Positions 1 to 64,000 of a DNA stretch of 64,000 nt are shown here, piece by piece (position 1 is the first letter of the stretch; each line of letters starts with the position of its first letter). Position numbers and translations under genes: made by a program. The stretch spans positions 62,001 through 126,000 of the forward strand of contig NZ_MOBR01000004.1 in NCBI RefSeq assembly GCF_003732705.1, in the 5' to 3' direction. The notes under the pieces are model-generated. The model was not told the DNA's origin and searched no databases. It was given only the letters and a program-made list of their open reading frames with translations. The DNA comes from Pseudomonas frederiksbergensis (GTDB lineage: Bacteria; Pseudomonadota; Gammaproteobacteria; Pseudomonadales; Pseudomonadaceae).

Positions 1-180
1 CCGGACCAGCAGGCCCATTTGTTCGAACCCTTCTTCACCACCAGTAGCCAAGGCACTGGCCTGGGGCTTTATCTGTCCCGTGAGCTGTGCGAAAGCAACC
101 AGGCCCGCCTAGACTTCAAACCACGCCAAGGCGGCGGCTGCTTTCGCATCACCTTTGCACACGGACGGAAACAAAGTTGA
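1..180 (+). CDS. pilS: PilS sensor histidine kinase, C-terminal fragment
   Basis: The window opens inside a gene whose last 59 codons end in TGA at 178-180. The reading frame shows the final part of a histidine-kinase ATPase domain: an F-box-like FEPFFTT followed by the G2-type glycine box GTGLGLYLS. PilS is the inner-membrane kinase that controls the pilin gene through PilR. The identity as PilS comes from the position immediately upstream of pilR, two bases away, as in other pseudomonads. The sensor and phosphoacceptor regions lie outside the window. Confidence 0.85.
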   Translation, partial: PDQQAHLFEPFFTTSSQGTGLGLYLSRELCESNQARLDFKPRQGGGCFRITFAHGRKQS

Positions 181-182
181 AC

Positions 183-1523
183 ATGAGCCCACGGCAAAAA
201 GTCCTGATCGTCGACGACGAACCGGATATCCGCGAACTCCTGGAAATCACCCTGGGACGGATGAAACTCGACACTTTCAGTGCCCGCAACCTCGGCGAAG
301 CCCAGGCCCTGCTGGGCCGGGAAACATTCGATCTGTGCCTGACCGACATGCGCCTGCCCGATGGCACGGGTCTGGAACTGGTGCAACACATCCAGCAACG
401 TTATCCCCAAGTGCCGGTGGCCATGATCACGGCCTATGGCAGCCTGGAAACCGCCATCAACGCCCTCAAGGCCGGCGCCTTCGATTTCCTGACCAAACCG
501 GTGGACCTCGCCCGCTTGCGGGAGCTGGTCACCAGCGCCTTGCGCCTGCCTGCTCCGGGTGGCGCCGGTACCGCCATCGATCGCCGGTTGCTGGGCGATT
601 CACTGCCGATGCGCAGCCTGCGCAAGCAAATAGACAAACTGGCCCGCAGCCAGGCCCCGGTGTACATCAGTGGCGAATCCGGCAGCGGCAAGGAGTTGGT
701 CGCCCGCCTGATCCACGAACAAGGCCCACGCGCCAACCGGCCTTTCGTACCGGTCAACTGCGGGGCGATACCGTCGGAATTGATGGAAAGCGAATTCTTC
801 GGCCATCGCAAGGGCAGTTTCAGCGGTGCCATCGAAGACAAACCCGGATTGTTCCAGGCAGCCCATGGCGGCACGTTATTCCTCGACGAAGTAGCGGATT
901 TGCCGCTGGCGATGCAGGTCAAACTGCTGCGGGCGATTCAGGAAAAAGCCGTGCGTAGCGTCGGCGGCCAGCAGGAAATCGTGGTCGATGTGCGCATCCT
1001 CTGCGCCACCCACAAAGACCTCGACGCGGAAGTCAGCGCCGAACGTTTTCGCCAGGATTTGTACTACCGGCTCAACGTGATCGAGCTGCGTGTCCCGCCC
1101 TTGCGCGAACGCCGGGACGATATCGAGACACTGGCCAGTCATGTGCTCAAGCGACTGGCGGCCGGCACTGGCCACCCCGCCACCAAACTGCACCCGCAAG
1201 CCCTTGAAGCGCTGAAAGGCTACCGCTTCCCGGGCAATGTGCGGGAACTGGAGAACATGCTCGAGCGTGCTCACACCTTGTGCGAGAACAAACAAATCGA
1301 AGCTGGCGACTTGCGCCTGGCCGAAGGCAACTGCGCCGCTGAAACGGGCGTGCCGGACCTGACGCGGATCGACAATCTGGAAGATTATCTGGAAAACGTC
1401 GAGCGCAAACTCATCCTCCAGGCTTTGGAGGAAACCCGCTGGAACCGCACGGCAGCGGCACAGCGGTTGAATTTGTCGTTTCGATCGATGCGCTACAGGC
1501 TCAAGAAGTTAGGCCTGGATTGA
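183..1523 (+). CDS. pilR: PilR, sigma-54-dependent response regulator of type IV pili
   Basis: This 446-residue protein has the full NtrC-type layout. A receiver domain (about residues 5-120) carries the acidic pair D11/D12 and the likely phospho-acceptor D55 in LTDMRLPDG. An AAA+ domain has Walker A GESGSGKE at 164-171. The sigma-54 contact loop reads GSFSGA at 211-216 rather than the textbook GAFTGA; conservative changes here are usual for PilR. A C-terminal Fis-type helix-turn-helix ends the protein. The ATG at 183 is chosen because it begins MSPRQKVLIVDD and follows the pilS stop by two bases; an upstream in-frame start would overlap pilS. With PilS it activates pilA transcription with RpoN. 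Confidence 0.96.
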   Translation: MSPRQKVLIVDDEPDIRELLEITLGRMKLDTFSARNLGEAQALLGRETFDLCLTDMRLPDGTGLELVQHIQQRYPQVPVAMITAYGSLETAINALKAGAFDFLTKPVDLARLRELVTSALRLPAPGGAGTAIDRRLLGDSLPMRSLRKQIDKLARSQAPVYISGESGSGKELVARLIHEQGPRANRPFVPVNCGAIPSELMESEFFGHRKGSFSGAIEDKPGLFQAAHGGTLFLDEVADLPLAMQVKLLRAIQEKAVRSVGGQQEIVVDVRILCATHKDLDAEVSAERFRQDLYYRLNVIELRVPPLRERRDDIETLASHVLKRLAAGTGHPATKLHPQALEALKGYRFPGNVRELENMLERAHTLCENKQIEAGDLRLAEGNCAAETGVPDLTRIDNLEDYLENVERKLILQALEETRWNRTAAAQRLNLSFRSMRYRLKKLGLD

Positions 1524-1530
1524 AGGCCCC

Positions 1531-1622
1531 TTCGCGAGCAGGCTCGCTCCCACAGTTGATCTGAGGTGTTCTCAGATTATGTGTTCATCGCTGAACCCTG
1601 TGGGAGCGAGCCTGCTCGCGAA
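1531..1622. repeat. REP doublet (REPIN), GTGGGAGCGAGCCTGCTCGCGAA flavour
   Basis: Two 25-base REP sequences in inverted orientation (1531-1555 and 1598-1622) flank a 42-base loop between the convergent ends of pilR and thiO. They match near-perfectly as reverse complements. This is the usual REPIN arrangement in fluorescent pseudomonads and could fold into a long hairpin. Confidence 0.9.
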
Positions 1623-1653
1623 GACAATCTGACAGGCGCGGAAAACTCTGCGG

Positions 1654-2754
1654 TTAAATCCGCCCCTCTGGCGCATACGGCGCCGGATCAATAATCGGCG
1701 CCCTGCCCAGCATCACATCCGCAAACAACTGACACGACGCCGGCGCCAGCACCAGCCCATTGCGGTAATGCCCGCAGTTGAGCCAGAGACCGGCGAAACC
1801 CGGCACCCGGCCGATATACGGGATGCCTTCCGGCGAACCCGGCCGCAAACCGGCCCAGTGCCCCACCACCTCGGCATCGGCCAACGCCGGAATCAACTCC
1901 ACGGCCGAGGCTTTCAGGCTTTCCAGCGCCGACTCGGTCGGGGTCTTGTCGAATCCTTCGTGCTCCAGCGTACTGCCGATCAGGATATGCCCGTCACGCC
2001 GCGGGATCGCATAGCGCCCCTTGGCCAGCACCATGCTCGGCAAAAAGTCCGCCGCGCACTTGTAGAGAATCATCTGCCCTTTGACCGGTTCGACTGGCAG
2101 CTCCAACCCGAGACTCTTGAGCAGATCACCGCTCCAGGCGCCCGCCGTCAGGACCACCTGATCGCCGTGAATAGCGCCCGTAGACGTCTGCACTCCGACC
2201 ACCGTGTCGCCTTCACGGATAAACCCGCTGACTTCACACTGCTCATGGATCGTCACGTTCGGCAGGGCCAACAGCGCCGCTTTCAGGGACTTGACCAGCC
2301 GCGGATTCCGCACATTGGCCACATCGGCCATGTAGATCGCCCGGGAAAAACCACCACCCAGCACGGGCACCGCGTCATGGGCCGCCGAGATATCCACAGC
2401 CCGCAACGGACGGTTTTCCCGTTTGGCCCAGGCAAGCGCTTCGGCCTCGTCATCCAGATCCAGCCAGTACAGCCCAGTGGTATGCACTTCAGGGTCGACA
2501 CCGGTGGCAGCAAACAGCCGCGCGCCCAGCTGTGGATAAAAATCCTGGGACCAGTGAGCCAGCGCCGTGACCGCCGGGCTGTAACGCCACGGGTAAAGCG
2601 GCGAAACAATGCCTCCGCCGGCCCAGGAGGACTCCTGGCCAACGTTCGAGCGATCCAGCAACACAACGCTCTGCACTTCGGACGCGAGATTGAACGCGGT
2701 CAGCAGGCCAATCACCCCGCCGCCGACAATCACCACTTGCTGTTGCCTGCTCAT
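1654..2754 (-). CDS. thiO: Glycine oxidase ThiO, FAD-dependent
   Basis: A 366-residue DAO-family flavoprotein. The N-terminal dinucleotide-binding loop reads VVIVGGGVIGLLTAFNLA, and the C-terminal part has LRPGSPEGIPYIGRVPGF and a GHYRNGLVLAPAS segment, all typical of ThiO. It oxidises glycine to iminoglycine (glyoxylate imine) for the thiazole ring of thiamine. The ATG at 2754 starts MSRQQQVVIVGGG; the frame stays open 24 codons further upstream, but that extension has no domain content. It lies 56 bases downstream of pilE in the same direction and may be read through from the pilin operon; P. aeruginosa also has it next to pilR. Confidence 0.93.
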   Translation of the reverse strand: MSRQQQVVIVGGGVIGLLTAFNLASEVQSVVLLDRSNVGQESSWAGGGIVSPLYPWRYSPAVTALAHWSQDFYPQLGARLFAATGVDPEVHTTGLYWLDLDDEAEALAWAKRENRPLRAVDISAAHDAVPVLGGGFSRAIYMADVANVRNPRLVKSLKAALLALPNVTIHEQCEVSGFIREGDTVVGVQTSTGAIHGDQVVLTAGAWSGDLLKSLGLELPVEPVKGQMILYKCAADFLPSMVLAKGRYAIPRRDGHILIGSTLEHEGFDKTPTESALESLKASAVELIPALADAEVVGHWAGLRPGSPEGIPYIGRVPGFAGLWLNCGHYRNGLVLAPASCQLFADVMLGRAPIIDPAPYAPEGRI

Positions 2755-2810
2755 GTTCTGATCCAACCGTTCAATAGACAGAGGGCGCAAAAGGCGCCCG
2801 AAAAAGAAAC

Positions 2811-3212
2811 TCAGCGGCCCCAGCAATCCTTGGTGGTGGCCGTGGCGTTAACCATGTTTCTGACGCCGGTGTTGGTAATGGTGAAATCCCCGCACTTGTC
2901 AGTCGCCATGGAGGAACCGGGCTTGCGCACTGCCGTCAGCAGGAAGGTCTGATCGGTGATGGTCGGGGTGAGGGTGTAGAAATCGGTACCCGTACTCAAG
3001 ACGGCTGGGATGGCGGCGGTATACGCATTGTTCTTGGAATAGAACCGCTCAAGAATCTGCGCCTGCTCGGTAAGCAGCCCGGCGACTTCGGTGCGCCGGC
3101 CTTTTTTCACATATTCGGTGAGGCTCGGATAGCCAATGGTGATGATGATCCCGATGATCGCAATCACGATCATGATTTCGATCAGGGTAAAACCTCGGTT
3201 GGATCTGCGCAT
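2811..3212 (-). CDS. pilE: PilE, type IV minor pilin
   Basis: A 133-residue type IV pilin-like protein. The prepilin peptidase site is RG/FTLIEIMIVIAIIG near residue 7, followed by the hydrophobic N-terminal helix and the YPSLTEYVKKGRRTE region characteristic of PilE. Two cysteines near the C terminus (in TDKCGDF and KDCWGR) can form the pilin D-loop disulfide. The ATG at 3212 is chosen since it gives the usual short basic leader; a GTG at 3227 adjoining the pilY1 stop is an alternative. It is the last pilin gene of the operon. In P. aeruginosa pilY2 sits between pilY1 and pilE; here there is no room for it. Confidence 0.92.
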   Translation of the reverse strand: MRRSNRGFTLIEIMIVIAIIGIIITIGYPSLTEYVKKGRRTEVAGLLTEQAQILERFYSKNNAYTAAIPAVLSTGTDFYTLTPTITDQTFLLTAVRKPGSSMATDKCGDFTITNTGVRNMVNATATTKDCWGR

Positions 3213-3227
3213 TGCCTCAACTCTCAC

Positions 3228-6200
3228 TTACTGTATTTGTCGCCACATGATGCGACGGCTGCCGCCACCGCCGGTTTTTCCCACCAGGGAACTGACATTG
3301 CCACTGGAGTCGTTCACGATCAGACGAGCCCCATTGTTGACGATTGCATTCAGCGTCGGAATCCCCCCGGTGAAAATCACCCCGCTGGAGATCGAATCCG
3401 CGCTATCGACCACCCCGTCGCCAGTGGTGTCGAGCAGCGCATAGTTGAGCATCTTACCGTTGAACGCATCCAGTTCGACCAGTTTGCCGGTGCCGAAACT
3501 GGCGCACGGGTCGGTGGTGTCGACGCTGGCAGTGGTAAACAAGACCCGTCCGGCCAGCAGGTTTGCCTGATTGATCACCCGCTCACCGGTCAGCACGTTG
3601 TTGTACACCAGCGGCAGGTACCAGCCCTTCTCGGTCGGGTAGGTCGTGTCATTCTGGCTCGTGGTGATGAACTGCCCGCCGGCACTGCCGGTGGTCACCC
3701 CCGTCACCGACTGGGCCTGCAAACTCGCCACGGTAATCTGGCCGGCCCCACCATCGGCATCCCACACTGAGTAAAACGCCTGAAGGTCCTTGTTGGTCTT
3801 ATCCGCCGTCTCATTGAATTTCCCGGTGCCGAAAAACACTTGCTTGCCGCCCAGGGAATTGTCCGCCAGCAGTGGTTGCGCGGTAATCGGTTGCGTGGCG
3901 CCACCCGGGGTCGTGAACAACGGTTTGCCTGAAAACGCTACACCCCAGGTGTCGGTCGTGGCACCGCTCAGGTCAAACTTCCACAGACGTCCCTTCAAGT
4001 CGCCACCATAAGCGGCCTGCACTACGTTCTGCGAGTTGACCTTAAGCTTTACCGAGGACAGACCATTGGTGGTTTCCGTACTGTCGACGACAATTTTCTT
4101 GATCAACGAGCCGTCACGAATATCCACCACATACAACGCCGCCACACCCGAATTGCTTCCGTAGCCATTGGAAATGAACGCCGCCCAGCGCCCATCGGCC
4201 AAGCGTGCCACTTCGGGGCGAGCGTAGGCATAACCCAGATCATTGAAAACGTTCGCCGTGTTTGCCGTGGCCGGTGCGCTGAATTCCCACAACGCCTTGA
4301 AAACATTACCCGCCGATGCGTCGAACAATTGCACCGCGTAAAAAGTTCTGCCGCCCGCCCCTACCCCGCCCAGCGCCAGGGTTTTCCACGCAGTACCGAG
4401 TTGGGCATCGAACACACCGACCTGACCGTCCACCAAAAACTTGTGGCTCACGCCGTTGATGTAGGTGGGATCGGCAATGTAGCGCAACGACGGCAACACG
4501 CTGGACGGCATGTAGGCATAACGCCGGGCACCGTTGGCAGCGTTGATGACATTAAGGAAGCCGTCGTTGGCGTTGACCACCAGGCTGGCGCTCATGTTGG
4601 CGGCTTTGGTCGCCAGATAGGTGGTGTAGGTGGAATCGCCCACCAGGTCCGACGCAGTCTGGTCCGCCGGAGAGGCCGACGCGAGGGGCGAGTTGATGAT
4701 GTCGCCCAGCAACACCGTACGCACTTTTAGCCCGGCCTTGTTGGTGCCCTTGCTCCACTCCACCAGATCATTGCCGACAATCCCGGTGGGCAGACTCAGG
4801 CCGAGGGATGTTTGCTGGGCCGGAGAAAAGTTGCTGTAGGCCAGGGTTATCGCAGCGTTGGTCAGGGTGTTCCAGGACTGATAGATCGGCGCGGTGGCGC
4901 CGGGCACGATGGCCGTGTCGGTAGTCCATAACACCGCCGCAGTGTTGACCGCGCCGCTGCTCGTGAAACCGAAGGCCTTGATTGTCCCGCGCCAGTCCTT
5001 GGGGTCGTAAGTGGTCTGGAAGTAACTCGACCCGCTGCTCAACGTACTGCTGCTGGTGACACCGCCACCGCCCGAGCCAGCCTTGGAGGTAATGTTGCTC
5101 AATGCCGAAGACAGCGCCGTGTTCAGGCCGGCGGCGTCGTTCGCCTGGTAATACAGGCCCTGGCCGTAGGCGGCGGCATCCGACAACATCTGGTTGGCCG
5201 AGGTAAAGCCCACGGTGTAAGTGTTCATGTACTGCTTGGGGAAATCCGCGGCGCTCCAGTTTTTGCCCGCCAGATCCGTACCGGTCGAACGCATGTCGAT
5301 GTCGAAGGCGAACTTGGCGATGTCGTCCAGGTAGAGGGTGTCACCCTCGTCATCGCCACCGAGATTATTACCGTCGTTATTGATGCCGTCCCAGTTGGGC
5401 AAATGCGAGCCGCCCAGCGGATCGTTGGTCGGAAACGTTCGGTCGTAGGTCGGCAAGCCGTCGGTGATCGCCACGCCGTAGTTCTTCTGGCAGCGGTATT
5501 GGATCGGGCTGGTGTAGGTCGTCGGCGTCGAGTTGTAGTACGGCGCCATGCCGCGAAAGTACCGGGTGATTTCGTAGTAGGTTTCGGCCAGCGGCGTGTT
5601 GGCCACCGCGCCAAGCCCGTTAATTGCGCTGATCAGGGCGTTGTAGTTGGTGTCCGCCTGGGCTTGGGTCACGCTGCCCGTGACGACCGCCAGGTCGCTG
5701 ACGGAACGCGCGATATAGCCGCCATTGGCGGAGTTGTTGCTGGTAGGCGGATTGAACGTCGCCAGACCGATCCGCAAGCCGCGGTTGCTGGCGACCAATG
5801 AGGTAGAGACGTTGCGCGCCACGTTGATGCGGTAATCGTTGGGAATCGAGCCGTTTGTAAAATCCCGGTTACTGCCGTTTGCCAATCCCACCAGGTACGA
5901 GAGGTAGTCGTCGGTGTAGCGGGTATTTTCATTGCCGACAGGATCCGGGAGCTTGATGCATTGCGGGGTCAGGCTGTTGTTGTAGAACGCGTAGGCGCCA
6001 CCGGAGCAACCGGACGTCGGCAGGCTGGAGAGGAAGATCGAACTGCCGACGATGTCCGAAGAACTCAGGCACAGGCCGATAAAGGCGTTGCACTGCCGGG
6101 CCGGCGTGCGATTGACCGTCGGATCGAATCCCGCCGCGTAGATGATGGTGTTCATGCTGCCCGAGTCGTCGATCAGCAGCATCACATTCGGCGGCACTGC

Positions 6201-6335
6201 GGCGGCGCTCAGCAACGGTGAGTCCGATGGCGCGAAGGCATAGGCCGGCGCCATCAGGTACAGGCTCAGCAACGCGCCGAAAAGCATCTGCGCCCATCGT
6301 CGGCGCCAGCCACCGCGAGCATCAATACTTGGCAT
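3228..6335 (-). CDS. pilY1: PilY1, pilus tip-associated adhesin and mechanosensor
   Basis: A 1035-residue exported protein. A signal peptide covers about residues 1-33 (ending AYA). The N-terminal von Willebrand A-like region starts with LLIDDSGSMN, a MIDAS-type DxSxS at 56-60. The C-terminal half is a PilY1 beta-propeller (for example LAKGGVGAG-like and VVDIRDGSLI strands). A calcium-loop-like DTTGDGVVDSADS lies at 969-981. It is somewhat shorter than P. aeruginosa PilY1 (about 1160 residues), and I do not see the RGD motif described there. The ATG at 6335 has GGAGAG five bases upstream and overlaps the pilX end by 14 bases. It works with the minor pilins in pilus priming and surface sensing. 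Confidence 0.92.
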   Translation of the reverse strand: MPSIDARGGWRRRWAQMLFGALLSLYLMAPAYAFAPSDSPLLSAAAVPPNVMLLIDDSGSMNTIIYAAGFDPTVNRTPARQCNAFIGLCLSSSDIVGSSIFLSSLPTSGCSGGAYAFYNNSLTPQCIKLPDPVGNENTRYTDDYLSYLVGLANGSNRDFTNGSIPNDYRINVARNVSTSLVASNRGLRIGLATFNPPTSNNSANGGYIARSVSDLAVVTGSVTQAQADTNYNALISAINGLGAVANTPLAETYYEITRYFRGMAPYYNSTPTTYTSPIQYRCQKNYGVAITDGLPTYDRTFPTNDPLGGSHLPNWDGINNDGNNLGGDDEGDTLYLDDIAKFAFDIDMRSTGTDLAGKNWSAADFPKQYMNTYTVGFTSANQMLSDAAAYGQGLYYQANDAAGLNTALSSALSNITSKAGSGGGGVTSSSTLSSGSSYFQTTYDPKDWRGTIKAFGFTSSGAVNTAAVLWTTDTAIVPGATAPIYQSWNTLTNAAITLAYSNFSPAQQTSLGLSLPTGIVGNDLVEWSKGTNKAGLKVRTVLLGDIINSPLASASPADQTASDLVGDSTYTTYLATKAANMSASLVVNANDGFLNVINAANGARRYAYMPSSVLPSLRYIADPTYINGVSHKFLVDGQVGVFDAQLGTAWKTLALGGVGAGGRTFYAVQLFDASAGNVFKALWEFSAPATANTANVFNDLGYAYARPEVARLADGRWAAFISNGYGSNSGVAALYVVDIRDGSLIKKIVVDSTETTNGLSSVKLKVNSQNVVQAAYGGDLKGRLWKFDLSGATTDTWGVAFSGKPLFTTPGGATQPITAQPLLADNSLGGKQVFFGTGKFNETADKTNKDLQAFYSVWDADGGAGQITVASLQAQSVTGVTTGSAGGQFITTSQNDTTYPTEKGWYLPLVYNNVLTGERVINQANLLAGRVLFTTASVDTTDPCASFGTGKLVELDAFNGKMLNYALLDTTGDGVVDSADSISSGVIFTGGIPTLNAIVNNGARLIVNDSSGNVSSLVGKTGGGGSRRIMWRQIQ

Positions 6336-6804
6336 AGATGCTCTCCACCACACTACGAACGTTGTTGCCGACGATGCCGACTGCCGTGATCCGGTACAGC
6401 GTTGCCGAAGTGTTGCTTGGCACATTCACGGCAGTCAGCGTGGTGCCGATGTTCTGCACCCCGTAAAACCCGCCACCGGCAGCGACCCAGTTGACCCCCG
6501 ACGAGGAATTGAGCCCCGCGCCGGACACCGTTGCCGATTCCACTGGCGGCGCGCATTGAGCCGTGGTGCCGCACACCGCCAGCGTGTAGGCCGGCAGTTG
6601 CACGGCACTTTCACCCATGCGCAAAGTCGCCTCGGCCAATTGGAAGGATTGATTACGCAGTGTCACGCTGCCAGCCATTTTTTCCTGGAGGGTCGCGTTC
6701 TGCATGGATGAAATGCCAATCAGGGTCAGCAGCAATAGAAACACCAGGCTGATCAACAAGGCCATTCCCTGTTGGTTTTTTGGTTTGTTTGTCTGGGTTC
6801 TCAT
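6322..6804 (-). CDS. pilX: PilX, type IV minor pilin
   Basis: A 160-residue protein whose N terminus, QQGMALLISLVFLLLLTLIG then SSMQNATLQEKMAGS, is the PilX signature. The cleavage site is G/MALLISL after a short basic leader, so the mature first residue is methionine-like rather than phenylalanine. A Cys pair (CGTTAQC) follows further on. PilX belongs to the priming complex with FimU, PilV, PilW and PilE at the pilus tip. It lies 11 bases downstream of pilW and overlaps pilY1 by 14 bases. Confidence 0.92.
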   Translation of the reverse strand: MRTQTNKPKNQQGMALLISLVFLLLLTLIGISSMQNATLQEKMAGSVTLRNQSFQLAEATLRMGESAVQLPAYTLAVCGTTAQCAPPVESATVSGAGLNSSSGVNWVAAGGGFYGVQNIGTTLTAVNVPSNTSATLYRITAVGIVGNNVRSVVESIYAKY

Positions 6805-6815
6805 CCGGCACTCAC

Positions 6816-7529
6816 CTACTGAAGCCGGTTGCGCAAAGCGGCAACGACGGTGAAGGTTTGGTTGCGCACGCGATTGTTTGGATCGAATAGCGTCAGGGTC
6901 AGGCGCACACTGCGTATCAACGCGGGATTGGCTGGATTGGCGGTGTAACTGGACGCCACCACATCACTGGTGCTCGTGGCCACGCCGAACAACACCCCGA
7001 ATGCGCTGACGTTATTGACCAGCACCGCCTGAGTTGGCGTGCCATGTCCGGATCCCATCAACAGCTGGTTGTTGCTGAAGCTGTAAATCAACCGACGAAT
7101 CGGAAAAGCCATTTGCCCGGAGGCCGGGGTCCGTAAGTCCGTATAGGCCGTCGCGCTGTTTCGACAGTCGGAAAGCACGGTCCAGGTGGGCGTACCGCCG
7201 TTGCTGCCTACGTCCGCCGTCACCAGGGTGAGTTTGAGATTGGCGTTATCCCAACTGATCGGCGCGATCTGACTGGCATTGAAGTCGCTGGTAGAACTGG
7301 CATCCGTCACCGTCCCCAAACAACCAAACATGCCCACCATACGAATTTCCTGAATCATCTTGCTCAACACGAACCGCGCATCTTCCTGCATCCCGGCGGC
7401 GGTGTTCTGGCTGACGTAGGTGTTCTTGGCCGAGATGAACACCTGCGCCACACCCAGCACAACGATCAGGCTCAATGCCAGGGCGATCAGCAATTCGATC
7501 AGGCCGAAACCTCGGTTGGAGTGCTTCAT
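6816..7529 (-). CDS. pilW: PilW, type IV minor pilin
   Basis: A 237-residue pilin-like protein with leader MKHSNRG and cleavage site G/FGLIELLIALALSLIVVLG, followed by the PilW-typical FISAKNTYVSQNTAAGMQEDARF. It is a core minor pilin that helps start pilus assembly and places PilY1 at the tip. Its ATG overlaps the pilV stop as ATGA, indicating translational coupling. Codon use and GC are like the neighbours. Confidence 0.92.
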   Translation of the reverse strand: MKHSNRGFGLIELLIALALSLIVVLGVAQVFISAKNTYVSQNTAAGMQEDARFVLSKMIQEIRMVGMFGCLGTVTDASSTSDFNASQIAPISWDNANLKLTLVTADVGSNGGTPTWTVLSDCRNSATAYTDLRTPASGQMAFPIRRLIYSFSNNQLLMGSGHGTPTQAVLVNNVSAFGVLFGVATSTSDVVASSYTANPANPALIRSVRLTLTLFDPNNRVRNQTFTVVAALRNRLQ

Positions 7530-7975
7530 GGTGTCGCCACCGGATCGACGGCGGCACGACTGGTCAGGACAAAGCTGCGGCGTGAATTGGCAGCCTTGGC
7601 GGCTCGAGAATCATCCCAGTTGATGGTGATGGTGTAGACCCGCTGATTCAGCGCCACGCTACCGGTGGCGGTGGCACCGCCGAAGTTGATGATATTGGTG
7701 GTGAAATCGTAGAGGTCCTGGTCCCGGGCGACGCTCAGGTTAGGTGACGTTGGAGGCGTGACGGTGTAATCGGCACCGGAGTTGGCGCGGATGCGATCCA
7801 TCATGTCGTAGGCGATAAAACTCGCCTGGCTGGTCATCCGCGCGCTGTCGGTGTACTTGAGCGCATTGAGCTGAATCGCCGCCGCCCCCAACAGCCCCAC
7901 GGTCAGAATCAACAACGCGACCAATACCTCGATCAGCGTCATGCCCTCCTGTGCTCGCCTGCTCCGTTCCCTCAT
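7526..7975 (-). CDS. pilV: PilV, type IV minor pilin
   Basis: A 149-residue protein with prepilin site EG/MTLIEVLVALLILTVGLLG and the PilV-type continuation AAIQLNALKYTDSARMTSQA. The ATG at 7975 overlaps the fimU stop by four bases (ATGA), which decides the start over an upstream in-frame codon inside fimU. It is one of the tip minor pilins; fimU-pilV-pilW are all coupled by overlaps. Confidence 0.92.
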   Translation of the reverse strand: MRERSRRAQEGMTLIEVLVALLILTVGLLGAAAIQLNALKYTDSARMTSQASFIAYDMMDRIRANSGADYTVTPPTSPNLSVARDQDLYDFTTNIINFGGATATGSVALNQRVYTITINWDDSRAAKAANSRRSFVLTSRAAVDPVATP

Positions 7976-8445
7976 CCGCAATTTCCACCCAATAGAATCC
8001 GTCCGTTCAAACACACATTCAGCGTCCTGCTTTGCGCCCCCAGGCTATACGTGATCACCACCGCCGTGGACGGGGACGACAAACCACCCAGATTGTTGAA
8101 ATCGATGGCGGTCACTCCTGAGGTTAGCGCTAGAGTCGCACCGGTGCTCAGCGCTGGAACAACCCGCAATACATTGGCTGGATTGCCAGTACCGTCGTAG
8201 ACCGTCAACTCCCCGGTCCAGACGCTGCCGCCGGCGGTCGGCCGCAGTCGCGTGGTAATGCCCCGGTCGATGGCCTCCAGCCGGGCGAAATTAAGCGCGC
8301 GTTGCAGGTCGCCAATCTCGGTATCGGCCCGGGTGCCTTGCACCGAACGGGTAAACATCGGCACCGCCATCGTGATCAAAACCAGAAAAACCGCGAGCGT
8401 GATCAGCACCTCGACCAGCGTGAAACCTTTTGTACGATGATCCAT
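7972..8445 (-). CDS. fimU: FimU, GspH/FimT-type minor pilin heading the operon
   Basis: A 157-residue pseudopilin with leader MDHRTKG and site G/FTLVEVLITLAVFLVLITMAVP, and two C-terminal cysteines (NVCLNG and GGNCG) suited to a disulfide. The start at 8445 has GGAGG six bases upstream. It leads the operon fimU-pilV-pilW-pilX-pilY1-pilE and links the minor pilin complex to the major pilin. The C terminus reads NGRILLGG and lacks the GRxR DNA-binding motif present in the divergent FimT, which helps tell the two paralogues apart. Confidence 0.87.
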   Translation of the reverse strand: MDHRTKGFTLVEVLITLAVFLVLITMAVPMFTRSVQGTRADTEIGDLQRALNFARLEAIDRGITTRLRPTAGGSVWTGELTVYDGTGNPANVLRVVPALSTGATLALTSGVTAIDFNNLGGLSSPSTAVVITYSLGAQSRTLNVCLNGRILLGGNCG

Positions 8446-8575
8446 CGGTGCCCTCCGTTGCCGTCGGCTATACCTGCTTCTACACGCTAGAACATTCGAC
8501 CGGCAGATGTACGGTTGTTTTGCCATTACTCGCGCATGGATTGCGCGAACCGCACCGTTCCACGGAGGGAAAAAC
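8446..8575. promoter_or_regulatory. Divergent promoter region between fimU and fimT
   Basis: These 130 bases separate the two start codons and must hold both promoters unless transcription enters from outside. No strong sigma-70 or sigma-54 hexamers are obvious. ACCGTTCCAC at 8554-8563 resembles the AlgR core ACCGTTCGTC, and AlgR is known to act on the fimU operon of P. aeruginosa, but the match is imperfect and close to fimT. Confidence 0.4.
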
Positions 8576-9133
8576 ATGCATCAGCGAGGCTTCAGCCTGA
8601 TCGAACTGCTTGTGGGACTGGCAATTACCGGGATTGTTCTGCTGTTGGTCAGTCCGGCGTTCGTCGCGCTGACTGAATCGAACCATCGGGAGGTGGCAGC
8701 GCAGTCGCTGATCAGTGGCATACGTAATGCCCGGACCGCAGCGCTTACGCATAACCAGAACGTGGTCATTCACGGCATTGACGGGGACTGGAGCCAGGGT
8801 TGGCGGATTATTCTGGATATCAGTGGCAAAGGACCGGAGGACAGCACTAATCCGCTGCTGGTCGAGCGCGCGAGTGGTGCTCGAGTACCGATTGTCGGCA
8901 ATTGGCATGTTCAGCGGTATGTACGCTTCAGCCATCTAGGCCAACCGTTGACGCCGGGGGGAGCCTTTCAAGCGGGAACATTGCACCTCTGCGCGGCTCG
9001 CGAACCGGTCAGCCATCTACAAGTGGTACTGGCCCGGTCCGGCCGTGTGCGCCTGCAAAACCAGAAGGTCGAACAGGCGCTGTGTGCGCAGGAGAAAAGA
9101 TTTAAAGCAAAGAGCGCACGCGCAATTCTTTAG
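8576..9133 (+). CDS. fimT: FimT, minor pilin with GRxR DNA-binding motif
   Basis: A 185-residue GspH-type pseudopilin. Cleavage site [16 protein letters not shown], then a hydrophobic helix and a beta-rich domain with C139 and C170 suited to a disulfide. Residues 156-159 read GRVR, the GRxR motif reported as the DNA-binding element of FimT in natural transformation. The ATG at 8576 has GGAGG seven bases upstream. It is transcribed away from fimU and its last 32 bases overlap the 3' end of ispH on the other strand, adding a basic tail ([11 protein letters not shown]). Confidence 0.88.
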
Positions 9134-10049
9134 GCATGGAGAACGTGATGTTCTCCTCGCGACCGGACAGTTCATCGGCACCGGTAGCGCCCCAGGCCTG
9201 CAACTGCTGGATCACACCACGCACCAGTACTTCAGGTGCGGAGGCGCCAGCGGTGATGCCGATACGCTCGACGCCATCGAACCAGCTCTTTTGCAGGTCT
9301 TCGGCACCGTCGATCAGGTAGGCCGGGGTAGCCATGCGTTCGGCCAGTTCCCGCAGGCGATTGGAGTTGGAGCTGTTCGGGCTGCCGACCACCAGCACCA
9401 CGTCGCATTCGTCGGCCAGTTGCTTGACCGCGTCCTGGCGGTTTTGCGTGGCGTAGCAGATGTCGTCCTTGCGCGGACCACCGATGGCCGGGAAGCGCGC
9501 ACGCAGGGCGTCAATAACGCGGCTGGTGTCGTCCATGGACAGGGTGGTCTGGGTCACGAACGCCAGTTTGTCGGGGTTGTGCACTTGCAGCGTGGCGACG
9601 TCTTTTTCGTCCTCAACCAGGTAAATCGCGCCGCCATTGGTGCCATCGTACTGGCCCATGGTGCCTTCGACTTCCGGGTGACCGGCGTGGCCGATCAGGA
9701 TGCATTCACGACCGTCACGGCTGTAGCGCGCGACTTCGATGTGCACTTTGGTCACCAGCGGGCAGGTGGCGTCGAACACCTTCAGGCCTCGGCCAGCCGC
9801 TTCGGTGCGCACGGCCTGGGAAACGCCGTGGGCACTGAAGATCACGATGACGTCGTCCGGCACCTGATCCAGTTCCTCAACGAAGATCGCCCCGCGGGAA
9901 CGCAGGTCTTCGACGACGAATTTGTTGTGGACCACTTCGTGGCGCACATAGATCGGCGGCCCGAAGACTTCCAGGGCGCGGTTGACGATTTCGATCGCCC
10001 GGTCCACGCCGGCGCAGAAGCCACGGGGGTTGGCGAGTTTGATTTGCAT
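9102..10049 (-). CDS. ispH: 4-hydroxy-3-methylbut-2-enyl diphosphate reductase IspH
   Basis: A 315-residue iron-sulfur enzyme making IPP and DMAPP in the last step of the MEP isoprenoid pathway. The N terminus [15 protein letters not shown] holds C12; the other cluster ligands lie in DATCPLV and DDICYATQN. The NSSNSNRL substrate-binding segment is intact. The start at 10049 is the family's normal N terminus. It ends the run ribF-ileS-lspA-fkpB-ispH, from which it is separated by a REPIN. Confidence 0.96.
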
Positions 10050-10094
10050 GCTGTGCCTCGTGTCTTGCGCGCAAGAAGTTAGATCATTACAACC

Positions 10095-10187
10095 TTGTAG
10101 GAGCAAAGCTTGCTCGCGATGGCGGTGTGTCAGTCAACATTGATGTTGAATGTGATGACGCCATCGCGAGCAAGCTATGCTCCTACG
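10095..10187. repeat. REP doublet (REPIN), TGTAGGAGCAAAGCTTGCTCGCGA flavour
   Basis: Inverted REP pair between ispH and fkpB. The right copy reads AAGCTATGCTCCTACG, one base different from the left copy's complement. It sits within an otherwise co-directional gene run, so it may affect transcript stability between fkpB and ispH. Confidence 0.9.
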
Positions 10188-10189
10188 AG

Positions 10190-10642
10190 TTAAAGCCCTA
10201 CGACGCTGATGATCTCGACGTCAAAGGTCAATGTCTTGCCAGCCAGCGGGTGATTGAAGTCGATGGTGACCTGGTCGTCATCGAATTCTTTCACGATACC
10301 GGGCAATTCAGTATTGGCCGCATCGTTGAAGATCACCAGCAAACCCGGCGACAGGTCCATGTCCTTGAACTGCGAACGCGGGATGATCTGCACGTTTTGC
10401 GGGTTGGGCTGGCCAAAAGCGTTTTCCGGCGCAATGGTCAGCGTACGTTTGTCGCCCGCCTTGAAGCCGAACAGCGCCGCTTCGAAACCTGGCAACAGGT
10501 TGCCGTCGCCGACCTTGAAGGTCGCCGGGGCTTTGTCGAAGGTGCTGTCGACCGTGTCGCCGTTCTCCAGGCGCAATGCAAAGTGCAAGGTGACTTCCGT
10601 GTTCTGGCGGATGCGTTGCTCAGCCAATACCTGTTCAGTCAT
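10190..10642 (-). CDS. fkpB: FKBP-type peptidyl-prolyl isomerase FkpB (SlpA)
   Basis: A 150-residue SlyD/FkpB-like isomerase: VTLHFALRLENGDTVDSTF, then LLPGFEAALFGFKAGD and the insert-in-flap region (APENAFGQPNPQ). It lacks the His-rich tail of SlyD, fitting FkpB. The ATG at 10642 overlaps the lspA stop by 8 bases. The association with lspA, ileS and ribF is conserved in gammaproteobacteria and corresponds to PA4558. Confidence 0.93.
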   Translation of the reverse strand: MTEQVLAEQRIRQNTEVTLHFALRLENGDTVDSTFDKAPATFKVGDGNLLPGFEAALFGFKAGDKRTLTIAPENAFGQPNPQNVQIIPRSQFKDMDLSPGLLVIFNDAANTELPGIVKEFDDDQVTIDFNHPLAGKTLTFDVEIISVVGL

Positions 10643-11147
10643 GAACGGTTTCTCCGGTTTTCTTACTTTTGAACATATCCAGCGCAAGCATTACAGCACC
10701 GACGGAAATCGCACTGTCGGCAAAGTTGAACGCCGGGAAATACCAGCGGTTCTGCCAATGCACCAGAATGAAATCGATCACATGGCCCAGGGCTATGCGG
10801 TCATACAGATTGCCCAGCGCACCACCCAGCACCAGCGCCAATGCGATGGCCAGCCAGGTTTCGTTGCGGCCCAGGCGTTTAAGCCAGACCACCAGCACCG
10901 CACTGACCACCACCGCGATCAGGGCAAACAACCAGCGCTGCCAGCCAGAGCTGTCGGCCAGGAAGCTGAACGCCGCACCGGTGTTGTAGGCCAGGGTCCA
11001 GCTGAACAAATCGGGGATCACCACGATTTGCTGGTACATCTCGAGCTTGCCTTCGAAGTAGAACTTGCTGGCCTGGTCAATGACCAGGACCAGCAGGCTC
11101 AACCAAAGCCAGCTCAGCCGTCCAAAACGGCCAGCCGCGTTAGGCAT
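10635..11147 (-). CDS. lspA: Lipoprotein signal peptidase LspA
   Basis: A 170-residue inner-membrane aspartyl protease with four hydrophobic segments. The catalytic aspartates are D125 in GNLYDRI and D144 in FNFADSAI, each in its conserved box; the VIDQASK motif lies at 22-28. It removes signal peptides from diacylated prolipoproteins, including the lipoproteins encoded in this window. It overlaps ileS by 8 bases and fkpB by 8 bases, so the three are translationally coupled. Confidence 0.97.
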
Positions 11148-13971
11148 AGTGACGAACCTCGCCCGCGCCGCTGATGTTGTCGACGCAACGACCGCAGATT
11201 TCCGGATGCTCCGGGTTCACGCCGACGTCTTCACGGCAGTGCCAGCAACGGGCGCACTTGGCGAAGGCCGACTTGACGATCTTCAGCTTCAGGCCGCTGA
11301 CTTCGGTAACGACTGCGTCGGCCGGAGCCTGCACGAATGGTGCAACGCTGGCGGTAGAAGTGATTAATACAAAGCGCAGCTCGTTGCTCAGTTTGGCCAG
11401 GTCGGCGCTCAGCGCCTCTTCGGCAAACAGCGTCACTTCGGCTTGCAGGTTGCCACCGACAGCCTTGGCCGCGCGCTGGATTTCCATTTCCTTGTTGACC
11501 GCGACCTTCACCGCCATGATCCGCTCCCAGTAGGCGCGGCCCAGTTCGACGTTTTCCGGCAGTTCGGTCAGGCCTTCGTACCAGGTGTTGAGCATCACCG
11601 ATTCGTTACGCTCGCCCGGCAGGTATTCCCACAATTCGTCGGCGGTGAACGCCAGGATCGGCGCGATCCAGCGCACCAGCGCTTCGCTGATGTGGTACAG
11701 CGCGGTTTGCGCCGAACGACGGGCCTTGCTGTTGGCGCCAGTGGTGTACTGGCGGTCCTTGATGATGTCGAGATAGAAACCGCCCAGCTCCTGCACGCAG
11801 AAGTTGTGGATCTTGGAGTAGACGTTCCAGAAGCGGTATTCACCGTAGTGCTCTTGCAGCTCGCGTTGCAGCAGCAGGGTGCGATCCACGGCCCAACGGT
11901 CCAGCGCGAGCATCTCTTCGGCCGGCAGGATGTCGGTGGCCGGGTTGAAACCGGTCAGGTTGGAGAGCAGGAAACGCGCGGTGTTACGGATGCGCCGGTA
12001 GGCGTCCGCACTGCGTTGCAGGATCTGCTCGGAAACCGCCATTTCACCCGAGTAATCGGTGGAAGCCACCCACAGGCGCATGATGTCGGCGCCCAAGGTG
12101 TCGTTGACCTTTTGCGGCGCGATCACGTTGCCCAACGATTTGGACATCTTGCGACCGGACTCATCCACGGTGAAGCCGTGGGTCAGCAGCTCGCGGTACG
12201 GCGCGTGATTGTCGATGGCGCAACCGGTCAGCAGCGACGAGTGGAACCAGCCACGGTGTTGGTCCGAGCCTTCCAGGTACAGGTCGGCGCGTGGGCCGGT
12301 CTCGTGACCCATCGGGTGCGAACCGCGCAGGACGTGCCAGTGCGTGGTGCCCGAATCGAACCAGACGTCCAGGGTGTCGCTGATCTTGTCGTACAGCGGC
12401 GCTTCGTCACCGAGCAGTTCGGCGGCGTCCATCTTGAACCAGGCTTCGATGCCTTCGACTTCGACGCGCTTGGCAACGATTTCCATCAGTTCGGTGGTAC
12501 GTGGGTGCAGCTCGCCGCTTTCCTTGTTTAGGAAGAACGGGATTGGCACGCCCCAGTTGCGCTGGCGAGAGATGCACCAGTCCGGACGGTTGGCGATCAT
12601 CGAATGCAGACGCGCCTGGCCCCAGGCCGGGACGAACTTGGTTTCTTCGATGGCTTTGATCGCGCGCTTGCGCAGGGTTTCGCCCGACGTCGGCTCTTTG
12701 TCCATGCCGATGAACCACTGCGCGGTAGCGCGGTAGATCAGCGGGGTCTTGTGACGCCAGCAGTGCATGTAGCTGTGTTCGATGATGGCGGTGTGCAGCA
12801 GCGCACCGACTTCGGTCAGTTTGTCGACGATGGCCGGGTTGGCTTTCCAGATGAACTGGCCGCCAAAGAATTCCAGCGATGGCACGTAAACGCCATTGCT
12901 CTGGACCGGGTTGAGGATGTCATCGTTGACCATGCCATAAGCTTTGCAGGTCACGAAGTCGTCCACGCCGTAGGCCGGGGCGGAGTGAACCACGCCAGTG
13001 CCAGCGCCCAGTTCCACGTACTCGGCCAGGTAAACCGGCGACAGGCGATCATAGAACGGGTGACGGAAATTGATCAGCTCCAGCTCTTTACCGGTGGTGG
13101 TCGCGATGACCGAACCTTCCAGGTTGTAACGGGCCAGGCACGACTCGACCAGCTCTTCAGCCAATACCAGCAGTTTGTCGCCGACATCGACCAGGGCGTA
13201 GTTGAATTCCGGGTGAACGTTCAGCGCCTGGTTGGCCGGGATGGTCCACGGGGTGGTGGTCCAGATCACGATCGAAGCAGGTTTGGCCAGCGATGCCAGA
13301 CCGAAAGCGGCAGCCAGTTTGGCTTCATCGGCAATCGGGAAGGCGACGTCGATGGTCGAGGATTTTTTGTTCTCGTACTCGACTTCCGCTTCAGCCAGGG
13401 CCGAACCGCAGTCAAAGCACCAGTTCACAGGCTTGAGGCCCTTGAACACGAAACCGCCCTTGACGATTTCGGCCAAGGCGCGGATTTCACCGGCCTCGTT
13501 TTTGAAGTCCATGGTCTTGTACGGGTTGGCGAAGTCGCCCAACACGCCCAGACGGATGAATTCGGATTTCTGGCCTTCGATCTGCTCGGTGGCGTAGGCA
13601 CGGCACAGTTCGCGGGTTTTGTCCGCGCCCAGGTTCTTGCCGTGGGTCACTTCGACTTTGTGCTCGATCGGCAGGCCATGGCAGTCCCAGCCCGGAACAT
13701 AAGGCGCGTCGAAGCCCGACAGGGTCTTCGAGCGGATGATCATGTCCTTGAGAATCTTGTTCAGTGCGTGACCGATGTGAATCGTGCCGTTGGCGTACGG
13801 AGGGCCGTCGTGCAGAACGAACTTCGGACGATCCTTGCCAATTTCGCGCAACTTACCGTACAGGCCAATACTGTCCCAGCGCTGCAGAATCTGCGGTTCG
13901 CGCTGTGGCAGGCCGGCCTTCATTGGGAAGGCGGTGTCCGGAAGGTTTAGCGTGGCTTTATAGTCGGTCAT
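11140..13971 (-). CDS. ileS: Isoleucyl-tRNA synthetase
   Basis: A 943-residue class I synthetase. HIGH is at 65-68, KMSKS at 608-612, and the editing domain lies between them. The C-terminal zinc site is seen as CARCWHC and CGRCV. This is the bacterial type usually sensitive to pseudomonic acid. The start is the ATG at 13971, directly abutting the ribF stop. Part of ribF-ileS-lspA-fkpB. Confidence 0.98.
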
Positions 13972-14922
13972 TTAAGGCTCTTCATTAGCGATTGGCGCTA
14001 GGTGCGACAGGGCACGGGCGGCGGCGACATCCGCATTGATCGCCGTCTTAAGCGCCTCCAGAGAGGCGAAACGCTGCTCTTCACGCAGCTTGTGGTGGAA
14101 AACCACCGTCAAACGCCGGTCATACAGATCGCCGGCAAAATCTAAAAGATGGACTTCGAGGTGGGCTTTGCCATCCCCTTGGACCGTGGGGCGCACGCCG
14201 ATATTAGCGACGCCGGGCCAGGTCTTGCCGTCGATGTCGACGTTGACCAGGAAAACCCCGGACAACGGCACCCGACGACGCTTGAGCTGGATGTTGGCGG
14301 TCGGCGTTCCGAGCTGGCGCGCCAGCTTCTGGCCATGCAGCACCCGCCCGGTAATCTGGAACGGCCGCCCGAGCAAGCGTTCGGCCAAGGCAAAGTCGGC
14401 AGCGGCCAATGCATTACGCACTTGGGTGCTGCTGACGCGAATACCATCCAGTTCGACGGTTTGCGCCGCTTCGACGGTAAAGCCTTGCAGGACGCCGGCC
14501 TGTTGCAGGAAATCGAAATCCCCGACCCGGTCGCAACCGAAACGGAAGTCGTCACCGACCTCCAGATGCTGCACGCCCAGGCCGTCCACCAGAATCGTAT
14601 CGACGAATTCGGCGGCGCTGAGTTTGCTCAGTCGCTGGTTGAACGCCAGGCACAAGACCCGGTCGACGCCCTCTTCGGCCAGCAGTTGCAGTTTGTCCCG
14701 CAGCCGGGCCAGACGCGCCGGCGCGGTGTCGGGGGCAAAGAATTCCCGCGGCTGTGGCTCGAAAATCACCACGCAGCTGGGCACGCCCAACTCGAGCGCA
14801 CGCTCACGCAGCCTGACCAGGATTGCCTGGTGACCACGGTGAACACCGTCAAAGTTGCCAATAGTGGCGACACAGCCCCGATGCTGGGGGCGCAGATTGT
14901 GGAGGCCTCGAACCAGCTGCAT
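13972..14922 (-). CDS. ribF: Bifunctional riboflavin kinase/FAD synthetase RibF
   Basis: A 316-residue enzyme that phosphorylates riboflavin to FMN and adenylates it to FAD. The N-terminal nucleotidyltransferase has ATIGNFDGVHRGHQ and the later SSTQVRNAL box. The C-terminal kinase has GTPTANIQL and the VANIGVRPTV loop. I chose MQLVRGLHNL at 14922; an in-frame ATG at 14940 (MSKKRVMQ) is possible. First gene of the run into ileS, with no gap between them. Confidence 0.95.
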   Translation of the reverse strand: MQLVRGLHNLRPQHRGCVATIGNFDGVHRGHQAILVRLRERALELGVPSCVVIFEPQPREFFAPDTAPARLARLRDKLQLLAEEGVDRVLCLAFNQRLSKLSAAEFVDTILVDGLGVQHLEVGDDFRFGCDRVGDFDFLQQAGVLQGFTVEAAQTVELDGIRVSSTQVRNALAAADFALAERLLGRPFQITGRVLHGQKLARQLGTPTANIQLKRRRVPLSGVFLVNVDIDGKTWPGVANIGVRPTVQGDGKAHLEVHLLDFAGDLYDRRLTVVFHHKLREEQRFASLEALKTAINADVAAARALSHLAPIANEEP

Positions 14923-15051
14923 AACGCGCTTCTTGCTCATAAAGTGGTCGATTATAACCACACCCGGCGGCCGACGACAGGCAACACCGTAACCCAAAGT
15001 GATCGAGCCGACAAAACTGCCGACCCGCCCGTGTTTATCCAGGCAAACGCC

Positions 15052-16590
15052 TCAGCTCAACGCCTTGCGATTGAAGTCGCGCAAACGGAAGCCCATCAAC
15101 AGCAACATGCCGAAATAAGCGACGACACCGGCCACCACCAAGGCGCCCAGACGCAGGAATCGCTCAAGCATATGCCCCTGATCCCAGGCCGGCATGAAAT
15201 GCATCCCCGCCAACAACACCGCCGACATCACCAACACGGCAATCACCAGTTTGAGCCCAAACTTCGCCCAGCCCGGTTGCGGCTGGTACATCTGCTGTTT
15301 GCGCAGTTGGTAGAACAGCAAACTGGCGTTAATGCAGGCTCCAATGCTGATGGCCAGCGCCAGGCCGGCGTGGGCCAGCGGACCGATAAGCACCAGGTTG
15401 AACAGCTGAGTAACAATCAGGGTGAAAATCGCGATTTTCACCGGCGTGCGGATGTTTTGTTGCGCATAAAAGCCCGGCGCCAGCACTTTGATCACGATAA
15501 TCCCGAGCAAACCGACCGAATAAGCGATCAGCGCCCGTTGAGTCATCGAGGCATCAAACGCGCTGAACTGGCCGTACTGAAACAGCGAAACCGTCAGCGG
15601 CTCGGCCAGAATCCCCAGCGCCAGGGAGCACGGCAACACCAGCACGAAGCACAGGCGCAGGCCCCAATCGAGGATTCGCGAATATTCCTGGCGATCCTTG
15701 CTGGCGTAGGTCTTGGCCAGGGTTGGCAGCAAAATCGTGCCCAGCGCCACGCCCAGCACACCGGATGGCAATTCCATCAAACGGTCGGCGTAATACATCC
15801 AGGACACAGAGCCGGCCACCAGGAATGAAGCGAAAATCGTATTGATGATCAGGGAAATCTGACTCACCGAAACCCCGAGAATCGCTGGCAGCATCTGCTT
15901 CATCACGCGCCAGACGCCGGTGTCCCGCAGGTTCAGCCGTGGCAACACCAGCATGCCGATCTTTTTCAGATGCGGCAGCTGATACAGCAATTGCGCCAGG
16001 CCACCGACCAGCACGGCCCAGCCCAGGGCCATGACCGGCGGATTGAAATACGGCGTCAGGAACAATGAAAAGATGATCATGCTGACGTTGAGCAGCGTCG
16101 GCACGAACGCCGGCACCGAGAAGCGGTTATAGGTGTTGAGGATCGCCCCGGCCAATGAAGACAGGGAGATCAGCAATATATAAGGGAACGTCACCCGCAA
16201 CAGACTGGACGTCAGCTCGAATTTCTCCGGGGTATCGGTGAAACCCGGCGCCGTGGCCCAGATCACCCAGGGCGCGGCAATCATCCCCAGCGTTGTGACC
16301 AGCGCCAGCACCAATGTGAGCAGGCCCGAGACGTAGGCAATGAAGGTTTGCGTCGCCTCCTCGCCCTTCTGGCTTTTATATTCGGCAAGAATCGGCACAA
16401 AGGCTTGGGAAAAAGCCCCTTCGGCAAAGATCCGCCGCAGCAGATTGGGCAGTTTGAAGGCGATAAAGAAGGCGTCGGTCGCCATCCCTGCGCCAAATGT
16501 ACGTGCGATAAGCGTGTCACGAACGAACCCCAAAATGCGGGAAAGCATCGTGATAGAGCTGACGGCGGCCAACGATTTGAGCAGATTCAT
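15052..16590 (-). CDS. murJ: Lipid II flippase MurJ (MviN)
   Basis: A 512-residue polytopic membrane protein of the MVF superfamily. The N terminus [20 protein letters not shown] is followed by [15 protein letters not shown] and [20 protein letters not shown], the conserved MurJ cavity segments with essential arginines. About 14 hydrophobic helices can be counted. It flips lipid II for peptidoglycan synthesis. It is divergent from rpsT and 129 bases upstream of ribF. Confidence 0.96.
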
Positions 16591-16760
16591 TAAAAGAGTT
16601 TGTGCCTGTCGATAAACAGCAGGCGAACAAAGCGCCTACTTATGCGATACTCCGCGCCGCAGCAGCACAGAGCCAAAGCTCGCGAGTTTACAGGTCAAGC
16701 GCCGGAAATAAATATCCCGCCTCTTTATACCTACCACTTAGCGGAACGTCTCAACCGCCC

Positions 16761-16789
16761 TTGACAAGACATCAACTCATCGGCATGAT
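16761..16789 (+). promoter_or_regulatory. Sigma-70 promoter for rpsT
   Basis: TTGACA at 16761-16766, 17-base spacer, then CATGAT at 16784-16789. The -35 is perfect and the -10 matches four of six. Start of transcription would fall about 45 bases before the rpsT GTG. The surrounding 250-base murJ-rpsT gap is AT-richer than the coding DNA. Confidence 0.7.
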
Positions 16790-16842
16790 TCGCGGCCTAT
16801 TTTGTTTGCTATTTCCTAAAAAGTCTTTCGAGGAGCTCGACG

Positions 16843-17121
16843 GTGGCCAACACACCTTCCGCCAAAAAACGTGCAAAACAGGCTGAGAAGCGTCGCAGCC
16901 ACAACGCCAGCCTGCGTTCCATGGTTCGTACCTACATCAAGAATGTAGTTAAGGCCATCGACGCAAAAGACGCTGAAAAAGCTCAAGCTGCTTACGTTCT
17001 GGCCGTGCCAGTTATCGACCGTATGGCCGATAAAGGCATCATCCACAAGAACAAGGCTGCTCGTCATAAGAGCCGCCTGAACGGTCACGTCAAGGCTCTG
17101 AACCTTGCTGTTGCCGCTTAA
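16843..17121 (+). CDS. rpsT: 30S ribosomal protein S20
   Basis: A 92-residue basic protein beginning [18 protein letters not shown], the S20 signature. It starts with GTG at 16843, preceded by AGGAG seven bases upstream; a non-AUG start is a known feature of rpsT genes and links to its autogenous control. It binds 16S rRNA in the 30S body. Monocistronic, with its own promoter and terminator. Confidence 0.98.
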
Positions 17122-17136
17122 GCGATAAGCTTGTTG

Positions 17137-17163
17137 AAAAACCGACCTCAGGGTCGGTTTTTT
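17137..17163 (+). terminator. rpsT: Rho-independent terminator of rpsT
   Basis: Stem ACCGACC / GGTCGGT (17141-17147 with 17152-17158) with a 4-base loop, followed by six T. It lies 20 bases after the rpsT stop. Confidence 0.92.
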
Positions 17164-17213
17164 ATTGCCTGCGATTTGGCTTTATTTCAGTGAGCACGGT
17201 AGTGCCTGACCCG

Positions 17214-17290
17214 ACGCTTTCGCGGGCAAGCCTCGCTCCTACGGGATATACGACACAACCCTGTAGGAGCGAGGCTTGCCCGCGAAAGCG
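17214..17290. repeat. REP doublet (REPIN), TGTAGGAGCGAGGCTTGCCCGCGAA flavour
   Basis: Inverted REP pair with a short 17-base spacer, between the convergent rpsT and creA genes. This is one of the two compact versions in the window (the other is at 44799-44869). Confidence 0.9.
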
Positions 17291-17299
17291 ATCTTCAAA

Positions 17300-17761
17300 T
17301 CACTGATGAGTCCACGGCAAAATCGGAATCGCCGTCACCGCATTCTGCGGACTACCCTCGATCAAGCGATCGCTGTAGACCAGATAAACCAGCGTATTGC
17401 GCTTCTTGTCGAGGAACCGCACCACCTGCATGGTCTTGAACACCAGCGATGTGCGTTCCTTGAATACCTCATCACCATCCTTCAATTCACCCTTGAAGCT
17501 GATCGGCCCGACCTGACGACAGGCAATGGACGCCTCGGCGCGGTCTTCAGCCAGGCCCAAACCACCCTTCACGCCACCAGTCTTGGCGCGCGACAGGTAG
17601 CAGGTCACACCCTCAACTTTGGGATCGTCGAACGCCTCCACCACAATGCGGTCATTCGGCCCGACGAATTTGAACACCGTCGACACCTGGCCAATTTCCT
17701 CGGCCGAGGCCAGCAGCGGCATCGCCAGCAACAAGCCCAATAATCCCTTTGCTACGCGCAT
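17300..17761 (-). CDS. creA: CreA family periplasmic protein
   Basis: A 153-residue protein with a signal peptide ([22 protein letters not shown]). The mature part matches Cre[21 protein letters not shown], two cysteines ([11 protein letters not shown] and SIACRQVG) likely disulfide-bonded, and the end IPILPWTHQ. The function of CreA is not established. It lies just downstream of proB in the same direction (12 bases). Confidence 0.9.
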
Positions 17762-17773
17762 TCCAGTTTTCCT

Positions 17774-18892
17774 TCAGACCAGGATCAGGTTATCGCGGTG
17801 AACCAGTTCCGGCTCCGCCATGTAACCCAACAGACCGACAATCGCCTCAGACGACTGACCAATGATTTTTTGCGCCTCAAGCGCGCTGTAGTTAGCCAGG
17901 CCGCGGGCGATTTCTCGACCGTCCGGTGCCACGCAAACCACCATTTCGCCACGACGGAAACTGCCCTGGACCAGTTTGACACCCACCGGCAGCAAACTTT
18001 TATTGCCCTTGGACAATGCCGTCACCGCCCCCGCATCCAGCACTAGGGTGCCGCGGGTTTGCAGGTGCCCCGCCAGCCATTGCTTGCGTGCAGCCAGCAG
18101 GCCACGCTCAGGCGATAGCAACGTACCGATGCGTTCGCCAGCCTTGAGGCGATCCAGCACGCGCTCAATGCGCCCACCGACGATGATGGTGTGCGCACCC
18201 GAACGCGCGGCCAGTCGCGCCGCACGCAACTTGGTCTGCATCCCGCCACGACCCAGCGCGCCACCGGTGCCGCCCGCCACCGCATCCAGCGCCGGATCAT
18301 CGGCGCGAGCTTCGTAAATCAGGTTGGCGTCAGGGTTGTTGCGCGGATCGGCATCGAACATGCCATCGCGATCGGTCAGGATCACCAGCAAATCAGCTTC
18401 GACCAGATTGGCCACCAGCGCTGCCAGGGTATCGTTGTCGCCGAAACGGATTTCATCGGTGACCACGGTGTCGTTTTCGTTGATCACCGGAATGACCTTG
18501 AGCTCGACCAGCGCGCGCAAGGTGCTGCGGGCGTTCAGGTAGCGCTTGCGGTCAGACAGGTCGTCGTGGGTCAGGAGAATCTGCGCGGTATGCCGACCAT
18601 GCTCGGCAAAGCTCGACTCCCAGGCCTGCACCAGCCCCATCTGACCGATGGCGGCAGCCGCCTGCAATTCGTGCATGGCACTGGGTCGCACGGTCCAGCC
18701 CAAACGGCTCATGCCGGCCGCCACCGCCCCAGAGGACACCAGCACCAGCTCGACGCCCGCCTCATGCAAGGCCACCATCTGTTCAACCCAGACACCCATT
18801 GCCGCGCGATCCAGGCCCTTGCCGTCCGCCGTCAGCAAAGCGCTGCCGATCTTCACGACCCAACGCTGCGCACCTGTCACCTTGCTCCGCAT
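17774..18892 (-). CDS. proB: Glutamate 5-kinase ProB
   Basis: A 372-residue enzyme catalysing the first step of proline synthesis. The amino-acid kinase domain shows [33 protein letters not shown] and [11 protein letters not shown]; a C-terminal PUA domain follows about residue 280. Tandem ATGs at 18895 and 18892 are both possible; the second is chosen (AAGG lies upstream). It is next to obgE as in P. aeruginosa. Confidence 0.96.
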
Positions 18893-18941
18893 CATCTTCA
18901 ACCTTAGTTTGAGGGCAGCGCGACCTGGCACTGCCCGTAAC

Positions 18942-18961
18942 GTTATTCGTGGTTATTCGTG
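18942..18961. repeat. Perfect 10-bp tandem repeat upstream of proB
   Basis: GTTATTCGTG occurs twice in a row at 18942-18951 and 18952-18961, about 50 bases upstream of proB. The unit equals one helical turn, so the two copies face the same side of the DNA. It could be a regulator site or chance slippage. Confidence 0.6.
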
Positions 18962-18985
18962 ACCAACTATCGATTTCCAGATACT

Positions 18986-19011
18986 AAAACGCCGCTCTTG
19001 TGAGCGGCGCT
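18986..19011 (-). terminator. obgE: Probable terminator downstream of obgE
   Basis: Stem GCCGCTC / GAGCGGC (18991-18997 and 19002-19008) with a TTGT loop; on the minus strand it is followed by GTTTTAG. The short T-run makes it moderate in strength. It separates obgE from proB transcription. Confidence 0.65.
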
Positions 19012-19029
19012 TAAGTTTATCGCAACGAA

Positions 19030-20292
<1,263 letters not shown>

Positions 20293-20305
20293 CTAAGACA
20301 TAAGA

Positions 20306-20387
20306 CTCTTGCAAAAATGAGCGCAGCGACCTCAATCAACGACCGCAAATACAGCGCCGGAGCCCATCACAAACAGCTTTGCAAGAG
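20306..20387. repeat. 10-bp inverted repeats flanking 62 bp between rpmA and obgE
   Basis: CTCTTGCAAA at 20306-20315 and TTTGCAAGAG at 20378-20387 are exact reverse complements. They lie in the non-coding stretch 20254-20447, upstream of obgE on its strand. They could close a leader structure or be ends of a decayed mini-element. Confidence 0.5.
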
Positions 20388-20403
20388 ACTCACCCCACAA
20401 ACG

Positions 20404-20432
20404 AAAAAGCCCCGTCGCGAGACAGGGCTTTT
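20404..20432 (-). terminator. rpmA: Rho-independent terminator of rplU-rpmA
   Basis: On the minus strand the stem AAAAGCCC / GGGCTTTT encloses a 12-base loop and ends in TTTTT. It lies 15 bases after the rpmA stop. The upstream A-run makes it possibly bidirectional. Confidence 0.85.
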
Positions 20433-20447
20433 CCAGCAACTACGTAA

Positions 20448-20723
20448 TTATGCCGCGACGACTGCAGTCTTCGGAACAATGCTTACGTAACGGCGATTGA
20501 AAGCGCCTTTTACTTCGAACTTGATCACGCCGTCGATTTTAGCGAACAGAGTGTGATCTTTACCCATGCCAACACCGTAACCGGCGTGGAATTGGGTGCC
20601 GCGCTGACGCACGATGATGTTGCCCGGAATGATAACCTGGCCGCCATACATCTTCACGCCAAGGCGTTTGGCTTCTGAGTCGCGACCGTTACGGGTACTA
20701 CCACCAGCTTTTTTGTGTGCCAT
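20448..20723 (-). CDS. rpmA: 50S ribosomal protein L27
   Basis: A 91-residue protein starting [20 protein letters not shown] with [13 protein letters not shown], diagnostic of L27. The N-terminal tail reaches the peptidyl transferase centre. It is a few residues longer than the usual 85. Follows rplU by 34 bases. Confidence 0.98.
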
Positions 20724-20757
20724 GAGTCAATTCTCCTAGTGAGGAATTAGGCTGAAA

Positions 20758-21072
20758 TTAAGCCTGAATACCGGTGATTTTGATCTCGGTGTACCACTGG
20801 CGGTGGCCCATACGCTTCATGTGGTGCTTACGACGACGGAACTTGATGATGCGGACTTTATCGTGACGACCTTGGGAGATCACTTCAGCCACAACGGTAG
20901 CGCCTGCAACAACTGGAGCGCCGATGTTCACGTCATCGCCATTGGCGACCAACAGAACGCGATCAAAAGTAACGGATTCGCCAGTAGCGATTTCCAGTTT
21001 TTCGATCTTCAGGTATTCACCTGGGGCGACCTTGTATTGCTTGCCACCAGTAACAATTACTGCGTACGACAT
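20758..21072 (-). CDS. rplU: 50S ribosomal protein L21
   Basis: A 104-residue protein with [20 protein letters not shown] and the C-terminal [20 protein letters not shown] rRNA-binding stretch. The ATG at 21072 gives the standard L21 N terminus; an upstream in-frame extension has no support. Its promoter is seen at 21205-21233. Confidence 0.98.
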
Positions 21073-21204
21073 GGTATTTCTCCGATAATCCTGCTCACCC
21101 AGCTCTTTATAAGAAGAGGTATTGGCTGGCATGGCTGCATAAGGCTGGAAGGCCTGATTGCAATTGCGTAAGGCAGGTGCTGCCCAGGAAGTTCAGGGTG
21201 CGCG

Positions 21205-21233
21205 ATTGTACGCAAGCTGACTTGGCGATGCAA
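21205..21233 (-). promoter_or_regulatory. rplU: Sigma-70 promoter for rplU-rpmA
   Basis: On the minus strand TTGCAT, 17-base spacer, TACAAT. Transcription would start about 125 bases before rplU, leaving a leader of a length seen in autoregulated ribosomal operons. Confidence 0.7.
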
Positions 21234-21251
21234 GAGGCCGTCCATCGTACC

Positions 21252-21280
21252 TTGACACCTGCGGACGTGGGTCCTAGCAT
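21252..21280 (+). promoter_or_regulatory. ispB: Sigma-70 promoter for ispB
   Basis: TTGACA at 21252-21257, 17-base spacer, TAGCAT at 21275-21280, about 25 bases before the expected leader start of ispB. It is divergent from the rplU promoter with only 18 bases between their -35 elements. Confidence 0.7.
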
Positions 21281-21312
21281 GCCGCGCAACCCTTCTGGAG
21301 CAACTGTCGCTG

Positions 21313-22281
21313 ATGCAACCCCAAGCTTTCTACCGCGCGGTGGCGGACGATTTTAACGCCGTCGACGGCATCATCAAGAAGCAGCTGACTTCCCGAGTGC
21401 CGCTGGTATCGAAAATCGGCGACTACATTACCTCGGCCGGCGGTAAACGCCTGCGTCCTCTATTGGTGCTGCTGTGCGGCAAGGCACTGGGTCGCGAAGG
21501 CGATGACCTGCGCCTGCTGGCCGCCACGATCGAGTTCCTGCACACCGCCACCCTGCTGCATGACGACGTGGTCGACATGTCCGGCATGCGCCGTGGCCGC
21601 TCGACTGCCAATGCCATGTGGGGCAATGCGCCAAGCGTGCTGGTGGGCGATTTCCTGTATTCGCGCTCTTTCGAAATGATGGTCGAACTCGGCTCCATGC
21701 CAGTGATGAAGATCCTTTCTCAGGCCACGCGAATCATCGCCGAAGGTGAAGTGCTGCAGCTGTCGAAGATCCGTGACGCCAGCACCACCGAGGAAACCTA
21801 CATGGAAGTCATCCGCGGCAAGACCGCGATGCTCTTCGAAGCCTCGACCCACAGCGCCGCCGCCCTGTGCGAAGCCACAGCGGAACAGTCTGAAGCCTTG
21901 CGCACGTTTGGCGATCATCTGGGCGTGGCCTTCCAACTGGTCGACGACCTGCTGGACTACAAAGGCGACGCGCAAACCCTGGGCAAGAACGTCGGCGACG
22001 ATCTGGCCGAAGGCAAACCGACCCTGCCGCTGATCTACACCATGCGCGAAGGCACCCCGGAACAGGCCGCTCTGGTACGCCAGGCGATCCAGAAAGGTGG
22101 CATCGAAGACCTGGAAAGCATCCGCGGCGCCGTGGAAGCTTCCGGTTCGCTGGACTACACCGCGCAATTGGCCCGTGATTACGTGGCCCGCGCGATCAAA
22201 TGCCTCGACGTTTTGCCGGCCAGCGAGTATCGCGATGCGCTGGTTGAGTTGAGTGAGTTTGCAGTAGCCCGCACGCACTAA
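21313..22281 (+). CDS. ispB: Octaprenyl/nonaprenyl diphosphate synthase IspB
   Basis: A 322-residue trans-prenyltransferase that builds the ubiquinone side chain. The first aspartate-rich motif is HDDVVDMSGMRRG, the second QLVDDLLDYKGD, and GKRLRPLLVLL binds substrate. Chain length cannot be read from the sequence; pseudomonads use ubiquinone-9. Divergent from rplU, as in most proteobacteria. Confidence 0.95.
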   Translation: MQPQAFYRAVADDFNAVDGIIKKQLTSRVPLVSKIGDYITSAGGKRLRPLLVLLCGKALGREGDDLRLLAATIEFLHTATLLHDDVVDMSGMRRGRSTANAMWGNAPSVLVGDFLYSRSFEMMVELGSMPVMKILSQATRIIAEGEVLQLSKIRDASTTEETYMEVIRGKTAMLFEASTHSAAALCEATAEQSEALRTFGDHLGVAFQLVDDLLDYKGDAQTLGKNVGDDLAEGKPTLPLIYTMREGTPEQAALVRQAIQKGGIEDLESIRGAVEASGSLDYTAQLARDYVARAIKCLDVLPASEYRDALVELSEFAVARTH

Positions 22282-22289
22282 AACGCTAC

Positions 22290-22382
22290 CTGTAGGAGCG
22301 AGGCTTGCCCGCGAAGGCGTCGTGTCAGGCGACATTTATTTCGACTGACACACCGCCTTCGCGGGCAAGCCTCGCTCCTACA
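22290..22382. repeat. REP doublet (REPIN), TGTAGGAGCGAGGCTTGCCCGCGAA flavour
   Basis: Inverted REP pair starting about 10 bases after the ispB stop. The centre contains GTGTCAGGCGACA, which is shared with the copy at 24546-24641 (GTGTCAGGCGATA). Confidence 0.92.
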
Positions 22383-22460
22383 AAATCATGCGCTGTCCCC
22401 TCCCCGGATAAACCCTATACAATGTGCGACTTTTAGCGATCCTCAATCCAAGGAGCCTTA

Positions 22461-22802
22461 GTGAGCACGTTGCCACCCTGCCCGAAATGCAATTCCGAAT
22501 ACACCTACGAAGACGGCGCACAGCTGATCTGCCCGGAGTGCGCCCACGAATGGTCCGCCAGCGGCGAAGCTGAAGCGGCGTCCGATGACACCGTGAAAAA
22601 GGATTCGGTAGGCAACGTCCTGCAGGACGGCGACACCATCACCGTGATCAAGGACCTGAAGGTCAAGGGCACTTCCCTGGTGGTCAAGGTCGGTACCAAG
22701 GTCAAGAACATCCGCCTGTGCGACGGCGATCACGACATCGACTGCAAGATCGACGGCATCGGCCCGATGAAGCTCAAATCCGAGTTCGTCAGAAAAGTCT
22801 GA
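22461..22802 (+). CDS. yjdM: Zinc-ribbon protein of the YjdM/PhnA family
   Basis: A 113-residue protein. The N-terminal zinc ribbon has C7, C10, C24 and C27 (PPCPKC and LICPEC). The C-terminal part is a PhnA/YjdM domain ([27 protein letters not shown]). Despite the old name it is not known to degrade phosphonates; its role is unclear. It starts with GTG at 22461 after AGGAG. Confidence 0.9.
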
Positions 22803-22963
22803 ACCTGCTGTCATCCATCCCGCGCCCGGCGTGGGATGGTGCTTACCCTCCCCCCGCTTCACCCAGCAATTCCTCGCAGTAGCCAAACGCCAGCCGTTTT
22901 GACTTCACGCAACCTTCACCCTGAAAAAAACACAAAGTGCCAATAGGCCCTTGCTATTTGATG

Positions 22964-22982
22964 AATAAGAATTATTCTCATT
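22964..22982 (+). promoter_or_regulatory. Fur box upstream of the 85-residue orphan gene
   Basis: AATAAGAATTATTCTCATT is a near-perfect 9-1-9 palindrome (reverse complement AATGAGAATAATTCTTATT) of the classical Fur type. It ends 26 bases before the gene's ATG, so bound Fur would cover the promoter or start site. Confidence 0.8.
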
Positions 22983-23008
22983 GAAACCCATCAATGGAGA
23001 TGAGACCC

Positions 23009-23266
23009 ATGACTTATTTGATCGATGCCTGGCTGGACCGCCCACACCCTTACCTCAGGATCCTGCATCGGGAAACCGGGGAAGTCTGTGCGGTGCTTGA
23101 AGAAGAAGCCTTGAACGAATTGCAGGATCAGGGGGATCTGGACGTCAACGGCTTGAGTTCCAGCGAGCCGGTGGTGCTCAAGGAACTGGTGCGCAATCTG
23201 TTTCTATTCTGCTATGCCCGGGCGTTGCGCCCGTCGCATGAACTGCATCATAAGATCGAACTATGA
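23009..23266 (+). CDS. Conserved hypothetical protein, likely iron-regulated (PA4570-like)
   Basis: An 85-residue cytoplasmic protein beginning MTYLIDAWLDRPHPYLRILH. It contains an acidic central helix (VLEEEALNELQDQGDLDVNG) and a C-terminal helix with Cys and three His near the end (FCYARALRPSHELHHKIEL). I recognise no domain. The position after ispB matches PA4570, which I recall as an iron-repressed gene, and a Fur box lies just upstream. The second ATG (23009) is chosen because GGAG lies nine bases upstream; the first is at 22994. Function unknown; a role in adapting to iron scarcity is inferred. Confidence 0.8.
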   Translation: MTYLIDAWLDRPHPYLRILHRETGEVCAVLEEEALNELQDQGDLDVNGLSSSEPVVLKELVRNLFLFCYARALRPSHELHHKIEL

Positions 23267-23281
23267 AACACGCCGCAAAAC

Positions 23282-23375
23282 CTTGTAGGAGCAAAGCTTG
23301 CTCGCGATGGCGATGTATCAGTGACATCAAAGTGACTGACACACCGCCATCGCGGGCAAGCCTTGCTCCTACAGG
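23282..23375. repeat. REP doublet (REPIN), mixed TGTAGGAGCAAAGC/GGGCAAGCC flavour
   Basis: The left copy reads GAGCAAAGCTTGCTCGCGA while the right copy reads CGCGGGCAAGCCTTGCTCC, so the two arms belong to slightly different subtypes and pair imperfectly. It lies between convergent genes. Confidence 0.88.
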
Positions 23376-23391
23376 TTTACAGGGCCAGGTT

Positions 23392-24009
23392 TTACAGAAC
23401 GTCGAGCAGCTCGACGTCGAACACCAGTACGCTGTGCGGCGCAATGCTGCCAACGCCTTGGGCGCCGTAAGCCAGTTCGCTCGGCACGTACAGGCGCCAT
23501 TTGCTGCCGGCATTCATCAGTTGCAGGGCTTCGGTCCAGCCAGCGATCACGCCGCCAACCGGGAATTCAGCAGGCTCGCCGCGCTCGTAGGAGCTGTCGA
23601 ACACAGTGCCGTCGATCAGGGTGCCGTGGTAGTGGGTGCGCACTTGATCTTCACGGGTCGGCTTGGCGCCTTCACCTTGAGTCAGTACTTCGAATTGCAG
23701 GCCGGAAGCCAGGGTGGTGATGCCGTCACGCTTGGCGTTTTCAGCCAGGAAGGCCAGGCCTTCGCCAGCAGCGGCTTCAGCTTTGGCAGCCGCTTCGGCT
23801 TGCATGATCTCGCGGATCACTTTGAAGCTGGCGGACATTTCTTCCTGACCCACACGGCTTGGCTTGCCGGCGAACGCGTCGGTCAGGCCAGCCAGGATGG
23901 CGTCCAGGTTAACGCCTGGTGGTGGATTGTCGCGCAGTTGGTCGCCCAACTGACGGCCGATACCGTAGCTGACGCGGGTTTCGTCGGTGGACAGATTTAC
24001 TTCGGACAT
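23392..24009 (-). CDS. fklB: FKBP-type peptidyl-prolyl isomerase FklB (FKBP22)
   Basis: A 205-residue protein. An N-terminal dimerisation domain (MSEVNLSTDETRVSYGIGRQ, about 1-90) is followed by an FKBP fold with THYHGTLIDGTVFDSSYERG, VIAGWTEALQLMNAGSKWR and the C-terminal VLVFDVELLDVL. There is no signal peptide, unlike FkpA. The start at 24009 removes a non-conserved extension. Confidence 0.92.
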   Translation of the reverse strand: MSEVNLSTDETRVSYGIGRQLGDQLRDNPPPGVNLDAILAGLTDAFAGKPSRVGQEEMSASFKVIREIMQAEAAAKAEAAAGEGLAFLAENAKRDGITTLASGLQFEVLTQGEGAKPTREDQVRTHYHGTLIDGTVFDSSYERGEPAEFPVGGVIAGWTEALQLMNAGSKWRLYVPSELAYGAQGVGSIAPHSVLVFDVELLDVL

Positions 24010-24129
24010 GACACTGCTCCGCTGTGCGGACAGCCCTGGAACTTGCCGTGCGAGCACAGCGCATCCCGGAGCGCCCGGAACCAAAAGGGCGAGCAGACTA
24101 GCACAGATGCCGTGGCGTTGATCAGGGGG

Positions 24130-24441
24130 TCAGCTCTGCCAGGTTGACCGGAAGGCAATCGGCACCTTCAGGCTTTCTTCGACACTGGCGCCGAGCCCGC
24201 ACATTTCGTCATGCACCGAGGTGTGCACCAGGTTGAATTGCAGCTTGGGAAACGCATGCAGCACTTCCCGGGCATGTTCGACTGAGCGCAGATGAAACAT
24301 CTGACCGCGGGTATCGCTCAACGGATACGCCGCACCGTGCATCCGCGCTTCCAGCAGATAGATCCCGCCTTCCAGCGAAATCAGATTCAGCTCATCGATC
24401 TTCCCGGCGATGGCGTAAGCATTCAGTTCTTGCAGGTTCAT
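24130..24441 (-). CDS. DUF6482-like conserved hypothetical protein
   Basis: A 103-residue protein starting MNLQELNAYAIAGKIDELNL, with LEGGIYLLEARM and HDEMCGLG. It resembles the small Pseudomonas family that I know as DUF6482 (position of PA4573). No membrane segment or known catalytic motif is visible. The function is not known. It is 120 bases upstream of fklB in the same direction. Confidence 0.75.
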   Translation of the reverse strand: MNLQELNAYAIAGKIDELNLISLEGGIYLLEARMHGAAYPLSDTRGQMFHLRSVEHAREVLHAFPKLQFNLVHTSVHDEMCGLGASVEESLKVPIAFRSTWQS

Positions 24442-24545
24442 GAGCGCACCTCAGAGTAGTGGCGAACCAAGACCCTTACAGGCATATGCCTCGACGCCTT
24501 AAAGCACAACCCACAAACCACACCGCCCGTCTGTTTCACATCAAC

Positions 24546-24641
24546 CCTGTAGGAGCGAGGCTTGCCCGCGAAAGCGTCGTGTCAGGCGATATATGTTTCG
24601 ACTGACACACCGCCTTCGCGGGCAAGCCTCGCTCCTACAGG
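24546..24641. repeat. REP doublet (REPIN), TGTAGGAGCGAGGCTTGCCCGCGAA flavour
   Basis: Inverted REP pair between two co-directional minus-strand genes, nearly identical to the copy at 22290-22382. Confidence 0.92.
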
Positions 24642-24652
24642 GATCGTGCAAA

Positions 24653-25141
24653 TCAGTGCTTGGTCAGCTTATCCAGGTACCCCATCGCAAACGCCGAGAT
24701 CACGAAGGTCATGTGAATGATCACATACCACTTCAAATGCTCGGGATCGACGTTCTTGGCGTCCATGAAAATCCGCAGCAGGTGGATCGAAGAAATCGCC
24801 ACGATCGAGGCCGCCACTTTCATCTTCAGCGAAGACGAATCCATGGTACCCAGCCAGTTGAGCTTCTCTTTGCTCTCATCGATGTCCAGTTGCGACACGA
24901 AGTTCTCGTAACCGGAGATCATCACCATCACCAGCAGGCCGCCCACCAGCGCCATGTCGATCAGCGACAGCAACACCAGAATCAGGTCCGATTCCGCCAT
25001 CGAGAAGACGTTGGGGATGACATGGAAGACTTCCTGGAAAAATTTCAGCGCCAGTGCCAGCAAGCCCAGGGACAAGCCAAAGTAGATCGGCGCCAGCAGC
25101 CAGCGGGAGGCGTACATTGCATTTTCGATAAAGCGTTCCAT
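24653..25141 (-). CDS. UPF0114/YqhA family membrane protein
   Basis: A 162-residue inner-membrane protein with three to four hydrophobic helices. [40 protein letters not shown] and [20 protein letters not shown] are typical of the YqhA/TIGR00645 family. Its role is unknown. Matches PA4574 in position. Confidence 0.88.
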
Positions 25142-25301
25142 TGAATCTCACACAAGGGCTGGTAAATGGCGGCGAGTATACCAGCCGCTTGTAACACCCA
25201 GAAACCGCCCGGAAATCCGCAACCTGCGCGTATGTGACAAAGTTTTTCTGCTAGTGTCCAAACCATTGACAGGTTAGCGACACCGGACAGGAAGACAGGA
25301 A

Positions 25302-27131
25302 ATGGATGTGCGATTGCCTTTAACGAGTGCCGGACTGTGCCTCGCGCTACTGCTCGGCGGTTGTTCACCCAGCGATGAGAAGCGCACGGTCAGCCTCGAA
25401 GAAAAAACCGCGCAGTTCGAGAAGTCCCTGGATGCCATTACCGACCCGAAACTCAAGGATGCCGTCGCCGAGCTCGGCGGTTCGCTGCTGTTGCTGGAAC
25501 GGGCGCAACTCAAGCTCGACAGCAAACCGCTGCAAACCGAGTACAGCGAAGATGCCCTGGCCGTGCTCAAGCACTACCCCACGCCCCAGGCGTTGGTGGA
25601 CACCTACATCAATGGCCTGTTCGTGCTGCACAAAGACTCCAGCTCCGATTACCTGACGGATCTGCAACCGGTGTTCCCCTTCAACTTCAGCATCCCGGCA
25701 GCGTTCCTCTTCCCCCATGGCCTGGAATGGCAATCGGTGACCCTGAGCAACAAACGCGTCATCCCCTTCCAGCCGGAATGGTCGGAAACCGATCCCGGCA
25801 TCCAGTTGAGCCCTTCCAGCTCGAACCTGACCAACCCCGACGACCTGACGGTGACCTACCCGTTCATCGACGGCCTGGACGTGGAAAACAAAAACCAGCC
25901 GCAACCGGTGAGTTTGCAAGGCAAGGTCGAGGTCATCGCGCCGCGCCGGCTCTATAGCTTCAACCTGACGAAAAAGGACGTCGGCCAGACGCGTACCAAC
26001 GACAACCTCAGCGTCACCCTGCTGAACCTCGCGAACAACTATGCCGAAGTCGAATTCACCAACAACTTGCCGCTGGCACCCGAAGTCAGCGAAACGCCGC
26101 TCAACCCGCTGATCGTGCAAGCCAAGGACAGCACCGGGCAATTTCTCTCCCGCTCAGGCTCGATCAACGAAACCGCCGCGCAAATCGCCTTCTACCAAAA
26201 ACAACTGGCGCAAATGCAACTGCAGAAAGCCTGGAGCGAGACATTCGAAAAGCAACTGGATGAAGACCAGCGAGCATTTGAAAAGCAACAGACCCGGCAT
26301 TACACCAAGGTGTATTTCAACGGCCCGATTGAAACGCTTGAAGTCAGCGTGCTGGATTTCTCCACCGCCACCGTGACCCGCAAGGACTTGAACTTGCCGG
26401 TACGCCGCTTTGATCACGACACCACCGAGAAAACCATCCAGCCGCTGAATCTGCCGGTGGTGGTCTACGACGATCAGGCCCCGATCTGGCTTAAAGGCGC
26501 GACGCTGACCGAGGAACAACTGAAAAAAAGCGTCAGCATCACCCAAGCGGTGGACGACCCGAGCGCCGCGCGCATCGAGTTCGATCACCCGCACAGCTTC
26601 AATGATGAACTGCTCGGCACCTCTTTCAGCCCCGGCGACAGCCCGGTCACGTTCTTTACTGCGGATGACAGCGGCAAGCGCGATGAACCGATCGAACTGC
26701 CGCCCGAGGCTTATCAGGTCGATCCGTTGCGCGGAGTCATCACGTACGATTTGAACCTGTTCCCGGAAACCCCGGCCTTCGCGGTGGGCTCGATGCCGCT
26801 GTTCCTGGCCACGGTCGAGCAGAAAACCCTCGACGCACACCAACTGCCCAAGGGCCTGGAACTCAAAGGCAATGCGCTGGTGGTGGATCTGAAGCTGTTT
26901 CCCGCCCAGGACTGGCGCTTTTTCGCCACGGACGACAGCGGCAACTATCTGAAGGAGATTCTTTCGGTCACCCATGACGCGAGCGCAGAAGGTCCCGCGC
27001 TATTTGGCGTGCATTACTTCTACGGCCAGCCGACCCGACTGGAAACCTACCAGCGAACCGACCTCTCCACCGTGCAATATGGTTTTGAGGTCAAACTCGA
27101 TAAAACCGAGATGCCCAATGCTGATCAGTGA
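25302..27131 (+). CDS. Large lipoprotein of unknown function
   Basis: A 609-residue protein with a lipoprotein signal: LALLLGGC with lipidated C21, then SPSDEKR. No aspartate follows the cysteine, so outer-membrane sorting is expected. An N-terminal helical stretch (about 30-75) is followed by a beta-rich body rich in Asp/Pro/Asn, with repeated short units around NLPVVVYDD and ITYDLNLFPETP. A central coiled-coil-like segment (AQIAFYQKQLAQMQLQKAW, about 290-330) stands out. I recognise no known domain. It stands alone on the plus strand and its stop overlaps the next minus-strand gene by 7 bases. Confidence 0.85.
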   Translation: MDVRLPLTSAGLCLALLLGGCSPSDEKRTVSLEEKTAQFEKSLDAITDPKLKDAVAELGGSLLLLERAQLKLDSKPLQTEYSEDALAVLKHYPTPQALVDTYINGLFVLHKDSSSDYLTDLQPVFPFNFSIPAAFLFPHGLEWQSVTLSNKRVIPFQPEWSETDPGIQLSPSSSNLTNPDDLTVTYPFIDGLDVENKNQPQPVSLQGKVEVIAPRRLYSFNLTKKDVGQTRTNDNLSVTLLNLANNYAEVEFTNNLPLAPEVSETPLNPLIVQAKDSTGQFLSRSGSINETAAQIAFYQKQLAQMQLQKAWSETFEKQLDEDQRAFEKQQTRHYTKVYFNGPIETLEVSVLDFSTATVTRKDLNLPVRRFDHDTTEKTIQPLNLPVVVYDDQAPIWLKGATLTEEQLKKSVSITQAVDDPSAARIEFDHPHSFNDELLGTSFSPGDSPVTFFTADDSGKRDEPIELPPEAYQVDPLRGVITYDLNLFPETPAFAVGSMPLFLATVEQKTLDAHQLPKGLELKGNALVVDLKLFPAQDWRFFATDDSGNYLKEILSVTHDASAEGPALFGVHYFYGQPTRLETYQRTDLSTVQYGFEVKLDKTEMPNADQ

Positions 27132-27466
27132 TCAGGACGAAACTCGAAGCCACCCAGGCTTCGACAACGACCACCATTGATTTCCCGCAGTTGGGCTTGC
27201 AGGTGCAGGCTCCAGATTTGCGGATCATCGGCCAGCTCATAGCCATGCAGGGTCAGGCTTTCAACGATGGTATCGAGAATGGATTCAGCCACGAACGGGC
27301 CATGGAACGGGCCTTGCGCCTTGATGGCGGAAGGTTGTTCACCGGCCATTCCGGCGGCGAAGAGCAAGGTCCACATGCCCGTATCTCCCGCCAAAGGGCG
27401 GATGGCGCACTCGATACGGGTCACAAGACCCAAGCATTGACGGGTGAGGCAGAGGTTGCGCGACAT
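27125..27466 (-). CDS. Conserved hypothetical protein
   Basis: A 113-residue protein starting MSRNLCLTRQCLGLVTRIEC. It has three N-terminal cysteines, a central ALLFAAG-like hydrophobic stretch (WTLLFAAGMAG) and a PHGPFVAESILDTIVESL-like helix region. The minus-strand frame is preferred over the similar-length plus-strand frame because GAGGG lies eight bases before the ATG and the composition looks protein-like. The location fits PA4575. No function can be assigned. Confidence 0.65.
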   Translation of the reverse strand: MSRNLCLTRQCLGLVTRIECAIRPLAGDTGMWTLLFAAGMAGEQPSAIKAQGPFHGPFVAESILDTIVESLTLHGYELADDPQIWSLHLQAQLREINGGRCRSLGGFEFRPDH

Positions 27467-27642
27467 GGCGGCGACCCTCGGTAGATCCGGTATTCAGCCC
27501 CCATGGGAAGGCTGTTTCGATCCAGTGATTACTGTCCTTATCCTTGAGCTGAGAATAGAAGAAAAGTTCGCCCCGCAAGCAAAGCGAGACCAGAAGGCGC
27601 CGAGCGGTCATTGTGTGAATATTGACGTCAGAGTGATGGCAC

Positions 27643-27755
27643 TGATCGTTCCCACGCTCTGCGTGGGAATGCAGCCCCAGGACGCTCCTCGTCCCTTAAA
27701 AGCGTGACGCGGAGCGTCACAGGAGGCATTCCCACGCGGAGCGTGGGAACGATCA
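27643..27755. repeat. GATCGTTCCCACGC-type palindromic repeat, copy 1
   Basis: A 113-base element with inverted ends TGATCGTTCCCACGC and GCGTGGGAACGATCA. Each end also holds an internal CCCACGC..GCGTGGG hairpin. It contains internal GACGC/GCGTC arms. A second copy lies at 40228-40340. The stretch 27467-27642 before it shows no gene. Confidence 0.85.
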
Positions 27756-27770
27756 AAAAACGCACAAAAC

Positions 27771-27868
27771 CCTGTAGGAGCGAGGCTTGCCCGCGAAGGC
27801 GGTGTATCAGCCAACATCAATGTCGGCTGATAGATTGCCTTCGCGGGCAAGCCTCGCTCCTACAGGGG
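27771..27868. repeat. REP doublet (REPIN), TGTAGGAGCGAGGCTTGCCCGCGAA flavour
   Basis: Inverted REP pair 16 bases after the 27643-27755 element. The loop contains its own inverted pair (CAGCCAACA / TGTCGGCTG). It ends just before the stop of the Lon-like gene. Confidence 0.92.
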
Positions 27869-27883
27869 TTGTGTGGCTTCAGG

Positions 27884-30322
27884 TTAAGCCGGTTTGGCTT
27901 CGACCAACGCCTCCAGTGCGATTTCCTTCTCGGCTTCCTTGAGATCTTCTTCGCTGATCATTTCCGCGATCACCCGCAGGCGCTCCACCACCCGTGCATT
28001 GACGCTGCCTTCAGGGAATTCGCCGTTCTCGTCCGGTGCACCCGCCGGCTCGCCCACCAACAGGCTCAGGGCCTCGTCAGCCTGGCGCACGGCGTAAACA
28101 TGGAACTGCCCCGCCCGCACCGCCGACAGCACCTTCTCATCGAGCATCAGCGTCGCGACGTTGGCCTGGGGAATGATCGCCCCCTGCTCACCGGTCAGCC
28201 CACGGGCTTCACAGAGCCGGAAGAAGCCTTCGATCTTCTCGTTGACCCCGCCCACCGCCTGCACTTCACCGAACTGGTTGATCGAACCGGTAATCGCAAA
28301 ACACTGCTTGAGCGGCGTTTTCGACAAAGCCGAGATCAGCGTGCACGCCTCGCCCAGCGACGCACTGTCGCCATCAACGTAACCGTAGGATTGCTCCAAC
28401 GCGATGCTCGCCGAGATCGCCAACGGGAATTCCTGCGCATAACGACTGCCCAGATACCCGGTCAGGATCATCACGCCTTTGGAGTGAATCGGCTGGCCAA
28501 GGTTGACCTCGCGCTCGATGTCGACAATCCCGCTGCCGCCCGGATACACCGTGGCGGAAATCCGCGCCGGCACACCGAACGCCGAGTCGCCGACTTCCAG
28601 CACCGTCAGCCCGTTGCACTTGCCGACCGCCGCGCCATCGGTGTCGATCAGGATGATCCCCGCCAGCATGTCATCGAGAATCCGCGCCGAGACGCGCCCG
28701 GTGCGAGTCGCTTTGGCTTTCAGCGCACGCTCGATGTGCCCGGCGTCGGTCATCTCGTCGCCGGCCAGGTGACGAATGAAATCCGCCTCGCTGACCAGCT
28801 GGAACAGGTCGCCGATCCGCGCCGACAAACGCCCCTGATGTTCCGCCAGACGCGCGCTGTAGGTTGCCAGACGCGCTACCGCGTCGGCAGTCAGCGGTGC
28901 CATGCCTTCTTCCGAGGTGCGGGTTTTGAGCAACTGGGCGAACTGCTCCAGGCTCTCATCGACCATCGGGATGTCTTCGTCGAAATCCACCAGGACGCGG
29001 AACATCTCCTGGAAGTCCGGATCGAGGTCTTGCAGCGTGTAGTAGAGCTGCCGGGCGCCGATGATGATGACTTTGACCTGCAACGGAATGTGTTGCGGGG
29101 TCAGGGTCACGGTGGCCAGTCGGCCGAGCTCACCGAGGGGCGATTCCATTTTCAGTTTGCGCGATTGCAGGGCGCGCTTGAGCGCATCCCACACGAACGG
29201 CTCGCTGAGCATTTTTTCCGCTTCAAGAATCAGGAAGCCGCCGTTGGCACGGTGCAACGCACCCGGGCGCAGTTGCCGATACGTCGTGTAGAGCGCGCCC
29301 TGATCGGTGCTGTATTCGATACGACCAAACAGGTTTTCGTAAGTCGGGTGCGGCTCAAATACCACCGGTGCACCGCCGCTGGCCGAATGACCGACCACCA
29401 GGCTTGGCGCGTATTGTTCTTCGAGCATCTTGCGCGCAACGGCGTCGACCTTGCTGTCATCGACCAATTGCTCGACCACGGTTTTCAGCAGGTACACCTG
29501 CATCGCTTGCAAATAACCGCACACCGCGGCGTTCTCGGCGTATTTCTCCGACAACGGTGACAGCAACGGCTGCAAGGCCAGGGTGATGGTTTCTTCGTTG
29601 AGCTGGCGCAGTTGATTGCTCGACTCGCGCTTCCATTGCGGCAGGCTGGCGAGTTCTTCGTTCAGGCGCTCTTCCAGACCCGAGATGTCCTCGTGAAAAC
29701 GCTCGCGATCAGCTTCCGGCAACTGGGCGAATTCCGCTTCGTCCAGCGCCTTGCCTTCGCTCATCGGGGTGAACGCGATGTTGCTGGCGTCACGGTACAG
29801 CGCGACTTCCTTCTCCAGCGCCAGGCGCTCGATGATGTCCAGTGCCTTGTCGTAGCGCTGGTTGAAGGCGCGGTCGATCGCACTTTTCTTTTGTTGGTAG
29901 GACGGGTGCTCGAACACCGCTGGAAACGTTGCCAGCAGATTGTCGATCAAGCCGTTGATGTCACCGATGAACGCACCGGCGGTGCCCGATGGCAATTCCA
30001 GGGCGCGGGGTTCGCGTGGCTCATCGAAATTATTGACGTAGACCCAGTCCGCCGGGGTCTGCAGGCGCTTGCCTTCGGCTTTCAGGTAGCGTTTGACGAA
30101 CGAGAACCGGCCAGTGCCGGGCTCACCCATGACAAATACGTTGTAACCGGGGCGTGGCATGGCCACACCGAATTGCAGGGCTTCAACAGCACGTTCCTGG
30201 CCAAGCACACCGCGGAAGGGCTCCAGATCATTGGTGGTAGAGAAGCTGAACTGTTCAGCGGAAAACGGACGGGTCAGCGCTTCGGGCGCTAGACGCAAGC
30301 TGGCAGCAACAGGATCAGGCAT
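27884..30322 (-). CDS. LonH/YcbZ-type ATP-dependent protease homologue
   Basis: An 812-residue Lon-related protein. The N-terminal AAA region has the P-loop-like GEPGTGRFS at 66-74, with Arg in place of the usual Lys. A long helical insert follows, then a C-terminal Lon protease domain. The Ser-Lys dyad is visible as S653 in GDSASLGE and K696 in GGVNEKIEG, 43 residues apart as in Lon. It lacks the LON substrate domain of true Lon. Matches PA4576 in position. Probably cytoplasmic and stress-related, but the substrates are unknown. Confidence 0.9.
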   Translation of the reverse strand: MPDPVAASLRLAPEALTRPFSAEQFSFSTTNDLEPFRGVLGQERAVEALQFGVAMPRPGYNVFVMGEPGTGRFSFVKRYLKAEGKRLQTPADWVYVNNFDEPREPRALELPSGTAGAFIGDINGLIDNLLATFPAVFEHPSYQQKKSAIDRAFNQRYDKALDIIERLALEKEVALYRDASNIAFTPMSEGKALDEAEFAQLPEADRERFHEDISGLEERLNEELASLPQWKRESSNQLRQLNEETITLALQPLLSPLSEKYAENAAVCGYLQAMQVYLLKTVVEQLVDDSKVDAVARKMLEEQYAPSLVVGHSASGGAPVVFEPHPTYENLFGRIEYSTDQGALYTTYRQLRPGALHRANGGFLILEAEKMLSEPFVWDALKRALQSRKLKMESPLGELGRLATVTLTPQHIPLQVKVIIIGARQLYYTLQDLDPDFQEMFRVLVDFDEDIPMVDESLEQFAQLLKTRTSEEGMAPLTADAVARLATYSARLAEHQGRLSARIGDLFQLVSEADFIRHLAGDEMTDAGHIERALKAKATRTGRVSARILDDMLAGIILIDTDGAAVGKCNGLTVLEVGDSAFGVPARISATVYPGGSGIVDIEREVNLGQPIHSKGVMILTGYLGSRYAQEFPLAISASIALEQSYGYVDGDSASLGEACTLISALSKTPLKQCFAITGSINQFGEVQAVGGVNEKIEGFFRLCEARGLTGEQGAIIPQANVATLMLDEKVLSAVRAGQFHVYAVRQADEALSLLVGEPAGAPDENGEFPEGSVNARVVERLRVIAEMISEEDLKEAEKEIALEALVEAKPA

Positions 30323-30602
30323 CGGGCTTCCTTACATCAGGCGGGGCAGATAGCGGCATTCTGGCGCTGCCCATACCCGACTGGCAAGGCGCGCCTCAAG
30401 CCAAAGCATAGACAAACCGCCATCCCCACGCGGGGCGGGGCCAAATCAATGTTTTACAGCGAATGTTTTGCAAAAAAACACGGAACCCTTGGAACGTGCC
30501 TAAACTCCAAACTGCGCGGCTGGAACTAATAACCGGCCCACTGGTGTCGAGATGGCACCAGAACCCCTTGTCCATTGGTATGCACACAAAGAGAACAAAG
30601 CT

Positions 30603-31091
30603 ATGAAACGGATTCTTCTCGGTACTCTCTTCACCGTTGTATCCCTCAATGCTATGGCTCAAGCGCCAGGCGGCCCGGATTGTGGTTGGGGCAACATGCT
30701 GTTCGAAGGGCAGCGTGGCACCCCGGCTCACTTCCTGGCATCCACCACCAACGGCACCTCCGGCAACGCAACATTTGGTATGACTTCCGGCACCAACGGT
30801 TGCTCGACCAATGCAGCGCTGACTTATGGCGGTAAATCCTGGATTGCCATGAATGGCATGATGAACGAGTTGTCCGAAGACATGGCCAAAGGTAACGGCG
30901 AAGCGCTGACTACCTATGCCGTGGTACTGGGCGTGGCGCCGGAAGACCGTGCGCACTTCGCCGCCGTGACTCACGAGCACTTTCAGCAGATCTTCAGCAA
31001 GGCTGATGTGACCGCTGACGACGTGCATACCAACACCCTGGCCGTCCTGAAGAGCGATCCTCGTCTGGCCAAGTACGCCACTCAAGCTTAA
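30603..31091 (+). CDS. DUF3015 family exported protein
   Basis: A 162-residue protein with a cleavable signal peptide ending AMA/QAPGG. The mature start GGPDCGWGNMLFEGQRGTP and the following Thr/Ser/Gly-rich stretch, including a Cys in TNGCST, define DUF3015. It ends in a helical domain. The ATG at 30603 gives the signal peptide. Expected in the periplasm; function unknown. It is directly upstream of the DUF4105 gene, separated by a terminator. Confidence 0.87.
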   Translation: MKRILLGTLFTVVSLNAMAQAPGGPDCGWGNMLFEGQRGTPAHFLASTTNGTSGNATFGMTSGTNGCSTNAALTYGGKSWIAMNGMMNELSEDMAKGNGEALTTYAVVLGVAPEDRAHFAAVTHEHFQQIFSKADVTADDVHTNTLAVLKSDPRLAKYATQA

Positions 31092-31102
31092 GCTCGACCC
31101 AA

Positions 31103-31134
31103 CCGCTCCTTTCGGGGAGCGGCTTTTGTTTTTT
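31103..31134 (+). terminator. Rho-independent terminator after the DUF3015 gene
   Basis: Stem CCGCTCC / GGAGCGG (31103-31109 and 31116-31122) followed by a T-rich run ending TTTTTT. The downstream DUF4105 gene begins only 50 bases later, so its expression probably depends on readthrough or a promoter within the gap. Confidence 0.88.
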
Positions 31135-31184
31135 GGACCTGCCCCTCTTTGGGTCTTTGTTTCTTTCGACTTAAGTTGCCCACT

Positions 31185-33038
31185 ATGCTCAAACGCCTTG
31201 CCTGGCTGGCGCTCTGTGTCTGCGCCCCGCTGTCCGCCGCGCCACACATCGACAATCAACGTTTGCAGCAACTGGCCAACGACCCTTTCTGGATTTCCCT
31301 GGGCCATTACGAAACCGCCAAGCTCGGCGGCTGGCGCAGCTATGTCAGCGACAAGAAATTCTTCCTCGCCCCTGATGGCAATGAACACCCGGACCGCGAA
31401 CTGGCCGCGACGGTACAGGCGCTGTACGCCCCGGCCAGCGCCGGCGAAAAACATGCGCAATGCGTCTATCCGGCGCGCACTCGCTGGCTCAAGGCACAAC
31501 TCAACCTGACCGACCTGCCGAAGCTGGACTGCGCCGAATTCACCCAATGGTTCAAGGATGTCGCGCCCCACAGCGCGGTGATGATTTTCCCGGCGGCGTA
31601 CCTCAACAGTCCCTCATCGATGTTCGGCCACACCCTGCTGCGCATCGACCAGGCCAATGTGCAGAGCGACCAAACCGCCCTGCTCAGTTATGCGATCAAC
31701 TTCGGCGCCTACATCGAAGGCTCGGACAACAGCATTCTGTATGCCTGGAAAGGTTTGATGGGCGGCTATCCGGGTTTGTTTGCGCTGGTGCCTTATCAGG
31801 AAAAACTCTCGGAATACCGCAGCCTGGAAAACCGTGACCTATGGGAATACCGGTTAAACCTGACCCAGCAAGAAACCGAGCGCATGGTCGAGCACGTCTG
31901 GGAGCTCAAGCAGATCCAGTTCGACTATTTCTTCTTCGACGAAAATTGCTCCTATCGCCTGCTCGAACTGCTGCAAGTGGCTCGGCCAAGCCTGCGCCTG
32001 ACCGAACAATTCCCGCTCACGGCGATCCCCACCGATACCGTCAAAGCCGTGAAAGAGGCCGGGTTAGTGGAATCGATCCAGTATCGCCCCTCCCGTGAGC
32101 GTGAATTGCTGAGCCGCGCCCAGCCGTTGAATCCTGAAGAACAGCAATGGGTACTGAAAGTCAGCGCCGATCAGAAGCAATTGCAGGCACCTGAATTCAA
32201 AGCCCAGCCGCGCGACCGGCAAGCACTGATCGTCGACGCCGCTTACCGCTTGGAACGCTACCGCGCCAACGGCCAGGAGCGCGACCCGGCGCGGGCCCAG
32301 CGCAGTTTCGAGCTGTTGCGGGCGATCAACCAGAACCCGCCGCCAGAACTGGACATCCCCCGCCCAGGTTTGCCTGAAGACGGCCACGAATCCCGCACCT
32401 GGCAGGCCGGTCTCGGCACCCGGGGCGATAAGGCGTTTGGCGAGTACGGCTTGCGCATGGCCTATCACGACCTCAATGACAACGCCGAGAGCTTCCCGCT
32501 GGGCGCGCAGATCGAAATCCTGCAGATGAAACTGCGCCAGTACGAAGGCAATCACTGGCAATTGCAGCAACTGGATTTGGCGACCATTCGCTCCCTGACC
32601 CCGCGCAATGAGCTGTTGCAGCCGTTGTCATGGCAGGTTACCGGGGGGTTGGAACGGGTGCCGGGCAAACATGACGATGAAACCCTGGTCAGCCACGTCA
32701 ACGGTGGTGCCGGCGGGACCTGGCAACTGGGCGAGGACATGCTCGGCTTTGCCCTGGGCACGGTGCGCATCGAACATAACAACGACTTCGCCGGGTTCGT
32801 CGCTCCGGCGGCGGGTTTCAACAGCGGTGTGCTGTGGAAAAACCCGCTGGGCAATTTCAGCCTGGAAACCAAGGGTGATTTCTTCACCAATGGCGAAGTG
32901 CGACGCAGCGTGAGCCTGAACCAGCAGTGGGAATTGTCGCGCAACCTGGGCCTGCGCCTGAGCGCCCAGCGCGAATTCAGCCACCTCGCCTCCCCCGAGA
33001 ACGAAGTGATGCTTGAAGTGAAGTGGTATCACTACTGA
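31185..33038 (+). CDS. DUF4105 (Lnb-type) exported protein
   Basis: A 617-residue protein with a signal peptide (MLKRLAWLALCVCAPLSAA). The Lnb/DUF4105 domain is shown by SMFGHTLLRID and DYFFFDENCSYRLLELL with conserved His and Cys residues. The C-terminal third alternates hydrophobic residues and ends in an aromatic strand (VMLEVKWYHY), suggesting an outer-membrane or beta-barrel-associated end. Lnb-family domains are linked to lipoprotein N-acylation in some bacteria, but DUF4105 members of pseudomonads are not characterised. Confidence 0.85.
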   Translation: MLKRLAWLALCVCAPLSAAPHIDNQRLQQLANDPFWISLGHYETAKLGGWRSYVSDKKFFLAPDGNEHPDRELAATVQALYAPASAGEKHAQCVYPARTRWLKAQLNLTDLPKLDCAEFTQWFKDVAPHSAVMIFPAAYLNSPSSMFGHTLLRIDQANVQSDQTALLSYAINFGAYIEGSDNSILYAWKGLMGGYPGLFALVPYQEKLSEYRSLENRDLWEYRLNLTQQETERMVEHVWELKQIQFDYFFFDENCSYRLLELLQVARPSLRLTEQFPLTAIPTDTVKAVKEAGLVESIQYRPSRERELLSRAQPLNPEEQQWVLKVSADQKQLQAPEFKAQPRDRQALIVDAAYRLERYRANGQERDPARAQRSFELLRAINQNPPPELDIPRPGLPEDGHESRTWQAGLGTRGDKAFGEYGLRMAYHDLNDNAESFPLGAQIEILQMKLRQYEGNHWQLQQLDLATIRSLTPRNELLQPLSWQVTGGLERVPGKHDDETLVSHVNGGAGGTWQLGEDMLGFALGTVRIEHNNDFAGFVAPAAGFNSGVLWKNPLGNFSLETKGDFFTNGEVRRSVSLNQQWELSRNLGLRLSAQREFSHLASPENEVMLEVKWYHY

Positions 33039-33051
33039 CCAACACCCGCCC

Positions 33052-33141
33052 CTGTAGGAGCAAAGCTTGCTCGCGAAGGCATCACCTCGGTCTTCCTGAA
33101 TAACCGCGGTGATGCCATCGCGAGCAAGCTTTGCTCCTACG
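33052..33141. repeat. REP doublet (REPIN), TGTAGGAGCAAAGCTTGCTCGCGA flavour
   Basis: Inverted REP pair downstream of the DUF4105 gene. The arms match closely; the loop carries CCTCGG..CCGCGG. Confidence 0.92.
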
Positions 33142-33227
33142 GATCTTTTGATCTTTCTTTCACATCCCGCTGACGAATCGACTTCTAGACTTCCCTGTAT
33201 AGGCCGTCAACCGGCCAGGAGTCTGAG

Positions 33228-33584
33228 ATGTGGCGTTGCGTGGGTGTATTGGGATTGCTGCTGTTGTGCGCGGGTTGCCAGTCGACCCACGAAGATCTGA
33301 TTGCCAAGGGTTACCCGCCGGCCTTCGCCGATGGATTCGATGACGGTTGCGTCAGTGGTCGTCAGGCGGCCGGGGCGATGACCGGTGAATTCCGCAAAAA
33401 CGTGCCGCGCTATCTCAAGGACAAGCAGTACGCCGAGGGTTGGAGCGATGGCTTTCGCCAGTGCCAGGCAATGCTGGAAAACCACGATCGCGAGGACTAC
33501 CGCAGCCACCATTGGGACGACCGCGAAAGAGCCTGGCAGCAGCAGAAAGATCAGGACGCCGCCCGGGCGTTTCGCTCGCCATAA
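33228..33584 (+). CDS. Small lipoprotein with a duplicated DGF-x-x-C motif
   Basis: A 118-residue protein with lipobox LLLCAGC, lipidated C17 and QST after it. The mature part contains two related units: FADGFDDGCVSGRQ and WSDGFRQCQAM. The C terminus is highly charged (Asp/Arg/Gln rich). AGGAG lies six bases before the ATG. I recognise no named family. Outer-membrane sorting is expected because Gln follows the cysteine. Confidence 0.85.
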   Translation: MWRCVGVLGLLLLCAGCQSTHEDLIAKGYPPAFADGFDDGCVSGRQAAGAMTGEFRKNVPRYLKDKQYAEGWSDGFRQCQAMLENHDREDYRSHHWDDRERAWQQQKDQDAARAFRSP

Positions 33585-33654
33585 GTCGCTGGCAGACATT
33601 CATCGAAACTTAAACCCTGCAAGCATGGCCCAAACCCTATAACGGGAGAAAACC

Positions 33655-34149
33655 ATGAGCCGTGCCTTCGTCAATGAAGATAACGCCGCCGCGCAAGCCG
33701 ACCAGCCAGTGGAACGGCAGGTCAGCACGCAGCCCAACTACGTCACCCCCGCCGGGCTCGCCCAGCTTCAGGTGAAACTCGCCGAGGTGCAAAACCTGCT
33801 CAATGAGCAAAGTGCGAAAGGTGAACTGGCCGACAAACAGCGCCAGGCCGACCTTGAGCGTGACTGGCGGTATTTCAATCAGCGGCTGCAAAGTGCGCAG
33901 TTAGTGGTCCCCGCTTCTTCCACCGACAAAGTGCAGATTGGCGCTTGGGTGACCTTTGCCGATGAGCAGGGCAATGAGCAGCGGGTGCAACTGGTGGGTG
34001 AGGATCAGGCGGATGCCGCTAGCGGGTTGATTAACTGGGGGTCGCCGTTAGGCCGGGCGTTGCTCGGGGCGCAGGTTGGGGATGAGGTGCTGTGGAAGCG
34101 GCCGGCGGGGGATTTGGTGATTGAGGTGTTGGGCATCGATATTCAGTAA
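33655..34149 (+). CDS. GreA/GreB-family transcription factor-like protein
   Basis: A 164-residue protein. After an N-terminal tail (about 1-30), a predicted coiled coil runs from TPAGLAQLQVKLAEVQ to about residue 88, followed by the FKBP-like Gre C-terminal domain (VQLVGEDQADAASGLINWGS, then PLGRALLGAQVGDEVLWKRP). Gre factors reach into the RNA polymerase secondary channel. The acidic tip residues that stimulate cleavage are not clearly conserved, so it may be a GreB-like paralogue or competitor such as Rnk. A GGGAG ribosome site precedes the ATG. Confidence 0.82.
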   Translation: MSRAFVNEDNAAAQADQPVERQVSTQPNYVTPAGLAQLQVKLAEVQNLLNEQSAKGELADKQRQADLERDWRYFNQRLQSAQLVVPASSTDKVQIGAWVTFADEQGNEQRVQLVGEDQADAASGLINWGSPLGRALLGAQVGDEVLWKRPAGDLVIEVLGIDIQ

Positions 34150-34160
34150 CCATTCGGCCG

Positions 34161-34258
34161 CCTTCGCGAGCAGGCTCGCTCCCACAATTGATTTTCAGTG
34201 AACTTAAGATTTTGAGCCAATGCAAATCCCCTGTGGGAGCGAGCCTGCTCGCGAAGGC
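34161..34258. repeat. REP doublet (REPIN), GTGGGAGCGAGCCTGCTCGCGAA flavour
   Basis: Inverted REP pair between the Gre-like gene and the shared terminator before ettA. Confidence 0.92.
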
Positions 34259-34288
34259 CGCGCCGCGATTTACCTGAATCACACCCAT

Positions 34289-34322
34289 AAAAAAACGGAG
34301 CCCCTGAAGGCTCCGTTTTTTA
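34289..34322. terminator. Bidirectional rho-independent terminator between gre-like gene and ettA
   Basis: Stem ACGGAGCC / GGCTCCGT with a 6-base loop, preceded by seven A and followed by six T, so it can act on both strands. It lies in the convergent gap. Confidence 0.93.
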
Positions 34323-34338
34323 TGCAACCAACCCGATA

Positions 34339-36003
<1,665 letters not shown>

Positions 36004-36079
36004 GGAGAACCTTGGGTCAGTGACAGATGAATGATTGGAGCGCAGGCGAAGCCCGGGCCAGACTGTGCGCGTCTTCCGA

Positions 36080-36093
36080 TTGATAACTATCAA
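36080..36093. promoter_or_regulatory. Perfect ANR/FNR box between ettA and morA
   Basis: TTGATAACTATCAA matches the consensus TTGAT-N4-ATCAA at all ten positions and is extended to a 7-base palindrome by flanking A and T. It is 77 bases upstream of the ettA ATG and 197 upstream of the morA start. The remainder of the 286-base gap shows no strong promoter hexamers. Confidence 0.75.
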
Positions 36094-36289
36094 TAGGTGC
36101 ACGCTGAAAAAGTCTGATTCTAGGAGCTGGAACGCCCCCACGTAACCGGCAAAGCTACCTGAATGACCGATGGCAGTCCAGCCGGGAGGGGCTGGCACTT
36201 CGCCACAACTCAAGGCATGCTAGCCGCCCTCCGGGCGTCCGGCTTATAGTGCACGTCGCGCCAGTCCAGCCAAACCGCAGGATTTCAGT

Positions 36290-39200
36290 TTGTCTAATGT
36301 CACGCCGCCTCTTTCTACCCGTGCACCGGCTGCCGCGCTCGGCTCCCCCCTGCGCGGAACCCTGAAGGGCGCACTGGCGACACTCGTGCTGTTGCTGCTC
36401 GCGCTGCTGTTTTGGCAGCTGCTGGATCAACTGAGCGAAACCCAGAAAAACCAGCGCCAGTACACCATCGACTACACCGCCGACCTGGCCTCGCAAGTCA
36501 GTCTGAACATGGCGCTCAACGCGCAGATCGCCCTTAACCTGCTACCGATCGTCGAGCAACCGCAATCCGCCGACGAACAGCAGGCGCTGCTGCGCAAATT
36601 GCAGCAGTCGCTGCCCGACCTGCGCAGCCTGGCATTATTGAGCCCCTCCGGCAAAATCCTCAGCGACAGTGCCGCCGACAGCCAGGACGCCGACTACCTC
36701 AGCGATCTGGTGCGCCGCAGCCGAGCCCAGGCCCACTATTTCAGCAACGCCGACGATGGCTCCGTGGTGCACCTGCTGCTGCATCAGGCCAGCGGCAGCA
36801 GTCGCGGTTATTGGGCCTTGCGCCTGACCCCGACGTTTTTCTCCTCACTGACCAAACAGGGCGAAGCCGGCATCCGTCCGCTGTGGCTGGTGGAAAACCG
36901 CATCAATCATCAAATCGTCAGCCGCGATGAAGCCCTGCCCGCCACCCGTCAGGGCACGCTGAGCGACGATGACCTGGCCAACAGCGTACTGACCGTGCCG
37001 CTCAGCAGCAGCGACTGGCAACTGCGCGGGCTGTTCGACCGTCAACAGGTACTCGAACAACTGCTGCCGGCGTTTATCGGCAAATGCCTGCTGGGCCTGG
37101 CCTTCTCCCTGCTGCCGTTTATCGCCCTGTTGAGCATGCGTCGACGTCAGCGACAGCTGCATGAAGGGCGCCGCCGCTATCAGGACATTTTCGAAGGCAC
37201 CGGGGTTGCGCTTTGCGTGCTCGACCTGTCTGGGCTGCAAAGTTTTTTCGATAAGACACAGCTCACCAGCAGCGAACAACTGAAGGCCTGGCTCGACGTC
37301 CCTGAGCAACGCCAGCAACTGCTGCAAGAATTGCGCATCACCGAGGTCAACCAGGTCGCCCTGCAACTGCTCAACGTCAACTCCTGCGAGCAGGCCTGGA
37401 AACTGCTGATCGATGGCAGTCCGCTGGACGGCACCTCCATCGGCAACCCGATGCTGGAAGCCATGCTCAACCAGCAGAAACAACTCGAACTGGAAATCAA
37501 ACTCCAGGACACCCACGGCCGCGACCAGCACTTGTGGCTGGTGCTGCGCCTGCCGGAAGAGCAACACGACTACAAAGCGGTGATCCTGAGCATCAACGAC
37601 ATCACCAGCCGCAAGCTCGTCGAGCTGTCGCTGCTGGAGCGCGAAGGCTTCTGGTCTGACGTGGTGCGCACCGTGCCGGATCACCTGTATGTGCAGGACG
37701 TGATCAGCCAGCGGATGATTTTCAGCAACCACCATTTGGGGCAGACCCTGGGCTACAACCGCACCGAACTGCACCAGATGGGCGAGTATTTCTGGGAAAT
37801 CCTGCTGCATCCCGAAGATGCCGACTACTACCACCGTTCGCGCCAGAACCAGCGTCAGGCCGGTTTCTCGCAATTGCTGCAATGCCAGCTGCGCTTCCGT
37901 CACCGCGACGGCAAATGGCGGCGTTTTGACATTCGCGAACAGGCCCTGGCGCGGGACAAGCATGACCAGGTGACGCGCATCATCGGTGTGGCCAAAGACA
38001 TCACCGAGCAGATCGAGGCCAGCGAATCCCTGCGTGACAGTGAGCAGCGCTACCGCATGCTCGCCGAAAGCATCAGCGACGTGATTTTCTCCACCGATAA
38101 CAAACTGTCGCTCAATTACGTCAGCCCGTCGGTGCAAGCGGTACTCGGTTATGACGTGGACTGGATTTTCCAGAACGGCTGGCAATCGACCATCGCCAAC
38201 CCGCAACAACTGACCGGCATCTACGCGTTGATGGACCGGGTCAGCAAAGCCCTGGATAAACCCGATCAACTGGCGTTATTGCGCAGTCAGGTGCAAACCC
38301 AGTTGTTCCTGTTCGACTGCCTGCGGGCCGACGGCCGCAAGATCCCGATCGAGTTGCGACTGGTGCTGGTCTGGGACGAACACGGTGCCTTCGAAGGCGT
38401 GCTCGGGGTCGGTCGCGACATCAGCCAGCAGCGCCGCGCCGAGAAAGACCTGCGCATGGCGGCCACGGTATTCGAGCATTCGACTTCGGCGATCCTGATC
38501 ACCGACCCGGCCGGCTACATCGTCCAGGCCAACGAGGCGTTCAGTCGCGTCAGCGGGTATGCGGTGTCGCAGGTCCTCGATCAGTTGCCGAACATGCTCA
38601 CCGTCGATGAGCAGCAGGAAGCGCATCTGCGTTATGTGCTCAAGCAATTGCACCAGCACAGCACCTGGGAAGGCGAAGTCTGGCTCAAGCGCCGAAACGG
38701 CGAGCATTACCCGGCGTGGGTCGGCATCACGGCGGTGCTCGACGACGAAGGCGATCTGGCCAGTTACGTGTGCTTCTTCAGCGACATCAGCGAGCGCAAG
38801 GCCAGTGAACAGCGGATTCACCGTCTCGCTTACTACGACGCCCTGACCCACCTGCCCAACCGCACGCTGTTCCAGGATCGCCTGCACACCGCGCTGCAAT
38901 CGGCGGAACGGCAGAAGTCGTGGGTGGTGCTGATGTTCCTCGACCTGGACCGTTTCAAACCGATCAACGACTCCCTGGGCCACGCCGCCGGCGACCGCAT
39001 GCTCAAGGAAATGGCCACGCGCCTGCTCGGTTGCGTCGACGATGACGACACCGTGGCGCGCATGGGCGGCGATGAGTTCACGTTGTTGCTGCAACCGCGG
39101 ATCAACCGAGAAGTGGCGCTGAATCGGGCGATTCATGTGGCGGAACAGATTCTCGCCAGCCTGGTGAAACCGTTTGTGCTGGAAGGTCGCGAGTTCTTTG

Positions 39201-40138
39201 TCACGGCCAGTATCGGCATCGCCCTGAGCCCGCAGGACGGCAACGAACTCAGCCAGTTGATGAAGAACGCCGACACCGCGATGTATCACGCCAAGGAACG
39301 CGGCAAGAACAACTTCCAGTTCTATCAGGCTGACATGAACGCCAGCGCCCTGGAGCGTCTGGAGCTGGAAAGCGACTTGCGCCATGCCCTGGAGCAGGAC
39401 GAATTCGTGCTGTATTACCAGCCGCAATTCAGCGGCGACGGCAAACGCCTGACCGGCGCTGAAGCCCTGCTGCGTTGGCGCCATCCGCGTCGCGGGCTGG
39501 TGCCGCCGGGGGATTTCATCCCGGTGCTCGAAGAACTCGGGTTGGTGGTGGATGTCGGCGACTGGGTGATCAGCGAGGCCTGCCGTCAGCTCAAGACCTG
39601 GCATCAGGCCAAGGTGCGGGTGCCGAAGGTGTCGGTGAACATCTCGGCGCGGCAGTTCTCCGATGGTCAGCTCGGCACGCGCATCGCCAACATCCTCAAG
39701 GACACCGGCCTGCCACCGGCGTGTCTGGAGTTGGAGCTGACCGAAAGTATCCTGATGCGCGAAGTCAGCGAGGCGATGCAGATTCTCGCCGGGTTGAAAA
39801 ACCTGGGCCTGAGCATCGCAGTCGATGACTTCGGCACCGGTTATTCATCGCTCAACTACCTCAAGCAATTCCCGATCGATGTGCTGAAAATCGACCGCAC
39901 CTTCGTTGATGGCCTGCCGTCGGGCGAGCAGGATGCGCAGATTGCCCGGGCGATTATCGCCATGGCCCACAGCCTGAACCTGGCGGTGATCGCCGAGGGC
40001 GTGGAAACCCACGAGCAACTCGACTTCCTGCGTGAGCATGGTTGCGATGAGGTTCAGGGGTATCTGTTCGGGCGGCCGATGCCGGCGAGCCGGTTTGAGG
40101 CGCAGTTCAGCAATGATGCGCTGTTCATGTTCGATTGA
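36290..40138 (+). CDS. morA: MorA, membrane PAS-GGDEF-EAL c-di-GMP enzyme
   Basis: A 1282-residue protein. TM1 (about 28-45) and TM2 (about 266-285) bracket a periplasmic sensor region; several PAS/PAC units follow. GGDEF is intact at 926-930 and EAL at 1058-1060 (EALLRWRHP), with [10 protein letters not shown] later on. The usual inhibitory RxxD before GGDEF is DDDD here. It starts with TTG after AGGA at 36279-36282, inside which no better ATG keeps TM1. Identity as MorA comes from this layout and its place before glyA (PA4601-PA4602). It makes and degrades c-di-GMP to control flagella and biofilm. Confidence 0.9.
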
Positions 40139-40175
40139 TCGGAGCTGTTGGCTCCAATCAATCGAACATGAACAG
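40121..40175. repeat. Long inverted repeat overlapping the morA stop codon
   Basis: CTGTTCATGTTCGATTGAT (40121-40139), which encodes the last morA codons and stop, is repeated exactly as its reverse complement at 40157-40175. The inner GGAGC/GCTCC also pairs. One mismatch in a 25-base stem with a 5-base loop. No T-run follows, so it is not a standard terminator. Confidence 0.88.
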
Positions 40176-40179
40176 AGCT

Positions 40180-40207
40180 GCAAGCTTCAAGTGGCAAGCT
40201 ACAAGTA
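40180..40207. repeat. 14-bp imperfect tandem repeat
   Basis: GCAAGCTTCAAGTG and GCAAGCTACAAGTA lie head to tail, differing at two positions. This type of AAGCTTCAAG repeat is scattered in pseudomonad gaps. Confidence 0.7.
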
Positions 40208-40227
40208 AGAGCAAATCGGCTTTTTCT

Positions 40228-40340
40228 TGATCGTTCCCACGCTCTGCGTGGGAATGCAGCCCGTGACGCTCCGCGTCACATGCCGAAGCGGACGCAGAGC
40301 GTCCAGTGAGGCATTCCCACGCAGAGCGTGGGAACGATCA
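40228..40340. repeat. GATCGTTCCCACGC-type palindromic repeat, copy 2
   Basis: A 113-base element with the same ends as 27643-27755. The outer 28 bases are alike while the inner GACGC/GCGTC arms are rearranged. It fills most of the 340-base morA-glyA gap with the two repeats above. Confidence 0.88.
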
Positions 40341-40478
40341 CTGGTTATCGGCCAGCATGATCACCGCTGATCCCGTCATGAAGCCCACTTGTCTGCGACA
40401 TGATGTCCTTTCATATGCCATCTAAAACCCATTGGGTTAGAATGCCCCCCTTTTCTGCCCCGATCCTTGAGGACCGCC

Positions 40479-41732
40479 ATGTTCAGCCGTGATTTGACTA
40501 TTGCCAAGTACGACGCCGATCTCTTTGCCGCCATGGAGCAAGAAGCTCAGCGCCAGGAAGAACACATTGAGCTGATCGCTTCGGAAAACTACACCAGCCC
40601 TGCGGTGATGGAAGCTCAAGGCTCGGTACTGACCAACAAGTACGCCGAAGGCTACCCGGGCAAGCGCTACTACGGTGGTTGCGAGTTCGTCGACGTGGTC
40701 GAGCAACTGGCCATCGACCGTGCAAAAGAACTGTTCGGCGCCGATTACGCCAACGTTCAGCCGCACGCCGGTTCCCAAGCCAACAGCGCCGTTTACCTGG
40801 CCCTGCTGCAAGCTGGTGACACCATCCTGGGCATGAGCCTGGCCCACGGCGGTCACCTGACCCACGGCGCCAGCGTTTCCTCCTCCGGCAAGCTGTACAA
40901 CGCCGTTCAGTACGGTATCGATGCCAATGGCCTGATCGACTACGACGAAGTTGAGCGTCTGGCCGTTGAGCACAAGCCAAAAATGATCGTGGCCGGTTTC
41001 TCTGCCTACTCGCAGATCCTCGACTTCCCGCGTTTCCGTGAAATCGCTGACAAGGTTGGCGCCTACCTGTTCGTTGACATGGCCCACGTGGCCGGTCTGG
41101 TCGCCGCTGGCGTCTACCCGAACCCGGTTCCATTCGCTGACGTCGTGACCACCACCACCCACAAGACCCTGCGCGGTCCACGTGGCGGTTTGATCCTGGC
41201 TCGCGCCAACGCCGACATCGAGAAGAAGCTGAACTCCGCCGTATTCCCGGGCGCCCAGGGTGGCCCGCTGGAGCACGTGATCGCCGCTAAAGCGATCTGC
41301 TTCAAAGAAGCGCTGCAGCCTGAGTTCAAGACTTACCAGCAACAAGTGGTGAAGAACGCCAAGGCCATGGCCGGCGTGTTCATCGAGCGCGGTTTCGACG
41401 TGGTTTCGGGCGGTACTGAAAACCACCTGTTCCTGCTGTCGCTGATCAAGCAGGAAATCTCCGGTAAAGACGCCGACGCCGCTCTGGGCAAAGCGTTCAT
41501 CACCGTGAACAAGAACTCCGTGCCAAACGACCCACGCTCCCCGTTCGTGACCTCCGGTCTGCGTTTCGGTACTCCGGCCGTGACCACTCGTGGCTTCAAA
41601 GAAGCAGAGTGCAAAGAGCTGGCTGGCTGGATCTGCGACATCCTGGCTGACCTGAACAACGAAGCGGTGATCGACGCCGTTCGTGAGAAGGTCAAGACCA
41701 TCTGCAAGAAACTGCCGGTGTACGGCGCTTAA
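40479..41732 (+). CDS. glyA: Serine hydroxymethyltransferase
   Basis: A 417-residue PLP enzyme converting serine and tetrahydrofolate to glycine and methylene-THF. [20 protein letters not shown] and the PLP lysine K229 in [14 protein letters not shown] are clear. The ATG at 40479 has GAGGA eight bases upstream. Pseudomonads have more than one glyA; the morA neighbourhood matches the PA4602 copy. Confidence 0.97.
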
Positions 41733-41756
41733 TTGCACCGCTAAACCGCAGCGATA

Positions 41757-41788
41757 AAAAAACCGGTCAGTGATGGCCGGTTTTTTTT
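41757..41788 (+). terminator. glyA: Rho-independent terminator of glyA
   Basis: Stem AACCGG / CCGGTT with a flanking G-U-capable pair, followed by eight T, 25 bases after the stop. Preceded by A-run, so it may work both ways. Confidence 0.9.
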
Positions 41789-41844
41789 CGCCTGCATTTT
41801 TTCCGAATGGCGAAAAGGCTCAAGGCCGGGCTCTTGGGCTTAAC

Positions 41845-41855
41845 TGGTAAGACCG
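41845..41855. promoter_or_regulatory. FadR-type operator-like site 1
   Basis: TGGTAAGACCG fits TNGT-N3-ACNA, the half-conserved pattern of FadR-subfamily GntR operators, in all but the last base. The symmetric TGGT/ACC core is intact. Confidence 0.5.
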
Positions 41856-41929
41856 GTCATGCCAATAGATGAATTTTCACTTGCGATCAGTTTAAAACAG
41901 CGCCTAGACTGCGCCTGCACTGGACATAC

Positions 41930-41940
41930 CGGTAAGACCA
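41930..41940. promoter_or_regulatory. FadR-type operator-like site 2
   Basis: CGGTAAGACCA matches the same pattern in all but the first base. Its centre is 85 bases, about eight helical turns, from site 1. It falls just after a possible promoter (TTGCGA, 18 bases, TAGACT at 41905-41910), which suits a repressor position. Confidence 0.5.
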
Positions 41941-42009
41941 CAATAATTAAGTCCTGAATCTGATGCGCTTTAGCGTACGGCAGCCAGGACACCGACCAGG
42001 ATTCCTCCC

Positions 42010-43323
42010 ATGCTCAGATGGTGCTCGCGTTCAATCTTCCTTCAAGTGGTTCTCGGACTGGTGCTCGGCATCGTCTGCGGGCTGACCCTTCCCGAATACT
42101 CCGCACAGCTCAAACCCCTGGGCGACGGCTTCATCAAACTGATCAAGATGCTCATCGGCCTGATCGTGTTCTGCGTGGTAGTCAGCGGCATCAGTGGCGC
42201 GGGCGATCTGAAGAAGGTCGGGCGCATCGGCCTCAAATCGGTCATCTACTTTGAAGTGCTGACCACCATCGCCCTGGTGATCGGCCTGGTGTTCGCCTTC
42301 AGCACCGGGATCGGCAGCGGCGCGAACATTCATCTGGACCAACTGGCCAAAGCCGACATGGGCGATCTGGCCCAGCGCGGCCAGCAAATGCACACCACCA
42401 CGCAGTTTCTGATGGATCTGATTCCAACGTCTGTGATTGGCGCCTTTGCCGACAACAATATCCTCCAGGTCCTACTGTTCTCGGTGCTGTTTGGCAGCGC
42501 GCTGAATCTGGTGGGCGAAGCGGCCTCGGGTATTTCCCGGCTGATCAACGAACTCAGCCACGTGATCTTTCGCATCATGGGCATGATCGTGCGCCTGGCG
42601 CCGATCGGCGTATTCGGCGCCATCGCCTTCACCACCAGTAAATATGGCCTGGATTCCCTGCAACACCTGGGCAGCTTGGTTGGCCTGTTTTACCTGACCT
42701 GCGCCGCGTTCGTGTCGCTGATTCTCGGCCTGGTGATGCGCCTGTCCGGCCTGCGCATGTGGCCGCTGCTCAAGTACCTGCGTGAAGAGTTGCTGATCGT
42801 GATGGGCACCGCCTCGTCCGACGCCGTGCTGCCACAGATCATGCGCAAACTCGAGCATCTGGGCATCGGCAGTTCCACGGTCGGGCTGGTGATTCCGACC
42901 GGTTACTCGTTCAACCTCGACGGCTTCTCGATTTACCTGACCCTGGCCATCGTTTTCATCGCCAACGCCACCGGCACGCCGCTGGCCATGACCGACTTGC
43001 TGACGATTCTGCTGGTGTCGCTGATCACCTCCAAAGGTGCCCACGGTATCCCCGGTTCGGCGCTGGTGATTCTGGCGGCAACCCTCACGGCGATTCCGGC
43101 GATTCCGGTGGTCGGCCTGGTGCTGGTGCTGGCGGTGGACTGGTTCATGGGCATCGGCCGGGCGCTGACCAACCTGATCGGTAACTGCGTCGCCACGGTG
43201 GCCATTGCCCGATGGGAAAAAGACATCGATGTGCAACGGGCGAACAAGGTGCTTTCCGGCCAGGTGGGGTATACCTTCCAGCCGAGAAAACCGGTGGCCC
43301 CGGCCCATCAACAGGAATTTTGA
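42010..43323 (+). CDS. DctA-type dicarboxylate/amino-acid:cation symporter
   Basis: A 437-residue membrane protein of the SDF family with about eight helices and two re-entrant loops. The substrate region shows MGTASSDAVLPQIM and PTGYSFNLDG. The first is altered from the LGTSSSE form common in C4-dicarboxylate carriers, so the substrate may differ from succinate or malate. It heads a unit with two GntR regulator genes and has paired operator-like sites upstream. Confidence 0.92.
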   Translation: MLRWCSRSIFLQVVLGLVLGIVCGLTLPEYSAQLKPLGDGFIKLIKMLIGLIVFCVVVSGISGAGDLKKVGRIGLKSVIYFEVLTTIALVIGLVFAFSTGIGSGANIHLDQLAKADMGDLAQRGQQMHTTTQFLMDLIPTSVIGAFADNNILQVLLFSVLFGSALNLVGEAASGISRLINELSHVIFRIMGMIVRLAPIGVFGAIAFTTSKYGLDSLQHLGSLVGLFYLTCAAFVSLILGLVMRLSGLRMWPLLKYLREELLIVMGTASSDAVLPQIMRKLEHLGIGSSTVGLVIPTGYSFNLDGFSIYLTLAIVFIANATGTPLAMTDLLTILLVSLITSKGAHGIPGSALVILAATLTAIPAIPVVGLVLVLAVDWFMGIGRALTNLIGNCVATVAIARWEKDIDVQRANKVLSGQVGYTFQPRKPVAPAHQQEF

Positions 43324-43377
43324 ATCGGCGCGAGCCTGCCACGAGGCAGGCTCCCAGCCTTATCCATGGAGCAAACC

Positions 43378-44082
43378 GTGATTACCACTTCAACGGTCGT
43401 CAATTCAGTCGTAGAAAAACTCCGGGCCGCGCTGGCCCGTGGTCAGTGGCGCTCCGGCGAAATGCTGCCGGGCCAGCGTGAACTGGCCGAACAACTGGGC
43501 ATCAGCCGCCCGAGCCTGCGCGAAGCCGTGATCGTGCTGGAAACCCTCGGCCTGGTGCGCTCGATGCCGGGCAAAGGCGTGGTAGTACTGGAGGCCAACC
43601 TCAGCGACAGCCAACGCCACGACAGCGCAGTGGCCGGCGCGAGCCTGGAAGACGTGCTGCAACTGCGCTACACCCTGGAGCCGTTCATCGTCGGGCTGGT
43701 GGCGCAATCGATCAGCAGCAAGGAAGTCGGGCAACTGCGCCTGACCCTGATGGACATGCGCGAAGCCCTGGAGGCCAACGACAGCGAAGCCGGGGTCAAC
43801 GCTTACATTGCGTTCCACGAAGAGCTGTTCACCCTGACCTCGAACCCGATCTTCCAGAGCGTGGTGCAACAAACCAGCAACGCCCTCAAGCAAAGCGCCG
43901 AGGTGCTGCGCAATTCGCCGGAGCATCTGGCCGAACGCCTGGAAGAAAACGAAGCCGTGGTGCGCGCCATCCGCAGCAAGAACAGCGCCCAGGCCAGCGC
44001 CGAAATGCGTCGGCACATCCTGCGTGAAGGCCAGCGCATGGGCATCGAACTGAACATTCCGGACGACAACCTCGGCAGTTGA
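43378..44082 (+). CDS. GntR/FadR-family transcriptional regulator 1
   Basis: A 234-residue regulator. The winged HTH is seen at GEMLPGQRELAEQLGISRPS to LREAVIVLETLGLVRSMPGKG, and the FCD ligand domain follows, with FHEELFTLTSN and HILREG supplying His residues. The GTG at 43378 is preferred since GGAG lies six bases upstream; an ATG at 43366 in frame has no ribosome site. It likely controls the transporter gene 54 bases upstream, repressing until a carboxylate ligand binds. Confidence 0.88.
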   Translation: MITTSTVVNSVVEKLRAALARGQWRSGEMLPGQRELAEQLGISRPSLREAVIVLETLGLVRSMPGKGVVVLEANLSDSQRHDSAVAGASLEDVLQLRYTLEPFIVGLVAQSISSKEVGQLRLTLMDMREALEANDSEAGVNAYIAFHEELFTLTSNPIFQSVVQQTSNALKQSAEVLRNSPEHLAERLEENEAVVRAIRSKNSAQASAEMRRHILREGQRMGIELNIPDDNLGS

Positions 44083-44106
44083 ATCCGCTTGAACTGGAGA
44101 CAAGCC

Positions 44107-44793
44107 ATGAACAGCTTCGCCTCACCGCCAACACTCGGCGCCCTGCCCTTTCCTCGGCGGGCGGATGATCTCTATTCGCGGGTTTTCGACGCGATTCTCG
44201 AACAGCGCATCGATGTGACCAGTCGCTTTACCGAAGAAAGCCTGGCGCAAATGTTCAGCGCCCGGCGCAGTGACATTCGCGGTGTGCTGATGCAGTTGTC
44301 TCATCAACAAGTCATCGTGCTGCGTGCGAACCATCGGCCCCGGGTTGCCGCCCTTGACTGCGAGCAAACCCGGCAGATGTTGCATGCGCGGCGGCTGACG
44401 GAAATCACCTTGGTACGCCTGGCCTGCCAATCGCGCTCACAGGATTTGAAACCGCTGCGGGCCTTGATCGAAAGCGAACGCCACTGCACGGCCGGCGGGT
44501 CGGCCATTCGCTTATCTGGAGAATTTCATTTGCGCTTGGCGGAAATGGCCGGGAATGCACCGTTGGCGCATTTTCTGGGCAGTCTGGTGCCGCTGACCTC
44601 ATTGGCGATTGCGCAGTTTGGGGTGCATTTGGAGGGTTATTGCGTTTGGCATCAGCATCAGGCGATTCTGGAAGCGGTGGAACGCGGTAATGCAGTGAAG
44701 GCTGAGGACTTGCTGGGCCAGCACCTGGATTATTTGGAGGGGATTTTGCTGAACTCCGAATCATCGATCAGTCGAAATCGTGTTGCCGGTTAG
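44107..44793 (+). CDS. GntR/FadR-family transcriptional regulator 2
   Basis: A 228-residue regulator with HTH (FTEESLAQMFSARRSDIRGV to LMQLSHQQVIVLRANHRP) and an FCD domain; FHLRLAEMAGN and HQHQAILEAV hold likely metal-binding histidines. The ATG at 44107 has GGAG seven bases upstream. It is 24 bases downstream of regulator 1 and so co-transcribed. The HTH lacks the typical GxxLPSER start, so it is divergent from regulator 1 and not a simple duplicate. Confidence 0.87.
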   Translation: MNSFASPPTLGALPFPRRADDLYSRVFDAILEQRIDVTSRFTEESLAQMFSARRSDIRGVLMQLSHQQVIVLRANHRPRVAALDCEQTRQMLHARRLTEITLVRLACQSRSQDLKPLRALIESERHCTAGGSAIRLSGEFHLRLAEMAGNAPLAHFLGSLVPLTSLAIAQFGVHLEGYCVWHQHQAILEAVERGNAVKAEDLLGQHLDYLEGILLNSESSISRNRVAG

Positions 44794-44798
44794 ATCGT

Positions 44799-44869
44799 CT
44801 TCGCGGGCAAGCCTCGCTCCTACAGGTATATCGCCGTCCTTGTAGGAGCGAGGCTTGCCCGCGAAGGCG
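44799..44869. repeat. REP doublet (REPIN), TGTAGGAGCGAGGCTTGCCCGCGAA flavour
   Basis: Compact inverted REP pair in the gap between convergent regulator 2 and the cobW-type gene. Confidence 0.92.
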
Positions 44870-44892
44870 TCATCACTGACACACGAAAGGCT

Positions 44893-45864
44893 TCAATCCG
44901 CCGCCACCCGCGCAAACCCCTCGCGAATTTTCTCTTCCGGCAAATCATCGGCAATAAACACAATCACACTCTCTCGCGCCTCGCCCTCGGCCCATTCGGT
45001 ATCCCAGTCGAAGCCATACAACTTCAGCACCCCCTGAAACACCATGCGTCGCGGCTCGCCAACGATGCTCAACACACCTTTGTAGCGCAGCAGTTGCTTG
45101 CCGTGGTCTTCCAGCAGTTCGTTCATGAACTCGCTGAGCTTGTCGAGATCCAGCGGCTGATCAGTACGCAGCACCAGGCTGGAAATACGGTCGATGGACG
45201 GCGCCTTGCTCACTGGCCGCAAACTCATGCCACCGCCGAGGTCGGCGTTGAGGTTGAAACCGCGTACATCGAGCAATTCAGCCAGGTCGATTTTGCCGTG
45301 TTCGACTACGCGAATCGGCGCGCGACGGTTGATGCGGGTCAGGCGTTCACTCAACGCGGTGAAGGTTGGCTCGTCCACCAGATCCCGCTTGCTCACCAGC
45401 AGCCGATCAGCAAAACCAATCTGCGCCTGGGCGATGGTCTGGGTCAGGTGGGTGTCGGCGTGGGCCGCGTCCACCAGGGTGATGATGCCGTCGAGAATGT
45501 AGCGCTCGCGCAGTTCTTCATCGATAAAAAAGGTTTGCGCCACGGGGGCCGGGTCGGCCAGGCCAGTGCATTCGATCACCAGACGATCGAAGGCGATTTC
45601 ACCGCTGTCCAGGCGTTCGAGCAGCAGGTACAGGGCTTTGGTCAGGTCGGTGTGAATGGTGCAGCAGACGCAGCCGTTGGACAGCGTCATCACTTGCACC
45701 GGCTCGTCGCCCAACAGTTGGGTGTCGATACCGGCGTCGCTGAATTCGTTTTCGATGACGGCGATTTTCAGGCCGTGCTCGGCTTTGAGCAGATGGCGCA
45801 GCAGCGTGGTTTTACCCGCGCCGAGGAAACCGCTGAGGATCGTTACCGGGATGGGAGAGGACAA
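44893..45864 (-). CDS. yjiA: CobW/COG0523 GTPase, YjiA-like
   Basis: A 323-residue G3E-family GTPase: Walker A SGFLGAGKTT at 10-19, ENEFSDAGIDTQLL, the metal-binding CxCC in SNGCVCCTIH, and a CobW C-terminal domain from about residue 230. Such proteins are thought to place zinc or other metals into targets. The order cstA-ybdD-cobW parallels btsT-yjiX-yjiA of E. coli and PA4606-PA4604, so it is probably in the same unit as cstA, although a REPIN intervenes. Confidence 0.92.
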   Translation of the reverse strand: MSSPIPVTILSGFLGAGKTTLLRHLLKAEHGLKIAVIENEFSDAGIDTQLLGDEPVQVMTLSNGCVCCTIHTDLTKALYLLLERLDSGEIAFDRLVIECTGLADPAPVAQTFFIDEELRERYILDGIITLVDAAHADTHLTQTIAQAQIGFADRLLVSKRDLVDEPTFTALSERLTRINRRAPIRVVEHGKIDLAELLDVRGFNLNADLGGGMSLRPVSKAPSIDRISSLVLRTDQPLDLDKLSEFMNELLEDHGKQLLRYKGVLSIVGEPRRMVFQGVLKLYGFDWDTEWAEGEARESVIVFIADDLPEEKIREGFARVAAD

Positions 45865-45910
45865 CTCAAACCTCCTGTTTCAAACATTTTAGAAAACAAC
45901 ACAAAAACAA

Positions 45911-46002
45911 ATGTGGGAGCGGGCTTGCTCGCGAAGGCAGTGTGTCAGTCAGCATAAATGTTGAATGACACACCGCTTTCGCGAGCAAGCCCGCTCCCAC
46001 AG
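45911..46002. repeat. REP doublet (REPIN), TGTGGGAGCGGGCTTGCTCGCGAA flavour
   Basis: Inverted REP pair within the presumed cstA-ybdD-cobW transcript, between ybdD and cobW. Confidence 0.92.
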
Positions 46003-46028
46003 GGGGATTGCATCAACCTGAGATCAGG

Positions 46029-46226
46029 TTAACAACACTTCGGCCCACCCTTGCCACCGTAACGCGCTTCCTGACGTTCCCGGAAGAACATCTCGTAGCT
46101 CATCATCGGTTTGTCCGGGTGTTTGGTCTGCATATGCTCGACGTAATTGTCGTAGTCGGGCATGCCGACCATCAGGCGCGCAGCCTGACCGAGGTATTTA
46201 CCGAGGCGACTCAGGTCATTGAACAT
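46029..46226 (-). CDS. ybdD: YbdD/YjiX family small protein (DUF466)
   Basis: A 65-residue protein: [40 protein letters not shown] and the C-terminal GGPKCC are the family hallmarks. It always accompanies CstA/BtsT carriers and may modulate them. It follows cstA by 15 bases. Confidence 0.93.
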
Positions 46227-46241
46227 GTTTGCAATCCTCAG

Positions 46242-48308
46242 TTACGCGTCCGGCACAGCCTGGAACGGTGCTTCTTTATCCGTGCGCTCTTTTGTACCCC
46301 AGGCTGAGATACCGACCTTGAGCGCATAGAACAGGATGCTGAACACCACGAACAGGAACAGCGCGGTCAGCGTTGCGTTGGTGTAGGCGTTGAAGATCAC
46401 GTGCTGCATCTGCGTAATGTCCTTGGCCGGGGCGAGGATCTGGCCGTTGGCCAGGGCATCGCTGTATTTTTTCGCAAGCGACAGGAAGCCGATCGCCGGG
46501 TTAGCGTCGAACAGCTTGATGAAACCGGCGGTGGTGGTGCAGATCAGCAGCCACGCGGCAGGCATCAGGGTCACCCAGATGTAGCGTTGGCGTTTCATTT
46601 TGATCAGCACAACCGTGGCAAGCATCAGCGCGATACCGGCGAGCATCTGGTTGGAGATACCGAACAGCGGCCACAAAGTGTTGATCCCGCCCAACGGGTC
46701 GATCACGCCTTGGTACAGCAACCAACCCCACATCGCCACACAACCGGCAGTGGCGATCAGGTTGGCGGTCCAGGACTCGGTGCGCTTGAGCGACGGCACG
46801 AACGAGCCGAGCAAATCCTGGAGCATGAAACGTCCGGCCCGGGTGCCGGCATCGACGGCGGTCAGGATGAACAGCGCTTCAAACAGGATCGCGAAGTGGT
46901 ACCAGAACGCCATGGTGTTTTCACCCGGCAGCACGCTGTGCAGGATCTGCGCGATACCGACCGCCAGGGTCGGTGCACCGCCGGCGCGGGCGAGGATGGT
47001 GGTTTCGCCAATATCATGAGCCACCGCTTGCAGCGCTTCCGGGGTAATTGCGAAACCCCAACTGCTGACGGTTTGCGCCACGGCCATCACGTCACCGCCG
47101 ACCACCGCGGCCGGGCTGTTCATGGCGAAGTACACGCCTGGCTCGATCACCGAGGCGGCAACCATGGCCATGATGGCGACGAAGGATTCCATCAACATCG
47201 CGCCGTAGCCGATGTAGCGGGAATTGACTTCGTTATCCAGCAGCTTCGGCGTAGTGCCGGAAGAGATCAGCGCATGGAAACCCGAGACCGCACCGCACGC
47301 AATGGTGATGAACAGGAACGGGAACAACCCGCCCTTCCACACCGGACCGGTGCCGTCGATGAACTGGGTCAGGGCCGGCATTTTCAGCTCGGGCATGGTC
47401 ACCAAAATGCCGATCGCCAAGGCAATGATGGTGCCGATTTTCAGGAAGGTAGAGAGGTAGTCACGCGGTGCCAGGATCAGCCAGACCGGTAACGAGGCGG
47501 CTACGAAACCATAACCGACCAGCATCCAGGTGATCTGCACGCCGGTGAAGCTGAACGCCTTGGCCCAGTACGGGTCGGCGGCAATCTGCCCGCCCAGCCA
47601 GATCGAACCCAACAGCAACAACACGCCGACCACGGAGATTTCACCGATGCGGCCCGGGCGGATGTAGCGCATATAGATGCCCATGAACATCGCGATCGGG
47701 ATAGTCGCCATCACCGTGAAAATACCCCATGGGCTCTCGGCCAGGGCTTTCACCACGATCAGCGCCAGCACCGCGAGGATGATGATCATGATCAGGAAGC
47801 AGCCAAACAGTGCGATGGTGCCGGGGATGCGGCCCATTTCCTCACGAACCATGTCGCCGAGGGAGCGACCGTTGCGGCGCGTGGACATGAACAGGACCAT
47901 GAAGTCCTGCACCGCACCGGCCAGCACTACGCCAGCAATCAGCCACAGCGTACCGGGCAGGTAACCCATCTGCGCCGCCAGCACCGGACCGACCAACGGC
48001 CCCGCGCCAGCGATGGCCGCGAAGTGGTGACCGAACAGGATGTGTTTGTTGGTCGGGACGTAGTCCAGGCCATCATTGTTGAGCACGGCGGGGGTGGCCC
48101 GGCGCGGGTCGAGCTGCATCACATTGTTTGCGATAAACAGACTGTAGTAACGATAAGCAACCAGATAAATGGCCACGGCAGCGACCACAATCCACAAGGC
48201 GTTGATCGCCTCGCCTCGGCGCAATGCCACTACGCCCAGGGCGCACGCTCCTACGATTGCCAGCAGCAGCCAGGGTAGATGGCGTAGCAGGCTATTATTA
48301 TTTTTCAT
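46242..48308 (-). CDS. cstA: Carbon starvation protein CstA-type transporter
   Basis: A 688-residue inner-membrane protein with about 16-18 helices. HFAAIAGAGPLVGPVLAAQM and FHALISSGTTPKLLDNE are strongly conserved CstA motifs. The family takes up peptides or pyruvate. The ATG at 48308 starts MKNNNSLLRHLPWLL; the start region is extremely A-rich, giving several Hfq/Crc-like AANAANAA units. The further upstream open frame to 48449 is not likely coding. Confidence 0.94.
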   Translation of the reverse strand: MKNNNSLLRHLPWLLLAIVGACALGVVALRRGEAINALWIVVAAVAIYLVAYRYYSLFIANNVMQLDPRRATPAVLNNDGLDYVPTNKHILFGHHFAAIAGAGPLVGPVLAAQMGYLPGTLWLIAGVVLAGAVQDFMVLFMSTRRNGRSLGDMVREEMGRIPGTIALFGCFLIMIIILAVLALIVVKALAESPWGIFTVMATIPIAMFMGIYMRYIRPGRIGEISVVGVLLLLGSIWLGGQIAADPYWAKAFSFTGVQITWMLVGYGFVAASLPVWLILAPRDYLSTFLKIGTIIALAIGILVTMPELKMPALTQFIDGTGPVWKGGLFPFLFITIACGAVSGFHALISSGTTPKLLDNEVNSRYIGYGAMLMESFVAIMAMVAASVIEPGVYFAMNSPAAVVGGDVMAVAQTVSSWGFAITPEALQAVAHDIGETTILARAGGAPTLAVGIAQILHSVLPGENTMAFWYHFAILFEALFILTAVDAGTRAGRFMLQDLLGSFVPSLKRTESWTANLIATAGCVAMWGWLLYQGVIDPLGGINTLWPLFGISNQMLAGIALMLATVVLIKMKRQRYIWVTLMPAAWLLICTTTAGFIKLFDANPAIGFLSLAKKYSDALANGQILAPAKDITQMQHVIFNAYTNATLTALFLFVVFSILFYALKVGISAWGTKERTDKEAPFQAVPDA

Positions 48309-48317
48309 TTTTTTATT
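48293..48317 (-). promoter_or_regulatory. cstA: A-rich Crc/Hfq-like target over the cstA start
   Basis: On the cstA strand the sequence around the ATG consists of AATAAAAAAATG followed by AAAAATAATAATAG. It includes AATAAAAA, which fits AANAANAA. In pseudomonads such sites bind Hfq with Crc and block translation when preferred carbon is present. Confidence 0.5.
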
Positions 48318-48468
48318 CCAGCCAGGGTGGACAAGAAAGACAGCCACCCCGAGTTTAGCTCTACTGGCGCCAAAGACCATAGTCCGACATTGGTCGAGCG
48401 CCATCACTGTGCTGGCAGCGTCTGGCGATGCAGGTCTATAGTCAGCCAACCTTCACGAGGATTGCGCC

Positions 48469-48837
48469 ATGAGCGAGCACCCTGCCGATCGCCGCCGCTT
48501 CAAACGTATCGCGTTCGATGCCAAAACCGACCTGAGCCAGGGGGAACTTACCTGGCCGGTGAAGCTGATCGACCTCTCGCTCAAGGGGGCGTTGATCGAA
48601 AAGCCCGAGCCGTGGCTGGGCAATCCGGATTGGCATTTCCTGCTCGATATTCATCTGAATACAGATGTCGAGATCAAGATGGATGTGACGTTGACCCACG
48701 ACGATCATGGTCAGCTCGGCTTCGTCTGCAAACACATCAGCCTGGAGTCCATCGAGCGTTTGCGGCGGTTGATTGAGTTCAACCTGGGCGATCCCGAGGA
48801 GCTGGAGCGCGAACTGGGTGCCTTGATCGAAGTCTGA
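48469..48837 (+). CDS. mapZ: MapZ, single-domain PilZ c-di-GMP receptor
   Basis: A 122-residue PilZ protein. The c-di-GMP-binding RxxxR is R9-R13 (RRFKR) and DLSLKG is at 35-40. The position between cstA and radA matches PA4608, known as MapZ, which binds the chemotaxis methyltransferase CheR1 when loaded with c-di-GMP. It thus links c-di-GMP (for example from MorA) to flagellar switching. Confidence 0.92.
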   Translation: MSEHPADRRRFKRIAFDAKTDLSQGELTWPVKLIDLSLKGALIEKPEPWLGNPDWHFLLDIHLNTDVEIKMDVTLTHDDHGQLGFVCKHISLESIERLRRLIEFNLGDPEELERELGALIEV

Positions 48838-48854
48838 AGCCACCCGCAATTCCA

Positions 48855-48947
48855 CTGTGGGAGCGAGCCTGCTCGCGAATGCGGTCGTGCATTCAACATT
48901 TAAGTCGACTGACAGACCGCTTTCGCGAGCAGGCTCGCTCCCACAAG
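48855..48947. repeat. REP doublet (REPIN), GTGGGAGCGAGCCTGCTCGCGAA flavour
   Basis: Inverted REP pair between the convergent mapZ and radA genes, starting 18 bases after the mapZ stop. Confidence 0.92.
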
Positions 48948-48958
48948 GGATTGGAGGG

Positions 48959-50326
48959 TTATTCGAAGAGTGCGTCGAGCGCCTGTTCCAGGCGGGTCAC
49001 GGCAATAATCTGCAACCCCGGCGGTGCTTCTTTCGGCGCGTTGCCCTTGGGCACGATGGCGCGCTTGAAGCCGTGCTTGGCTGCTTCTTTAAGGCGTTCC
49101 TGACCACTCGGCACCGGGCGCACTTCACCGGACAACCCGACTTCGCCAAACACCAGCAAATCATGGGGCAGCGGCTTGTTGCGCAGGCTCGACATCACCG
49201 CCGCCATCAGCGCCAGGTCCGAAGCGGTTTCCAGCACTTTCACCCCGCCGACCACGTTGAGGAACACGTCCTGATCGTGGGTCGGAATGCCACCGTGACG
49301 GTGCAACACCGCCAGCAACATGGCCAAGCGGTTCTGGTCCAGGCCCAACGTGACCCGGCGCGGGTTGGCCAGGTGACTGTCATCCACCAGCGCCTGCACC
49401 TCGACCAGCATCGGCCGCGTGCCTTCCCACGTCGCCATGACCACACTGCCCGGGACTTCTTCCTGAGCACGCGTAAGAAAAATCGCCGAAGGATTGGAGA
49501 CTTCTTTCAAGCCCTTGTCAGTCATGCCGAACACGCCGAGTTCGTTCACCGCACCGAAACGGTTTTTCACCGCCCGCAGCAGACGCAAACGCCCATCGGA
49601 TTCGCCTTCGAAATACAGCACGGTATCGACCATGTGTTCCAGAACACGCGGGCCGGCCAACGCACCTTCCTTGGTCACGTGGCCCACCAGGAAAATCGCC
49701 GTGCCGCTCTGCTTGGCGTAGCGCACCAGCAACGCCGCGCTTTCGCGGACCTGGGAGACGCCGCCGGGAGCCGATTGCAGTTGCTCGGTGAAAATCGTCT
49801 GGATCGAGTCGATCACCATGACCTTGGGCTTTTCCTGCCGGGCCGTGGCGATGATGGTTTCGATGCAGGTTTCGGTCATCACCCGCAGCTTGTCCTGGGG
49901 CAAACCGAGGCGACGGGCGCGCATGGCCACCTGTTGCTGGGATTCTTCACCGGTGACGTACAGCGCCGGCATGCTCTTGGCGAGGTTGCACAAGGTTTGC
50001 AACAAAATGGTCGACTTGCCGATGCCGGGATCACCACCGATCAACACCACCGAGCCGTCCACCAGACCACCACCCAGCACGCGATCGAGTTCGCTGGAGG
50101 CCGTGGAAAAGCGTGGAATCTCTTCGACACTGACTTCGGCCAGGGTCCGGATTTGTGCCTGCTGGCCGGTCCATCCGGTACGACCGCTGGGGGCCGCCGC
50201 CCCGCCGCTCTCGACCATGGTTTCGGTCAACGTGTTCCAGGCCCCGCACTCGCCGCACTGGCCGGCCCACTTGGGGAAGGTTGAGCCGCACTCGGTGCAG
50301 CCGTACATGCGCTTGGCCTTGGCCAT
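48959..50326 (-). CDS. radA: DNA repair protein RadA
   Basis: A 455-residue RecA-like branch-migration ATPase. The N-terminal C4 zinc finger (CTECGS and CGECGAW), Walker A GGDPGIGKST, the RadA-specific KNRFG motif and a C-terminal Lon-like domain (DLALMAAVMSSLRNKPLP) are present in order. The ATG at 50326 opens MAKAKRMYGC. Confidence 0.96.
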   Translation of the reverse strand: MAKAKRMYGCTECGSTFPKWAGQCGECGAWNTLTETMVESGGAAAPSGRTGWTGQQAQIRTLAEVSVEEIPRFSTASSELDRVLGGGLVDGSVVLIGGDPGIGKSTILLQTLCNLAKSMPALYVTGEESQQQVAMRARRLGLPQDKLRVMTETCIETIIATARQEKPKVMVIDSIQTIFTEQLQSAPGGVSQVRESAALLVRYAKQSGTAIFLVGHVTKEGALAGPRVLEHMVDTVLYFEGESDGRLRLLRAVKNRFGAVNELGVFGMTDKGLKEVSNPSAIFLTRAQEEVPGSVVMATWEGTRPMLVEVQALVDDSHLANPRRVTLGLDQNRLAMLLAVLHRHGGIPTHDQDVFLNVVGGVKVLETASDLALMAAVMSSLRNKPLPHDLLVFGEVGLSGEVRPVPSGQERLKEAAKHGFKRAIVPKGNAPKEAPPGLQIIAVTRLEQALDALFE

Positions 50327-50371
50327 CTGAACTCCCGGCAAAAACCGCGATGATAGCGCAGCCGGACGGGA

Positions 50372-50926
50372 TCAGCGCGGCGCAGCGTTTCGGATTTCAC
50401 CGCTGGCCAGACGCGCGGCGCTGTTGCCCTGCGGATCTTCGGCATTCAGGTCGGCGCCCTTGGCCTTGAGCGCATCCAGCAACTCGACACGGTTGAACAA
50501 CCCGGCATACATCGCCGCCGTCTGCCCGGCACCGTTGCGCTGATCGGGGCTGCAATTGGCCGCTAACAGGGTCCGGGCAATCTGCACTTCGCCTTTGAAA
50601 ATGGCGCCCATCAGCGCCGTGTTGCCACGCTGATCCTGAGCGCAAGCATCGGCGCCAGCGGCGAGCAAACGGTCCACGGCGGCAGTCTGGCCGTGATAGG
50701 CGGCCAGAATCAGTGCGGTGTAACCCTTGCCATCACGGGTATCGAGGGAGTAACCAGCCTCGATAAAAGTCTCGAGCATCGGCACATCGCCACGCCGGGC
50801 AGCATCGAAGTAGTAGTCCTGCAATTGGGCTTTCAGCGCGGCGGGGTCTTGCGAGACATCCGCCGTCGGCCCGGCAAACACGCTGAACGACAAACCGCTC
50901 AGCAACATACAAAAGAACAAACGCAT
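50372..50926 (-). CDS. ankB: AnkB, periplasmic ankyrin-repeat partner of catalase
   Basis: A 184-residue protein with a signal peptide (MRLFFCMLLSGLSFSVFA/G) and three to four ankyrin repeats: GYTALILAAYHGQ, GNTALMGAIFKGE, GQTAAMYAGLFNR. In P. aeruginosa AnkB, encoded just after katB, is needed for full KatB activity in the periplasm. Here it follows katB by 60 bases on the same strand. Confidence 0.92.
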   Translation of the reverse strand: MRLFFCMLLSGLSFSVFAGPTADVSQDPAALKAQLQDYYFDAARRGDVPMLETFIEAGYSLDTRDGKGYTALILAAYHGQTAAVDRLLAAGADACAQDQRGNTALMGAIFKGEVQIARTLLAANCSPDQRNGAGQTAAMYAGLFNRVELLDALKAKGADLNAEDPQGNSAARLASGEIRNAAPR

Positions 50927-50986
50927 GACAGGCTCCCCAGGTTTGACGGGGCCCCGGATGAGGCCCCGTGTTTCAGGCAAACGGGA

Positions 50987-52528
50987 TCAGTCGACCAGTT
51001 TGGCCGCCAGTGCCTTGACCCGCGCCAGGTCACCCTTGGCGACCTTGGTCACGCCGGTGCCATATTCCGGGTCGGCCTTATAGAGGAACGACAGCATGAT
51101 GTGCTTGCTCTCGTCGTCCGTGGTGGCGAGCGAGCCGCCGAAGCTGTCGATCAGGTCCTGGCGTTCTTTCTGGCTGAACGAGCGATACAGATCGCCGGCC
51201 TGCTTGAAGTTCTGCTCACGCTGGATCTTCGCCTGCTGGGTGCTGCCCGACAGGGCCGACTGGCTGTAGCGCGCGGTTTGCGGTTCTTCACGCGACAGCA
51301 AACGGCTTGGCTGGTAATTCACGCCGGTGCTACTGGCGCCGCTGTTCATTGCGCCGTCCTGATTACCGTTGTTCACGGCAACCTTTGGCGCATTGATCGG
51401 CAGTTGCAGGGCATTGGCGCCCAGGCGATACATTTGCGTATCGGCATACGAGAACACTCGGCCCTGTAATAAACGGTCTTCCGAAGGCTCAATGCCGGGA
51501 ACAAGATTGGCAGGCGCCATGGCAACTTGTTCGGTTTCCTGGAACACATTGGCCGGATTACGATTCAAGACCATTTGTCCAACTTTTCGCTCAGGTATAC
51601 CGGGCCAAATCTTGGTTGCATCCAAAGGATCGAAATCAAATTTGGACAAATCTTGCGGATTTACAACCTGAATGTACAAGTCCCACTTCGGGAAGTCGCC
51701 CTTGTTTATATGAGTAACCAAGTCATTAGTCATATGACTGTAGTCTTTACCTTGAACTTGGGTAACAGCCTGTGGATCGAGATTATTAATGCCCTGCAAA
51801 CTTTTCCAATGGAACTTTACATAGCGAACTTCACCTTTGGCATTCACCAACTTATAGGCGTGAACGCCATTACCGTCCATTTCCCGATAACTGGCAGGCG
51901 TACCGGAGTTGGAATACAACTCGGTCAAAGTACGCGTGGCTTCCGGCACATGGGAAAAGAAATCGAAACGACGGGAATCGTCGTCGAGGTTGGTGCGCGG
52001 ATCAGGTTTGAAAGCGTGGACCATGTCCGGGAACTTGATGGCGTCACGGATGAAAAAGGTCGGGAAATTGTTTCCCACCAGGTCCCAGTTGCCGTCCGCG
52101 GTGTAGAACTTGGTGGCAAAGCCCCGGGGGTCGCGCAGGGTTTCCGGGGAGTGGTTGCCATGCACCACCGCTGAAAAGCGCACAAACACCGGCGTGCTCT
52201 GGCCGCCGGCGAACACTGTGGCTTTGGTCAGGTCGCTGAGATCGTCGGTCACGGTGAAGGTGCCATGGGCGCCAGTCCCACGGGCATGCACCACGCGTTC
52301 AGGAATCCGTTCGCGGTCGAAACGCTGAAGTTTCTGGATCAGTTGCACGTCTTGCAGCAGCACCGGGCCCGTGGCGCCGGCGGTTTGCGAGTTCTGGTTG
52401 TCGCCGACGGCAGCACCGTTATCCCGGGTCAGGGTGGCGGCACTCACGGAAAAGGACAGCAGGCCGGCGCTCAAAACGCCCAGGGCGCGACGATGGGAAT
52501 AAGCCCCAAGGCCAAGGGAAGTTGTCAT
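50987..52528 (-). CDS. katB: Periplasmic catalase KatB
   Basis: A 513-residue mono-functional haem catalase. A signal peptide (SHRRALGVLSAGLLSFSVSA) precedes the mature N terminus. Catalytic His is in VVHARGTGAHG, Asn in DLVGNNFPTFF, and the haem-ligand Tyr in RVFSYADTQMYRLG. It has an internal stretch (about 51541-51960) with clearly lower GC and rare codons (including ATA and AAA/GGA runs), though the frame is intact. The ATG at 52528 has AGGA before it. It is likely induced by peroxide; an OxyR-like motif is upstream. Confidence 0.94.
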   Translation of the reverse strand: MTTSLGLGAYSHRRALGVLSAGLLSFSVSAATLTRDNGAAVGDNQNSQTAGATGPVLLQDVQLIQKLQRFDRERIPERVVHARGTGAHGTFTVTDDLSDLTKATVFAGGQSTPVFVRFSAVVHGNHSPETLRDPRGFATKFYTADGNWDLVGNNFPTFFIRDAIKFPDMVHAFKPDPRTNLDDDSRRFDFFSHVPEATRTLTELYSNSGTPASYREMDGNGVHAYKLVNAKGEVRYVKFHWKSLQGINNLDPQAVTQVQGKDYSHMTNDLVTHINKGDFPKWDLYIQVVNPQDLSKFDFDPLDATKIWPGIPERKVGQMVLNRNPANVFQETEQVAMAPANLVPGIEPSEDRLLQGRVFSYADTQMYRLGANALQLPINAPKVAVNNGNQDGAMNSGASSTGVNYQPSRLLSREEPQTARYSQSALSGSTQQAKIQREQNFKQAGDLYRSFSQKERQDLIDSFGGSLATTDDESKHIMLSFLYKADPEYGTGVTKVAKGDLARVKALAAKLVD

Positions 52529-52604
52529 AGGAGTTTCCTCTGATTTTATAAAGCGCATCCAGGTGCGCTCAACAGAGGCTAGTGACCGCCAGCCCAAAAC
52601 CTAA

Positions 52605-52630
52605 ATAGAAATGCCACACCGGGGCGATAG
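52605..52630. promoter_or_regulatory. katB: OxyR-like ATAG pair upstream of katB
   Basis: ATAG occurs at 52605-52608 and again at 52627-52630, exactly 22 bases apart as in the OxyR consensus, and within a GATAGG and AAATAG context. The intervening CTAT positions do not match. It lies 77-102 bases before the katB start. Confidence 0.4.
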
Positions 52631-52813
52631 GCAAAAGATGCTGGAAGGGCCGGTCTAGAGGGGGTAACCGCGCGCGAATGATGGCCTTTTGTAAACTTTC
52701 CGGCGTCGGGCCGGTCGATAGCAGGCAAACCATGTAAGCAGTTGTGTCGAGCGAGATGCGTTTTGCTGATTTACACTGCGTTCACCAACCTCATCTGTAA
52801 CAAGGAATAACCT

Positions 52814-53227
52814 ATGGGCGTGCTTAACGAGTTCAAGGCCTTCGCGGTCAAAGGCAATGTGGTCGACATGGCCGTCGGTATCATCATCGGCGCCGCGTTC
52901 GGCAAGATCGTTTCGTCGTTTGTCGGCGACGTGGTCATGCCGCCAATCGGCCTGTTGATCGGTGGGGTGGATTTCAGTGACCTGGCTATCACGCTCAAGG
53001 CCGCCGATGGCAACATCCCGGCGGTCGTGTTGGCGTATGGCAAGTTCATCCAGAGCATGATCGACTTCGTGATCGTCGCGTTCGCGATCTTCATGGGCGT
53101 CAAGGCCATCAATCGCCTGAAGCGCGAAGAGGCCGTCGCACCGACCCTGCCGCCAGTGCCGACCAAGGAAGAAGAGCTGTTGAGCGAGATCCGCGATCTG
53201 CTCAAGGCCCAGAACGACCGGCCTTGA
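52814..53227 (+). CDS. mscL: Large-conductance mechanosensitive channel MscL
   Basis: A 137-residue protein: [26 protein letters not shown] (start and TM1) and [21 protein letters not shown] (TM2), with a C-terminal helix bundle. A pentameric safety valve against osmotic downshock. The order katB-mscL-fpr is the PA4613-PA4615 order. Confidence 0.97.
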
Positions 53228-53243
53228 AGACTGTATAGCAATG

Positions 53244-53274
53244 AAAAACGGCGCCTTCGGGGCGCCGTTTTTTT
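53244..53274. terminator. Bidirectional terminator between mscL and fpr
   Basis: Stem ACGGCGCC / GGCGCCGT with a 5-base TTCGG loop, A-run before and seven T after. The T-run overlaps the stop codon of fpr on the other strand, leaving almost no 3' untranslated sequence beyond it. Confidence 0.93.
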
Positions 53275-54049
53275 ACCAATAGTTTTCGACCGCCACCTGG
53301 CCGGGTCGCCGGCTAAGGCTGAGATTCATATCGCGCAGCTTGAGCAATTTGCGCGTGTCATCGATCATTTGCGGGTTGCCACAGATCATCACTCGCGAGT
53401 GCTCCGGCGTCAGCGCCACCCCGGCGGCCCGCTCCAGCTCGCCATTCTCAATCAGGGTGGTGATCCGTCCACTCAGGACACCTGGAACCTGCTCGCGGGT
53501 GACCGTCGGGATAAATTGCAGTTTGTGCGCATGCTCTGCCAGGTAGTCACGCTGCGCCAGCCCTGCGATCAGCTCCTGATAAGCCAGTTCCCGGCCTTCG
53601 CGCGCGCTGTAGACCAGGATGATGCGTTCGAATTTTTCCCATACCTCGAAATCCTGCAGGATCGACAGGAACGGCGCCACCCCGGTGCCTGTGGATAACA
53701 GCCAGAGATCACGACCATCGACGAACCGATCCAGGGTCAGATAGCCCGTGGCCTGCCGTTCCACCATCAGCGTATCCCCCACTTCCAGGCGACTCAGCTC
53801 ACCGGTGAACTCGCCTCCCGGCACGACAATGGAGAAGAACTCGAGAAACTCGTCATAGGGCGAAGAGACCATGGAATAGGCGCGCCACACCGTGCTGCCA
53901 TCCGTTTTGGTCACACCCAGACGAGCGAATTGCCCGGCGCGAAAACGAAAACCCGAGTCCCTGGTGGTGCGCAAGGTGAACAGGCTCGGGGTCAGTGGCT
54001 GAACGTCGAGCAGGGTCTGGCGCGTGAATTTTTCTGCACTGGCGGTCAT
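53273..54049 (-). CDS. fpr: Ferredoxin/flavodoxin-NADP+ reductase Fpr
   Basis: A 258-residue flavoprotein: RAYSMVSSPYD (FAD-binding RxYS), GDTLMVERQATGYLTLD, LLSTGTGVAPFLSILQ (NADP-binding) and VMICGNPQMIDDT with C-terminal NYW. This is the Pseudomonas FprB-like type. It transfers electrons between NADPH and ferredoxin for redox repair. GGAG lies before the ATG at 54049. Confidence 0.94.
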   Translation of the reverse strand: MTASAEKFTRQTLLDVQPLTPSLFTLRTTRDSGFRFRAGQFARLGVTKTDGSTVWRAYSMVSSPYDEFLEFFSIVVPGGEFTGELSRLEVGDTLMVERQATGYLTLDRFVDGRDLWLLSTGTGVAPFLSILQDFEVWEKFERIILVYSAREGRELAYQELIAGLAQRDYLAEHAHKLQFIPTVTREQVPGVLSGRITTLIENGELERAAGVALTPEHSRVMICGNPQMIDDTRKLLKLRDMNLSLSRRPGQVAVENYW

Positions 54050-54270
54050 GGGGCACTCCATTGAACAGGTGAAGCCAGTGTCCCGCAAAGCTGACGACTT
54101 AAACACCGGTGGTTTGTAGTGGCTTTAGCCAATGCCTCTTATTCTTATTAACTAAAACCCAACTAACGACATTAATATGCCAGCACCGCGCACATGATAT
54201 TGATATCGCGGTTCTAATGTCTCATCCGTTACGCCTGTGTTACATAAGAACCAGTTAGACACTTAGCGGC

Positions 54271-54284
54271 TTTATCAAGATCAA
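54271..54284. promoter_or_regulatory. ANR-like box upstream of the LuxR solo
   Basis: TTTATCAAGATCAA differs from TTGAT-N4-ATCAA at one position. It lies about 100 bases before the LuxR-type gene in an AT-rich gap. Confidence 0.4.
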
Positions 54285-54302
54285 AAAAATCCGAGCGCCT
54301 TA

Positions 54303-54318
54303 GTAGGAAGAGTCCTAC
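54303..54318. promoter_or_regulatory. 16-bp palindrome upstream of the LuxR solo
   Basis: GTAGGAAGAGTCCTAC has perfect 6-base arms around AGAG and lies 66-82 bases upstream of the gene's ATG. It is not a canonical las/rhl/lux box. A regulator, possibly the LuxR protein itself, could bind it. Confidence 0.5.
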
Positions 54319-54384
54319 AATCGTGACGTGCCGGATCCTGGATCCAAGTGGCACCCCAGAGGAACACGCGGATGGAGAAATCAA

Positions 54385-55098
54385 ATGGAAATGTGGAAGG
54401 AGTCACAGTTAAACCAACTGTCTTACACAAACGAAATCGATGTCGCATACCAGCTTTCACTGAACTTCATAAAAAATATCGGCTTTAAATTCTGTGCATT
54501 TTCAATAACTTCCAAAACCCTTGGTGCCCACGACCACACCCTTAATCGAAACAACTACCCCAAAGACTGGAACAGTCAATATGAACAAGATGAATTTAGC
54601 GCCATCGACCCAATAGTGGCCCACTGCAATCAATCCATGCTACCGATCCTGTGGACTGAAGACGTCTTTTCCAAGACGCCCCGGGTGTGGCAAGCCTTGA
54701 AACAGCAAGGCCTGCAGCATGGCTGGTCGCAATCGGTCCATGATGAGGAAAACGGCTTGTACAGCATTCTGAGTCTGGCCAGAAGCCACTGCCCGATTAC
54801 ACCTTTTGAACTGTATGAAAATCTTGGTTTTACGGTTTTTATCAGCCGTCATCTACACGCTTTGGCCACCCAGCATCTGCCCAAAAGAGCAGCAAAACCC
54901 AGCGCACCGCATCTATCACCACGAGAAGTCGAGGTATTGAAACTGTCGGCCGACGGCAAGACCGCATACGAGATCGCCAGGATCCTCAGCCTCAGCGAGC
55001 GGACGGTGAATTTCCATGTGCACCGGGCCATCGAGAAACTGGGGGTGTGTAACAAGACCGCTGCCGTGATCCAGGCGGTCAGGGCTGGCGCCTTCTGA
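54385..55098 (+). CDS. ppoR: LuxR-family quorum-sensing solo, PpoR-like
   Basis: A 237-residue regulator. The autoinducer domain keeps all five key residues at TraR spacing: W62, Y66, D75, P76, W90 (TraR W57, Y61, D70, P71, W85). The C-terminal LuxR HTH runs from LSPREVEVLKLSADGK to LGVCNKTAAVIQA. No luxI is seen in the window, so it is a solo. The position after mscL-fpr fits P. putida ppoR. The 5' half is AT-richer than the neighbours. The ATG at 54385 has GGAG seven bases upstream. The signal ligand, probably an AHL, cannot be told. Confidence 0.85.
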   Translation: MEMWKESQLNQLSYTNEIDVAYQLSLNFIKNIGFKFCAFSITSKTLGAHDHTLNRNNYPKDWNSQYEQDEFSAIDPIVAHCNQSMLPILWTEDVFSKTPRVWQALKQQGLQHGWSQSVHDEENGLYSILSLARSHCPITPFELYENLGFTVFISRHLHALATQHLPKRAAKPSAPHLSPREVEVLKLSADGKTAYEIARILSLSERTVNFHVHRAIEKLGVCNKTAAVIQAVRAGAF

Positions 55099-55176
55099 AA
55101 CGGGTGAGTTCAAAGAAAACCTGCGGGTAATCGAACAGAAAAAAACGTACCATTTGCGATCCTTCCTGAGTGTTGA

Positions 55177-55190
55177 CGTAAAACTTTACG
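55177..55190. promoter_or_regulatory. Palindrome CGTAAAACTTTACG upstream of rlmG
   Basis: Perfect 6-base arms (CGTAAA/TTTACG) around AC, overlapping a TTGACG that could be a -35. It is 82 bases before rlmG. The rest of the 55099-55271 gap shows no gene. Confidence 0.4.
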
Positions 55191-55271
55191 CCGAAGTCCA
55201 CTCGGTCGGTTCCGCCCGCCACATCGCCCCTGGGCCGCGGGACACTCGTTGATTATCCAGAGCCCCGCCCC

Positions 55272-56396
55272 ATGCCTTTGCTCGAAACATCGTTCGCCCA
55301 ACTCGACCTGATCCGCCAGCCCGAACAGCAGAACGAACCGCTACAAGCGTTCGATGCTGCCGACGAATACCTGCTCAATCATCTGGCGCAGCAGCAACCG
55401 ACAGCCGATGCGCGGGTATTGGTACTCAACGACAGTTTTGGCGCACTGGCCGCCAGCCTGGCGGGCAAGGTCCGGGTCACCAGCAGCGGCGACTCGTTCC
55501 TGGCGTTCCAGGGACTGGAAAAGAATCTGATCCGCAATGGCCTGGCGTTCGACGCGGTGCCAAGCGTGCCAGCCAATGAAGCCTTCGTCGGGCCGTTTGA
55601 CCGGGTGTTGATCCGGGTGCCAAAAACCCTCGCGTTGCTGGAAGAACAGCTGATTCGCCTGCAAGACCAGCTGGCGCCGGGCGCCCAGGTGATTGCGGCG
55701 GCAATGGTCAAGCATCTGCCGCGCGCCGCCGGAGATTTGCTGGAGCGCTACATCGGACCGGTACAAGCCTCGTTGGCGGTGAAGAAGGCGCGGTTGCTGA
55801 TTGCAACCTTTGAACCCAAAGCGCCGGCCGTCTCCCCTTACCCGTCCCGCTACCAACTCGACGAACCCGCGATCGAACTGCTCAACCACGCCAACGTGTT
55901 TTGCCGCGAAGGGCTGGATATCGGTACGCGCGCGTTTCTACCGCATTTGCCAAAAAACCTGGGCATGGCAAGGGTAGCCGACCTCGGTTGCGGTAACGGC
56001 GTGTTGGCCATCGCCAGTGCCCTGCAAAACCCTGATGCCCAATACACGCTGGTGGACGAGTCGTTCATGGCCGTGCAATCGGCCCGCGAAAACTGGCGCG
56101 CTGCGTTGAGTGAGCGCGAGGTCATCGTACGGGCCGGCGACGGCCTGGCCGGTCAGGAACCGCAGTCACTGGACGTGGTGCTGTGCAATCCGCCGTTTCA
56201 CCAGCAACAGGTGGTCGGCGATTTTCTCGCCTGGCGGATGTTCCAGCAGGCCCGGGAAGCGCTGGTAGTCGGCGGCGCGTTGTACATCGTCGGCAACCGT
56301 CACTTGGGTTATCACAGCAAGCTGGCGCGGTTGTTCCGCGGCGTCGAGCAAGTGGCGGCCACGCCGAAATTCGTCATTCTCAAAGCCCGCAAATAA
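55272..56396 (+). CDS. rlmG: 23S rRNA (guanine1835-N2)-methyltransferase RlmG
   Basis: A 374-residue enzyme with an N-terminal inactive methyltransferase-like half and an active C-terminal half. VADLGCGNGVLAIASA binds AdoMet, and NPPF at 306-309 is the N2-guanine methylation motif. It modifies G1835 of 23S rRNA. Matches PA4617. Confidence 0.94.
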   Translation: MPLLETSFAQLDLIRQPEQQNEPLQAFDAADEYLLNHLAQQQPTADARVLVLNDSFGALAASLAGKVRVTSSGDSFLAFQGLEKNLIRNGLAFDAVPSVPANEAFVGPFDRVLIRVPKTLALLEEQLIRLQDQLAPGAQVIAAAMVKHLPRAAGDLLERYIGPVQASLAVKKARLLIATFEPKAPAVSPYPSRYQLDEPAIELLNHANVFCREGLDIGTRAFLPHLPKNLGMARVADLGCGNGVLAIASALQNPDAQYTLVDESFMAVQSARENWRAALSEREVIVRAGDGLAGQEPQSLDVVLCNPPFHQQQVVGDFLAWRMFQQAREALVVGGALYIVGNRHLGYHSKLARLFRGVEQVAATPKFVILKARK

Positions 56397-56402
56397 CCCG
56401 GA

Positions 56403-56430
56403 CAAAAAAAACCCTCCGTCAGGAGGGTTG
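56403..56430 (-). terminator. Terminator of the cio operon
   Basis: On the minus strand the stem ACCCTCC / GGAGGGT is followed by eight T. On the plus strand it is followed by GTTGAGG, so it mainly stops minus-strand transcription, just before the rlmG stop. Confidence 0.85.
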
Positions 56431-56471
56431 AGGCCGTGCCACAAGGCATCGGGATGGGAATCTCGAGTGTT

Positions 56472-56639
56472 TCAGTGGGTGGTCAGACCCGCGGCATTCA
56501 TGAACATGCGCATCAGGCTGGCCACGATAAACAGGGCCACGACGCTGCCGGTCCAGATCATCGCCAGCCATCCGAGCCGCTGCCACAGCGGTTTTTTTTC
56601 GGCCTGTTCAATGTCGTGCAGGGTGGGTTTGGTGGACAT
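56472..56639 (-). CDS. DUF2474 small membrane protein of the cio operon
   Basis: A 55-residue protein starting MSTKPTLHDIEQAEKKPLWQ with one hydrophobic helix (WLAMIWTGSVVALFIVASLM). This is the DUF2474 family found next to cioAB and similar to CydX in size and place, so it probably stabilises the oxidase. It is separated from cioB by 76 bases that carry a REP. Confidence 0.9.
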   Translation of the reverse strand: MSTKPTLHDIEQAEKKPLWQRLGWLAMIWTGSVVALFIVASLMRMFMNAAGLTTH

Positions 56640-56680
56640 GTTTTCGATCCTCTCTTGAAGGGGATGGCGTCTGTGAGGAC

Positions 56681-56710
56681 GCCTTCGCGAGCAAGCTTCG
56701 CTCCTACAGG
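56681..56710. repeat. Single REP element inside the cio operon
   Basis: GCCTTCGCGAGCAAGCTTCG with CTCCTACAGG, an unpaired REP. It is preceded by a small hairpin GGCGTC/GACGCC at 56666-56683. It lies between cioB and the DUF2474 gene. Confidence 0.85.
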
Positions 56711-56715
56711 GGTTC

Positions 56716-57723
56716 CTAGTGGTAACCGTCTTCATGGGTGACCTTGCCGCGGAACACGTAGTAGCTCCAGAAGGTGTAGCCCAGGATGAACGGGATGATG
56801 AACAGCGTACCCACCAGCATGAAGCCCTGGCTTTGCGGTGGTGCGGCGGCGTCCCAGATCGAGATCGACGGCGGCACGATGTTCGGCCAAAGGCTGATGC
56901 CCAAGCCACTGTAGCCAAGGAAGATCAACACCAGGGTCAGCAGGAACGGCGTGTAATGCGCGTTGCGGGCCACCGCGCGGATCAGACCGTACATGGTCAC
57001 CAACACCAGGATTGGCACCGGCAGGAACCAGAACAGGTTCGGCAGAGTGAACCAGCGCGCCGCGATTTCGGCATGGGCCAGCGGGGTCCAGATGCTGACG
57101 ATACCGATCACTGCCAACACCACGAACGCCAATGGCCGCGCCAGATCGTGCATCTGTTCCTGCAACTTGCCTTCAGTCTTCATGATCAGCCAGGTGCAGC
57201 CGAGCAGCGCATAAGCCACCACCAGCGCCAAGCCGCAGAACAGGGTGAACGGCGTCAGCCAGTCCAGTGAACCACCGGCAAATTGACGGTTAACCACCGG
57301 CAACCCATCGATAAACGCCCCCAGCGCCACACCCTGGAAGAAAGTTGCAGCCACCGAACCACCGATGAAGGCCTTGTCCCACAGATGACGCTTGTCGTCC
57401 TTGGCCTTGAAGCGGAACTCGAACGCCACGCCGCGGAAGATCAGGCCGATCAGCATGAATATCAGCGGCAGGTACAACGCCGACAACACCACCGAGTAAG
57501 CCAGCGGGAAAGCGCCAAACAACGCCGCGCCACCGAGTACCAGCCAGGTTTCGTTACCGTCCCACACCGGTGCGACGGTGTTCATCATCACGTCGCGGTC
57601 GGTCTTGCCGGGGATGAACGGGAAGAGAATCCCGATGCCCAGGTCGAAACCGTCCATGACCACGTACATCATGATGCCGAAGATGATGATCACGGCCCAG
57701 ATCAGCGGAAGATCAATACCCAT
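56716..57723 (-). CDS. cioB: Cyanide-insensitive terminal oxidase subunit II CioB
   Basis: A 335-residue CydB-type subunit with eight or so hydrophobic helices: MGIDLPLIWAVIIIFGIMMY, DGFDLGIGILFPF, APVWDGNETWLVLGGAALFG. With CioA it forms the quinol oxidase; it binds haem only indirectly. It starts 3 bases after the cioA stop. Confidence 0.93.
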   Translation of the reverse strand: MGIDLPLIWAVIIIFGIMMYVVMDGFDLGIGILFPFIPGKTDRDVMMNTVAPVWDGNETWLVLGGAALFGAFPLAYSVVLSALYLPLIFMLIGLIFRGVAFEFRFKAKDDKRHLWDKAFIGGSVAATFFQGVALGAFIDGLPVVNRQFAGGSLDWLTPFTLFCGLALVVAYALLGCTWLIMKTEGKLQEQMHDLARPLAFVVLAVIGIVSIWTPLAHAEIAARWFTLPNLFWFLPVPILVLVTMYGLIRAVARNAHYTPFLLTLVLIFLGYSGLGISLWPNIVPPSISIWDAAAPPQSQGFMLVGTLFIIPFILGYTFWSYYVFRGKVTHEDGYH

Positions 57724-57726
57724 GAT

Positions 57727-59163
57727 TCAAATCTCCTTGGTCACGGTGTGGTCGGCATCGGCGTGATCGTCGTCGGCTGCGGACAGCGGACGAGCCGGCG
57801 TACGTTTCTGGCCAGGACCACCGTGGTTGGTTTCCTTGCCTTCGTCGATCTTCGGCCCTTTGCGCACCAGGCGCATCATGTAGCCCAGACCGGTGCCGAA
57901 CAGCGCGAAATACACCACCACGAACAACACCAGCGTAATGCTCATCTGCATGAAGCTATGGTTGGAGGACGCATCCGCCGTGCGCATCAACCCATAGACC
58001 ACCCACGGCTGACGCCCGATTTCAGTGGTGAACCAACCGGCGAGGATCGCGATCAGGCCGGACGGCCCCATCCACAGCGCCAGGTACAGGAACGGCCGCG
58101 AGGTATACAGCTTGTCGCTCTTGCGCAGCCACAGGCTCCACAAACCGGTGAAGATCATCAGGAAGCCCAGGCCGACCATGATCCGGAACGACCAGAACAC
58201 GATGGTCGAATTCGGCCGGTCTTCCGGCGGGAATTCCTTGAGCGCCGGCACCTGTTTATCCAGGGAGTGCGTGAGGATCAGGCTGCCGAGGTACGGAATC
58301 TCGACCGCGAATTTGGTCTTCTCGGCTTTCATGTCCGGCCAGCCGAACAGGATCAGCGGGGTCGGTTCATCCCCGACGTTTTCCCAGTGGCCTTCGATCG
58401 CCGCGATTTTCGCTGGCTGATGCTCGAGTGTATTGAGGCCGTGGAAGTCGCCGATAACGGCTTGAATGGGCGCAACGATCAACGCCATCCACATGGCCAT
58501 CGAGAGCATGGTGCGAATCGCCGGGTTGTCTTTGCCGCGCAGCAAGTGCCACGCCGCCGAGGAACCGACGAAAAACGCGGTCGCGACGAACGCGGCTGTC
58601 GACATGTGCAGCAGACGGTACGGGAACGACGGGTTGAAGATCACCGCCAGCCAGTCCACCGGAATGACCTGGCCATTGACGATTTCGTAACCCTGCGGGG
58701 TCTGCATCCAGCTGTTGGAGGCGAGAATCCAGAAGGTCGAGATCAGCGTGCCGATGGCCACCATGACCGTGGCGAAGAAGTGCAGCTTGCGTCCGACCTT
58801 GTTCCAGCCGAACAGCATGACGCCGAGGAAACCGGCTTCAAGGAAGAATGCGGTGAGCACTTCATAGGTCAGCAGCGGCCCGGTGACGGAACCGGCGAAG
58901 TCCGAGAAGCGACTCCAGTTGGTGCCGAACTGATAGGCCATGACGAGGCCGGAGACCACGCCCATGCCGAAGTTCACGGCAAAGATCTTCGACCAGAAGT
59001 GGTACAGATCGCGGTAGGTATCGTTGTGGGTTTTGAGCCACAGGCCTTCGAGTACCGCCAGGTAACTCGCCAGGCCAATGGTGATGGCCGGGAACAGGAT
59101 GTGGAACGAGATGGTGAACGCGAACTGCATCCGGGCGAGATCAAGTGCCTCCAAACCGAACAT
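57727..59163 (-). CDS. cioA: Cyanide-insensitive terminal oxidase subunit I CioA
   Basis: A 478-residue CydA-type subunit. GRQPW is at 383-387; GFHILFPAITIGLA-type N-terminal helices and the haem-ligand His and Met residues are present. The Q-loop is short, as in CIO oxidases, and the C terminus is hydrophilic (His/Asp rich). It oxidises ubiquinol with O2 and resists cyanide. A perfect ANR box is upstream. Confidence 0.94.
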   Translation of the reverse strand: MFGLEALDLARMQFAFTISFHILFPAITIGLASYLAVLEGLWLKTHNDTYRDLYHFWSKIFAVNFGMGVVSGLVMAYQFGTNWSRFSDFAGSVTGPLLTYEVLTAFFLEAGFLGVMLFGWNKVGRKLHFFATVMVAIGTLISTFWILASNSWMQTPQGYEIVNGQVIPVDWLAVIFNPSFPYRLLHMSTAAFVATAFFVGSSAAWHLLRGKDNPAIRTMLSMAMWMALIVAPIQAVIGDFHGLNTLEHQPAKIAAIEGHWENVGDEPTPLILFGWPDMKAEKTKFAVEIPYLGSLILTHSLDKQVPALKEFPPEDRPNSTIVFWSFRIMVGLGFLMIFTGLWSLWLRKSDKLYTSRPFLYLALWMGPSGLIAILAGWFTTEIGRQPWVVYGLMRTADASSNHSFMQMSITLVLFVVVYFALFGTGLGYMMRLVRKGPKIDEGKETNHGGPGQKRTPARPLSAADDDHADADHTVTKEI

Positions 59164-59328
59164 AAGTCTTCCTCTGTCAGGTAATACCGGCTGTAGGGCT
59201 TATGACCCTGCACCCACTCTGCCCCCACGGATATGGAGTGTGGCGAATTCCAATTCGTTCTTTTTTTACAAACATCACAACGTAGGGAGTCTGGCCGTCT
59301 GGCCGCCAGATCAATTCCTTGTGGGGTA

Positions 59329-59342
59329 TTGATCTGGATCAA
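59329..59342. promoter_or_regulatory. cioA: Perfect ANR/FNR box upstream of cioA
   Basis: TTGATCTGGATCAA matches TTGAT-N4-ATCAA at all ten positions, 166 bases before the cioA ATG. ANR is known to affect cioAB of P. aeruginosa. A half-site (ATCAATT) follows at 59310-59316. The gap from 59164 to 59652 holds this box, a REPIN and no gene that I can support. Confidence 0.82.
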
Positions 59343-59443
59343 GCAACGTTGAAAGAGTAGTCCCATTTTTAACGATGGACGGTGTGGTCTTTTGCCGCGT
59401 GACAGGTTGCCTCATAGGTTTTGCAATCAGCCGCAACACATCC

Positions 59444-59539
59444 CCTGTGGGAGCGGGCTTGCTCGCGAAAGCGGTGTGTCAGTCGATATCAATTTGCCTG
59501 ACCCACCGCTTTCGCGAGCAAGCCCGCTCCCACAGGGGG
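59444..59539. repeat. REP doublet (REPIN), TGTGGGAGCGGGCTTGCTCGCGAA flavour
   Basis: Inverted REP pair in the cioA-MFS gap, nearly the same as 45911-46002. Confidence 0.92.
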
Positions 59540-59652
59540 ATGTCGGGGTTTTGGAGATCGGTGTCTAGCTACCTAAATTTTTTGTCAGCGCAACTTCTTG
59601 TTACAGCTTGGTGATAGTCTCAACCCTCCCCTCGCTCAAGACCTGCCTTCAG

Positions 59653-60891
59653 ATGCCCAGCCAAGCGCCCCTGCTGTTACGTCATCACCGCCCTTTCATT
59701 GCGTTCTGGCTGGCTCGGGTGTTCACCGCCAGCGGTTTTCAGATGCTCACCGTGGCCATCGGCTGGAATCTCTACCAATTGACCGGCAATGTGCTGGATC
59801 TGGGTCTGGTGGGTTTGGTCGAATTCGCCCCGCGGGTGCTGTTCATGCTGCACACCGGGCATGTCGCGGATCGTTACGACCGGCGCAAGGTCGCGGCGAT
59901 CTGTCAGTCCCTGCAAGCCTTGATCGCCTTGTCCCTGGCCATCGGCAGCGCCACCGACCATGTCACCCGGGAAATGATCTTCATCCTCGCGTTCCTGCTC
60001 GGTGCCGCGCGCTCGTTCGAAATGCCGACCACCCAGGCCCTGCTGCCAAGCATCGTGCCTAGCGCATTGTTTCCCCGGGCCGTAGCCGCTGCACAATCGG
60101 CGCAGCAATCGGCGACCATCGTCGCCCCGGCCCTCGGCGGTTTGCTCTACGCCTTCGGCAGCGTCTGGGTCTACGGCCCGACGGTCATTCTGTACATCAT
60201 CGCTTGCTGCTTGATGCTCAACCTGCCCGCGCGGCAAACGCCGCTGAACAAGGGCAAGGCGACCATGGATTCGCTGCTGGCCGGTATCCGTTTCATCCGC
60301 AGCCGTCCGGACATCCTCGGGGCGATTTCCCTGGATCTGTTCGCCGTGCTGCTGGGCGGCGCGACGGCGCTGCTGCCGGTGTTCGCCAAGGACATTCTGC
60401 TCACCGGCCCTTGGGGCCTGGGCCTGCTGCGTTCGGCGCCTGCAGTGGGCGCGTTGTTGATGTCGTTGTACCTGGCGCGATTTGCCGTGGAGCGCAAGGT
60501 CGGACGGGTGATGTTCACCGCCGTCGGCGTGTTCGGCGTGGCCACCATCGCCTTCGGCCTGTCCACTTCGTTCTGGTTCTCCTTGGCGGTGCTGGTGGTG
60601 CTGGGCGCGGCGGACATGATCAGCATGGTGATCCGCGCCTCCTTCGTGCAACTGGAAACCCCGGACGAAATGCGCGGCAGGGTCAGCGCCGTGAACGGAC
60701 TGTTCATCGGCGCCTCGAACCAGTTGGGCGAGTTCGAATCCGGCCTCACCGCCCACTGGTTCGGCACCGTGCCGGCGGTGGTCATGGGCGGCATCGGCAC
60801 CCTGGTGGTCACCGGCACCTGGATCAAACTGTTCCCGACCCTGGCCAACCGCGACCGCATGCACGTGGCCAAGGAAGAAGCCAAGGTCTAA
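59653..60891 (+). CDS. MFS exporter, EntS-like
   Basis: A 412-residue transporter of the major facilitator family with about twelve helices. ADRYDRRKVAAI is the conserved A-type loop; FEMPTTQALLPSIVP and DEMRGRVSAVNGLFIGASNQ are typical of the EntS/MFS_3 group. The substrate is unknown. The start at 59653 (MPSQAPLLLRHHRPF) was chosen over an earlier GTG because it gives a normal family N terminus. The stop overlaps the Pao subunit gene by 4 bases, convergently. Confidence 0.87.
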   Translation: MPSQAPLLLRHHRPFIAFWLARVFTASGFQMLTVAIGWNLYQLTGNVLDLGLVGLVEFAPRVLFMLHTGHVADRYDRRKVAAICQSLQALIALSLAIGSATDHVTREMIFILAFLLGAARSFEMPTTQALLPSIVPSALFPRAVAAAQSAQQSATIVAPALGGLLYAFGSVWVYGPTVILYIIACCLMLNLPARQTPLNKGKATMDSLLAGIRFIRSRPDILGAISLDLFAVLLGGATALLPVFAKDILLTGPWGLGLLRSAPAVGALLMSLYLARFAVERKVGRVMFTAVGVFGVATIAFGLSTSFWFSLAVLVVLGAADMISMVIRASFVQLETPDEMRGRVSAVNGLFIGASNQLGEFESGLTAHWFGTVPAVVMGGIGTLVVTGTWIKLFPTLANRDRMHVAKEEAKV

Positions 60892-63089
60892 AGCAACTTA
60901 TCGAGGGTGATGGGAAAGTCCCGCACCCGTTTGCCGGTGGCGTGATAAATCGCATTGGCCACCGCCGCCGCCACCCCGACAATGCCGATTTCACCCACGC
61001 CTTTGGAACCGAGGGCATTGACGATGTCGTCGTGTTCTTCGACAAACAGCACGTCAATGTCGCCGATATCGGCGTTTACCGGGATGTGGTACTCGGCCAG
61101 GCTGTGGTTCATGTGACGGCCCAGCGCATGGTCGGTTTGCGTCTCTTCGTGCAACGCCATGCCGATGCCCCACACCACGCCGCCGAGAATCTGGCTGCGA
61201 GCCATTTTCGGATTGACCACTCGACCGGCAGCGATCGCGCTGACCACTCGATTGACCTTCACCGTGCCCAAATCCTCATCGACCAACACCTCGACGAACA
61301 CCGCAGAATGGGTTGCGGTGGCATAGGCTTCGCGTTTTTTGTCCGGCTCGGCGTCGACTTGAGCCTCAATCACGTCTTCGCCGCTGTCCCGGGCCAGATC
61401 AGCCAACGGGATACGCGCCGCACCGAATGACAGCTGCCCGTCTTCAAAAACCGCCTGCTCCGAGGTCACGCCACTGAAGGCCGGGGACGTTTGCCGCGCC
61501 ACGGCGAGCAGTTTTTCCTTCAGGGCTTCGCAGGCCTGCTGCACCGCCGTGCCGACCGACGAAACCGTGAACGATCCGCCCTGCAACGGTGCGGTGGGTA
61601 ATGAAGAGTCACCCAGGACAAAAGTGACATCCTTCAGCGAAACGCCTGACGCCTGCGCGGCGATTTGCGTCATCACGGTGTAGGTGCCCGTGCCGATGTC
61701 GGTGGTCGCGCTGCTTACCGTGAGTTTGCCGTTGTGATCGAGGGATGCCTTGGCGCTGGCCTTCATTTGCATGGCCTCCCAGACACCACCAGCCATGCCC
61801 CATCCGACCAACTGCCGATCCTGGCGCATGCTGCGCGGTTCAGGATTGCGCTTTTCCCAACCAAATCGCTTCGCACCTTGGGCGTAGCATTCGCGCAATT
61901 GCTTGCTGGAATAGGGTTTGTCTTCGTTCTGGTTGCGATCGGAATAGTTGATCAGGCGCAGTTGCAACGGATCGATGGCCAACGCACAGGCCAGTTCATC
62001 CATCGCACACTCCAGACCAATCAACCCCAGCGCCGCCCCTGGTGCGCGCATATCCAGCGGCGTGAATACGTCGAGGGGCACCAATTTGTAGGTCAGTTGC
62101 ACGTTGTCACAGTGATAGAGCATGCCGCTCCACTCCACCACATGCTCGGTGAAATCCTCGAATCGCGAGGTCTGACCGATGGCGGTGTGCGCCACCGCGA
62201 GCAAGCGCCCATTGGCCGCCGCGCCCAATTGCAGACGCTGCAAGGTGCGTGGCCGATAGCCGAAAGTGAACATCTGCTGGCGCGTCAGTGTCACGCGCAC
62301 TGAACGCCTGAGATGCAGCGCGGCCATCACCGCCAGCGGCAGCTGATACTGCGGGCGCAAACCGGAACCGAAGGCTCCACCGACATACGCAGCGAAAATC
62401 CTGACCTGCTCTTTCTCAAGGCCAAAGACCTTCTGCACGTAGGACTGACAATTCTGCGGGCCTTGGGTCTTGTCGTGGATGTGCAGACTGCCATCGGCCT
62501 GGTACAGCACCGTACTGGCATGGGGCTCCATCGGGTTGTGGTGTTCAATCGGGGTGCTGTAGTTCAGATCCAGGCTGATGGCCGCGCCAGCGAACTCGGC
62601 CTGAAAATTCCCACGGGGTTTGGGCGGTTCGGCGGGTGCCGGGTGGGCTTCGCCTTGCAGGCTTAACAGATTGGTCTGATGTTCCTCGACGTCGTACTCA
62701 ATCTCTATCAACGAACCGGCATAGCGCGCCAGTTCAAGGTTATCGGCGACGACAAGTGCCAGCGGCTGGCCGCTGTACAACACGCGGTCGTTGTACAACG
62801 GGCGAAACGGCGAGCCGTCCGCCGAGTCGGCGTCTTCATAGTCTTTGTCATAACTGGCGATTTTCGGGCGGTTGGTGTGATCGATCACGGCGACCACGCC
62901 GGGTAGTGCGAGGGCTTTGGACACGTCAATGCTGATCACTCGAGCGCAGGCCACGCGACTGGAGACAACACTGCCGTGAAGCAGGCCGTCCTCGGGAAAC
63001 TCTCCGGCATAGCGCGCCTGGCCGGTGACTTTGAGATGACCGTCGACACGGTCCAGCGGTTGGCCCATCGGTTGGGTGAACGTATTCAT
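60888..63089 (-). CDS. paoC: Molybdopterin-binding subunit of aldehyde oxidoreductase, PaoC/YagR-like
   Basis: A 733-residue subunit of the xanthine oxidase family. GAFGSGLRPQYQLPL and DMRAPGA-type segments bind the cofactor, and the catalytic Glu is in SKGVGEIGIVGVA near the C terminus. It oxidises aldehydes or aromatic carbonyls with the paoA (Fe-S) and paoB (FAD) subunits. It overlaps the FAD-subunit gene by one base (TGATG). Confidence 0.9.
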   Translation of the reverse strand: MNTFTQPMGQPLDRVDGHLKVTGQARYAGEFPEDGLLHGSVVSSRVACARVISIDVSKALALPGVVAVIDHTNRPKIASYDKDYEDADSADGSPFRPLYNDRVLYSGQPLALVVADNLELARYAGSLIEIEYDVEEHQTNLLSLQGEAHPAPAEPPKPRGNFQAEFAGAAISLDLNYSTPIEHHNPMEPHASTVLYQADGSLHIHDKTQGPQNCQSYVQKVFGLEKEQVRIFAAYVGGAFGSGLRPQYQLPLAVMAALHLRRSVRVTLTRQQMFTFGYRPRTLQRLQLGAAANGRLLAVAHTAIGQTSRFEDFTEHVVEWSGMLYHCDNVQLTYKLVPLDVFTPLDMRAPGAALGLIGLECAMDELACALAIDPLQLRLINYSDRNQNEDKPYSSKQLRECYAQGAKRFGWEKRNPEPRSMRQDRQLVGWGMAGGVWEAMQMKASAKASLDHNGKLTVSSATTDIGTGTYTVMTQIAAQASGVSLKDVTFVLGDSSLPTAPLQGGSFTVSSVGTAVQQACEALKEKLLAVARQTSPAFSGVTSEQAVFEDGQLSFGAARIPLADLARDSGEDVIEAQVDAEPDKKREAYATATHSAVFVEVLVDEDLGTVKVNRVVSAIAAGRVVNPKMARSQILGGVVWGIGMALHEETQTDHALGRHMNHSLAEYHIPVNADIGDIDVLFVEEHDDIVNALGSKGVGEIGIVGVAAAVANAIYHATGKRVRDFPITLDKLL

Positions 63090-64000
63090 CAGGCTTGCCC
63101 TCCCTGCGCGGCATCACTCAGAGCGCGGATGATCGCCCGGCGTGCCAGGGTGACTTTGAAAGCGTTGTGTTCGAGGGGCTGCGCGTTTTGCAACAAGGCG
63201 TCGGCGGCAGTGGTAAATGTTTCGCGGCTGGCCGCTTTGCCCACCAACCAGTTCTCCACAGCTTCGTCACGCCACGGCTTGTGGGCCACGCCGCCGAGGG
63301 CGAGACGTGCGTCGCAAATCACCGGCCCGGTAAAATCCAGTGCGGCGGCCACCGAAACCAGCGCAAACGCATAGGACGCCCGGTCGCGAATCTTCAGGTA
63401 ATGGCTGTGTTCGGCAAAACCGGTGGCGGGCAATTCAATGGCGGTGATCAGCTCATCGTCGGCCAATTGGTTGTCGCGCTCCGGGGCATCGCCCGGCAGA
63501 CGGTGAAAGTCGGCAAACTCGATGATCCTGGCGCCATTGCGACCTTGCACATGAACCACCGCTTCCAGAGCAGCCAGTGCCACGCACATATCGGAGGGAT
63601 GCGTGGCGACGCATTGCGCACTGGCGCCGAAGATCGCATGAATCCGGTTCAGTCCGTCCCGCGCCGGGCAACCGCTGCCGGGTTCGCGCTTGTTGCACGG
63701 CACATTGGCGTCATAGAAGTAATAGCAGCGCGTGCGTTGCAGCAGATTGCCGCCGGTACTTGCCATGTTGCGCAATTGCGGTGATGCGCCGGCCAGAATG
63801 GCTTGGGACAACAGTGGATAACGCTGCTCGATCAACGGGTGCCAGGCCAGGTCGGCGTTACTCACCAGCGCACCGATCATCAGCCCGCCCTTCGCCGTCT
63901 CTTTGACCTCACGCAACGGCAGTCCGGTGATGTCGATCAGATGCTCGGGCCGCGTAAGGTTTTCCTTCATCAAATCCAGAAGATTCGTACCGCCGGCAAT
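63089..64000 (-). CDS. paoB: FAD/Fe-S subunit of aldehyde oxidoreductase, PaoB/YagS-like (partial)
   Basis: The C-terminal 303 residues of a FAD-binding subunit; it runs off the right edge, where the frame reads IAGGTNLLDLMKEN. GASPQLRNMASTGGNLLQ binds FAD. Cysteines in TRCYYFYD, VPCNKR, GSGCPA and SAQCVA match the extra 4Fe-4S site of PaoB. The Fe-S paoA gene should lie beyond the window. Confidence 0.9.
   Translation of the reverse strand: MAGGTNLLDLMKENLTRPEHLIDITGLPLREVKETAKGGLMIGALVSNADLAWHPLIEQRYPLLSQAILAGASPQLRNMASTGGNLLQRTRCYYFYDANVPCNKREPGSGCPARDGLNRIHAIFGASAQCVATHPSDMCVALAALEAVVHVQGRNGARIIEFADFHRLPGDAPERDNQLADDELITAIELPATGFAEHSHYLKIRDRASYAFALVSVAAALDFTGPVICDARLALGGVAHKPWRDEAVENWLVGKAASRETFTTAADALLQNAQPLEHNAFKVTLARRAIIRALSDAAQGGQA

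Follow-up and report, generated by a model that had tools for sequence, protein, structure and literature searches.

The ettA–morA intergenic region

The window analyzed here is a 64,000-nucleotide stretch of the Pseudomonas frederiksbergensis genome (assembly GCF_003732705.1, contig NZ_MOBR01000004.1, positions 62,001 to 126,000 of the forward strand), which harbors the divergently oriented genes ettA and morA. The ettA gene (34339–36003, minus strand, ATG at 36003) encodes the energy-dependent translational throttle protein, an ABC-F protein that scores 989.7 bits against the NCBIfam EttA equivalog NF008775 (cut-off 599). The plus-strand gene (36290–40138) begins with a TTG at 36290 and encodes a c-di-GMP enzyme with Pfam PAS, GGDEF, and EAL domains, which we take to be MorA. 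Both published qPCR primers for P. extremaustralis morA map inside the MorA orthologue, and the surrounding residues match, supporting the name.

The gap between the two genes contains an Anr/FNR-type box at 36080–36093, TTGATAACTATCAA, with no mismatches to the consensus TTGAT-N4-ATCAA. The distance from the box is 76 nt to the ATG of ettA and 196 nt to the start codon of morA. The initial annotation had described a full-consensus ANR/FNR box between divergent ettA and morA, and both the sequence at these positions and the identity of the flanking genes agree with it. Two exact consensus matches are present in the window as opposed to a mean of 0.09 in shuffled versions, of which 1 in 100 contained at least two.

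The only other exact match in the window, at 59329–59342, serves as an internal positive control. It precedes a cioA-type gene for cytochrome bd subunit I (57727–59163, minus strand; PF01654, 580.1 bits) by 165 nt, and cioA belongs to the core Anr-box genes in PMC6588701. An inverted repeat consisting of GGGAGCGGGCTTGCTCGCGAAAGC and its reverse complement was spotted by eye at 59440–59540 and resembles a Pseudomonas REP-type element.

The regulator and its candidate sites in the genome

A single protein encoded in the genome exceeds the Fnr cut-off (322.9 bits vs. 228) and is identified as Anr. It carries the cysteine cluster HCKDCSLAPLC near its N-terminus and the sequence ETVSR in its recognition helix, which we take to read TTGA. 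Five proteins, Anr among them, match HTH_Crp_2 above its cut-off. Two of the other four are full-length Crp/Fnr paralogues that differ from Anr in this helix, with SRQTTNQ and RRESVNE, respectively; one of the two remaining proteins is presumably Vfr.

The exact box occurs at 16 places in the 7.1 Mb genome. Inspection of the surroundings of the other 15 places nine of them within long ORFs, most of these being putative genes, while a tenth (L288) falls inside an ORF call whose start is probably too early. Because nine or ten of these 15 sit within long ORFs, an exact match says little by itself, and conservation among relatives therefore had to decide. Outside this group of ORF-internal matches, an exact box is found 65 nt upstream of hemN, and another precedes a gene with a Pfam Usp domain, where the called ORF overlaps the box via an earlier start. 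In this genome, exact boxes thus precede the hemN, Usp, and cytochrome bd genes.

Conservation of the box among relatives

Comparison with related gaps is a stronger test than the exact match, and judged from the aligned sequences, its outcome is positive. The named set comprises the best 80 of 326 and consists of close relatives; for further genus loci, a genome search matched 179 of 179 genomes, and 120 stretches among the matches listed were taken. Sixteen loci without a recognizable ettA start were excluded. Aligned gaps (sets of 116 and 134) share at least 60 8-mers with the gap of the window, the box included, and have the morA block within 240 nt, a selection that favors gaps like that of the window and excludes those bearing insertions. 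The counts on 116 aligned gaps, 97 boxes, and 200 sequences exclude loci that were fetched for the box (L111–L140) or for a primer match, while those on 134, 110, and 181 or 184 sequences, like the hairpin and insertion counts below, include such loci.

The initial annotation had proposed conservation in relatives as a check, and the box is indeed retained as TTGA-N6-TCAA in 81 of the 116 aligned gaps, with frequent loss as well; the strict form is present in 38 of the 116. Column identity in these gaps is 0.935 for TTGA/TCAA, 0.55 for the spacer, and 0.797 for 60 flanking columns. Parsimony counts for these three groups, in the same order, are 5.1, 26.3, and 6.5 steps per column; the TTGA/TCAA letters thus change about one fifth as often as the spacer. 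The contrast between core and spacer is 21.1 at 36080, the highest of all start positions scanned (36004–36275), and the next non-overlapping value is 13.6, at 36180. Columns adjoining the box (nine to the left and five to the right, picked by eye and post hoc) average about 11 steps vs. 5.1 in the core. Half-site positions 5 and 10 are variable, with 19 and 9 steps, respectively, and when they are included, the mean over the ten half-site positions is 6.9 steps, which is not below that of the flanks. This pattern, in which TTGA/TCAA is kept and the spacer is free, is as expected of a dyad operator.

The pattern TTGA-N6-TCAA is absent from 35 of the 116 aligned gaps, partly via changes in spacing. 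Among 200 distinct upstream sequences, 53 have the strict form, 44 the relaxed form, and 103 neither; a genus sample of 137 yields 21 strict and 29 relaxed forms, i.e., 50 with TTGA-N6-TCAA. Of 298 genus genomes, 54 have an exact box 55–85 nt from the ettA start, and one of these matches (G005) is chance-like. The reversed control for this count gives zero matches and is a weak control, as the ettA anchor is reversed as well. Across 119 genomes of the family, the relaxed pattern is present in 6 of 13 from the same genus and in 1 of 106 from other genera, counted with an anchor that is blind to different spacings or ettA starts. The lone match outside the genus lies in AT-rich sequence unlike an ettA start and is chance-like; the reversed control gives 1 of 119. 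Judged by this distribution, the box is a lineage-specific feature that has often decayed.

The distance from the box to the ettA ATG ranges from 59 to 84 nt among relatives. None of the 21 sequences lacking the morA block within 700 nt carries the box, where lacking means no match with at most one change, so that such blocks may be diverged and the genes not necessarily separated. The idea that the box travels with ettA when morA is distant is therefore not supported by these 21 sequences.

Candidate promoter signals toward morA

Promoter scores in both directions are rough, as the alignment was scored with approximate hexamer frequencies. A scan of the ettA–morA gap for strict sigma-70 consensus sequences returned no promoter. 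On the plus strand, a candidate −10 hexamer, GATTCT (36116–36121), starts 23 nt after the box and is predicted to belong to an Anr class II promoter toward morA. Two boxes of the same genome provide a calibration for this spacing; the −10 starts 23 nt past the box at hemN (TAGACT) and 24 nt past it at the Usp gene (TATAGT). An A2/T6 hexamer is found at offsets 22–24 toward morA in 76 of 97 gaps that have the box and were not selected for it, and in 88 of 110 when box-fetched loci are included. Such hexamers are just as common at offset 17 (76 of 110), and the −10 toward morA is weak, with a median score of −0.5. The spacing calibrated on hemN and the Usp gene suggests, by a slight preference, activation toward morA.

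FNR class II sites of E. coli combine the dyad TTGAT-N4-ATCAA with class II spacing to a −10 hexamer. The window box shares the dyad with them and, through its candidate −10 toward morA, may share the spacing; it differs in that this −10 is weak and predicted only.

Closer to morA lies a conserved noncoding block of about 95 nt (36189–36283, plus strand), which has the best plus-strand promoter score in the gap and is probably the proximal morA promoter region, with TATAGT at 36245–36250. In 134 aligned gaps, most of its columns are near 99% identity and some are at 50–80%; 11 columns of this block were used to choose the aligned sequences.

Candidate promoter and leader toward ettA

The best minus-strand score in the gap belongs to a predicted ettA promoter, P1 (36152–36180), composed of TGGACT (36180–36175), a spacing of 17 nt, and TAGCTT (36157–36152). 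Columns of the −10 block of P1 are 97–99% identical in 134 gaps, while the preceding 17-nt spacer is variable. The −35 position reads TGGACT in 111, TTGCCC in 41, TGGACC in 17, and TGGACG in 10 of 181 sequences. The presence of TAGCTT in 181 of 184 is circular, since TAGCTT is part of the motif by which the block was located, and it was not used as evidence. P1 would start transcription near 36145, which would place the box inside the ettA leader; at such a position, a bound protein acts as a block and not as an activator. The same leader may contain a candidate hairpin (36123–36138, minus strand) of the form GG(A/G)GC-TGGAAC-GC(T/C)CC. Its arms are GGAGC/GCTCC in 77 sequences, GGGGC/GCCCC in 19, and mixed in 8, an A-T/G-C exchange whose counts are uncorrected for relatedness; the window itself carries GGAGC/GCCCC, a mixed pair.

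No A2/T6 hexamer is found toward ettA at offsets 22–24 in 110 gaps, where the commonest hexamer at the class II offset is CCGGGC (35 of 110). A class II promoter in this direction is thus disfavored on spacing, and activation of ettA in this simple manner is not the preferred reading. At offset 43, an A2/T6 hexamer, mostly AATCAT, occurs in 41 of the 110 gaps. This would put the box near −62, which is a class I distance, and Anr might conceivably activate ettA with such class I-like spacing.

Insertions in the gap separate the box from one of its two neighbors. In nine sequences with insertions of about 140–270 nt between the box and P1, one of which (L120) was fetched for the box, the box stays 75–76 nt from ettA and is farther from morA; in a tenth, L073, the spacing of the box is lost. 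The insertions were inspected in L015, L016, L030, L064, and L073, and the other sequences were grouped by spacing alone. The constant distance to ettA suits a role at ettA at least as well as one at morA, and both models are possible. Two unrelated-looking kinds of insertion are seen in the five inspected sequences, and one of them has long inverted ends and is MITE-like.

Relation to known Anr control

Control of morA by Anr has been reported in P. extremaustralis, in which an Anr-box lies upstream of morA and the morA transcript is reduced in an anr mutant in microaerobic culture (Tribelli et al. 2013, PMC3797731). This result was cited again in 2019 in a study of the Pseudomonas Anr regulon, whose main text names morA once, in the discussion, and names neither ettA nor PA4595 (PMC6588701). 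The initial annotation had considered oxygen control of either gene to be new. For morA, this part of the claim falls to the 2013 report, while its reading of the box as an ANR/FNR site is probably right, given the consensus match, the encoded Anr, the exact boxes at hemN, Usp, and cytochrome bd genes, and the pattern of conservation. Since Anr control of morA had been reported before, the box is probably an extra control site. For ettA, no title or passage linking it with Anr or FNR was found among the candidate papers, most of which were judged by title.

Of 398 genomes, one (G160) contains an exact match to the forward morA primer. It also matches exactly the reverse morA primer and one pilG primer, the latter tried in seven genomes, and probably represents P. 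extremaustralis itself or a very near relative. Its ettA is about 10 kb from morA, with other genes between them. No TTGA-N6-TCAA is present near morA in G160, and the box is absent on the ettA side too. Within 300 nt of morA, the best candidate site, TTGCCACAAGTCAA at −87, has three mismatches to the consensus; its counterpart in the window, TCGCCACAACTCAA at 36200, has four. Because G160 lacks such a box near morA, the published P. extremaustralis site is probably a different one, and it probably lies in the conserved block ahead of morA. The published effect would thus require a site other than the present box or would be indirect. The genes adjoining morA in G160 (L149), judged by eye, are AlaX-like and LysE-like.

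The window therefore shares with the P. extremaustralis case (PMC3797731) the regulator, the morA gene, and an intergenic Anr-box preceding morA, and it differs in the site, which is probably another if the primer-matching G160 is a guide. With the Anr regulon described in PMC6588701, it shares TTGAT-N4-ATCAA boxes that are intergenic and within 300 nt of a start, as well as such boxes at the hemN, Usp, and cytochrome bd genes of its own genome; it differs in that the main text of that study includes neither ettA nor PA4595.

Proposed function and alternatives

The box is probably a genuine Anr-type operator. Its sequence, its pattern of conservation, the encoded Anr, and the promoter-like spacing are observations; binding of Anr at this position, the gene that responds, and the sign of its response are inferred. 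The best explanation, and our tentative first choice, is class II activation of morA by Anr with a possible hindrance of ettA. At low oxygen, Anr would bind the box in the divergent gap and, as a class II activator, would help RNA polymerase at the weak promoter with the −10 at 36116–36121 into morA. The Anr-dependent transcript would add to the output of morA's own conserved promoter region. Bound Anr may simultaneously hinder transcription of ettA, because the box may lie between P1 and the ettA start. Taken one by one, activation of morA from the box is plausible yet short of probable, a lowering of ettA is rather unlikely, and a raising of ettA is improbable.

The second choice is a block of ettA, in which Anr bound in the leader, some 50–65 nt downstream of the predicted start, would stop elongation and leave less EttA at low oxygen. 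The position of the box between P1 and ettA, the 97–99% identity of the P1 −10 block, and its best minus-strand score speak for this account, as does the covarying hairpin beside P1, which suggests transcription toward ettA, and the constant 75–76 nt to ettA when insertions displace morA. These points are offset by the status of P1 as a prediction and by the variation of the box-to-ATG distance (59–84 nt). Furthermore, in P. putida kept under anoxic electrode conditions, EttA protein had risen, not fallen, by 100 h (PMC11389600), an experiment that is no test of the box. Overall, an operator acting on ettA in this manner is unlikely. Use of the box by another regulator of a similar dyad, such as a Dnr-like or other Crp/Fnr protein, would be consistent with the five HTH_Crp_2 matches in the genome and with the Anr and Dnr consensus sequences being indistinguishable according to PMC6588701. 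Such a regulator has a low probability, given that only one protein passes the Fnr cut-off and that two of the other four HTH_Crp_2 proteins carry the helices SRQTTNQ and RRESVNE.

Two further accounts dispense with Anr at the box. A decaying or chance dyad would explain the absence of the pattern from 35 of 116 related gaps, the location of nine or ten of the other 15 genomic matches within long ORFs, and the ten half-site positions that evolve no more slowly than the flanks (6.9 vs. 6.5 steps). It would not account for a spacer that changes five-fold faster than TTGA/TCAA, a contrast that is maximal exactly at the box, adjoining columns (picked by eye) at about 11 steps vs. 5.1, and the 53 genus genomes of 298 that have an exact box near the start of ettA, a count with a weak reversed control; a box without function is accordingly judged quite unlikely. 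The dyad, a perfect inverted repeat whose loop is free to vary, also lies where transcription is possible, as would suit an RNA hairpin in a leader. Positions 5 and 10 are mostly non-pairing when they change, with C-A in 26 and G-A in 7 of 97 boxes, and the TTGA letters themselves are kept. A hairpin at the box is hence disfavored and very improbable, as such changes fit an FNR-type site and not a stem.

Biological implications

In an extended form of the class II activation of morA, a single Anr dimer would act as a two-way low-oxygen switch, turning morA on while blocking the ettA leader, with an origin in one lineage that is separate from the P. extremaustralis link. This combination is distinctly unlikely; if true, it would couple c-di-GMP signaling with a translation throttle. 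Should the box be functional, a large c-di-GMP enzyme, and perhaps EttA as well, would receive a direct low-oxygen input in these Pseudomonas species, and the Anr effect published for morA would depend on sites that differ from lineage to lineage.
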